A stretch of DNA of 35,256 bases from Actinomycetes bacterium (lineage in GTDB: Bacteria; Actinomycetota; Acidimicrobiia; Acidimicrobiales; Poriferisodalaceae), in contig JAAETH010000525.1 in NCBI GenBank assembly GCA_024228575.1, forward strand, positions 1-35,256, read 5' to 3'. Each line of letters opens with the position of its first letter. The first letter of the stretch is position 1. The notes under the pieces are model-generated. The model saw nothing but the letters and a program-made list of their open reading frames with translations, was not told where the DNA came from and searched no databases. Below, one piece after another: positions 1 through 35,256 of the stretch. The translations under genes and the position numbers were made by a program.

Positions 1-3
1 CAT
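1..3 (-). other. possible start codon of the next gene of the ABC operon
   Basis: The first three bases read as ATG on the minus strand, 38 bases after the stop codon of the ABC ATPase, with a purine-rich AGAAGG just upstream. An ABC-2 type permease would be the usual next gene, but only one codon is inside the window, so this is inference from context. Confidence 0.3.
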
Positions 4-41
4 CGCCTTCTGGCCGACCCTTCGGGCCGTCCCCGTGCGGC

Positions 42-995
42 TCACTGCACAATCCCTTCGGTGACCGACATGAAGACGTCCTCGAGCCCAGAACCCGCCT
101 CGATGAACTCGACGATCTCGGCTTCCTCCTCGACGATCAGACGCCGCAGCAAGGCCGCCTGATCGATGTCGTCGGCGACCGAGTAATGCTGCGAGGTGCC
201 ATCGACGAACCGCACCTCCACCCGCCTCTGACCACCGAGGCGATCGAGGATGTCGCGGGGCGAACCGTGGACCAGCAACTTGCCGGCTTCGACGATTCCG
301 ACATGGGTACAGATCTCCTGGAGCTCGCTCAAGATATGGCTGCTGACGATGACCGTCTTGCCCATCTCCTTGAGCTGGACGATCAGCTCGCGCAGTTCGA
401 CTCTGGCCCTGGGGTCGAGGCCCGAAGCCGGTTCGTCGAGGATCAAGAGTTCGGGATCATGGACCAGTGATCGCGCCAGGCTGAGCCTCTGCTTCATGCC
501 ACGACTCAGCGAGTTGACCTCGGCTGTGCGCTTGACCGTCAACTCGACCAGTTCGAGAAGGCCGTCGATCAGATCCGAGTGTTCACTGCGAGCGATCCGA
601 TAGGCACCCGCATAAAAACCGAGGTAGTCCTCGACCGTCATGGCGTCGTACACGCCGAGTCCGTCCGGCATGTATCCGACGCGGGCTCGCACCGCCGCCG
701 CCTCCGAGATCGGATCGTGACCGAGCACCCTGACGACACCCGTCGACGGTAACAGGAGTGAAGCCATCATCGACATGAGGGTCGACTTGCCTGCACCGTT
801 CGGGCCGATGAGGCCGAACACAGCACCGCGAGGAATGTCGAGATCTATGCCATCTACGGCAGCCAGCTGCCCGTAGAACTTCGTGATGCCTCGGGTCTTG
901 ACCGCCACGTCGGGAGTCTCGTCGACGCCCAGATCGTCGACCTCAAATCCGGTCGTACCCTCGGCGACCAGCGGCATCAGGTCGAAGTCGCTCAC
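42..995 (-). CDS. ABC transporter ATP-binding protein
   Basis: A 317-residue ATPase subunit of an ABC-2 type (probably export) transporter that powers a membrane permease from the cytoplasmic face. Visible motifs are Walker A GPNGAGKS at residues 64-71, the signature LSRGMKQ at 163-169, Walker B LLILDEP at 183-189 and the switch histidine in VSSH at about 220. A roughly 30-residue acidic N-terminal extension precedes the normal start of the fold. The GTG start overlaps the stop of the upstream 841-residue gene by 4 bases (GTGA), so the two are translationally coupled. It resembles the NatA/CcmA-type multidrug or gliding-type ATPases, but the substrate cannot be told. The permease is not in the window and probably begins at its left edge. 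Confidence 0.93.
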   Translation of the reverse strand: MSDFDLMPLVAEGTTGFEVDDLGVDETPDVAVKTRGITKFYGQLAAVDGIDLDIPRGAVFGLIGPNGAGKSTLMSMMASLLLPSTGVVRVLGHDPISEAAAVRARVGYMPDGLGVYDAMTVEDYLGFYAGAYRIARSEHSDLIDGLLELVELTVKRTAEVNSLSRGMKQRLSLARSLVHDPELLILDEPASGLDPRARVELRELIVQLKEMGKTVIVSSHILSELQEICTHVGIVEAGKLLVHGSPRDILDRLGGQRRVEVRFVDGTSQHYSVADDIDQAALLRRLIVEEEAEIVEFIEAGSGLEDVFMSVTEGIVQ

Positions 996-3517
996 CGTGC
1001 TGCCTCGGTCGTGGTGGGGTATTCAACCGATTCGCGATCGATCTGCAATTCGTACTGGCCAACCCCATCGTTCGTGAGCGACCGGGCCTCGATGACGTAG
1101 GTTCCGGTCGAGTCCGCCGTCAAGACGAGTGCACTGTCGAGCGAGCCACCCGAATCGTCATTCTCTGCAACATATGAACCGTCGGGTCCCCTGACCCTGA
1201 GCAATGAATCGTGATTTGCGCTCAGCTCGATACTGATCAGATCTGCTTCGTTCAGCTCGATCGAGTACTCGTCGTACTCGGGTCCGAACAGGTCGCCGTG
1301 GAATACCTCGGACTCGCCCGAAGCTACGTCGATGGCGAACGACTCGGCCAGCTCCGAGAACTCCTGGAAACCCGGATCGACTGCACGAACCTCGTCGAAA
1401 CGACTGAGCACGTCGCCCTTGGGGCGGGTCTCAGGGATTTCGGCCGAACCCACCACGGCCGAGATGCCTGGATTCACAGGCCAGTCCTCCAACACCGTGG
1501 CACGCACATGGACCTGGCCCCCGATCAGGGCCGCGTCGAGGATGCCGATCGACGCGGCGCCGTTGCCGGGGAGGGTCACAGGAATCCACTCAATGCCGGT
1601 CCACATCTCGAGACCGGCTACGCGATTGTCGACCTCGATCACGACCTGCGACGCATCGAGGCCCGCCGCATCGATTCGCATGGTGAACCGAAGGCCGAAG
1701 AAGAAGCCATCGTTCACGAAGGTGTTGCCATCGGAGAGATCTGCGACGACAACGCTGGGAATCGGCGAGCCATCCTGTGAGACCGAAGGCAGTGCCGCTC
1801 TGGCAATCAGAGCCGTCCGGCCACTGCCGATGGAGGATGCGGGAGGGTCGAGGTCGCGCGTCCAGCCGACAACCGACACGAAGCCATCGGGAAAGGCATT
1901 GAGACCCTCCACCGAACGCCACTGAGCCCACACGCCTTGGCTGACATCGTTGTCGTTGCGACGGGAATTGCCGAAGTTGTCCTGATCCCACAGACGAAAC
2001 TCGGCCAGACGCGGTCGGACGCTTCGGCTGTGTTCGATGGTGAACGCTACCGATTCTCCATCGGCCAACTCGCCAACTTCGGTCGCAGCGGTGCCAAAAA
2101 GGGCCACCACCTCGGTCAGGTCGGCCCCCGAGTTGTTTGTGACGGTCGCAGCGATCGACGCACCATCCATGACGATGCTTTCGACGATGAGGGCCCCGTC
2201 GAACTGTGGGGCCGGTCCAGACATCTGCATCGAGGCCGCCCCTCCCGCCGTGAGGTTGGCCGTGACAGCCAACCCCGAGCGGCCTGGCTCGACCCTGGTG
2301 CGGGTGGAGCTGAAACCCCACCCGAATATTTCTCCGGTGCCCGTGTACTGCCAACCCTGCGGGGCGTCGATGGTGCGGTCCGTAGACCTCGATGACGAGA
2401 CGAGAAAGGTCGATGCCGCCTTCGAACCCGACGGCCAGACCTCGACGACCGTTGCGTGGACGTTTCCCCTGTCGGATCTCAGATCGGCTCCGACGACCAG
2501 CGCCGCAACGGTGCACACCGCTGCCAGAACGGGCAAGACGATCCAGGCGCTATTGGTGCTCGACTTGTGTTTCAGGACCACAAAGGTGATCGGACCGGCG
2601 ATGAGCGAGTACACGAGGAGCAATATGAGAAGGCTTCGAAGCGACGGCAGACGGAAGCCGGCGTCGGAAGCCAGATCTTCGATCGGAGATCCCGGAATGT
2701 CGCCGAGGAGCATTCCACCGTCGCCTCCCACAGTGTTCGCAATCGCCGGCGGCAGCAACAATTCGGGCCATTCGTCGTCGACGTAACGAACCGTGCCGAA
2801 ACCGGGCACCTCTCCGCCTCGCCAGGCAGATGGAAAAACTTCGTCGACCGAACCTGCATCGCCAACAACCATCAGCTCGCCACCATCGGCCACCCAAGTG
2901 ACGATGGCGAGGACAGCGTCGGCTGTCATAGAGCGAAGCGCCGCGGCCGAAGCCACCAGGTACGACGTTGCCGGAAGTCCGACGGTCTCTAGCCGTTCGG
3001 CTGTGACCTCGTACGATCCTGCCGTTCCTCCGCCGATCGGGAGAGGAACCGCGGCAGGGCCCTCGATCCCGAGCAGAGCAATCAGCATGCCCGAGTCCTG
3101 GTCTGCGAACCGCTGCAGGTTTGCGTCGGCCACCACCTCGCCATCGACGACCAGCTCCGCGGACAGTTCGATACCAGGAAACGTGAGCTGGATCGCAACC
3201 GAGAACTCGACGGGTGTCGAGGCCGCCAACTCGACTGGGACCTGGTAGAGGGTCGGCGCAGGACCCCCGAAACCTCCTGTCGAGATGGTCACAACCCCCC
3301 TGGCGGCGCGTTCGGAGGTGACGGTGACCTCGACAGGTGCCAGTCGCCCAGGCGACAACGGGGCGTCACGTGGAACCGACAAGGTCAGGACGACCTGGCC
3401 TGCCTGATCCTGAGCAGCGGCTCGGGTCGCCGTGAACGAGTCGGCCACAACCGCGGCCAGACACAGGGTGGCCAAGACCACCGCGACCATGTGCCGTCTC
3501 ACCACCACCGAGTTCAC
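992..3517 (-). CDS. large secreted/membrane protein with PPC-like C-terminal domain, ABC operon partner
   Basis: I do not recognise this 841-residue protein as a named family. It has an N-terminal signal peptide (hydrophobic core at about 11-24, Ala-rich cleavage region near 33-36), a long predicted extracytoplasmic part, and two hydrophobic helices at about 293-313 and 323-345. A second extracytoplasmic beta-rich part follows. The last about 110 residues (roughly 728-835) resemble bacterial pre-peptidase C-terminal (PPC) domains: YDEYSIEL, a LRVRGPDG segment, acidic NDDSGG and a terminal TYVIEARS strand. PPC domains usually sit on secreted proteases, but no protease motif is visible here. 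The GTG start overlaps the stop of the upstream 89-residue gene by 4 bases, and the stop overlaps the ATPase start. It is most likely an accessory subunit working outside the membrane with the transporter (inference). Confidence 0.85.
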   Translation of the reverse strand: MNSVVVRRHMVAVVLATLCLAAVVADSFTATRAAAQDQAGQVVLTLSVPRDAPLSPGRLAPVEVTVTSERAARGVVTISTGGFGGPAPTLYQVPVELAASTPVEFSVAIQLTFPGIELSAELVVDGEVVADANLQRFADQDSGMLIALLGIEGPAAVPLPIGGGTAGSYEVTAERLETVGLPATSYLVASAAALRSMTADAVLAIVTWVADGGELMVVGDAGSVDEVFPSAWRGGEVPGFGTVRYVDDEWPELLLPPAIANTVGGDGGMLLGDIPGSPIEDLASDAGFRLPSLRSLLILLLVYSLIAGPITFVVLKHKSSTNSAWIVLPVLAAVCTVAALVVGADLRSDRGNVHATVVEVWPSGSKAASTFLVSSSRSTDRTIDAPQGWQYTGTGEIFGWGFSSTRTRVEPGRSGLAVTANLTAGGAASMQMSGPAPQFDGALIVESIVMDGASIAATVTNNSGADLTEVVALFGTAATEVGELADGESVAFTIEHSRSVRPRLAEFRLWDQDNFGNSRRNDNDVSQGVWAQWRSVEGLNAFPDGFVSVVGWTRDLDPPASSIGSGRTALIARAALPSVSQDGSPIPSVVVADLSDGNTFVNDGFFFGLRFTMRIDAAGLDASQVVIEVDNRVAGLEMWTGIEWIPVTLPGNGAASIGILDAALIGGQVHVRATVLEDWPVNPGISAVVGSAEIPETRPKGDVLSRFDEVRAVDPGFQEFSELAESFAIDVASGESEVFHGDLFGPEYDEYSIELNEADLISIELSANHDSLLRVRGPDGSYVAENDDSGGSLDSALVLTADSTGTYVIEARSLTNDGVGQYELQIDRESVEYPTTTEAAR

Positions 3518-3783
3518 GGAACAGCCGTTGTCGTGTTTTCGAAGCCAGCGGGCATGTCCTCGATGAAGACGTCCTCCTCAAACCCAATCGGGCCTTCGAA
3601 GTCGCCGTTGATAATCACACCGCCGTCGCCACCGATCGGCTCCTTCGACAGGCCTGCCCACAGTCCCCCGGCCACGGCGATGAGGACGAACCCGGCGAAG
3701 AACAACAATCGATTTCGGCGAAGCCTGGCCCGATACGCCACAACAGGGTCGGTCCCACCGGTGTCATCAACCTGATCGCTCAA
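3514..3783 (-). CDS. small single-pass membrane protein, first gene of the ABC operon
   Basis: An 89-residue hypothetical protein. A short N-terminal part rich in Arg (RARLRRNR) precedes one transmembrane helix at about residues 26-45, and a Gly/acidic C-terminal segment (IINGDFEGPIGFEEDVFIED) follows. The positive-inside rule puts the tail outside the cytoplasm. The start is TTG at 3783 with a GGGAGGG ribosome-binding site 5 bases upstream. It overlaps the next gene by 4 bases, so it should be co-expressed with the PPC-domain protein and the ATPase. The function is unknown; a small subunit of the same system is the simplest guess. Confidence 0.7.
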   Translation of the reverse strand: MSDQVDDTGGTDPVVAYRARLRRNRLLFFAGFVLIAVAGGLWAGLSKEPIGGDGGVIINGDFEGPIGFEEDVFIEDMPAGFENTTTAVP

Positions 3784-3968
3784 AGCGCCCTCCCCGAATC
3801 GCCCGCCGCCAAGGACGGCTCACACATTCTGTCCTCTCATGAGACGAATGGGAGCGCGCCTGGGTTCCCATCGTTTCACCCGGGACCGAACCTCTTCCCA
3901 ACTCCAACAGAGTCAATCCGAGCGAGATCTGAAAACCGTGGGCACACATCACCGAAGTTGTCCAGACC

Positions 3969-5225
3969 TCACCTGCCGTCGGCGGCGATAACGGTGCGGC
4001 GGACGCGGTCGAGCAATCCGATACAGCTGAATTGCCGAACCCTGTCGTGATCGCGCGGCAGTCGCCATTCGACGGTGTCGACCCCAGACGATGTGGCGAT
4101 GGCGACCGCGACCTCGCCGGAGGGACGTCGTGTATCCGACAAACCCGCCGTCGCCAGGCCCACGTCGGCGTCGAACATCTGACGGACACCCTCGGCCAAT
4201 GCCGCCGCCTCGGCGACTGATCCCCGGTCGCTGTCGGCGACCTCAACCTCCGCGAGTCGGTACAGACGTTGTCGCACGGCATCGCCGGTGGCGACCACAG
4301 CTCCCAACAGAACATGCGAACCAGGTGCCGGGGTCAGGCGACTCGCCATGTAGCCGCCAGAGATGGTCTCGGCCACAGCCAACGTCTGGCCGGAGCGAGC
4401 CAACCCCGCGAGTACGACCGACTCCATGGTGTCGTCGTCGACACCGAACACGATGTCGCCCAGCGCGGCTCTGACCTCGGCCTCTTCTGCATCGAGCAGG
4501 CGGCTCACCGAAGCCTGATCTGGGCCCTTTGCAGTGATGCGGACCTTCAGCCCCTCGACGCCGCTGGCCAAGAACGCGAGGGTGGCGTGACCCTCGCTGT
4601 CGAGCCGATCGATGTGGTCTGCGAGCACCTCGGCCAATCCAGACTCGGAATTGCCCCAGGTACGGATGACACGGCTGGCGATGGTGGCATCGTCTCCGGC
4701 GCGTCGACGAAGATCGGTCATGACGGTGCCCCCGACCATCTGACGCATCTCCATGGGAACACCCGGGACTGCGTAGACGACCTTGTCGACGCCGTCGACC
4801 ACCATCGGGCACACAAGACCGGGAGCCGTGCCCGGCTGCTCGTCCATGGTGGAGGCTCCGTCGGGCACCAGGGCCTGTCTCAGGTTGTTGGCGGGCATCT
4901 CGCGGCCGCGCGACGAAAACATCTCGCGGATCTTCGCGGCGACCATTTCGTCGTGTACCAACTCGACGCCCATGACCTCGGCGATGACATCGCGGGTGAT
5001 GTCATCCTGAGTGGGGCCGAGCCCACCGGACACGATGACAGCGTCGCTGCGGCTGAGAGCGAGGCGAAGTGCGTCGGCGATTCGTCGAGGGTTGTCGCCG
5101 ACCTTGGTCTGGAAGTGGCTGTCGATGCCGACCGCGGCCAATTGTTCTCCGATCCACGACGAGTTGGTGTCGACGATCTGTCCCAACAGCAGTTCTGTGC
5201 CGACTGCGACGACCTCACACTTCAT
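3969..5225 (-). CDS. cinA: CinA family protein with degenerate C-terminal amidase domain
   Basis: 418 residues. The N-terminal half is the MoCF/MoaB-like COG1058 domain (VGTELLLGQIVDTN at 8-21, SGGLGPTQDD at 66-75), which in family members has ADP-ribose/NAD-type pyrophosphatase activity. The C-terminal half aligns with the PncC (nicotinamide-nucleotide amidase) domain, but its active site is changed. Where the family has AESCTGG this protein has AETISGG (285-291), and where the family has VVxYSNxxK it has VVATGDAVR (310-318). The usual TGIAGP segment is also lost. Deamidase activity is therefore doubtful. The ATG at 5225 lies inside the end of pgsA (11-base overlap), and pgsA-cinA is a conserved order in Gram-positive bacteria. 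The recA gene that often follows is not next to it here. Confidence 0.9.
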   Translation of the reverse strand: MKCEVVAVGTELLLGQIVDTNSSWIGEQLAAVGIDSHFQTKVGDNPRRIADALRLALSRSDAVIVSGGLGPTQDDITRDVIAEVMGVELVHDEMVAAKIREMFSSRGREMPANNLRQALVPDGASTMDEQPGTAPGLVCPMVVDGVDKVVYAVPGVPMEMRQMVGGTVMTDLRRRAGDDATIASRVIRTWGNSESGLAEVLADHIDRLDSEGHATLAFLASGVEGLKVRITAKGPDQASVSRLLDAEEAEVRAALGDIVFGVDDDTMESVVLAGLARSGQTLAVAETISGGYMASRLTPAPGSHVLLGAVVATGDAVRQRLYRLAEVEVADSDRGSVAEAAALAEGVRQMFDADVGLATAGLSDTRRPSGEVAVAIATSSGVDTVEWRLPRDHDRVRQFSCIGLLDRVRRTVIAADGR

Positions 5226-5742
5226 CGGGTCTCCCTTTTCTGGCGGCGCTGTAGTACTGGGCGCCGGTCACGTAGGTCAAGGCGACGGCGGACCACAACG
5301 TCGTGGTCGCTATCCAGTGAACGTTCTCGGCGACCGGTGGGATCAGGGCGAAACCCAGAGCCCAGATCTGCACGGTCGTCTTGATCTTGGCCAAGGAGCT
5401 GGCGGGAACGGACACACCGGTACGTCCGACGGTCGATCTGTAGAGCGACATGGCCAACTCGCGGACCGCTATCAGTGTTACGGGGAACCAGTGGAACTGA
5501 TCGATTGCGACGAGTGCATACATCCCGCCCAGAACGAAGACCTTGTCGACCAGTGGGTCGAGAAACGCCCCGGAAGCTGTCGAACCGTACCGCCTGGCCA
5601 ACCATCCATCGGCTGCGTCGGTCAGAGCGATCGCGGCACCGACAAAAAAGGTCAGCCAACGGGGTCCGCTTTCGGTGACCATCACGATGAACACCGGCGA
5701 GGCGAACAGCCTCGTCAGCGTCAGAGCGTTCGCCAGGTTCAT
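5215..5742 (-). CDS. pgsA: CDP-diacylglycerol--glycerol-3-phosphate 3-phosphatidyltransferase
   Basis: Makes phosphatidylglycerol phosphate from CDP-diacylglycerol and glycerol-3-phosphate at the inner face of the membrane, the first committed step to phosphatidylglycerol and cardiolipin. The 175-residue protein begins NLANALTLTR, a typical PgsA N-terminus, and is largely transmembrane helices. The CDP-alcohol phosphotransferase signature is present at 42-66 with all four Asp (D42, D45, D62, D66). Only seven residues separate Ala-Arg from the following Gly, where PgsA proteins I know have eight. The ATG at 5742 fits the family N-terminus, but a GTG at 5763 (7 residues longer) with GAGGAG upstream is an alternative. 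It lies between rimO and cinA on the same strand. Confidence 0.9.
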   Translation of the reverse strand: MNLANALTLTRLFASPVFIVMVTESGPRWLTFFVGAAIALTDAADGWLARRYGSTASGAFLDPLVDKVFVLGGMYALVAIDQFHWFPVTLIAVRELAMSLYRSTVGRTGVSVPASSLAKIKTTVQIWALGFALIPPVAENVHWIATTTLWSAVALTYVTGAQYYSAARKGRPDEV

Positions 5743-5828
5743 CACCGATCCGATTTCGACCACGTGGCTTCGACTTCTCCTCGGACCGATTCGTTTCCTC
5801 AGATGCCCGGCACGCCGGCAGCCGAAGG

Positions 5829-7121
5829 TCAGACCCGGTCGGCAACCAGGTCGGGACCCGCCGAGTCTGTCACGCGAACGAGGTGCAGCTCGCCGACCTC
5901 GAGATCGCCGGGCAAGTTGACTATCCCATCGATCTCCGGAGCCTCGCGGTGTGAACGTCCGATACCGGCATCGTCGACCAGAACCTCGATGGTCGAGCCG
6001 ATGAGAGCGGCTCTGCGTTCGGTCGTGATGCGATCTTGTATCTCGGTCAGCTCGGTGAGCCGTTCGGCCATGAGCTCGGGCGCCACAACACCGTCGAGGT
6101 CCGCGGCGTATGTTCCGCTCTCTCGCGAATAGGAGAAGAAGCCGCACCAGTCGAGCTGGGCCGCTTCTACGAACTCGAGCAACTCGGCGTGATCGTCCTC
6201 GGTCTCACCCGGATACCCGACGATGAAGTTCGACCGGAACGCCGCGTCCGGGGCGAGTCGACGAATGGCCTCGATGCGGCTGAGGAACTTCTGACCGTTC
6301 CCCCATCGCCGCATGCGCCTCAGCAGCGAGGAGGAGACATGCTGCAGCGACAGGTCGAAGTACACGACACCCGAATCGACGATGGCATCCACGAGCGGAT
6401 CGGTCAGATCGGATGGATAGAGGTACAACAACCGGACCCGGTCGACGGTGTCGCTGACCGTCCGCACCAGCGACACGATGCCGCCACGGTTTCCGGTGTC
6501 GTTGCCGAACGATGCGAGATCCTGGGCGACGAGAATGACTTCGCGGGCCCCCAACTGCTCGACCTCGGCGACGATGTCGTCGATCGACCGGCTGCGCTGA
6601 GCTCCACGAAAGGACGGGATGGCGCAGAACCCACACTTGCGGTCGCATCCCTCGGCGATCTTCACGTACGCCCATGGCCGCGAGCTGGCCGCTCTGGGCA
6701 GATTGAGAAGGTCGAACACGGGGATAGGTCTCTCGGCGGACTTCGAGCCGCGGGTCGGACCCAGCGAGACGGGAACCGCAGCACTCGACACTGTGCTGTT
6801 GACCGGAACTCCGAAACCCGCCACAGAGTCGACCTCGGGCAGAACATCTGCCAGCTCCGAACCGTAGCGCTCGGCCATACAGCCGGTGACGACGAGCTTT
6901 GCACCCTCGCGACGCTGATCGTCGAGAGCGAGAATGGTGTCGATCGACTCCTGACGAGCCGACTCGATGAACGCACACGTGTTGACGACGATGAGATCTG
7001 CATCGCCGGCATCGTCGACTGCCGACATTCCGTCAGCCAGCAAGGTCCCCTCGACCTTGTCGGAGTCGACCTCGTTCTTGGGGCACCCGAGGGTGACCAG
7101 GTGGTAGCGCTGCAGCGACAT
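5829..7121 (-). CDS. rimO: ribosomal protein S12 methylthiotransferase RimO
   Basis: A radical-SAM enzyme that adds a methylthio group to the conserved aspartate of ribosomal protein S12. The 430-residue protein has the N-terminal MTTase domain with cluster cysteines C13 (LGCPKNEVDSD, characteristic of RimO rather than MiaB), C49 (NTCAF) and C81 (TGCMAERYG). The radical SAM CxxxCxxC motif follows at C159-C163-C166 (CDRKCGFC). The C-terminus (about 365-430) fits a TRAM domain. The ATG at 7121 has no Shine-Dalgarno sequence but has a TAGCCT hexamer 9 bases upstream, suggesting a leaderless transcript. It is probably the first gene of rimO-pgsA-cinA and is divergent from the lipoprotein gene, only 27 bases away. 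Confidence 0.95.
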   Translation of the reverse strand: MSLQRYHLVTLGCPKNEVDSDKVEGTLLADGMSAVDDAGDADLIVVNTCAFIESARQESIDTILALDDQRREGAKLVVTGCMAERYGSELADVLPEVDSVAGFGVPVNSTVSSAAVPVSLGPTRGSKSAERPIPVFDLLNLPRAASSRPWAYVKIAEGCDRKCGFCAIPSFRGAQRSRSIDDIVAEVEQLGAREVILVAQDLASFGNDTGNRGGIVSLVRTVSDTVDRVRLLYLYPSDLTDPLVDAIVDSGVVYFDLSLQHVSSSLLRRMRRWGNGQKFLSRIEAIRRLAPDAAFRSNFIVGYPGETEDDHAELLEFVEAAQLDWCGFFSYSRESGTYAADLDGVVAPELMAERLTELTEIQDRITTERRAALIGSTIEVLVDDAGIGRSHREAPEIDGIVNLPGDLEVGELHLVRVTDSAGPDLVADRV

Positions 7122-7148
7122 CGGATTGAGAGGCTACCGTCGACCCCG
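7122..7148. promoter_or_regulatory. 27-bp divergent leaderless promoter region, rimO / TAP-like hydrolase
   Basis: Only 27 bases separate the two divergent ATG codons and neither has a ribosome-binding site. TACCGT (7135-7140, plus) lies 8 bases before the plus-strand ATG. TAGCCT (minus, 7136-7131) lies 9 bases before the rimO ATG. Both fit the TANNNT -10 element of actinobacterial leaderless promoters, and they overlap by two bases, so the two promoters should exclude each other. This is pattern-based and no -35 boxes were recognised. Confidence 0.4.
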
Positions 7149-8732
7149 ATGAGACGTGCCTTTCCCACCCTGCTCGTACTGGTGGCCCTCGCTGTCTTCA
7201 CGAGTGCATGCTCCGACGATGGGCTGACCGCCGAAGTCTCCGAGCCGAGAGATTCATCGACACCAACCACAACAGCGAACCCGACAGACGCGGACTCCGA
7301 TGATGGTGATACCGGCCGCGAAACAGGCGGTGGTGACACGAATTTGTCCGACCTCGGATGGTCCGATTGTGGTGGCTTCGAGTGCGTGAAGGTCTCCGTT
7401 CCTGTCGCATACGAAAATGGTCCCGACGAAGCCGGGAACGATTTCCTCTCGATCGCAGTCGCGAGACAGCTCGCCACCGGCGACGAGTCCGACTACCTAG
7501 GCGTCTTGATGGTCAACCCGGGCGGACCCGGGGTGAGCGCGATCGAATTCCTCCGTCTCGCGGCCGACGGCTATCTGCCAGAACAGCTGTCGCAATTCTT
7601 TGATCTTGTTGCCTTCGACCCTCGAGGAGTCGGGGATTCGGAGCCCGACTTCGCATGTGGGCTGGCCGGAGACCACATCGTCATCGCAAACGCCATCGGG
7701 GATGAGGTCGACACCCCCGAGGACGAAGCCCTCGCCGAATTGGCGGTCGAGCGCTGTACCGAGTCGATGGGAGCGGCAGCCGGGCTGCTCCACACCGAAT
7801 ATGTGGCGCGCGACATGGACCGGGTACGTGAAGCTCTCGGCGTCGAACAAATCACCTATCTGGGATTCTCGTACGGGTCTGCGATCGGCACTTGGTACGC
7901 AACCCTGTTTCCCGAACGGGTCAGGGCGATGGTCCTCGATGGCGCCGACAACCCGGTCGACCCGAGCCAGACCCGAGCCCAGCGCGTCGACAACGCGATG
8001 GAGGAGACCGCACCGCTGGAAGACAAGCTGCGTTCGGCTCTCGAAGCCTGCGACGATCGATCGTGCCCCATCTACAACGGTGGAGATCCGGTCGCCTACT
8101 ACTACGAGGCCGCCACGAAGCTCCACCTCGTCGACGAGGAACTCCAGGATGCACCGTTCGCTGGAGCGTTGGGCGTGATCACAACCCTGTACAGCGAGGA
8201 GACCTGGCCGCTGCTCTGGGACGGCTTGAGCGACCTGAACGAGTTCGACGATCCGACTCTGTTCAGCGACCTGGCGCTATTCCAACTGGACGATCCGAGC
8301 CAGCCTTCGTTCACCGCTCACGTCAACTGCCTCGACAGCTGGGTGATCGACTCACACGTCGACCGCTACGACCGCGTCGAAGATCTGAACGTCATGACCG
8401 ATCGAGTCGCCGCCGAGCTCCCGCTGTTGTCGGCCCTCGACTTGACCGGATTTGATGTGTGTCCCTACTTCGACACGATCGCACCAGCCGCCCTCGACAG
8501 ACCCCTCGACGGCAGCGACGTTCCGATCATCGTCATCGGCAACCATGGCGACCCCGTGACACCGTTCGCCGAGTCCGAACAGCTCGCCACCGAAACCCTG
8601 TCGAACGGCCTGCTGGTCGAGGTGAACCATCCCGAGCACACCGTGTACCCGAACAATGAGTGTGTGAACGACATCGTCGATCGGGTTCTCATCGACGGTG
8701 TGACACCAACTTCTGACCGAGTTGGCTGCTGA
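7149..8732 (+). CDS. TAP-like alpha/beta hydrolase lipoprotein (tripeptidyl aminopeptidase family)
   Basis: A 527-residue secreted hydrolase of the SCO7095/tripeptidyl aminopeptidase family common in actinobacteria. The N-terminus is a lipoprotein signal (hydrophobic core at 5-17, FTSAC ending at Cys21), followed by a Thr/Asp-rich linker to about residue 65. An oxyanion-type NPGGPG lies at 123-128, DPRGVGDS at 157-164, and the nucleophile elbow GFSYG has Ser241. The C-terminal TAP-like segment contains GNHGDPVTP (probable catalytic Asp) and NHPEHTVYP (probable catalytic His). It likely cleaves peptides or esters at the cell surface; the substrate is unknown. The chosen ATG is the only start giving a signal peptide. 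An in-frame extension upstream runs antisense through rimO and is rejected. A GGAGG-led membrane gene follows 38 bases downstream. Confidence 0.9.
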   Translation: MRRAFPTLLVLVALAVFTSACSDDGLTAEVSEPRDSSTPTTTANPTDADSDDGDTGRETGGGDTNLSDLGWSDCGGFECVKVSVPVAYENGPDEAGNDFLSIAVARQLATGDESDYLGVLMVNPGGPGVSAIEFLRLAADGYLPEQLSQFFDLVAFDPRGVGDSEPDFACGLAGDHIVIANAIGDEVDTPEDEALAELAVERCTESMGAAAGLLHTEYVARDMDRVREALGVEQITYLGFSYGSAIGTWYATLFPERVRAMVLDGADNPVDPSQTRAQRVDNAMEETAPLEDKLRSALEACDDRSCPIYNGGDPVAYYYEAATKLHLVDEELQDAPFAGALGVITTLYSEETWPLLWDGLSDLNEFDDPTLFSDLALFQLDDPSQPSFTAHVNCLDSWVIDSHVDRYDRVEDLNVMTDRVAAELPLLSALDLTGFDVCPYFDTIAPAALDRPLDGSDVPIIVIGNHGDPVTPFAESEQLATETLSNGLLVEVNHPEHTVYPNNECVNDIVDRVLIDGVTPTSDRVGC

Positions 8733-8770
8733 CCTCCCTATTATTGGCTGGCGAAGCCGAGGAGGATCAA

Positions 8771-9595
8771 GTGGACCGCATCAAGAACACCATCGAATTG
8801 GCCAAAGTGTCTTGGCAAGTGCTGATGCACGACCGCGAGTTGTTGTGGATTCCGGTGCTCTCTATGTTCGCCTCCCTCGGCCTCTTGATCGTGCTGGCGA
8901 TCCCGGCATTCGCGATGCTCGACACGTCGTCATCTGAGGAATCGGTGAGCCCCGGCGTTGCATTTGTCGGCTTGCTCGCGGCCCTGGGGCTCAGCGTGAT
9001 AGCCGTGTTCTTCAAGGGTGCGCTGGTCGCCGCGGCACACGACCGGATGACCGGCGGAGATCCCACCGTCTCCAACGCCATCTCGAGGGCGACCAAACAC
9101 ATCGCCGGGCTCGTGCCGTGGGCTCTGCTGACCGCCACGGTCGGGCTCATCCTCCAGGCGATTCGTGAACGTTCGGGGATCCTCGGACGTATCGTCACCA
9201 ACATCGCCGGTGCGGCATGGGAGATCGTGACCTTCCTGGTCATCCCGGCAATCATCATCGACGACATGGGCGCGATCGATGGCGTGAAGCGCTCGGGGCA
9301 GTTGCTGAAGCGCACATGGGGCGAGAACCTCGCAGCGCGCGTCGGGTTCGGCTTGGTCGGCTTCGCCGCCGCCATCCCGCTGATCCTCGTCGTCGTCCTG
9401 CTGGCGGCGTCGGGTTCGACGGCACTGCTGGTGGTTGGAATCGCCATCGCCGTCGTCGGTTTCGCCCTCATCAGCGTCGTACTGACTGCATTGAACGCCA
9501 TCTTCCAGACTGCGCTCTACATGTACGCGACGACCGGCGAGACCCCCACAGCGTTCCGTGGGACCTCGCTCGCACAGTCGTTCGTTCACAAGTAG
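8771..9595 (+). CDS. DUF6159-like integral membrane protein
   Basis: A 274-residue polytopic membrane protein. The N-terminus (DRIKNTIELAKVSWQVL, then HDRELLWIPVLS) is typical of the DUF6159 family, whose function is not known. Hydrophobic helices are visible at about 30-50, 65-85, 120-135, 155-175, 200-230 and 235-260. The GTG at 8771 is preferred over an upstream TTG because AGGAGG sits 5-6 bases before it and family members start at this point. It follows the TAP-like hydrolase closely and is probably co-transcribed. Its 3' end overlaps by 10 bases the end of a possible small minus-strand ORF. Confidence 0.82.
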   Translation: MDRIKNTIELAKVSWQVLMHDRELLWIPVLSMFASLGLLIVLAIPAFAMLDTSSSEESVSPGVAFVGLLAALGLSVIAVFFKGALVAAAHDRMTGGDPTVSNAISRATKHIAGLVPWALLTATVGLILQAIRERSGILGRIVTNIAGAAWEIVTFLVIPAIIIDDMGAIDGVKRSGQLLKRTWGENLAARVGFGLVGFAAAIPLILVVVLLAASGSTALLVVGIAIAVVGFALISVVLTALNAIFQTALYMYATTGETPTAFRGTSLAQSFVHK

Positions 9596-9822
9596 GCACC
9601 CGGTACGGCGCCGGCAAGGGCGCCCAGCGGCATCGGGTGGTTCGCGGATTCGCTCCAGCACCGGTGGCGACGAGGTGGCGCCAGTTCCAGTAACCACTGG
9701 ATGGTGGCCTCAGGTGCGCAGATGACCTCATCGTCACCGGCGTTTGAGCGTGGCAGAGTCCCGGCCACCGTTGCTGGTGTGTCCAGCCGCTGGGCGTGTG
9801 CTTCGGCAGCCGGGACCGCCAT
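9586..9822 (-). CDS. possible small ORF coupled to the acidic protein gene
   Basis: A 78-residue reading frame whose ATG follows the acidic-protein stop codon after a single base (TGACATG), the same spacing seen at the rbfA-truB junction in this window. Roughly 70% of its codons end in G or C, compatible with but not proof of coding. The C-terminal half contains two Cys, an Arg/His-rich patch (PPRRHRCW) and a Pro/Gly/Ala-rich end. I recognise no family. If it is not a gene, this 228-base stretch between two convergent genes holds nothing I can identify apart from a small CCAGT/ACTGG hairpin near 9690. Confidence 0.25.
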   Translation of the reverse strand: MAVPAAEAHAQRLDTPATVAGTLPRSNAGDDEVICAPEATIQWLLELAPPRRHRCWSESANHPMPLGALAGAVPGAYL

Positions 9823-9823
9823 G

Positions 9824-10498
9824 TCAGTCTTCCTCGTCGGTGTCGTCATCCTCGTCGGTGCCGTCGCCCTCGTCGGCGTCGTCGGTGCCGTCGGCGTCGT
9901 CGGCGTCGTCGCCCTCGTCGGCCTCGCAACCCTCGTGGTCACTTTCGGCCGCCTCGAGTGCTGCCAATCCTTCAGGGCTCAGACCGTCGAGGGTCGGTTC
10001 GCACGACTCGAAGGCAGCGTCCACCGCCGCTTCGTCGGCTTCGGTGAGGGTGCCTGCATCCTCCTTGGCGTCGAGGGCATCCCAGTCGATGGCACTGTCG
10101 AGGCACTGATCGAACCGGTCGACAACGGCCTGGTCGTCGGCCGACAGATCGACGTCGTACCCATCGTCGTCGTCACCTTCGGTCTCGTCGCCTTCGGTCT
10201 CGTCGAGGTCGTCGTCGCCTTCGGTCTCGTCGTGGTCGGTCTCGTCGACATCGGCTTCGTCCGATCCCTCCTCCTCCGATTCGGAGTCGGAGTCGGAGTC
10301 GGACTCTGTTGGGGTCTCGAACTCCTCGCTGCTGGACGAGGACGCCAAGAGGGCCCCACTTGTGGCCGAGTCATTCGATGAGGCACCGGCAATTCCGACC
10401 CCGACGAGCAGGGTGACCGCGGCGAGCGCCGCGGTCACAGCAACCCCGGTTCGTCGAGTGCGCTTCGGGGTAGGGGTGGTGTCAGTGTTGTCGTTCAC
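9824..10498 (-). CDS. membrane-anchored, extremely acidic Asp/Glu-rich protein
   Basis: A 224-residue protein of unknown function. A basic N-terminus (PKRTRRTG) and a hydrophobic segment at about 18-40 form a signal peptide or anchor. A Ser-rich linker is followed by an Asp/Glu/Ser tract (57-113) with DETEGD repeats. A less repetitive middle domain (about 115-192) contains Cys132, Cys166 and Cys191, and the protein ends in a second Asp-Gly/Glu tract (193-224). The GTG start has AAGGAG 6 bases upstream. Such polyanionic exported proteins can bind Ca2+ or other cations, but no defined EF-hand loop is seen. It is transcribed divergently from the response regulator/kinase pair, a typical position for a target gene (inference). 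Confidence 0.8.
   Translation of the reverse strand: MNDNTDTTPTPKRTRRTGVAVTAALAAVTLLVGVGIAGASSNDSATSGALLASSSSSEEFETPTESDSDSDSESEEEGSDEADVDETDHDETEGDDDLDETEGDETEGDDDDGYDVDLSADDQAVVDRFDQCLDSAIDWDALDAKEDAGTLTEADEAAVDAAFESCEPTLDGLSPEGLAALEAAESDHEGCEADEGDDADDADGTDDADEGDGTDEDDDTDEED
10084..10330 (-). repeat. low-complexity Asp/Glu coding repeats
   Basis: Inside the acidic-protein gene the plus strand repeats CTTCGGTCTCGTCG-type blocks at about 10178-10236, encoding DETEGD units. A GGAGTCGGAGTCGGA run at 10285-10303 encodes the Ser-Asp/Glu stretch. These short tandem units are prone to slippage, so the length probably varies among relatives. Confidence 0.6.
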
Positions 10499-10608
10499 GG
10501 AGATCTCCTTGGTTGGGTGTTCCGTTGGAGATCACGTTGGCAAGTCGAAGATGAACGAGCGGTTGGAGATGTTGCACCGTCTTCACCAATCCTCAATGTT
10601 CGATTCGC

Positions 10609-10620
10609 CATACTGGAGCC
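10609..10620 (+). promoter_or_regulatory. candidate leaderless promoter of the response regulator gene
   Basis: CATACT at 10609-10614 ends 7 bases before the GTG at 10621. The GGAG at 10615-10618 is only two bases from the start, too close for a normal ribosome-binding site. A leaderless start is therefore likely. No convincing -35 box was found at the correct distance. Confidence 0.3.
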
Positions 10621-11292
10621 GTGCGGGTCCTGCTCATCGAAGACGAAGTCCGTCTCGCCTCGCTCATTGCCGAAGGCCTGGGCGACGAGGGCGTGGACGT
10701 CGATATCGAGCACGATGGCGACTCTGGCTACTGGAGAGCGACCGAGGGCAGCTACGACGCCATCGTCTGCGACATCATGCTCCCTGGTCGCAACGGCTAC
10801 GAGGTGTGCAGAGACGTTCGTGCGGCCGAGGTGTGGACGCCCATCCTGATGCTCACAGCCAAGGACGGCGAATTCGATGAGGCCGAAGCACTCGACATCG
10901 GGGCCGACGATTTCCTTCGCAAACCGTTCTCGTATGTGGTGTTGTTGGCCCGGCTACGTGCGCTGGTGCGACGCGGCACTCCGCCTCGGCCGGCGGTCAT
11001 CGAGTGTGGCCCCGTCGTGTTCGACCCAGCCATCGGCGAAGTGCGCTGCCGTGGCGCGATTCTCGATCTGACCAGGAGGGAGCGCCGGGTACTCGAGGTA
11101 CTCATGCGGTCGGGGGGCGACGTGGTGTCACGTCAACAGATCATCGACAAGGTCTGGGGCATGGACGACGAGCCAATGTCGAACATCGTCGATGTATACG
11201 TGCGGTATCTGCGCAAGAAGCTCGACGAGGCCGGTGCTGCGGACCTGATCAGGACCGTCCGCGGCCTGGGCTACCGGATGGTGGCGCCATGA
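10621..11292 (+). CDS. OmpR/PhoB-family response regulator
   Basis: A 223-residue DNA-binding response regulator. The receiver domain has the acidic pocket (IEDE at 6-9), the phosphoacceptor Asp51 in CDIMLPG, a Thr/Ala switch region (LTAKDGE at 78-84) and the conserved Lys101 in RKPF. The C-terminal winged helix (about 130-223) ends in VDVYVRYLRKKLDE and TVRGLGYRMVAP, the hallmark of the OmpR class. It is followed after 13 bases by the sensor kinase gene. It is divergent from the acidic-protein gene, which is the most likely regulated neighbour. Confidence 0.95.
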   Translation: MRVLLIEDEVRLASLIAEGLGDEGVDVDIEHDGDSGYWRATEGSYDAIVCDIMLPGRNGYEVCRDVRAAEVWTPILMLTAKDGEFDEAEALDIGADDFLRKPFSYVVLLARLRALVRRGTPPRPAVIECGPVVFDPAIGEVRCRGAILDLTRRERRVLEVLMRSGGDVVSRQQIIDKVWGMDDEPMSNIVDVYVRYLRKKLDEAGAADLIRTVRGLGYRMVAP

Positions 11293-11305
11293 GCTGGGCC
11301 CTCGC

Positions 11306-12745
11306 GTGATTCACCTGGGCTCGGTGCGTACGCGCATCACACTCGCAGCAACCGTGCTGGTGGCCGTGGCCATCGGCGTAGCGGCGGTCATGATCGTGCG
11401 GCTGGTCGAGCGCGACCTGGTCGAAGCGACCGAGTCGACACTCGACGAGGTGTTGGATCAACAGGCCATTGCTATCGAGGAACTGGAGGAGACACCCCGG
11501 GCATTCACTTTCGAAGCCGACAACACCTTGTTCACGGCAGGGCCGTTCACCCAGAACGAGGACGGCGAACTGTTCGGAAGATTCATCAGCGAGGACGGGC
11601 TGGTGGGCGAGCTGGTGATCGATGCACAATCCGGCGAGGTGTTGGAGGTGCTCGACCCCCAAAATGGCGAACCCATCGACGAACTCGAGATGATCGAGAT
11701 CATCCAGGACACCATCTTCGACGTGCGCCTCGTGGAGGGTGTTGAAGGCACCGAGGTCGTGGTCGTGGGTGAGGCGCTCGACGAGGTGCACGAATCCGTA
11801 GCCGCAGTTCGGCAAGCGCTCTGGATCATCGGCCCGCTGCTGGTACTGGGCTGCGGCGTGCTGGTGTGGTTCGTCGTCGGTCGCGCGCTGCGCCCGGTGA
11901 GGGCGATCTCGGGTCAGGTCGAACAGATCACTGTCGAAAGCCTGCACGAGCGGGTCCCGGTGCCCCGAGGCAGCGATGAGATCAGCGAATTGGCAACCCT
12001 CATGAACCGCATGTTGAAGCGAGTTGAGGACGGCGCTGACCGCCAGAGACAATTCGCCGCCGACGCCTCGCACGAACTCCGAAGCCCACTGTCATCGGTT
12101 GCGTTGGCGGCCGAGCTGATCGGATCGGATCCGGGTCACGAGCGCTCTGGGCGCCTGGCGGGTGACATCGTTGCCGAAGCGGGGCGGATGGAACGGCTGA
12201 TCACCGATCTGCTGCTCCTCTCCCGGACGGAGGGCGACACGACACCGTTCGGCGACGAGGTAGACCTCGTGAAGGTTGTCGGCATCGTGGCCCAGCAGCT
12301 TGGGGCCGAGTTCGAGCCGTCCATCAAGTCCGCGGTGGTGCGAGGCGACGCGGGCTCGCTCGAACGAGTTGTGACCAACCTGGTCGAGAACGCATTTCAC
12401 CACGGCGGCGGTCGCGTGAGGTTGAACGTCGAGACCAGAAGCGAGGGATGCGTGCGGCTGGTGGTCGAAGACGACGGGCCGGGAATCCCTCCCGACGAGC
12501 GGGTGAGGGTGTTCGAGCGCTTCACCCGCCTTGACGAAGCCAGGACCAGACAGACCGGTGGGACGGGAATTGGCCTCGCTCTGGTCGCAGCCATCGTTCA
12601 ACGCCACGGTGGCACCACCCACGTCGAGGATTCCCGGGATCTGGGCGGGGCTCGATTCCGAATCGACCTACCGCGGGTCGTTCAGGATGCGGTGAGGGTG
12701 AGCCCACTATCTGCGCCGGCCGACCAGTCGGCCACGAAGCGGTAA
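11306..12745 (+). CDS. HAMP-domain sensor histidine kinase
   Basis: A 479-residue membrane kinase paired with the preceding response regulator. Transmembrane helices at about 11-33 and 171-193 enclose a 137-residue extracytoplasmic sensor region that is itself rich in Asp/Glu. HAMP follows (about 194-245), then the dimerisation/phosphoacceptor domain with His256 in ASHELRSPL. The ATP-binding domain has the N box (NLVENAFHHGG), the G1 box (DDGPGIP), FERF and the G2 box (GTGIGLAL). The GTG at 11306 is the first start in frame. The signal is unknown; an acidic sensor next to an acidic exported protein suggests cations or envelope state (inference). The last 64 bases overlap the convergent GntR gene. 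Confidence 0.93.
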   Translation: MIHLGSVRTRITLAATVLVAVAIGVAAVMIVRLVERDLVEATESTLDEVLDQQAIAIEELEETPRAFTFEADNTLFTAGPFTQNEDGELFGRFISEDGLVGELVIDAQSGEVLEVLDPQNGEPIDELEMIEIIQDTIFDVRLVEGVEGTEVVVVGEALDEVHESVAAVRQALWIIGPLLVLGCGVLVWFVVGRALRPVRAISGQVEQITVESLHERVPVPRGSDEISELATLMNRMLKRVEDGADRQRQFAADASHELRSPLSSVALAAELIGSDPGHERSGRLAGDIVAEAGRMERLITDLLLLSRTEGDTTPFGDEVDLVKVVGIVAQQLGAEFEPSIKSAVVRGDAGSLERVVTNLVENAFHHGGGRVRLNVETRSEGCVRLVVEDDGPGIPPDERVRVFERFTRLDEARTRQTGGTGIGLALVAAIVQRHGGTTHVEDSRDLGGARFRIDLPRVVQDAVRVSPLSAPADQSATKR

Positions 12746-13440
12746 CGATCACCCCGAATGATTGTGACGCGCCACTCGATGGGATGGCCCTGATTTGTGC
12801 CAAGGCGCTCGAGGTGGAAGGCAGCGTCGGTCCTGCGCAGCCCGAGAAGTTCGCGGTCGCCCGCCGCCGGAATGACGGGGCTGAGGCGCTCCCACCCCCT
12901 GTCGGGCCGCAAGCCCGCTGTGCGCTCGAGTTCGTCGTAGAGAGCCGTGTGGGTGAAGTCGGCATCGAGAAGGCTCTTGCCGATCTCGTACGGCAACCAC
13001 GCGCGATCGACGGCAAGCGGCTGATCGTCGGCCATACGAAGGCGTTCCACATAGACAAGATCTGCGTCGTCGCCGAGACCAAGCGCGGCCGCGGCGACGG
13101 TGTTCCTCCTGACGTCGAGCTGCAGGACCATACTGTTCTGGCTGACACCCGAGGATTCGATCGATTGGAACAAGCTGTAGAGCTGGCCGAGTGGTTGCTC
13201 GAACTCGGTGCGGTTCACCACGGTTCCACGACCACGTTCGCGTTTCAACACCCCGGTGCGATTCAGGTGCCGGATGGCCTCCCTGACCGTGTGACGACTG
13301 ACGCCGTACTGATCGACCAGCTCCGCGTCGGTAGCAAACCTGTCAGAGAACTCGTCGTCGTCGAGGCGACGGCGCAGATCGGCCTCGAGCTGGGCCCACA
13401 ACGGCATGGGGCTTTCGCGATCGAGTTTTGCTGCCGGCAT
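12682..13440 (-). CDS. GntR-family transcriptional regulator with UTRA domain
   Basis: 252 residues. The N-terminal GntR winged helix-turn-helix covers about 10-78 (MPLWAQLEADLRRRL, FATDAELVDQYGVSRHTVREAIRHL, a GVLKRERGRGTVV wing). The C-terminal half fits the UTRA effector domain of the HutC/FarR subfamily (VYVERLRMADDQPLAVDRAWLP, then ending VTIIRGDRYRF), which binds small organic ligands. The ATG is at 13440. It is the last gene of a minus-strand run after the SMP-30 and MFS genes and may control them. Its end overlaps the convergent histidine kinase gene by 64 bases. Confidence 0.92.
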   Translation of the reverse strand: MPAAKLDRESPMPLWAQLEADLRRRLDDDEFSDRFATDAELVDQYGVSRHTVREAIRHLNRTGVLKRERGRGTVVNRTEFEQPLGQLYSLFQSIESSGVSQNSMVLQLDVRRNTVAAAALGLGDDADLVYVERLRMADDQPLAVDRAWLPYEIGKSLLDADFTHTALYDELERTAGLRPDRGWERLSPVIPAAGDRELLGLRRTDAAFHLERLGTNQGHPIEWRVTIIRGDRYRFVADWSAGADSGLTLTAS

Positions 13441-13499
13441 CGGAAGTTCTCGCCCTCTGTGCGGTCGAACCTATTTGTCTGATTGTACGCACAGGTGCA

Positions 13500-14768
13500 T
13501 CAATTGTCGGTACCCGTCGGGTCGTTCCTCGCCCGCAAGGTTGCCTCGCTGACCTCGGGGCCGGGCTCGAGTCTGACGACGACGGCAAGAACCGCTGCAA
13601 CACAGGACCCGAAGAACACCACGGCAGAAACCGACGTCTGCTCGACCACATACCCCATGATCGAGTTCGAGATCGAGACGACCCCACCGAACGACAGCGT
13701 CCAGAGGGCCATCACCCGGCCTCTGACCTCGTCGGCCAGATGTTCCTGAAGGAAGGTGCTCAGAGCGACGGGCATGGTGAAATAGAACAACCCGACAGCA
13801 AAAAAGGTCGGGTACGCGGCGGTGGGCGACCGAAGGACGGACAGGACCGCCAAGGCCACCGCGAAACATCCGAGGGCCACACGAACAGTGACGGGACGAG
13901 GAACGTGGGCGAGAACCGTTCCAACGCTCGCCGCCCCGGCCAGTGCCCCCAGACCGAAGGTGGCATAGAGGACTCCGTAGGTCTGGCTCTCGGGATCTAC
14001 GCCGAGGTTCAACTCGGCCAGCGCCGGCATCTGGCCGATGAACGGCAGACAGAACGCGGCGAACGTAGCCATCGTGAGCAATGGGCGCCGGATCTGGGAC
14101 GAGACCCTGGCCAGCCTCAACCCGCCCAGGAAACGGTCGCCGAAGCTCCTCGAACGAGACGAGGTCGGCGGGATCGTCACGACTGCGACCGCGCCGATCA
14201 CGAACAGATAGGTCGCGGCGTTGATGAGCAATACGGATGGCACACCAAGAACGGACGCAAGCCATGCACCGAGCGCCGGCCCGATGACCCGACTGCCATT
14301 GACCTGCATCGAGTTCAAGCTGATGGCCGCTGACAGGTTCTCTCGTCCGACCAGGCTGGGAAGCACGGCCGTGAACGCCGGCGCATAGAGTGCCTGGCCG
14401 ACACCGATGATGAACACAAGCCCTATCAAGGTGGTTTGTGAGATGTCGCCGTCCGCGACCTGCCACGCCAGGACAACCCCCCAGACGCCTTGCCAAGCCT
14501 GAGTGACCAGCAGCAGGAGTTTGCGGTCCAGGGAATCAGCGAGGCCTCCACCGATGACGCTGAGCACCAACATCGGCCCCATCTGGGCGAACACCACCAG
14601 CCCGAGGAATGTGGAACTCCCCGTCAGCTCCCACGCAAGAACACCGAGTACGACCTGTTGCATCCAGCGGCCGGTGTTCGACACGAACGAGGCAGCCAGG
14701 ACGAGGCTGAAGTCGCGATGGCTGATGACATCACGAATCCGGGGAGGATCTTGCTGAGGATCCGACAT
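13500..14768 (-). CDS. MFS transporter, EntS-like exporter
   Basis: A 422-residue permease with about 12 hydrophobic helices. The N-terminus (RDFSLVLAASFVSNTGRWMQQVVLG) and the ADSLDRKLLLL loop are typical of the MFS_3/EntS-type efflux group. The substrate cannot be read from the sequence. The ATG at 14768 shares one base with the stop of the SMP-30 gene (TGATG), so translation is coupled. A longer in-frame start at 14801 lies wholly in the SMP-30 gene and is rejected. A GntR gene follows after 59 bases. The three genes may form a small catabolic or efflux module. Confidence 0.9.
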   Translation of the reverse strand: MSDPQQDPPRIRDVISHRDFSLVLAASFVSNTGRWMQQVVLGVLAWELTGSSTFLGLVVFAQMGPMLVLSVIGGGLADSLDRKLLLLVTQAWQGVWGVVLAWQVADGDISQTTLIGLVFIIGVGQALYAPAFTAVLPSLVGRENLSAAISLNSMQVNGSRVIGPALGAWLASVLGVPSVLLINAATYLFVIGAVAVVTIPPTSSRSRSFGDRFLGGLRLARVSSQIRRPLLTMATFAAFCLPFIGQMPALAELNLGVDPESQTYGVLYATFGLGALAGAASVGTVLAHVPRPVTVRVALGCFAVALAVLSVLRSPTAAYPTFFAVGLFYFTMPVALSTFLQEHLADEVRGRVMALWTLSFGGVVSISNSIMGYVVEQTSVSAVVFFGSCVAAVLAVVVRLEPGPEVSEATLRARNDPTGTDN

Positions 14769-15664
14769 CAATAGTTGAGCTTCAGACCGGGTCGATCCCA
14801 CAGTGTCGAGACCAGGCGACCCGTACCGGACAACGTGATGTAGGCGGTCCGCATGTCGTCGCCACCGAACGCGATGTTGGTCGTGAGTGGGTCGTTCGTA
14901 GGCACGAACTCGAGCTCGGTCCCTTCCGGAGTGAAGGTGGTGATTCCGGGCGTGCTGAGCGTGGCGACCGACACGTTCCCGTGGGCATCCATCGCCAGGC
15001 TGTCGAACAACTTGCGACCTGCGGGACTGCCGATGAATACTCCGCGCGACGGCGACGAACCCGCCAACCGGCCCGGACCGACGAGATCCCAGGCCAGCAC
15101 CTGACCCGAGTGTGTCTCGGCCACGTAAACACGGTCCTCGTCGGGTGAAAGGCCGACCCCGTTCGGTGAGTCGAGCGGGTATACGACCTCGGCTATCGAC
15201 GACCCGTCGGCGGCCGCGTAGTACAAGCCGCCACGATCGCGATCCCTGGCGCGATTCTTGCCATGATCGGTGAACCAGAATCCACCCGAGCGGTCGAAGA
15301 CGATGTCATTTGGCCCGCGCAACAGATGGCCATCGACCTCGGAGTACATGACTTCGAACTCGCCGGTCTCCAGATCGACCACCTGAATGGACCCCCCCGC
15401 ATAGTCGACAGGTTGTTCGCCGGGAAGTGTCAGGCCATTGACGTCGTGCCACTCGAAGCCACCGTTGTTACACACGTAGCAGCGGCCATCGGGACCGATA
15501 GCGGCCCCGTTCGGTCCACCACCCAGCTCGGCGACCACGTCGATGTCGCCGGCGGTCGACACCCGACTGAGTGTCCCCCGCCTGATCTCGACCAGCACGA
15601 TAGTGCCGTCGGGCATGACGATGGGCCCTTCGGGGAACTGGAGACCTTCGGCGATTGGCTGCAT
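14768..15664 (-). CDS. SMP-30/gluconolactonase-like beta-propeller hydrolase
   Basis: A 298-residue calcium-dependent lactonase-type six-bladed propeller. Typical segments are EGLQFPEGPIVMPDG (metal-ligand Glu in EGP), GPNGAAIGPDGRCYV, RGPNDIVFDRSGGFWFTD, DSPNGVGLSPDEDRVYV and DSLAMDAHGNVSVA (probable active-site Asp). Family members open sugar or other lactones; the substrate here is unknown. It lies 27 bases after ftsK, and no ribosome-binding site precedes the ATG. An inverted repeat TGCCCG-CT-CGGGCA occupies that gap. The stop overlaps the MFS start, coupling the two. Confidence 0.9.
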   Translation of the reverse strand: MQPIAEGLQFPEGPIVMPDGTIVLVEIRRGTLSRVSTAGDIDVVAELGGGPNGAAIGPDGRCYVCNNGGFEWHDVNGLTLPGEQPVDYAGGSIQVVDLETGEFEVMYSEVDGHLLRGPNDIVFDRSGGFWFTDHGKNRARDRDRGGLYYAAADGSSIAEVVYPLDSPNGVGLSPDEDRVYVAETHSGQVLAWDLVGPGRLAGSSPSRGVFIGSPAGRKLFDSLAMDAHGNVSVATLSTPGITTFTPEGTELEFVPTNDPLTTNIAFGGDDMRTAYITLSGTGRLVSTLWDRPGLKLNY

Positions 15665-15674
15665 TGGGCCATGA

Positions 15675-15688
15675 TGCCCGCTCGGGCA
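15675..15688 (-). promoter_or_regulatory. small hairpin between ftsK and the SMP-30 gene
   Basis: A perfect 6-bp inverted repeat (TGCCCG / CGGGCA) with a 2-base centre lies between the ftsK stop and the SMP-30 ATG. There is no T-run, so it is not a classical intrinsic terminator. It could be an operator (a symmetric dimer site), a processing signal, or chance. Confidence 0.3.
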
Positions 15689-15691
15689 GGA

Positions 15692-18112
15692 TCAGACCGA
15701 TTCGTCCGGGAGCACCGCAGCGAGTTCCTCCGGGGTCATCATCACGTCGCGGGCCTTCGACCCGATCGATGGACCGACGACCCCACGTTGCTCGAGGAGA
15801 TCCATGAGCCGTCCCGCCCGCGCAAACCCGACCTTCAATTTGCGCTGCAGCATCGAGGTCGATCCGAGTTGGCTCTCCACGACTAGCTTCATCGCCTGCA
15901 ACAAGAGGGCATCGTCGGAGTCGTCGCCGGTCGATCCCCCCGGCAGGACTCCCGCTGCCACGGTCGTGTCCTCGCCCTCGACACCTTCGACGTACTTGAC
16001 CTCCGGCGCTTGGCGCTTCCAGGCGGCCACGATCTTGGAGACCTCTTGTTCGGTGACCCAACAACCCTGGATCCGCTGAGCCACACTGGAGTTGGCCGTG
16101 AGCAACAACATGTCGCCCTTGCCGATCAGGCGCTCGGCCCCGGGTTGATCGAGAATCACCCGGCTATCGGCCAACGACGAGACAGCAAAGGCCATCCGCG
16201 ACGGGATGTTGGCCTTGATGACGCCGGTGATGACGTTGACAGACGGTCGCTGAGTTGCGATGACAAGGTGGATTCCGACTGCTCGGGCCATCTGGGCGAG
16301 GCGCGTGATCGACTCCTCGACGTCGCGCGCCGCAACCATCATGAGGTCGTTGAGCTCGTCGACGACCACAACGATGAACGGGATGCGGTCGTACACCCGC
16401 TCGTCCCCGGGTGCCGCGATGAGGGTGCCGGCGTCGTAGGCATCGTTGTAGCCGGTGACATCGCGGAAGCCACATTCCGACAGCAGGTCGTAGCGGCGTT
16501 CCATCTCCCTGACCGCCCACGCGAGGGCGTTGGCGGCCTTCTTCGGGTTGGTGACGACCTGGGTCAGCAGGTGCGGCAATCGGTCGTACTGGCCCATCTC
16601 CACACGTTTGGGGTCGACGAGAATGAGCCTGACCTGTTCTGGCGTGGCTCGCATCAACAGCGAGGTCAAGATGCTGTTGATACACGACGACTTTCCCGCA
16701 CCTGTCGCACCTGCGATGAGAACGTGGGGCATGGTCGCGAGGTTGGCCATGACCGGGCGCCCCGCGATGTCCTGGCCGAGAGCCACCTCGAGTGGGTGAA
16801 TGGCTTCGGCCGCGGCGCGACTGGCGAGGATGTCGCCTACGGACACGAGATGCCTGGCATCGTTCGGAACTTCGATGCCGATCGCCGATCGGCCGGGTAT
16901 CGGTGCGAGTATCCGCACGTCGGGGGTTGCCATCGCGTACGCGATGTCCTTGTGCAGGCTCGTCACCCGACTGACCTTGACGCCCGGTGCCAGCTGAAGC
17001 TCGTACCGTGTGACGGTCGGGCCGACGGTCATGCCGACGACCTTGGTTTCGACACCGTGGCTGGCGAGAGCCTGTTCGAGACCTCGGGCGCTGGAATGTA
17101 CGGCACGTTCGTCGACCGTTTGGGCACCGCTGCGCTTCAGCAGGTTGGCTGCGGGCAGCGTCCATGGACCGGGCGCCTGGGCGGCGACCATCTCGATGGC
17201 AAGTTGTTCGCCGGTCCCGACAGGCGTATCGGGGACCTTGACCTTGGGGAATCCAGGCCCATCTTCGGAGGCGTCGGCCACCTGGTCGTTTGATGTGTGG
17301 TCGTCAGCGTCGATGATCTCTGGGGTTGCAACCTCGACGGCAGGGTCAGGGTTGGGATCGAGAACGGCGGTGTTCTCGGTGATCGGGCGTGGCTCGAGCA
17401 GGCGCCGGAACACGGCAACGGTTCTGTCGAAGCTGCGAGCCGACCAGTCTCCGACGACGTCGAATACGGTCTTGAGGGGGAGATCGAGCAGGACCAGCAG
17501 CCCGAAGAATCCGACCAACAACGCCACGAGCCAGGCTCCGGGAGTCGCTACCAGAGCGACCAGCGGCTCGGCGATCGCTGCACCGACGACACCGCCACCC
17601 TTGCGAAGTTCGATGGCCGGGGCGTCGAATGCCCCGGGGCCCTTCGCCAGGTGCCCGACCGCTAGTCCCGCCAGCAGCATCAGGCCGAGTCCGATGCCGA
17701 CACGGACGCTTCGCTCGGTCCGACTGGTGCGCAGCAGCGAGACGGCAAGCCACAAGAGGAGGAAGGGAACCACGTACCGGAACATGCCGACACCAAAACC
17801 GATGCCGTCGCGCAGAACTCGCCCAACCGGTCCCGCCCTGTCGGCAAGGATGGCGAGCGATGAGATGGCCGCCAGCGCAAAGAGGATCAGTGCCGCGATC
17901 TCGCGTTCGCGTTCGACCAGCGCACCGGCAACCAGAGACTGCTGCCGCTTCCTCTTCGTTCGCGATCGGCGCTGCGCCGATCGACCTTTGGCCTGCGACG
18001 AACGTTTGGTCGTTCGACGGGCGGGACTGCGGTTCGAACGCGTCGAGGAACCCTTCGATCGAGTCGAAGATGTCGATTTGCGACGAGTCGGGGGCTGGCG
18101 CGCGGAAGCCAC
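15692..18112 (-). CDS. ftsK: FtsK/SpoIIIE-family DNA translocase
   Basis: An 806-residue septal DNA pump that moves chromosome termini through the closing septum. A very basic Ser/Arg/Lys-rich N-terminus (1-60) is followed by about four transmembrane helices (about 72-91, 108-127, 137-155, 183-210) and a 100-residue acidic linker. The alpha/beta motor has Walker A GATGAGKS (468-475), LILVDPKRVEM (496-506) and Walker B IVVVVDELNDL (580-590). A C-terminal winged-helix gamma domain (about 735-800, FARAGRLMDLLEQRGVVGP) recognises chromosome polarity sequences. The GTG at 18112 is the earliest possible start because an in-frame stop lies three codons upstream. It lacks a ribosome-binding site but has TACCTT 8 bases upstream. 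It is downstream of rnj, the usual actinobacterial order. Confidence 0.95.
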   Translation of the reverse strand: MASARQPPTRRKSTSSTRSKGSSTRSNRSPARRTTKRSSQAKGRSAQRRSRTKRKRQQSLVAGALVEREREIAALILFALAAISSLAILADRAGPVGRVLRDGIGFGVGMFRYVVPFLLLWLAVSLLRTSRTERSVRVGIGLGLMLLAGLAVGHLAKGPGAFDAPAIELRKGGGVVGAAIAEPLVALVATPGAWLVALLVGFFGLLVLLDLPLKTVFDVVGDWSARSFDRTVAVFRRLLEPRPITENTAVLDPNPDPAVEVATPEIIDADDHTSNDQVADASEDGPGFPKVKVPDTPVGTGEQLAIEMVAAQAPGPWTLPAANLLKRSGAQTVDERAVHSSARGLEQALASHGVETKVVGMTVGPTVTRYELQLAPGVKVSRVTSLHKDIAYAMATPDVRILAPIPGRSAIGIEVPNDARHLVSVGDILASRAAAEAIHPLEVALGQDIAGRPVMANLATMPHVLIAGATGAGKSSCINSILTSLLMRATPEQVRLILVDPKRVEMGQYDRLPHLLTQVVTNPKKAANALAWAVREMERRYDLLSECGFRDVTGYNDAYDAGTLIAAPGDERVYDRIPFIVVVVDELNDLMMVAARDVEESITRLAQMARAVGIHLVIATQRPSVNVITGVIKANIPSRMAFAVSSLADSRVILDQPGAERLIGKGDMLLLTANSSVAQRIQGCWVTEQEVSKIVAAWKRQAPEVKYVEGVEGEDTTVAAGVLPGGSTGDDSDDALLLQAMKLVVESQLGSTSMLQRKLKVGFARAGRLMDLLEQRGVVGPSIGSKARDVMMTPEELAAVLPDESV

Positions 18113-18126
18113 GTCGATTCAAGGTA
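18113..18126 (-). promoter_or_regulatory. candidate leaderless promoter of ftsK
   Basis: On the minus strand TACCTT (18126-18121) ends 8 bases before the ftsK GTG, matching TANNNT. No ribosome-binding site is present in the 66 bases after rnj, so ftsK may have its own leaderless transcript. No -35 was identified. Confidence 0.3.
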
Positions 18127-18178
18127 CCGAAGTCGGAGCACTTCGTCGCACGCGGCGCCCAAAGCAGTGGTTGAGCAT

Positions 18179-19837
18179 CTAGCCGACGAGCTGGATGGTC
18201 ACCGATATCGGAGGCCGGCGCTGGGTCTCGTCGCCGACAAAGCGACCGGCAGCGCGACGCATCCGACGTTCGAGATCTGCGACCGTCGGCTTCGATTCGT
18301 TCAACCCGTTCTCGAGCGCCTTGGCAACGGTCTCCTCGAGACGAGGTGTCAGGTCGTCGAGTTCGATCTCGCTGGCCCAACCCCGACTGACGAGCGTTGG
18401 TTCGCTGGCGACCGATCGGTTCTCGAGGTCGACGGCAGCCACGATCATGACGATGCCGGCCGCGGCGATCGCCCGCCGTTGAGACAAGACCTCTTGATCG
18501 AGCGGCAATCCGGTGCCGTGTACGTACTGGTACTCGTGCGGCAGCTGATCGACGATGTATGCACCCCCATCGTCGACAACCACCTGGGTGCCGCCCACGG
18601 CGATGAGTGCGTGATCCTCGTCGAGCCCGAGGTCGATCGCCAGATCGGCGTGACGACGCAACATCCGATACTCGCCCTCAATCGGTATGAAGTACTCGGG
18701 GCGGGCGATGTTGTGGAGGATACGAAGCTCGTCGCGCTGGGCGTGCCCGGTGGTGTGGACGAGATCCTGAGCCGAGTGAATGACCTCGGCCCCGCGTCGA
18801 ACAAGGCTGTTGATGACGGCGAATACGCTGCGCTGGTTTCCCGGGATGGGATGACTACTCAAGATGACGGCATCGTCCTCGGCGATCGACAGGTCGCGAT
18901 GAGAACCCTGCGCGAGCAACGCCAGGGCGGCGAACGGTTCACCCTGGCTGCCTGTGCAGATGACACAGATATCGCCGGGCGAGTACTGGTCGATCTGTTC
19001 GAGAGAAGCCAGACTACGTTCGGGGATGTCTAGCAATCCGAGTTCTCGAGCGATGGCGACGTTGCGCACCATCGACCTACCCGCCGCAAAGACCGTCCTG
19101 CCCTCGTCGATGGCGACGTCGACGATCTGCTGCACTCGATGCAGGTGGCTTGCGAAACAAGAGGTGATGATCCGCCGACCACGAAGCTCGGGGAACAACC
19201 GTCGGAAAGTTTCGCCGATCTGGCTCTCGCTCTCGGAGTGGCCGGGGTTGTCGGCATTGGTGCTGTCGGCCATCAGGACGCGGATCCCGGGATTGCGGCT
19301 CAGCTCTCCAATGCGCCCCAGGTCGGTCAAGCGGTTGTCGACCGGGGTGTTGTCGAGCTTGAAATCGCCCGTGTGCACCAAGGGACCTTGTGGCGTGTGC
19401 ACCACGATGATGTTCGACAGGGGCACGGAGTGAGTGACGGCCAAGAACTCGACCCGGAACGGCCCGATGTTGACCGAGTTGCCGTCGGCGACGGGGTTGA
19501 CCCGGGCGTCGAGACGTTGCTCGTCGATCTTCGCCTGTGCCAACGCCATTGTGAACGCCGAGCCATAGATCGGAGCGGAGAAGTCACGGAGGAAGTGGGT
19601 GACGCCACCGACGTGATCCTCGTGAGCGTGGGTGACCACCAGACCAACGATCGAATCGGCCCGTTCGAGCAGGTATCGATTGTCGGGGAGGATGACATCG
19701 ACGCCTGGCATCGTCGCGTCGGGGAACATGAGGCCGTAGTCGATCACGAGGATCTTGCCATCGACTTCTATGGCGGTGCAGTTGCGGCCTACTTCGCCGA
19801 CGCCGCCCAGGAAGGTGAGTTTCGCAGGAGGAGCCAC
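18179..19837 (-). CDS. rnj: ribonuclease J
   Basis: A 552-residue metallo-beta-lactamase/beta-CASP nuclease with 5'-to-3' exo- and endonuclease activity in RNA decay and rRNA maturation. The start FLGGVGEVGRNC is typical. The zinc motif HAHEDH is at 70-75, further metal ligands are in TGDFKLD, and the beta-CASP part contains CTGSQGEP, SSHPIPGN and HTTGHAQRDEL. A C-terminal domain of about 100 residues follows. The GTG start directly abuts the dapA stop (TGAGTG, no gap), so it is translated from the dapA message. dapA-rnj-ftsK is a conserved actinobacterial order. Confidence 0.96.
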   Translation of the reverse strand: MAPPAKLTFLGGVGEVGRNCTAIEVDGKILVIDYGLMFPDATMPGVDVILPDNRYLLERADSIVGLVVTHAHEDHVGGVTHFLRDFSAPIYGSAFTMALAQAKIDEQRLDARVNPVADGNSVNIGPFRVEFLAVTHSVPLSNIIVVHTPQGPLVHTGDFKLDNTPVDNRLTDLGRIGELSRNPGIRVLMADSTNADNPGHSESESQIGETFRRLFPELRGRRIITSCFASHLHRVQQIVDVAIDEGRTVFAAGRSMVRNVAIARELGLLDIPERSLASLEQIDQYSPGDICVICTGSQGEPFAALALLAQGSHRDLSIAEDDAVILSSHPIPGNQRSVFAVINSLVRRGAEVIHSAQDLVHTTGHAQRDELRILHNIARPEYFIPIEGEYRMLRRHADLAIDLGLDEDHALIAVGGTQVVVDDGGAYIVDQLPHEYQYVHGTGLPLDQEVLSQRRAIAAAGIVMIVAAVDLENRSVASEPTLVSRGWASEIELDDLTPRLEETVAKALENGLNESKPTVADLERRMRRAAGRFVGDETQRRPPISVTIQLVG

Positions 19838-20728
19838 TCAGCGGCTCGCGACCAGCGCGGCGTAGACCTCGCGCGCTCTGTCTTCGAGCCCGACGGGGGT
19901 TGGCCCCATCGGAAGACGGGGTTCACCAGCGGGGCGGCCAAGGGTTCGCAGCATCGCCTTGGTCGGAACCGGGTTGGGTGCGATGTCGGAGGATTCGAAC
20001 GCATAACTGTCGAGCATGCGAGCATTGACACGTCGGGCCCCGGCGAAGTCGCCGGCATCGAAGGCGGCGAACATCTCGACGAAGTCCGGTGAGGTCCAAT
20101 GGGCACAGACGCTGACAACACCGACAGCACCGACCGACAGAAGCGGAAGGGTCAAGGAGTCGTCGCCGCTGTAGACATCGAACCCGTCCGGTGCCTCTGC
20201 GATGACTCGAGCCGTCTCACCGGGGTTTCCGGCAGCATCCTTCAGAGCCACGATATTGGGAATCTGGTGCATCATCGCCAACAAGGTGTCGGTCTCGACC
20301 TTGCGGTTCGTCCGCGGTGGGATGTCGTACACCACGACGGGCAGGTCCGCCGCGCCGGCGATGGATTCGAAGTGGGCATAGATGCCGGCCTGCGAGGGCC
20401 GGTTGTAGTACGGGGTGACGACCAGCAGGCCGTCTGCACCACATTGTTTTGCCATCTTCGACTGCTCGACCGAATGGGCGGTGTCGTTGGTGCCCGATCC
20501 GATGACGACCGGAACCGTCACAGCCTCGACGACCGAGCGCCACAACTCCCAGTCCTCTTCATCGGTGATCGTCGGCCCCTCGCCGGTGGTACCCGTGATG
20601 ACCAGGCCATCACTGCCCTGTTCGATGAGCCACTTCGCGAGGGCCACGGCACCATCGACGTCGAGAGATCCATCATCGGCAAAAGGGGTGATCATGGCGG
20701 GAACAACCCGCCCGAAACGGCCGCTCAT
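19838..20728 (-). CDS. dapA: 4-hydroxy-tetrahydrodipicolinate synthase
   Basis: Condenses pyruvate with aspartate semialdehyde, the first committed step to diaminopimelate and lysine. The 296-residue (beta/alpha)8 aldolase begins RFGRVVPAMITPF. TTGEGPT at 47-53 is the family TTGE motif, Tyr108/109 lie in VTPYYNRP, catalytic Tyr134 is in VVYDIPPRT, and the Schiff-base Lys163 is in IVALKDAAGN. The ATG at 20728 shares a base with the stop of the upstream 211-residue gene (TGATG). A longer in-frame start is rejected because it lies inside that gene. The rnj gene follows without a gap. Confidence 0.96.
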   Translation of the reverse strand: MSGRFGRVVPAMITPFADDGSLDVDGAVALAKWLIEQGSDGLVITGTTGEGPTITDEEDWELWRSVVEAVTVPVVIGSGTNDTAHSVEQSKMAKQCGADGLLVVTPYYNRPSQAGIYAHFESIAGAADLPVVVYDIPPRTNRKVETDTLLAMMHQIPNIVALKDAAGNPGETARVIAEAPDGFDVYSGDDSLTLPLLSVGAVGVVSVCAHWTSPDFVEMFAAFDAGDFAGARRVNARMLDSYAFESSDIAPNPVPTKAMLRTLGRPAGEPRLPMGPTPVGLEDRAREVYAALVASR

Positions 20729-21363
20729 CAGGTGTTTCCTTCCATCGCGCGGTCGATGCCGAGGGTTGCGAGCAGGTCCTCGTGAAGCTCGAACCATACG
20801 GTGTGATAGCTGGGGATTAGGGGTTTGGTGAAGTAGTCGAGTTCACCTGCCTGAAGCTGGGTGAGCGCATTGTGAAATCGTGGCTGGTAGGGGTGGTAGC
20901 GATCGAGCGCGGAGGTCAACACATCGAGCACAGACGCCAGCTCGGCATCGAGCTCTACGAGTCGAGCGATGACCGTTGCATCGTAGGAGGCGTCGGTGTG
21001 GTGGTTCAGGGTCTGGGCGCCCTCGATCTCGCGAACCTGCCAGTCGGTGCACAGCTGCAACATCACACCGTTTAGCTCGAGAAACGCCTGATAGGCCTGC
21101 GAAACTGTGTCCCTTGCGCCGAGTTCGTCGAGCTGGGCGGCCAACAGACCCTCGCCTTCAGCACGCCCGGTCACGGGCTCGAGCATGTACACCGCCCTGG
21201 CCTCGTTGAAGCTGACAAGGCCAATGCTCTCTGCCGATTCGAGGGCCGACGAGATCTCGTCCTCGTCGGCACCAACCGTCTCGGCCACGGCATCGGCGTC
21301 GGCGAAACCCTTCAACCTGAGACCGAGCAGCGCCAGCAGGCGGATGTCTTCGGGCTTGGACAT
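20728..21363 (-). CDS. unknown protein with wHTH-like N-terminus, coupled to dapA
   Basis: A 211-residue protein I cannot name with confidence. The first about 60 residues (PEDIRLLALLGLRLKGFADA, then VAETVGADEDEISSALESAESIGLVS) look like a winged helix, with a recognition-type helix and a following strand. The rest is mainly helical and ends in a distinctive PLIPSYHTVWFELHEDLLATLG. The ATG at 21363 follows no obvious promoter. The stop overlaps the dapA ATG by one base, so it is stoichiometrically tied to DapA. A MarR-like regulator is possible, but a non-DNA-binding role is equally open. Confidence 0.72.
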   Translation of the reverse strand: MSKPEDIRLLALLGLRLKGFADADAVAETVGADEDEISSALESAESIGLVSFNEARAVYMLEPVTGRAEGEGLLAAQLDELGARDTVSQAYQAFLELNGVMLQLCTDWQVREIEGAQTLNHHTDASYDATVIARLVELDAELASVLDVLTSALDRYHPYQPRFHNALTQLQAGELDYFTKPLIPSYHTVWFELHEDLLATLGIDRAMEGNT

Positions 21364-21418
21364 GACACCCAAAGGTATCTCACGTGAAGCCCGAACCAAC
21401 AGGTGGCCGCCACACGTC

Positions 21419-22582
21419 TTATTGCGGCACGAGCGCCCGGAACAGCTGACCGTGACCAATGGCCGACCATCGCACGCCGGCGGGCACAAATACCGAGCTC
21501 CCAGGATCGAGTCGACGGCCGTCTACCGAAACCGATCCGGCGGTCGCCACCAGGATCTCGGGTCCGGCCGCCTGCCTGGCGGTCTCGCCCGTCAGCTCGA
21601 TGCGTCGAAGCTCGAACTCGACGCTCGACGTCTGGTACACGAACTCGCCATCGGTTTCGGTGCCCACCAGAACCTCCACCTCGCCCGGAGCAGCGTCAAC
21701 CACACAACAGAGCTCGTCGATATCGACGTGTTTGGGGGTCAAGCCGCCACGAAGAACGTTGTCCGAGGATGCCATGATCTCGACACCCAGACCGTCGACA
21801 TATGCGTGGAGCACACCGGCGCCCAGGTGCACGGCTTGTCCCGGCTCGAGCACGACAGTGTTGAGCATCAGGGCGGTGATCACACCAGGGTCGCCTGGGT
21901 GTACCCGGGAGATGGCCCTCGCCACCGAACGCTCGGCCTCCCAGCGACCGTGGGCCTGGACCGCCGCGCCGACGTCGTGAGCCAGAGCGGCGCCGGTGTT
22001 TTCGTCCAGCGTCAAAATCCAGCGCAGAAGATCGCTCAGATCCGACGCGGATGGTTGGGCACGCAGGACCGACATGACGGGATCGAGGGCCGCTACCTCG
22101 AGCGATTCGAACAGGGCCAACGTTTCCTCTGTTGGGCGGAACCCGACCAGTGCCCGAAATTGCGTCAGGGCACATATGAGCTCGGGTTTGTGATTGTTGT
22201 CCTTGTAGGACCGGTGAGCAGCATCGATTGCGATACCAGCCCGGTTTTCGCGCTCAAATCCGGCTCGGGCACGCTCGAGCGATGGATGCGCCTGCAACGA
22301 CAGCGGCTCGGCGGCTGCCAACAACTTCAGAAGGAAGGGCAGGCGGCCATATCGCGATGCCAGCGAAGCACCGAGCGTGCCAACGGGATCGTCGGTGATG
22401 GCCCGGTCGAGCGGGGTGCTGCCCCCGCTTCGGACGAGCACCGAGGGTGCGCCGGGGTGTGCGCCCATCCACACCTCGGCCTCCTTGTCGCCCGACGGCT
22501 CGGCGCCTCGCATGGTGGCGAGCAGATCGGTCGAACCCCACGCGTAGCCGCGTACCGTGTTGTGCATCGCCGAAACGTTCAT
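21419..22582 (-). CDS. manA: mannose-6-phosphate isomerase, class I
   Basis: Interconverts fructose-6-phosphate and mannose-6-phosphate, supplying GDP-mannose for glycoconjugates. The 387-residue zinc enzyme shows RGYAWGS near the start, SLQAHPS (zinc-ligand Gln/His), DNNHKPELICALTQFRALVG (ligand Glu) and HLGAGVLHAYVDGLGVEIM (ligand His), in the usual order. The ATG at 22582 overlaps the SDR stop by 4 bases (ATGA). A second Met at 22567 is possible. The unknown dapA-coupled gene follows after 55 bases. Confidence 0.93.
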   Translation of the reverse strand: MNVSAMHNTVRGYAWGSTDLLATMRGAEPSGDKEAEVWMGAHPGAPSVLVRSGGSTPLDRAITDDPVGTLGASLASRYGRLPFLLKLLAAAEPLSLQAHPSLERARAGFERENRAGIAIDAAHRSYKDNNHKPELICALTQFRALVGFRPTEETLALFESLEVAALDPVMSVLRAQPSASDLSDLLRWILTLDENTGAALAHDVGAAVQAHGRWEAERSVARAISRVHPGDPGVITALMLNTVVLEPGQAVHLGAGVLHAYVDGLGVEIMASSDNVLRGGLTPKHVDIDELCCVVDAAPGEVEVLVGTETDGEFVYQTSSVEFELRRIELTGETARQAAGPEILVATAGSVSVDGRRLDPGSSVFVPAGVRWSAIGHGQLFRALVPQ

Positions 22583-23484
22583 CGTCGCTGGTCCGTCGAC
22601 CGAACGCCGCGCTCGGCAAGAAGTCGGCCGAGCAGCTCCATACCGGCGTCGGGAAGGACCCGATCGAGCACCCCTCCTGCCCGAGCATCCATGCCGATCA
22701 GATAGCGGGCTCTGGGACGCGACACCGTCAGGGTCTTCTCGATCAGCTCGGCGACCGCGTCGGGCTCGATACCTTGCCTCTCGCCGTCGGCCAACGCCTC
22801 ACGCTGGGCAGCGATGAGCGTTCCATAACGTCGACGCTGGTCGTCGTCGAGACCGGCCTCGATGCGATCTGCCAGATCGTTGGCCTTGCCCCAGAGCGGT
22901 GTGGTGACAGCACCGGGCTCGATGAGGGTCACCCTGGGGCCCGTCGACCGGAATTCGCGCCGCAAGGACTTCGCCACCCCGTCGAGGGCGTGTTTCGACG
23001 CACAGTACGGAGCCAACATCGGCGCGCCGACACGCCCCGAAATCGACCCGACCATAACAACGCGAGGATCCACCGCCCTCCGCATCGCAGGCAAGAGCCG
23101 CCTGGTCAGCTCGACAGCGCCGAACACGTTGACCTCGAACTGGCGACGCCAGTCGTCGACAGACAATGTCTCGAACAAGCCGGCGACGACGATGCCGGCG
23201 TTGTTGACCAGCCCGGCGAGTCCGGCCGAGCCGACCAACCGGTCCACGTTTGGCACGATGGCATCGATGGTGGTCTCGGTGACGCTGCGGCGACCATCGA
23301 GATCGAACTCGAGCATCAAGGGGGTACATCGATCGATGTGCCCGAGCGCTTCAGCGTCCGATTCCGACCGAACCGTACCGAGAACATTCCAGCCGAGACC
23401 AGCCAATCGTTTCACCGTCGCAAGGCCGATTCCGGTCGACGCTCCGGTCACGAGCACACTTCTGCTGTTGTTCCGACCGTCCAT
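22579..23484 (-). CDS. short-chain dehydrogenase/reductase
   Basis: A 301-residue classical SDR oxidoreductase. The NAD(P)-binding motif TGASTGIG is at 13-20, NNAG follows the NAGL-type turn at about 103-106, the catalytic Ser is in VGSISGR and the catalytic pair in YCASKHA. An Arg just after beta-2 (TVRSESD) hints at NADP(H) preference. The substrate is unknown. The gene overlaps manA by 4 bases and probably leads a transcript running into manA and further. It is divergent from the 185-residue membrane protein, with 117 bases between them. Confidence 0.9.
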   Translation of the reverse strand: MDGRNNSRSVLVTGASTGIGLATVKRLAGLGWNVLGTVRSESDAEALGHIDRCTPLMLEFDLDGRRSVTETTIDAIVPNVDRLVGSAGLAGLVNNAGIVVAGLFETLSVDDWRRQFEVNVFGAVELTRRLLPAMRRAVDPRVVMVGSISGRVGAPMLAPYCASKHALDGVAKSLRREFRSTGPRVTLIEPGAVTTPLWGKANDLADRIEAGLDDDQRRRYGTLIAAQREALADGERQGIEPDAVAELIEKTLTVSRPRARYLIGMDARAGGVLDRVLPDAGMELLGRLLAERGVRSTDQRR

Positions 23485-23601
23485 GGCCTCGACGATATCG
23501 CCGTTCCTCGCTCGGCTGGCCCGGAAGGACCGCCGTCAAGTTCCTACAGACGAGGGGCAAGAGTTCCGATGGATACTCAGCGGCCTGTCCAGGAGTTACC
23601 C

Positions 23602-24159
23602 ATGAGCGAAGTCGTCCTATCCAAATCTGAGCTCGAATCGGGGCGTCTGCCCCTCGTTTGTATCGCGTCCGGTGAGCCCGTCGAATCGCTCACCGAGATC
23701 GCTCTCGGATCGACCAAGATCCCCCAGTTGGGTGGGCTTCCCAGCGGGCTGCTGTCGAAGGCCGTCCAGGCAAAGCTGTTCGGCTTCGCGATAGGTGCTC
23801 GGATCGGGCGCAGTGGCGGTGTCAAGAACAAACAGATCCTCGTGTTGGCCGCGCGGGCAATCTTCTCGCTCGGATTGCTCTACAACACCTACGCAGCTCT
23901 CTCGGCCGGCAACCTCGTCATGGTTCTTGTGTCTCTCGTCGGTCTCGTGGGTGTGATCGTCCTTGGTGGTGCATACATAAACCGTGCGCTCACCGTCGGC
24001 CTCAACACGACCGAGGGCCGGACGACGGTCTCGGGGGCTCACCCAGCCTTCGTCGAAGCACTCGGAGCCATACGGTCGAGTACCGAATCGGACGCGCCGA
24101 TCGTCGTGCGTCAAAGTGGGCCGCCGCGAAAGCCGGTTCCCGCCGCTGGGCTCTACTGA
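23602..24159 (+). CDS. hypothetical two-helix membrane protein
   Basis: 185 residues. The soluble N-terminus has LPLVCIASGEPV, resembling the single-Cys C-x-x-(S/T)-G-E motif seen at the start of many uncharacterised actinobacterial membrane proteins. Two transmembrane helices (about 78-98 and 104-125) follow, and the C-terminal tail contains TVSGAHPAFVEAL. No catalytic motif is visible. The ATG at 23602 has AGGAG 6 bases upstream; an in-frame Met at 23569 has none. The stop codon sits in the left arm of an inverted repeat whose right arm holds the next gene's start. Confidence 0.75.
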   Translation: MSEVVLSKSELESGRLPLVCIASGEPVESLTEIALGSTKIPQLGGLPSGLLSKAVQAKLFGFAIGARIGRSGGVKNKQILVLAARAIFSLGLLYNTYAALSAGNLVMVLVSLVGLVGVIVLGGAYINRALTVGLNTTEGRTTVSGAHPAFVEALGAIRSSTESDAPIVVRQSGPPRKPVPAAGLY

Positions 24160-24183
24160 CACCTACTCTCTGACAGGTGTCAG
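24156..24183 (+). promoter_or_regulatory. inverted repeat spanning stop and start codons of adjacent genes
   Basis: CTGACACCT (24156-24164) and AGGTGTCAG (24175-24183) form a perfect 9-bp inverted repeat with a 10-base spacer. The left arm contains the TGA stop of the upstream gene (24157-24159) and the right arm the GTG start of the downstream gene (24177-24179). Folded as RNA it hides the downstream start until a ribosome arriving at the upstream stop opens it, a classical translational-coupling layout. A dimeric operator is the alternative. Confidence 0.6.
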
Positions 24184-24860
24184 ACGCCCCAGGTCCGATC
24201 CTCAACGCCGACGAGCGGTATCGTCTGTGGCGAATTGCGGCCCTGCCAGTCGCTCTGGCGGTCGCAGCGCTTGTCGGCCAGCTCTTCTTCGCAACATTGG
24301 CGACGAAGCTGCCGCTTCTTCTCATCGCCATGGCGCCGAGTGATGCCTTCCTGATCCTCACGGTTGGATCGGTTCCGACATGGGCGTTCTTCATCATCGG
24401 GTTCGCGAGGCTTGTAGGGCCCGACCCGTTCCTCTACCGACTCGGCTACGAGTTCGGCCCGGCCAGCCGCCGCTACATCGATGCCGAACTGGGGAGCCCG
24501 AACAAGATCACGGGTGCGATCGATGTGCTGCAACGATGGTTTCCCAGAATCGGCCTCGTGTTGCTCGTGATCCTCCCCAACTATCCGGTGTGCCTGTTGG
24601 CCGGTATGACCCGCATTCGCTTCTGGGTCTTCGCCGTTCTGAACGCAGCGGGCACAGCGGGTCGGCTGTGGATCATCTGGCATCTCGGCCGAATGGTCGA
24701 GGGCCCGATCGGCTCGATCCTCGACTTCCTCGGGCGATATCAGCTGCCGGCAATGATCGCCATGGCGGTGTTGATCGGCTTCCAGGTCGGCCGTGCGGAA
24801 CGAGACCCCGACGGTCAAGGTCTTCCGAAGGGTTCACCCGAGGCGGGCCTCGACAGCTGA
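24177..24860 (+). CDS. integral membrane protein, possibly DedA/VTT-like
   Basis: A 227-residue protein with hydrophobic helices at about 21-43, 59-79, 124-143, 149-170 and 190-204. The arrangement of a Pro-containing re-entrant-like segment (LLVILPNYPVCLLAGMTRI) followed by a helix with Gly and Trp (NAAGTAGRLWIIWHLG) resembles the DedA/SNARE-associated VTT family of lipid transporters, but the match is only by eye. The GTG start has no free ribosome-binding site and lies in the inverted repeat above. The 3' end overlaps the convergent kinase gene by 27 bases. Confidence 0.7.
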   Translation: MSDAPGPILNADERYRLWRIAALPVALAVAALVGQLFFATLATKLPLLLIAMAPSDAFLILTVGSVPTWAFFIIGFARLVGPDPFLYRLGYEFGPASRRYIDAELGSPNKITGAIDVLQRWFPRIGLVLLVILPNYPVCLLAGMTRIRFWVFAVLNAAGTAGRLWIIWHLGRMVEGPIGSILDFLGRYQLPAMIAMAVLIGFQVGRAERDPDGQGLPKGSPEAGLDS

Positions 24861-25688
24861 TCTCGACGGCAACGAGGGTTGGGCACCTTCGGACTCGACG
24901 GCCAGCGAGCCGGCAGCTGAGGCGAACCGGGCGGCGTCGACGGGTTCGCTGCCCTCGGCGAGGCTGACAGCGAGCGCTGCAACGAAACAATCGCCGGCCC
25001 CCGTGGGGTCGACCATGTCCGCCTCGAAGGGTTCAATTCTGGTGGCGTACCCGTTCTCTGAGACCACACAACCTTCGGCGCCGAGGGTGGTGACCACCAG
25101 GTCGGTGTCGACCGGCCCAATCGATGCGGCCTCTCCCCGGTTCACGACGAGGACATCGGTCAGCTCCAATACCGCAGCGGCGACCTCGTTGACCGGAGCG
25201 GGATTGAATACCACCAGGGTTCTGTGTTCTCTAGCGATCTGTGCGGCTCGCCGAGCTGCGGCGGCCGGAATCTCGCCCTGCAACAAGAGGACATCGGCGG
25301 CGGCGATCGAATCGCAGGCTGCGTTCGCAACATCCTCCCCAACGGTTCCATTCGCCCCGGCCACAACGATGATCGACACATCGGTCGGGTCGACGGTGAT
25401 GAGTGCGACACCGGTCGGGGTGTCGACCCTGTCGACCAGGGAATGGTCGATGCCCTCGGCATCGAGTCCGTCGAGCAGGAATGTTCCGCGAGCATCCGCG
25501 CCGACGGCGCCGACCATCGAGACATCGGCCTCGAGCCGGGCTGCAGCGACGGCCTGATTTGCCCCCTTGCCTCCGCGAAACTCGGCGATCCGGTCGCCGT
25601 GCAGGGTCTCGTCGGGGTTGGGACGCCTGGGCACCCAGACGGTGATGTCGTGGTTGAGAGATCCGACCACCACGACCCTTGCGGTCAT
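24834..25688 (-). CDS. rbsK: PfkB-family sugar kinase, ribokinase-like
   Basis: A 284-residue carbohydrate kinase. The first PfkB signature is visible as RGGKGANQAVAAARL, and the second, DPTGAGDCFVAAL, carries the catalytic Asp and the anion hole. The end (AAGSLAVESEGAQPSLPSR) matches ribokinases, so ribose is the best guess for the substrate; related nucleoside or sugar kinases cannot be excluded. The ATG at 25688 overlaps the dapB stop by 4 bases (ATGA), so it is coupled to lysine synthesis genes with no evident metabolic reason. A start 23 codons upstream lies in dapB and is rejected. Confidence 0.87.
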   Translation of the reverse strand: MTARVVVVGSLNHDITVWVPRRPNPDETLHGDRIAEFRGGKGANQAVAAARLEADVSMVGAVGADARGTFLLDGLDAEGIDHSLVDRVDTPTGVALITVDPTDVSIIVVAGANGTVGEDVANAACDSIAAADVLLLQGEIPAAAARRAAQIAREHRTLVVFNPAPVNEVAAAVLELTDVLVVNRGEAASIGPVDTDLVVTTLGAEGCVVSENGYATRIEPFEADMVDPTGAGDCFVAALAVSLAEGSEPVDAARFASAAGSLAVESEGAQPSLPSRSAVEARLG

Positions 25689-26440
25689 GTCCCTTTCAGC
25701 CCCAGGAACGAGTCGAGGCCGATGGTCAGGCCGCGATGATCGCCGATGACTCGACATGCGTGAATGATGCCGGGCATGAACGACGATCTGTCGTAGCTGT
25801 CGTGCCTGACGGTCAAGGTCTGACCGGCCGCACCGAGGATGACCTCTTGGTGTGCGAGCATGCCTCTCATACGAACCGAGTGAACCCTGATCGCGTCGGC
25901 GACCAATCCGCCCCTACAACCCGGAACCATCTCGTCGAGAGTTGGGTCGGCTGCCCAGTCCGGGCTTGCGGCTGCAATTCGATCGGCGGTGGTTCGAGAC
26001 GTGCCGGACGGGGCATCGATCTTGTTGTCATGGTGCAGTTCGATGATCTCGCAGGTGTCGAACCAGGGCGCTGCCAACTCGGCAAAACGCATCATCAACA
26101 CCGCTCCGATGGCGAAGTTGGGTGCGATCAGGCAGTTGCTGTCGACGAACTCGGATCTACAACGATCGATGTCATCCTCGGACAGACCCGTGGTACCAAC
26201 GACGGCGTGAACCCCATTTGCGGCGGCCCAAACGAGATTGGCCCTGGCGGCTTCGGCGACCGTCAAGTCGACCATGACGTCGACGGTCGATGCGTCGATC
26301 TGTTCGACCGAGTTGTGGGTGACGTCGCCGGTTCGATCGATCGTGGCCACCAGTTCGAGTCCGTCGGCTTCCTCGACCGCCGCACGGGCTGCAGAGCCCA
26401 TTCGGCCAGTCGCTCCAACCACAACGACCCCGATGGCCAC
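25685..26440 (-). CDS. dapB: 4-hydroxy-tetrahydrodipicolinate reductase
   Basis: Reduces the DapA product with NAD(P)H in the diaminopimelate/lysine pathway. The 251-residue protein has the Rossmann motif GATGRMG (9-15), the family VVGTTGL segment (80-86) and the catalytic region ELHHDNKIDAPSGT (134-147) with His136/His137 and Lys140. The GTG start has GAAGGGG 8 bases upstream. It follows pnp after 20 bases. In many actinobacteria an M16 peptidase gene lies between pnp and dapB; here it is missing. DapA is about 5 kb away behind inserted genes. Confidence 0.95.
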   Translation of the reverse strand: MAIGVVVVGATGRMGSAARAAVEEADGLELVATIDRTGDVTHNSVEQIDASTVDVMVDLTVAEAARANLVWAAANGVHAVVGTTGLSEDDIDRCRSEFVDSNCLIAPNFAIGAVLMMRFAELAAPWFDTCEIIELHHDNKIDAPSGTSRTTADRIAAASPDWAADPTLDEMVPGCRGGLVADAIRVHSVRMRGMLAHQEVILGAAGQTLTVRHDSYDRSSFMPGIIHACRVIGDHRGLTIGLDSFLGLKGT

Positions 26441-26460
26441 GATCGACGCCCCTTCGTCTC

Positions 26461-28851
26461 CTAGCGGCGCGAGCGGCTGCGCCGGCTGCGTCCACGGCCA
26501 CGACGTTCGCCACCACCGGGACCGGGGCCGAGCTCGCCGAACTTCTCGGCTGCCTTGGCATCGAAGGTGGCCTCGAAGGAGACCTCCTCACGATCGGCCG
26601 AGGAACTCACCTTCGGCGTATCGTCCGCGCTGTCATCGTCGTTGCCAGAGGCGTCGTCGGAACTCGACGACGATGCGGCGGGTGCATCGCCGGCGAGCGA
26701 CAACGACAGCTTGCCATTCGGGTCGATGTCGTCAACCTTGACCGGAACAACGTCACCCAGGTTGAGCACGTCCTCGACCTTGTCGATGCGCTTGCCGCCA
26801 CCGATCTTGGAGATGTGCAACAGGCCGTCGGTACCCGGAAGGATGTTGACGAATGCACCGAACTTGGTGATGTTCACCACGCGGCCGTCGTACACCTCGC
26901 CGACATTGGCCGTCGGCGGGTTGATGATCAGACGAACCTGGCGCTCGGCTTCCTCGACCGCAGCACGATCGGTCGAGCCGATGCTGACGACACCGACCTG
27001 GCCGTCGTCGTCGACATTGATGTCGGCACCGGTCTCTTCCTGAAGGGTGTTGATGACCTTGCCGCGCGGGCCGATGACCTCGCCGATCTTCTCGACGGGG
27101 ATCTCGAAGCTGACGATCTTCGGTGCGCTCGCACCAACATCTTCACGCGGTTCGGCGATTGCGCCGGCCATGACCTCGAGGATCTGCATTCGGGCTTCGC
27201 GTGCCTGCTGCAGCGCGTCGGTCAAGACGTCGGCGGGGATGCCATCGATCTTGGTGTCGAGCTGCAGAGCCGTGATGGCGTCGGCGGTACCCGCGACCTT
27301 GAAGTCCATGTCGCCGAAGGCGTCTTCGGCGCCGAGGATGTCGGTGAGGGTCGTGTACTTGCCATCGGAATAGACCAGGCCCATGGCGATGCCGGCGACC
27401 GGGGCCTTGATGGGCACACCTGCGTCCATCAGCGACAGGGTCGACGAGCACACAGATGCCATCGAGGTCGAGCCGTTGGAGGACAACACGTCGGACACCA
27501 GGCGAAGGGCGTACGGGAACTCTTCCTTCGACGGGATGACCGGCAGCAGGGCACGCTCGGCGAGGGCGCCGTGACCGATCTCGCGACGCTTCGGCCCACG
27601 CATGAACCCTGCCTCACCGGTCGAGAATGGCGGGAAGTTGTAGTGGTGCATGTAACGCTTGCGATCGCTGGGGTTCAGCGTATCGATGAGCTGCTCCATG
27701 CGACTCATGCCCAGCGTGGTGACGTTGAGGGCCTGGGTCTCACCGCGCTGGAACAGGCCAGAACCGTGAACGGTCGGCAGCAATCCAACCTCGGCGGACA
27801 GAGGGCGCACCTCGTTGGTTGCACGGCCATCGATGCGGAATCCGTCTTCGACGATGCGACGACGAACAACCTCCTTCGAGAGCGAGCGGATCGCCTGCCT
27901 GATCTGTTTGCCGGCATCGGCAACGTCGCCGAAGCGGTCGGCCAGCTCTGCTGCGAGTGCGTTCTTGAGCTCGCCTTCGGCCTCGCCGCGCTGGGCCTTG
28001 TCGGCGATGCTCATCACCTCGGACATGCGGTCGGCGCCGGCGTCACGCACGGCGTCCATGATCTCGTCTGAGTAGTCGTCGGAGCGAACCCAGTCCATCT
28101 CCGCCTTTTCGCCCACAGCGGCGCGAAGCGACTTCTGGAGTTCGATGACGTCGTCGATCCATGGCTTACATGCCTGAAGGCCGTCGGCCAGGACCTCTTC
28201 GGTGACCTTGGGAGCGCCGTCTGCGTAGAACTGGAACGCCTTCTCAGAGCCACCGGCCTCGACCATCATGACGGCAATGTCGCCGTTGTCGAGCTGACGG
28301 CCGGCCACGACCATCTCGAAGGTCGAGGCTTCGCCTTCCTCATAGGTTGGGAAAGGGATCCAGGTGCCTTCGGTCGAATATGCGATACGAACCGCTGCAA
28401 TCGGGGTCACAAACGGGATGTCGGAGATCCACAGGGCGGCCGACGCACCGTTCAGGGCGACCACGTCGTAGGGGTTCTCGCCATCGACGCCGAGGATGGT
28501 ACCGACGACGTGGGTGTCGTGGCGGTAGCCGTCCTTGAAGTTGGGGCGAAGCGGACGGTCGATGAGGCGACACGTCAAGATTGCATCCTCGGACGCACGA
28601 CCTTCACGCCGGAAGAACGAACCCGGGATACGACCCGCGGCGTACATGCGCTCTTCGATGTCGACGGTGAGGGGGAAGAAGTCGGCACCGTCGCGAGGCT
28701 TCGAGGAAGCCGTGGCGGTGACGAGGATTTGTGTTTCGCCGATCTTGGCGGTGACCGCTCCGTTGGCGAGGCCGGCAAGTTTGCCAGCCTCGAACGTGAA
28801 GGTCTTGTCGGTGCCACTGATCGGGCCCGACACGGAAATGGCTTCAGCCAT
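26461..28851 (-). CDS. pnp: polyribonucleotide nucleotidyltransferase (PNPase)
   Basis: A 3'-to-5' phosphorolytic exoribonuclease of 796 residues. It has two RNase PH domains (about 10-220 and 325-560), the second with the catalytic/metal acidic cluster DILGAEDAFGDMDFK (504-518). A KH domain follows (about 580-640, GPRG loop 594-597), then an S1 domain (about 650-720). A C-terminal extension is acidic/Ser-rich (ASSSSSDDAS) and ends in an Arg-rich RGRGRSRRSRSRR tail, probably an RNA-binding appendage. The ATG at 28851 has GGAG 5 bases upstream; a start 11 codons earlier is less likely. Three stem-loops in the leader point to RNase-dependent autoregulation. Confidence 0.96.
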   Translation of the reverse strand: MAEAISVSGPISGTDKTFTFEAGKLAGLANGAVTAKIGETQILVTATASSKPRDGADFFPLTVDIEERMYAAGRIPGSFFRREGRASEDAILTCRLIDRPLRPNFKDGYRHDTHVVGTILGVDGENPYDVVALNGASAALWISDIPFVTPIAAVRIAYSTEGTWIPFPTYEEGEASTFEMVVAGRQLDNGDIAVMMVEAGGSEKAFQFYADGAPKVTEEVLADGLQACKPWIDDVIELQKSLRAAVGEKAEMDWVRSDDYSDEIMDAVRDAGADRMSEVMSIADKAQRGEAEGELKNALAAELADRFGDVADAGKQIRQAIRSLSKEVVRRRIVEDGFRIDGRATNEVRPLSAEVGLLPTVHGSGLFQRGETQALNVTTLGMSRMEQLIDTLNPSDRKRYMHHYNFPPFSTGEAGFMRGPKRREIGHGALAERALLPVIPSKEEFPYALRLVSDVLSSNGSTSMASVCSSTLSLMDAGVPIKAPVAGIAMGLVYSDGKYTTLTDILGAEDAFGDMDFKVAGTADAITALQLDTKIDGIPADVLTDALQQAREARMQILEVMAGAIAEPREDVGASAPKIVSFEIPVEKIGEVIGPRGKVINTLQEETGADINVDDDGQVGVVSIGSTDRAAVEEAERQVRLIINPPTANVGEVYDGRVVNITKFGAFVNILPGTDGLLHISKIGGGKRIDKVEDVLNLGDVVPVKVDDIDPNGKLSLSLAGDAPAASSSSSDDASGNDDDSADDTPKVSSSADREEVSFEATFDAKAAEKFGELGPGPGGGERRGRGRSRRSRSRR

Positions 28852-28867
28852 TGTTTCTCCAATCGTT

Positions 28868-28886
28868 GGATGGGACCTTCCCATCC
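28868..28886 (-). promoter_or_regulatory. stem-loop just upstream of the pnp ribosome-binding site
   Basis: A perfect 8-bp inverted repeat, GGATGGGA / TCCCATCC, with a 3-base loop ends 17 bases before the pnp ATG, just upstream of its GGAG. It is well placed to control ribosome access or RNase entry. Confidence 0.55.
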
Positions 28887-28928
28887 GTTGTTTTCATCAG
28901 ATTTGGTGCGTCCAACAGAACCACAGAA

Positions 28929-28944
28929 CGCGCCTCTGGGCGCG
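28929..28944 (-). promoter_or_regulatory. stem-loop in the rpsO-pnp gap
   Basis: CGCGCC / GGCGCG with a 4-base loop (CAGA on the RNA), followed on the minus strand by TTCTGTGGTTCTG. A weak terminator or processing stem. Confidence 0.45.
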
Positions 28945-28963
28945 GACGGTCTGGGAAGCAGAA

Positions 28964-28987
28964 ACGAGCGGCCCAAGGGCCGCCCGT
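28964..28987 (-). terminator. stem-loop after rpsO, possible attenuator or processing site
   Basis: A 10-bp stem with one mismatch (minus strand ACGGGCGGCC, loop CTTG, GGCCGCTCGT), followed by TTCTGCTTCC. It starts 13 bases after the rpsO stop. The tail is only moderately T-rich, so a partial terminator or RNase III-type site between rpsO and pnp is more likely than full termination. Confidence 0.5.
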
Positions 28988-29000
28988 TGTAGTGAGTGTG

Positions 29001-29258
29001 TCAGCGACGAAGACCGAGCTTGCCGATGAGCGCCCTATAGCGCTCTATGTCGTTGTCGCGAAGGTAATCGAGAAGACGGCGACGACGGCCGACCAGCATC
29101 AACAGGCCACGACGGCCGTGGTGGTCCTTCTTGTGGACCTTGAAGTGTTCGGTCAGGTGTTCGATGCGATCGGTGAGCAATGCGATCTGCACCTCGGGCG
29201 AACCCGTGTCTGACTCGTGCAGGCGGTGTTCGGAGATTGTCGACGTCTTGTCAGGCAT
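29001..29258 (-). CDS. rpsO: 30S ribosomal protein S15
   Basis: An 85-residue primary 16S rRNA-binding protein of the small-subunit platform. It shows the complete family pattern: [19 protein letters not shown], [16 protein letters not shown] and [13 protein letters not shown], ending LIGKLGLRR. The ATG at 29258 is chosen from the family N-terminus; an upstream in-frame extension is not family-like. It lies between ribF and pnp, the classical rpsO-pnp order. A likely promoter and a roughly 95-base leader with a stem-loop precede it, which allows S15 autoregulation. Confidence 0.97.
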
Positions 29259-29319
29259 GTGAAGCAGAACCTCTGGGGGCGATACGGCCGCCGTCCCGGT
29301 GAATTTGGAACGGGTGGGT

Positions 29320-29349
29320 GTGCGTGATGCCGTCCGGGCCCTCACACAC
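29320..29349 (-). promoter_or_regulatory. stem-loop in the rpsO leader
   Basis: On the minus strand GTGTGTGA pairs with TCACGCAC (8 bp with one G-U pair), then a small internal loop, then GCC/GGC around CGGAC. It lies in the untranslated leader about 60 bases before the rpsO ATG. S15 represses its own mRNA in several bacteria through unrelated leader structures, so this is a candidate target. Confidence 0.4.
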
Positions 29350-29360
29350 GCAACTGGCAT

Positions 29361-29388
29361 ACTCTACCAGCAACGAGGCGATATTCAA
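29361..29388 (-). promoter_or_regulatory. candidate promoter for rpsO-pnp
   Basis: On the minus strand TTGAAT (29388-29383) and TAGAGT (29366-29361) are separated by 16 bases, a reasonable housekeeping sigma-factor promoter. It lies just after the ribF stop and gives a leader of about 95 bases for rpsO. Confidence 0.45.
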
Positions 29389-29404
29389 TCGGTTCTTCGG
29401 GGGG

Positions 29405-30346
29405 TCAGCCGAGTGCGGCCAGAGCGGCCTCGATGTCTTTCTCGAGTTGAGCCTTCAGGCTGTGGATACCGTCGAAACGAATCTCGCCCCTCAGGTGCCG
29501 CAAGAACCGGATCTTGGCCTGCTCGTCGTACAGGTCACCCCGAAATCCGATGAGATGGGCCTCGAGGAGCGGGCGGTCTACGAACTCGTAGAACGTCGGA
29601 CGCCGGCCGATGTTGACCGCCGCCTTGTGCGTCGATCCGTCGGGTCGCTCATAGATTGCGGCGTAGACACCCTCGGCCGGAAGCTGGGTTCGATCCTCGG
29701 TGGGAATGTTGGCGGTCGGAAAGCCGATGGTCCGGCCCCGGCGATCGCCATGACCAACCGCTCCGCGGATCTCATATGGACGACCGAGGAGACGCTGGGC
29801 CTTCTGCACATCGCCGTGGGCCAGAGCCGTGCGCACGGCGGTCGACGAGATGACCTCCCCCTCGGAGGTGGCCTGCTTGACCAGGGGCAGGCCGAGCACA
29901 TCAAAACCGTGCTGTTCTCCCATCGAGGTGAGGGTGGCGACATTGCCACCACGACCCCGGCCGAAATGGAAGTCGGCTCCGACCACGACGGCCCTGACAT
30001 TCAGGCAATCGATCAGAACCTGATCTACGAAATCGGGTGCGGCAACCGCGGCTTGTCGTTCGTCGAAGCTCACGACGACCACATAGTCGACGCCCGTGTC
30101 GGCCAGCAGCTCGAGTTTCTGGTCGAGATCGCTCAGCTCGAGTGGTGCCGATTCGGGACGAACCACCGTCGCCGGGTGCACATCGAAGGTGACCACGGCA
30201 GTTCGTGCGTTGAGCTCGGCCGCGATGCGGTGCATCTCGGACACGACGGCTCTGTGACCGCGGTGAACCCCGTCGTATTGGCCGATTGTGACGACACATC
30301 CCCGGTCTGGCCTGGGACACCAGTCGATGTCTCTGATGACTTCCAC
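29405..30346 (-). CDS. ribF: bifunctional riboflavin kinase / FAD synthetase
   Basis: Converts riboflavin to FMN and FMN to FAD. The 313-residue protein has the N-terminal nucleotidyltransferase domain with VTIGQYDGVHRGHRAV (the family GxFDGVHxGH with Tyr for Phe) and the later SSTAVRTAL segment. The C-terminal flavokinase domain has RPYEIRGAVGHGDRRGRTIGFPTANI. The GTG at 30346 has no strong ribosome-binding site. It sits 41 bases after truB, in the conserved truB-ribF-rpsO order. Confidence 0.95.
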   Translation of the reverse strand: MEVIRDIDWCPRPDRGCVVTIGQYDGVHRGHRAVVSEMHRIAAELNARTAVVTFDVHPATVVRPESAPLELSDLDQKLELLADTGVDYVVVVSFDERQAAVAAPDFVDQVLIDCLNVRAVVVGADFHFGRGRGGNVATLTSMGEQHGFDVLGLPLVKQATSEGEVISSTAVRTALAHGDVQKAQRLLGRPYEIRGAVGHGDRRGRTIGFPTANIPTEDRTQLPAEGVYAAIYERPDGSTHKAAVNIGRRPTFYEFVDRPLLEAHLIGFRGDLYDEQAKIRFLRHLRGEIRFDGIHSLKAQLEKDIEAALAALG

Positions 30347-30387
30347 GGCGGACCAAGCTAGCGGTTGAGAACGGTGCTGACGCCCGT

Positions 30388-31263
30388 TCAGTGGGCTGGT
30401 GGCAACACGACGCCGGGAGCGACACGACCCCGATCGTCTCGTTCGTGAACCGCCAGGAGATTGCCGGCCAGGCCGAAGACACCCCAGGGTCCGTCACCTT
30501 CGGGAGCGGTGGACAGTGCCGCTCCGTGACCGATCCGAACCGCCTCATCGTCGTCGACCACCACCGAGGGGTGGTCCCGAACTGCCGCCTCGACCGCGAG
30601 GAGGCTCAGGTCGCCGAGCAGCGACGCATCGTCAGCGCTGAACGAACCCATCGCCGTGCGTCTCAGCTCGCGCAGATGGGCCCCACCCCCGAGTAGTTCA
30701 CCAAGATCGGCGGCGAGAACCCGAACATAGGTACCGGAACCGCACCGAACGGTCGCCCGGTAGACCAACGGGGTGTCGGTTGGTTCCACCTCAAACGACA
30801 TGACCTCGACGCGGCGCGCCTTGCGCTCGACCTCTATGCCCTCCCGAGCCAGCTCGTGAAGCCGCCGACCATCGACCTTCACCGCCGACACCATCGGTGG
30901 AACCTGCATGATCGATCCGGTCAACTTCGCCGCCGACTCGACGACCTGAGCCGGCTCGATCGACGACATGTCGAAATGGGCGGCGACCTCGCCCGAATCG
31001 TCGAGGGTCGACGTTGCGGTTCCCAATACGATTTCGGTCGTGTAGGTCTTTGGCAACACCGTCATGAAACGCAACAGCCGGGTGGCGCGCCCGACCCCGA
31101 GCAGCAACAACCCCGTGGCGTCGGGATCGAGGGTGCCGCTGTGGCCGATTCGTCGTTCACCCAGCTCGCGCCGCGCAGCGCTGACGACGTCGTGGCTGGT
31201 GACGCCGGCAGGTTTGTCGACCGCAACGACACCGTGAACCTTGCTGGGTCGCCGTCTGGCCAT
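30388..31263 (-). CDS. truB: tRNA pseudouridine-55 synthase
   Basis: Makes pseudouridine 55 in the T-loop of tRNAs. The 291-residue protein starts RRPSKVHGVVAVDKPAGVTSHDV, has catalytic Asp46 in HSGTLDPDATGLL, the YTTEIVLG strand, and QVPPMVSAVKVDGRRLHELAR. The ATG at 31263 follows the rbfA stop after one base (TGACATG), suggesting translational coupling. In many actinobacteria a DHH-type phosphoesterase gene lies between rbfA and truB; it is absent here. Confidence 0.95.
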   Translation of the reverse strand: MARRRPSKVHGVVAVDKPAGVTSHDVVSAARRELGERRIGHSGTLDPDATGLLLLGVGRATRLLRFMTVLPKTYTTEIVLGTATSTLDDSGEVAAHFDMSSIEPAQVVESAAKLTGSIMQVPPMVSAVKVDGRRLHELAREGIEVERKARRVEVMSFEVEPTDTPLVYRATVRCGSGTYVRVLAADLGELLGGGAHLRELRRTAMGSFSADDASLLGDLSLLAVEAAVRDHPSVVVDDDEAVRIGHGAALSTAPEGDGPWGVFGLAGNLLAVHERDDRGRVAPGVVLPPAH

Positions 31264-31264
31264 G

Positions 31265-31633
31265 TCAGTCCTCGGCGGGCGGAACGTTGAGGTTCCCCAG
31301 AATCTCTTCGATCCTGTTGCCCGACGCGATCGAGGCGTCGACCTCGAACTCGAGTCGCGGAGTGCGCCGGATGCGCGCCTGATCACCAACGGCCTTGCGA
31401 AGGCGGCCGGAATGATGGTTCAACCCAGCATCGGCTCCGCCGGTATCGTCGGCGTCGAAGTAGACGACCGCCTTCTCGAGCTCGTTGTCGACATCAACTC
31501 CGGTGATGGCGACGCCGAACAATCGGTCGTCGTCAATCCGATCGACCTCCGAAGCGATGATTTCGCGGATGAGCTCCCCGACCCTGGCCGATCTCGGGAA
31601 TTCGCGCTTTGAGCCTCTGGCAGGCATCGTCAT
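31265..31633 (-). CDS. rbfA: 30S ribosome-binding factor A
   Basis: A 122-residue KH-type factor for late 30S maturation and 16S 5'-end processing. Typical parts are RVGELIREIIASEV, GVAITGVDVDNELEKAVVYFD and RKAVGDQARIRRTPRLEFEVD, ending with the ILGNL helix. Two ATGs are possible (31633 and 31627); AAGGA spacing is 4 or 10 bases. It lies 42 bases after ylxP. Confidence 0.94.
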   Translation of the reverse strand: MTMPARGSKREFPRSARVGELIREIIASEVDRIDDDRLFGVAITGVDVDNELEKAVVYFDADDTGGADAGLNHHSGRLRKAVGDQARIRRTPRLEFEVDASIASGNRIEEILGNLNVPPAED

Positions 31634-31675
31634 CAGTCCTTGCTGTCTGGGTTATCGGGTTGTCTGGATCGCCGA

Positions 31676-31972
31676 TCAGTCGATCTCGAGCCAATGGCGA
31701 TCAGCCGAAATCACCTCGACGTCTGGACGTGACCACACGAACCGCTCGACCTTATCCATCGCCTCGGTGGCGCCGGTTGCGTCGACGCTCACAACAGCAA
31801 CCCCGATGCCTGCTCGCTGCCACAGGTCGTGATGATCGGTCTCTGCGACCGACACCTGCTGGCGATGCCTGATCCCATCGATGACGGGACGAAGTGTCGC
31901 CCGCTTCTCCTTCAACGAAGCACATCCTGGGAGCTTCAGATCGATCGACATTGCGAGCGCGTACATCGGCAT
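31676..31972 (-). CDS. ylxP: DUF503 / YlxP-like protein
   Basis: A 98-residue protein of the YlxP (DUF503) family, found between infB and rbfA in many Gram-positive bacteria and thought to help ribosome assembly. LPGCASLKEKRATLRPVIDGIRH is the family signature, followed by AETDHHDLWQRAGIGVAVVS. The ATG at 31972 is 11 bases after the infB stop; further in-frame Met codons at 31966 and 31954 are possible. Confidence 0.88.
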   Translation of the reverse strand: MPMYALAMSIDLKLPGCASLKEKRATLRPVIDGIRHRQQVSVAETDHHDLWQRAGIGVAVVSVDATGATEAMDKVERFVWSRPDVEVISADRHWLEID

Positions 31973-31983
31973 CACGAACCGTG

Positions 31984-34887
31984 TCAGGAACGCGGAATCT
32001 CGCGTTCCTCGAAGGTCTCGATGATGTCTCCGGCCTGAAGGTCCTGGAAGTCCGAGAGGCCGATACCACACTCGTAGCCTGCCGCGACCTCGCGGGCGTC
32101 GTCCTTGAAACGTTTGAGCGACGAGACCGTACCCCTCCAGATGATGGTGCCTTCGCGAAGGAACCGGACCTTGGAGTTGCGGGTGATGACACCGTTGAGC
32201 ACGTAGCAGCCTGCGATGGAACCGATACGCGGGATCTTGAAGATCTCGCGGACCTCGGCATCTCCGGTGATGACTTCTTCGTACTCGGGCTCGAGAAGAC
32301 CGAGCACGGCGTTCTCGACGTCTTCGAGGAGCTTGTAGATGATCTCGTAGTGGCGGATCTCGACGCCGAGCTCGTCGGCCAGGCTGCGTCCCTTTCGGTC
32401 GGCCCTGACGTTGAAACCGAGGATGGTTGCGTTGGTGGCAGCCGCGAGCTGGACATCGTTTTCGGTGATGCCGCCTACGCCGCGCGACACAAACGCGAGC
32501 TTGACCTCGTCGCGTTCGAGCTTGCGAAGGCTCTCGGTGAGCGCCTCGAGAGATCCGTGAACGTCGGCCTTGACGATGAGATTGAGAGTTGCCGCCTCTC
32601 CTGCCTGGATCTGCTTGAAGATGTCCTCGAGCTTCGCGCCGCCGCTGGCAGCCGCCGCCGTATGGGCGAACGAAGCCTGACGTTGCCAGTGCTCGCGAGT
32701 GTCGGCGACCTTCGATGCGGTCTTCTCGTCCTGGGCCACAACAAAGGCCGCACCGGAGCTGGCCACGTCTGAGAGGCCGAGCACCTCGACCGGGGTCGAA
32801 GGACCGGCCTGTTTGACCTGTTCGCCGCGGTCGTTGAGCATCGCCCTGATACGACCCCAGGCCGCGCCCGCCACCAGGGGTTGGCCAACCGCGAGAATGC
32901 CGTGCTGAACGAGGATCGTCGACACCGGTCCGCGGCCCTTGTCGAGGTGAGACTCGAGAACGACGCCAGATGCGCGTCCCTCGGGGACAGCGGTGAGTTC
33001 CTCGACCTCGGCGACCAGCAACAGCTGATCGAGCAAGTCGTCGATGCCCAAATCCTCGAGCGCCGAAACTTCGACCGTGACGATATCGCCACCGTAGGAC
33101 TCCGGAATCAGATCGCGCTCTGCGAGCTGAGCGAGAACCCGGTTGACGTCTGCGGTTTCGCGATCGATCTTGTTGATCGCGACCACGATGGGTACTTCGG
33201 CAGCCTTGGCGTGGTCGATGGCCTCAATCGTCTGAGGCATGACGCCGTCGTCGGCAGCGACCACCAGAACCACGATGTCTGTCGCTTCGGCACCGCGCGC
33301 CCGCATGGCGGTGAACGCCGCGTGACCGGGAGTATCGATGAAGGCGAGCTTCTGACCGTTGTGGTCTACCTGGTAGGCACCGATGTGCTGGGTGATTCCA
33401 CCAGCCTCACCATCGACCACGTTCGCAGAACGGATGCGGTCGAGGAGCTTGGTCTTGCCGTGGTCGACGTGACCCATGACGGTGACGACCGGGGGTCGCG
33501 GAGCGAGGTCCTCTGGATCGATTTCGTCGTCGAGACCAAGAATCTGCTGGAGTTCTTGCTCCTGTTCGGCTCCGGGGTCGACGATGCGGATTGTACCGCC
33601 GACCTCTTCGGCGAACAGTTCCATCATCTCGTCTGTGAGCGACTGGGTGGCGGTCACCATCTCGCCCTGCTGCAACAAGAAGCGCACGACGTCGGCCGCA
33701 GAACGATTCAGACGCGGGGCCATCTCCTGAGCGGTCGATCCGCGCTCGACAACGACCTCAGAAGTCGGGACTGGAGCATCGGCTGGTGTGTAGGACGCGA
33801 GCTCCTGGGGCTGGAGGTCGTCCATGTTGCGACGACGGCGCTTGGAGCGACGCGGCCTGCGCGGAGGTCCGCCTGGACGCCCGCCACCCGGGCGACCGCC
33901 TCCACCCGGACGACCACCGGCTGGAGGAGGACCACCGGCTGGAGCTGCTCCGCCGCCGGGGCCACGACGAGGTCCGTCGAAGCCACCACCGGGACGGCCA
34001 CCACCACTTCGTCCGCCCGCGGGACCGCGACCGCCTGCACCGGGAGGCGGAGGAATCGGCTTTCCGCTCGAGGAGCGTGGAGGAGCTGGAGGTGGCGGTA
34101 TGGGCTTCCCTCCCGCCGACCTGGGACGAAGTGCAGCAGGTGGAGGGGGCGGAGGGGCAGCAGGGGCAGCGTCGGTGCTTGCCGCCGGCTGCGCCGGCGC
34201 CTGAGCGGGTGTGGGTGCGGGTGCGGGTGTGGGTGCAGGTGTGGGTGCAGGTGCAGGTGCGCTGGGGGGACCTGCCGGGGGTCGGGGCACCGCCGATGGT
34301 TTGGCCTCGGGTGCTGGGGTTGGAGCACGAACTCCCTCGTTGCCGCTCGAGGTGACCAGCGGCCTCGGCGGTGGCATCGGGATCTTGGGTGCCACCGGTG
34401 CCGCCTGAGCTGCTTCTGGTGCTGCAGGAGCCTCGGGCACCGCGGGAGCATCACTCTCGGCAACCGGAGGCACGTCGGCGGTGGCATTGCCATCGCCGAT
34501 CGATGGGTCGGTCTCCGGAGACGCCTCGGACGGCACTTCATCGGCCGTCGTCGGTGTGTCCTCGGCCGGAGTCGAAGCTGCCGCCTCGGGCGCAACGTCT
34601 CCGTCGACAGCCTTCGTCTTGGTCGGTGCCTTCTTGGCTGCAGCCTTCTTCTTCGCCGGAGCCTTCTTCTTGGCTGGAGCCTTCTTCTTGGTCGGTTCCT
34701 CGGGCTGTTCGTCGCGAATCAGGCCCTCGCGTTCGGCCTTGCGCCGCACACGGTCCGCCTGGGGTTCAACGATGCTCGACGAGTGACTCTTGGCTCCGAT
34801 TCCGAGCGCGTCGCACAAATCGAGGGTCTCCTTGTTGGTTAACCCAAGTTCCTTCGCAAGTGCGAAAACGCGAATATTCTTAGCCAC
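31984..34887 (-). CDS. infB: translation initiation factor IF-2
   Basis: The GTPase that brings initiator tRNA to the ribosome; 967 residues. An IF2_N module lies at 1-55 ([19 protein letters not shown]). A long low-complexity region (about 62-350) follows: Lys-Ala repeats (KKKAPAKKK), Ala/Pro repeats (PAPTPAPT), poly-Pro and Gly-Arg-rich RPGGG repeats. A second IF2_N part comes at about 378-436. The G domain has G1 GHVDHGKT (472-479), G3 DTPGH (518-522) and G4 NKID (572-575), and the conserved C-terminal domains follow. The GTG start at 34887 has AAGGA upstream at normal spacing. It is preceded by a 206-base structured gap. Confidence 0.97.
33830..34700 (-). repeat. low-complexity coding repeats in infB
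   Basis: Simple repeats in the IF-2 linker: Gly/Arg/Pro-rich units at about 33850-34060, alternating GTGGGTGC/GTGCGGGT-type blocks at about 34206-34262 (Ala-Pro-Thr repeats) and CTTCTTCTTGGC-type blocks at about 34625-34700 (Lys-Ala repeats). All are in frame and part of IF-2. Confidence 0.7.
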
Positions 34888-35093
34888 GCAGTTCCTTGTA
34901 CTCGATCATGGGGCGCGCCACGCGTTAGGCACGTTTCGCCCGGCTAACACCCTAACGGCTCGGCAGGCACACCGTCGCCATGTTGTTGCTGCGGTTTCGC
35001 TACACCCTTGGTGTTGCCTGCCTCACAGGTCTTGTGGTGGGGCTCCTCGGCAAAACCTCGTCGCCGAGTTGGGCGAATTCGCCCCGGTAGCCA
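34888..35093 (-). ncRNA. hairpin-rich gap upstream of infB, candidate structured leader RNA
   Basis: This gap between the acidic tail gene and infB has no credible ORF but several inverted repeats. In minus-strand RNA order they are the 14-base palindrome GGGCGAATTCGCCC (35084-35071), CTCGGC/GCCGAG around 11 bases (35068-35046), a 12-bp stem with one bulge GGCAGGCAACACC/GGTGTGCCTGCC around 36 bases (35022-34962), CGTTAGG/CCTAACG around 21 bases (34957-34923), and palindrome GGCGCGCC (34919-34912). The infB ribosome-binding site comes next. The position is where ylxR normally lies. A regulatory leader or stable RNA is possible; there is no match I can name. Confidence 0.4.
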
Positions 35094-35256
35094 CTACCCG
35101 GCGGAATCGTCTGACCCGTCGGAACCATCGTCGGATGCACCTTCGTCGTCGGCCTCAACTTCGGTCGCGGCCTCCTCGACGGCGTCGTCTGCACCATCGT
35201 CGTCGGCCTCAACTTCGGTCGCGGCCTCCTCGACGGCGTCGTCTGCACCATCGTCG
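35094..35256 (-). CDS. acidic tandem-repeat C-terminus of an upstream gene, probably nusA (partial)
   Basis: A frame without a start codon runs in from the right edge for 53 codons to a TAG at 35096-35094. It reads as 18-residue repeats DDDGADDAVEEAATEVEA, then an Asp/Ser/Gly-rich end (SDDGSDGSDDSAG). The acidic composition and the 5' position relative to infB suggest the C-terminal extension of NusA, whose gene usually precedes infB; acidic NusA tails are known. The identity is inferred from position only. The overlapping frame at 35000-35251, rich in Arg/Pro/Thr, is its shadow. Confidence 0.6.
   Translation of the reverse strand, partial: DDGADDAVEEAATEVEADDDGADDAVEEAATEVEADDEGASDDGSDGSDDSAG
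35137..35256. repeat. 54-bp tandem repeat, 2.2 copies, continuing past the window edge
   Basis: Copy 1 is 35137-35190, copy 2 is 35191-35244, and a third copy begins at 35245. Copies 1 and 2 differ by one base (CTTCG versus CATCG). The near-identity shows recent duplication or gene conversion. The unit is 18 codons, so copy-number change keeps the reading frame. Confidence 0.85.

Follow-up and report, generated by a model that had tools for sequence, protein, structure and literature searches.

A candidate promoter and 5′-terminal stem-loop for infB in the nusA-infB gap of an acidimicrobial genome

The rate of translation initiation is set by IF-2, which the textbook operon co-expresses with NusA, and some bacterial mRNAs, such as that of ompA, are stabilised by stem-loops at their 5′ terminus. 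For the infB leader of the bacteria considered here, or for a matching promoter motif in Acidimicrobiia, no description was found in the open-licence PMC literature. The closest described systems come from the same operon elsewhere. In E. coli, according to Brandi et al. 2019 (PMC6511841), the nusA-infB spacer carries an infB-only promoter, P4, whose transcript begins 13 bases ahead of the start codon and serves IF-2 alone. The rimP-leader of the rimP-nusA-infB operon is described (PMC2965389) as a non-coding attenuator located before rimP, with a terminator and its U-stretch.

The window analysed here, 35,256 nucleotides in all, is a whole contig (G000:C525) of a draft genome of 6.15 Mb in 960 contigs, and its relevant features are collected in Table 1. 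The infB product carries the IF2_N, GTP_EFTU and IF-2 domains (Pfam). The acidic tail encoded upstream is assigned to NusA because the gene in that place in another genome of the same genus, G004, is NusA. This tail is encoded in a 54-bp tandem repeat (35129-35256, 2.4 copies, 95% matches) within which the contig terminates, and which is the probable cause of the break in the assembly. Further short tandem repeats, of 6-36 bp, lie within infB at 34205-34261 and 34608-34695, where they encode the low-complexity N-terminal part of IF-2, rich in Ala/Pro and Lys/Ala. As the original prediction held, the 206 bases between the probable nusA tail and infB contain no plausible open reading frame and no ylxR. 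The YlxR profile (PF04296) found no match in the gap or in the window's genome (0/1), nor in any of 39 genomes searched from the window's family (0/39), and the idea that ylxR had been relocated within the genome is rejected on that count. The further statement that most relatives carry ylxR in this place does not agree with the searches: besides the complete lack at family level, the gene is present in only 111 of the 296 genomes sampled from the class. Since none of the family genomes searched carries it, the lack of ylxR is a family trait and not peculiar to this gap; the patchy distribution suggests repeated loss.

Table 1. Features of the nusA-infB region, in window coordinates
Feature	Position	Strand	Basis
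infB, translation initiation factor IF-2, 967 aa, GTG start at 34887	31984..34887	-	
nusA-infB intergenic gap, 206 nt, without ylxR	34888..35093	-	
Predicted infB 5′ leader, from about +1 up to, but not including, the start codon	34888..34943	-	
Shine-Dalgarno-like AAGGA before the GTG start	34893..34897	-	sequence
Two-part hairpin GGGCG-ACGTG / CGCGT-CGCCC, 10 bp	34911..34941	-	
-10-like hexamer TAGGGT, inside GTTAGGGTGT	34949..34954	-	
3′ arm of the 12-bp stem, upstream of the -10, not conserved in G004	34962..34973	-	
-35 candidate GCGACG, weak, 18 nt from the -10	34973..34978	-	sequence; inferred
5′ arm of the 12-bp stem, in an alignment gap in G004	35010..35022	-	
nusA acidic C-terminal tail (probable), truncated by the contig end, stop codon down to 35094	35094..35256	-	

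It is the infB-proximal part of the gap that is conserved. From TTAGGGT to the start of infB, 9 of 68 sites differ between the window and G004, and at the four-fold degenerate sites of infB the same two genomes differ at 155 of 269. These 68 nt contain the -10-like TAGGGT, the two-part hairpin and the ribosome-binding site. The 10-mer GTTAGGGTGT is common to the window, to G004 and to G003, a member of another genus of the family; upstream of it, G004 has GTGACG at the same spacing as the window's GCGACG, so that both candidate hexamers keep their positions. Within the predicted leader, 7 of 56 bases differ from G004, and all 7 lie outside the hairpin's 20 paired bases (hypergeometric P 0.036); restricted to the hairpin span, there are 4 differences, again none in paired bases (P 0.010). 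With only two sequences compared, and with pairs that come from a fold predicted for the window itself, this pattern is no more than suggestive of constraint on the hairpin, and the stem is identical in the two species, which leaves no covariation to count. Given its composition, the leader's folding energy is not unusual: z-scores of the window leader are not significant, at -0.51 for the first 45 nt and 0.20 for all of it, and the hairpin, being interrupted, scores only 5.5 as a perfect stem. An alternative is that the gap is the remnant of a decayed ylxR and its inverted repeats are GC-rich noise. The gene does precede infB in some relatives, among them G040, where its match lies on the same strand as that of infB and 187 nt upstream of it; it is missing throughout the family sample; and the end of the gap nearer to nusA is not conserved relative to G004. 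For that end, decay may still hold. As an account of the whole gap, we consider decay quite unlikely, given the strong constraint on the infB-proximal 68 nt and a genome in which the YlxR profile matches nothing.

The best reading, and a reasonably probable one, is that the gap is an intergenic region with infB's own promoter, followed by a short leader with a 5′-terminal stem-loop. RNA polymerase would start at about 34943, and the product would be an IF-2 message independent of the nusA transcript, as from E. coli P4. The stem-loop would cap the 5′ end of this mRNA and most likely slow its 5′-end-dependent decay, or else tune initiation, while the AAGGA site downstream would remain open. In its predicted extreme 5′ position, and in leaving an open ribosome-binding site downstream, it resembles stem-loops of the ompA type; promoter activity and hairpin function are both inferred. 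Against a promoter stand the weakness of the -35 candidate and the sigma-70 consensus scan of the window stretch, which gave no promoter match even with the two hexamers 18 nt apart. Like P4 (PMC6511841), the candidate infB promoter lies in the nusA-infB spacer; unlike P4, it has a different sequence, and the leader predicted here is 56 nt long with a 5′ hairpin. With the rimP-leader (PMC2965389), the element shares the operon and a likeness of signature, GGGc...gCCC in the one and GGGCG...CGCCC in the window hairpin. Three of the 30 leader hairpins listed from our wider survey (L043, L047 and L116) start with GGGC and end with GCCC; the other 27 lack this signature at their ends. Unlike the rimP-leader, which precedes rimP, the window element lies between nusA and infB, and here there is neither a terminator-like site nor an Rfam match at the gathering score.

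The original prediction was of a different structure, namely five inverted repeats, centred on a 12-bp stem with a single bulge, that would fold into a structured leader for IF-2 or yield a stable RNA. The stem exists, with both arms where they had been placed (Table 1). The repeat tool, which covered 34850-35120 and repeats of at least 8 nt, lists three inverted pairs and not five; one extends into infB and another, GGGCGAATTCGCCC, is a palindrome of 14 nt. If pairing is restricted to Watson-Crick pairs and no more than one bulge is allowed, 12 bp are uncommon, being reached in 3 of 200 dinucleotide shuffles and in 1 of 59 further pieces of the window, each of 206 nt (one of which overlaps the nusA end of the gap by 43 nt, not the stem). 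With G-U pairs allowed, 71 of the 200 shuffles and 35 of the 59 pieces reach 12 bp; the stem is thus rare only when G-U pairs are ignored. Nor does the gap as a whole fold unusually well (z -0.38, with 67 of 200 shuffles equally good). Loss of the stem in close relatives, which the original prediction had itself named as refuting it, was checked in one other genome of the genus, G004, whose nusA-infB gap is 167 nt; the 5′ arm is missing there and the 3′ arm is different, and the 12-bp stem is rejected as a conserved structure. The Rfam search returned no match at the gathering score; a more lenient threshold brings up two snoRNA matches (E values of 0.5 and 4.5), both in the nusA tail and both scoring far below their gathering score. 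A stable RNA, a tRNA and a terminator in the gap are likewise rejected; the window stretch has no terminator-like site. A structured leader or stable RNA built on these inverted repeats is therefore extremely improbable and, with the stem gone from G004, largely refuted already. What survives of the prediction is the notion of a leader: a constrained leader with a hairpin does lie directly before infB, but the conserved hairpin is a different one, at 34911-34941. The 12-bp stem is no part of the promoter and leader that we propose; with its 3′ arm on the upstream side of the probable -10, the stem could, if the promoter is real, form only in RNA that reads through from nusA.

Upstream regions of infB were gathered from the order. 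In the window's family, 30 of the 36 infB places found were fetched; in the order, 140 genomes had an infB match, and roughly half of them were covered. Of 109 upstream regions, 2 were dropped for N, and 89 of the remaining 107 were kept after removal of near-duplicates. A motif search, seeded with a consensus read by eye, yielded a 15-column motif with the consensus YGTGCGAGGATRGA. It reaches at least 10 bits in 60 of the 89 non-redundant regions, in none of their 89 reverse complements, and in 12 of 445 mononucleotide shuffles. Control leaders gave 0 of 30 for rpsP and 0 of 25 for recA; the 60 control loci fetched were the best 30 of 96 rpsP genomes and the best 30 of 98 recA genomes, with a usable start in 30/30 and 25/30, respectively. 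In a genome-wide search of 99 genomes the exact 14-mer YGTGCGAGGATRGA turned up 17 times, in 14 cases before infB, and the reversed control has 2 matches; in the three non-infB cases the 3-kb locus holds no infB. A bipartite pattern was matched 35 times in 148 genomes, with 22 of the sites before infB and 13 elsewhere (a recheck of 30 of the 35 loci found 19 with infB and 11 without). The sites elsewhere are as many as the 13 matches of the reversed control. The element is thus mainly infB's, with no sign of a regulon, and in whole genomes the motif is almost confined to infB.

A TTC block, often TTCGTGC, precedes the start of the motif by about 20 nt, with little variation in spacing. Several motif-less loci carry in the place of the motif a TANNNT hexamer, as read by eye: TAGGGT in the window, TAGCAT or TAGGCT elsewhere. 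The motif with its TTC block, and the TANNNT substitution, are arranged like an extended -10 promoter. The order-wide motif is, however, absent from the window: over the 190 nt that precede infB no match reaches 10 bits, the best being 1.4 bits in the window and 0.9 bits in G004. Within the window's family, TAGGGT is present in genera g1 and g3, and the order-wide motif in g2 and in loci of g5, g7, g8 and g9, the last four without a strong 5′ hairpin; the motif is absent from L003 (g4), from the seven g6 loci fetched and from both g10 loci. This uneven distribution within the family counts against a promoter coupled to a hairpin. The loci of g5, g7, g8 and g9 also have a second conserved element after nusA, seen at L005:1370-1412 and in 15 other loci (the two g10 loci were left out of this comparison). 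Its 7-bp outer stem, CCGGTAG/CTACCGG, is paired in 16 of 16 sequences around a variable inner part, and all changes in the 3′ arm are C to T opposite G, so that a G-U pair is kept. This element was not seen in the window.

Over the 95 nt that lead up to the ribosome-binding site of infB, 31 of 90 loci have perfect hairpins scoring at least 7, where 8.9 are expected from shuffles; three stretches further upstream gave 24, 20 and 22 of 89, with 15.1, 17.4 and 13.3 expected. On the same score the control leaders gave 7 of 30 for rpsP (3.0 expected) and 3 of 25 for recA (2.3 expected). Leaders were then defined by placing +1, by assumption, 6 nt after the -10 hexamer. This left 67 of the 89 regions with an assignable -10 and a leader of at least 25 nt (the -10 was set by hand in nine of them: L001, L002, L036, L045, L050, L051, L058, L075 and L123), and the 63 leaders of at least 40 nt, from predicted +1 to ribosome-binding site, were used for the hairpin tests. 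Sixteen of the 63 contain a hairpin scoring at least 7, where 2.8 are expected and none of 200 shuffle sets has as many; without family f54, the count is 12 of 57 (2.3 expected). Of 18 hairpins that score at least 6.5, 14 have their start 0-6 nt downstream of the assumed +1, a position for which the shuffles give a mean of 0.96 and a maximum of 4 in 200 sets. The hairpin sequences are mostly unrelated, so that what recurs is structure and place; in 45 of the 63 leaders no hairpin reaches 6.5. Folding z-scores for the first 45 nt show a weak excess (mean -0.70 for 67 leaders and -0.23 for a control stretch upstream, with 14 leaders and 9 control stretches below -1.5), and the test of hairpin position is the clearer one. 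Mutually unrelated hairpins were also seen in L003, L004 and L012 (g4, g3 and g2), with scores of 8.0, 8.5 and 9.0; all lie within 110-15 nt before infB, shortly before the ribosome-binding site.

The same motif could be read as RNA. On that reading, GUGCGAGGAUAGA is transcribed within the nusA-infB message as an order-wide cis-acting element of two hairpins, its 5′ half pairing with the upstream UUCGUGC block and a second hairpin following downstream, and regulates IF-2 through protein binding or attenuation. There is something to be said for this. The motif is nearly specific to infB, the second hairpin is enriched in leaders, and the conserved blocks UUCGUGC and GUGCGAG are partly complementary. 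Spacing and pairing of the blocks were assessed on the 71 of 98 motif-bearing rows kept after removal of near-duplicates, and pairs were counted by ungapped scripts because MAFFT alignments of the f54 leader were too gappy for the purpose. In a free register, the two blocks of one sequence match each other better than permuted blocks do, with permutations as good in 0 of 4000 trials for all 71 sequences, 0 of 4000 for the 52 outside f54, and 1 of 4000 for the 19 of f54. Such pairing above the permuted level is not predicted by a plain promoter and counts against one, although relatedness and local composition may explain the free-register excess. In a fixed register, the 19 f54 sequences are 70.0% paired, against 64.9% when permuted (z 3.75 at i+j=-10). 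By contrast, the 52 sequences outside f54 show no covariation at the pairing registers i+j of -13, -12 and -10 (z 0.01, 0.05 and -0.09); their highest value in 12 registers, z 2.78 at -17, does not correspond to a pairing of these blocks. Covariation of the dyad in a fixed register is thus found in f54 only. In that family (for example L041, L124 and L144) the dyad reaches up to 12 bp and lies just before the promoter-like motif and overlaps it.

Other observations also weigh against a transcribed element. Its near-fixed block spacing and the replacement of the motif by TANNNT resemble a promoter, the hairpin starts align with the predicted +1 (though a hairpin at a fixed distance from an RNA motif would fit as well), and the motif is absent from the window. 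We regard the two-hairpin RNA element as possible, though unlikely, and prefer a promoter followed by a 5′ stem-loop, because covariation is lacking outside f54 at the pairing registers and the free-register excess may come from relatedness or local composition. Were the RNA reading correct, the Acidimicrobiia of this order would control IF-2 synthesis through an infB-specific GUGCGAGGAUAGA and a downstream hairpin, a new class of leader, joined in one family by an upstream hairpin and kept in a diverged form in the window's genus; taken as a whole, this scenario is doubtful. If the promoter and leader that we favour are real, a conserved promoter for infB alone, with its 5′ hairpin, would place IF-2 under separate, conserved control. 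For an order of mostly uncultured actinobacteria, the loci gathered here would provide a short list at which the control of IF-2 can be tested.
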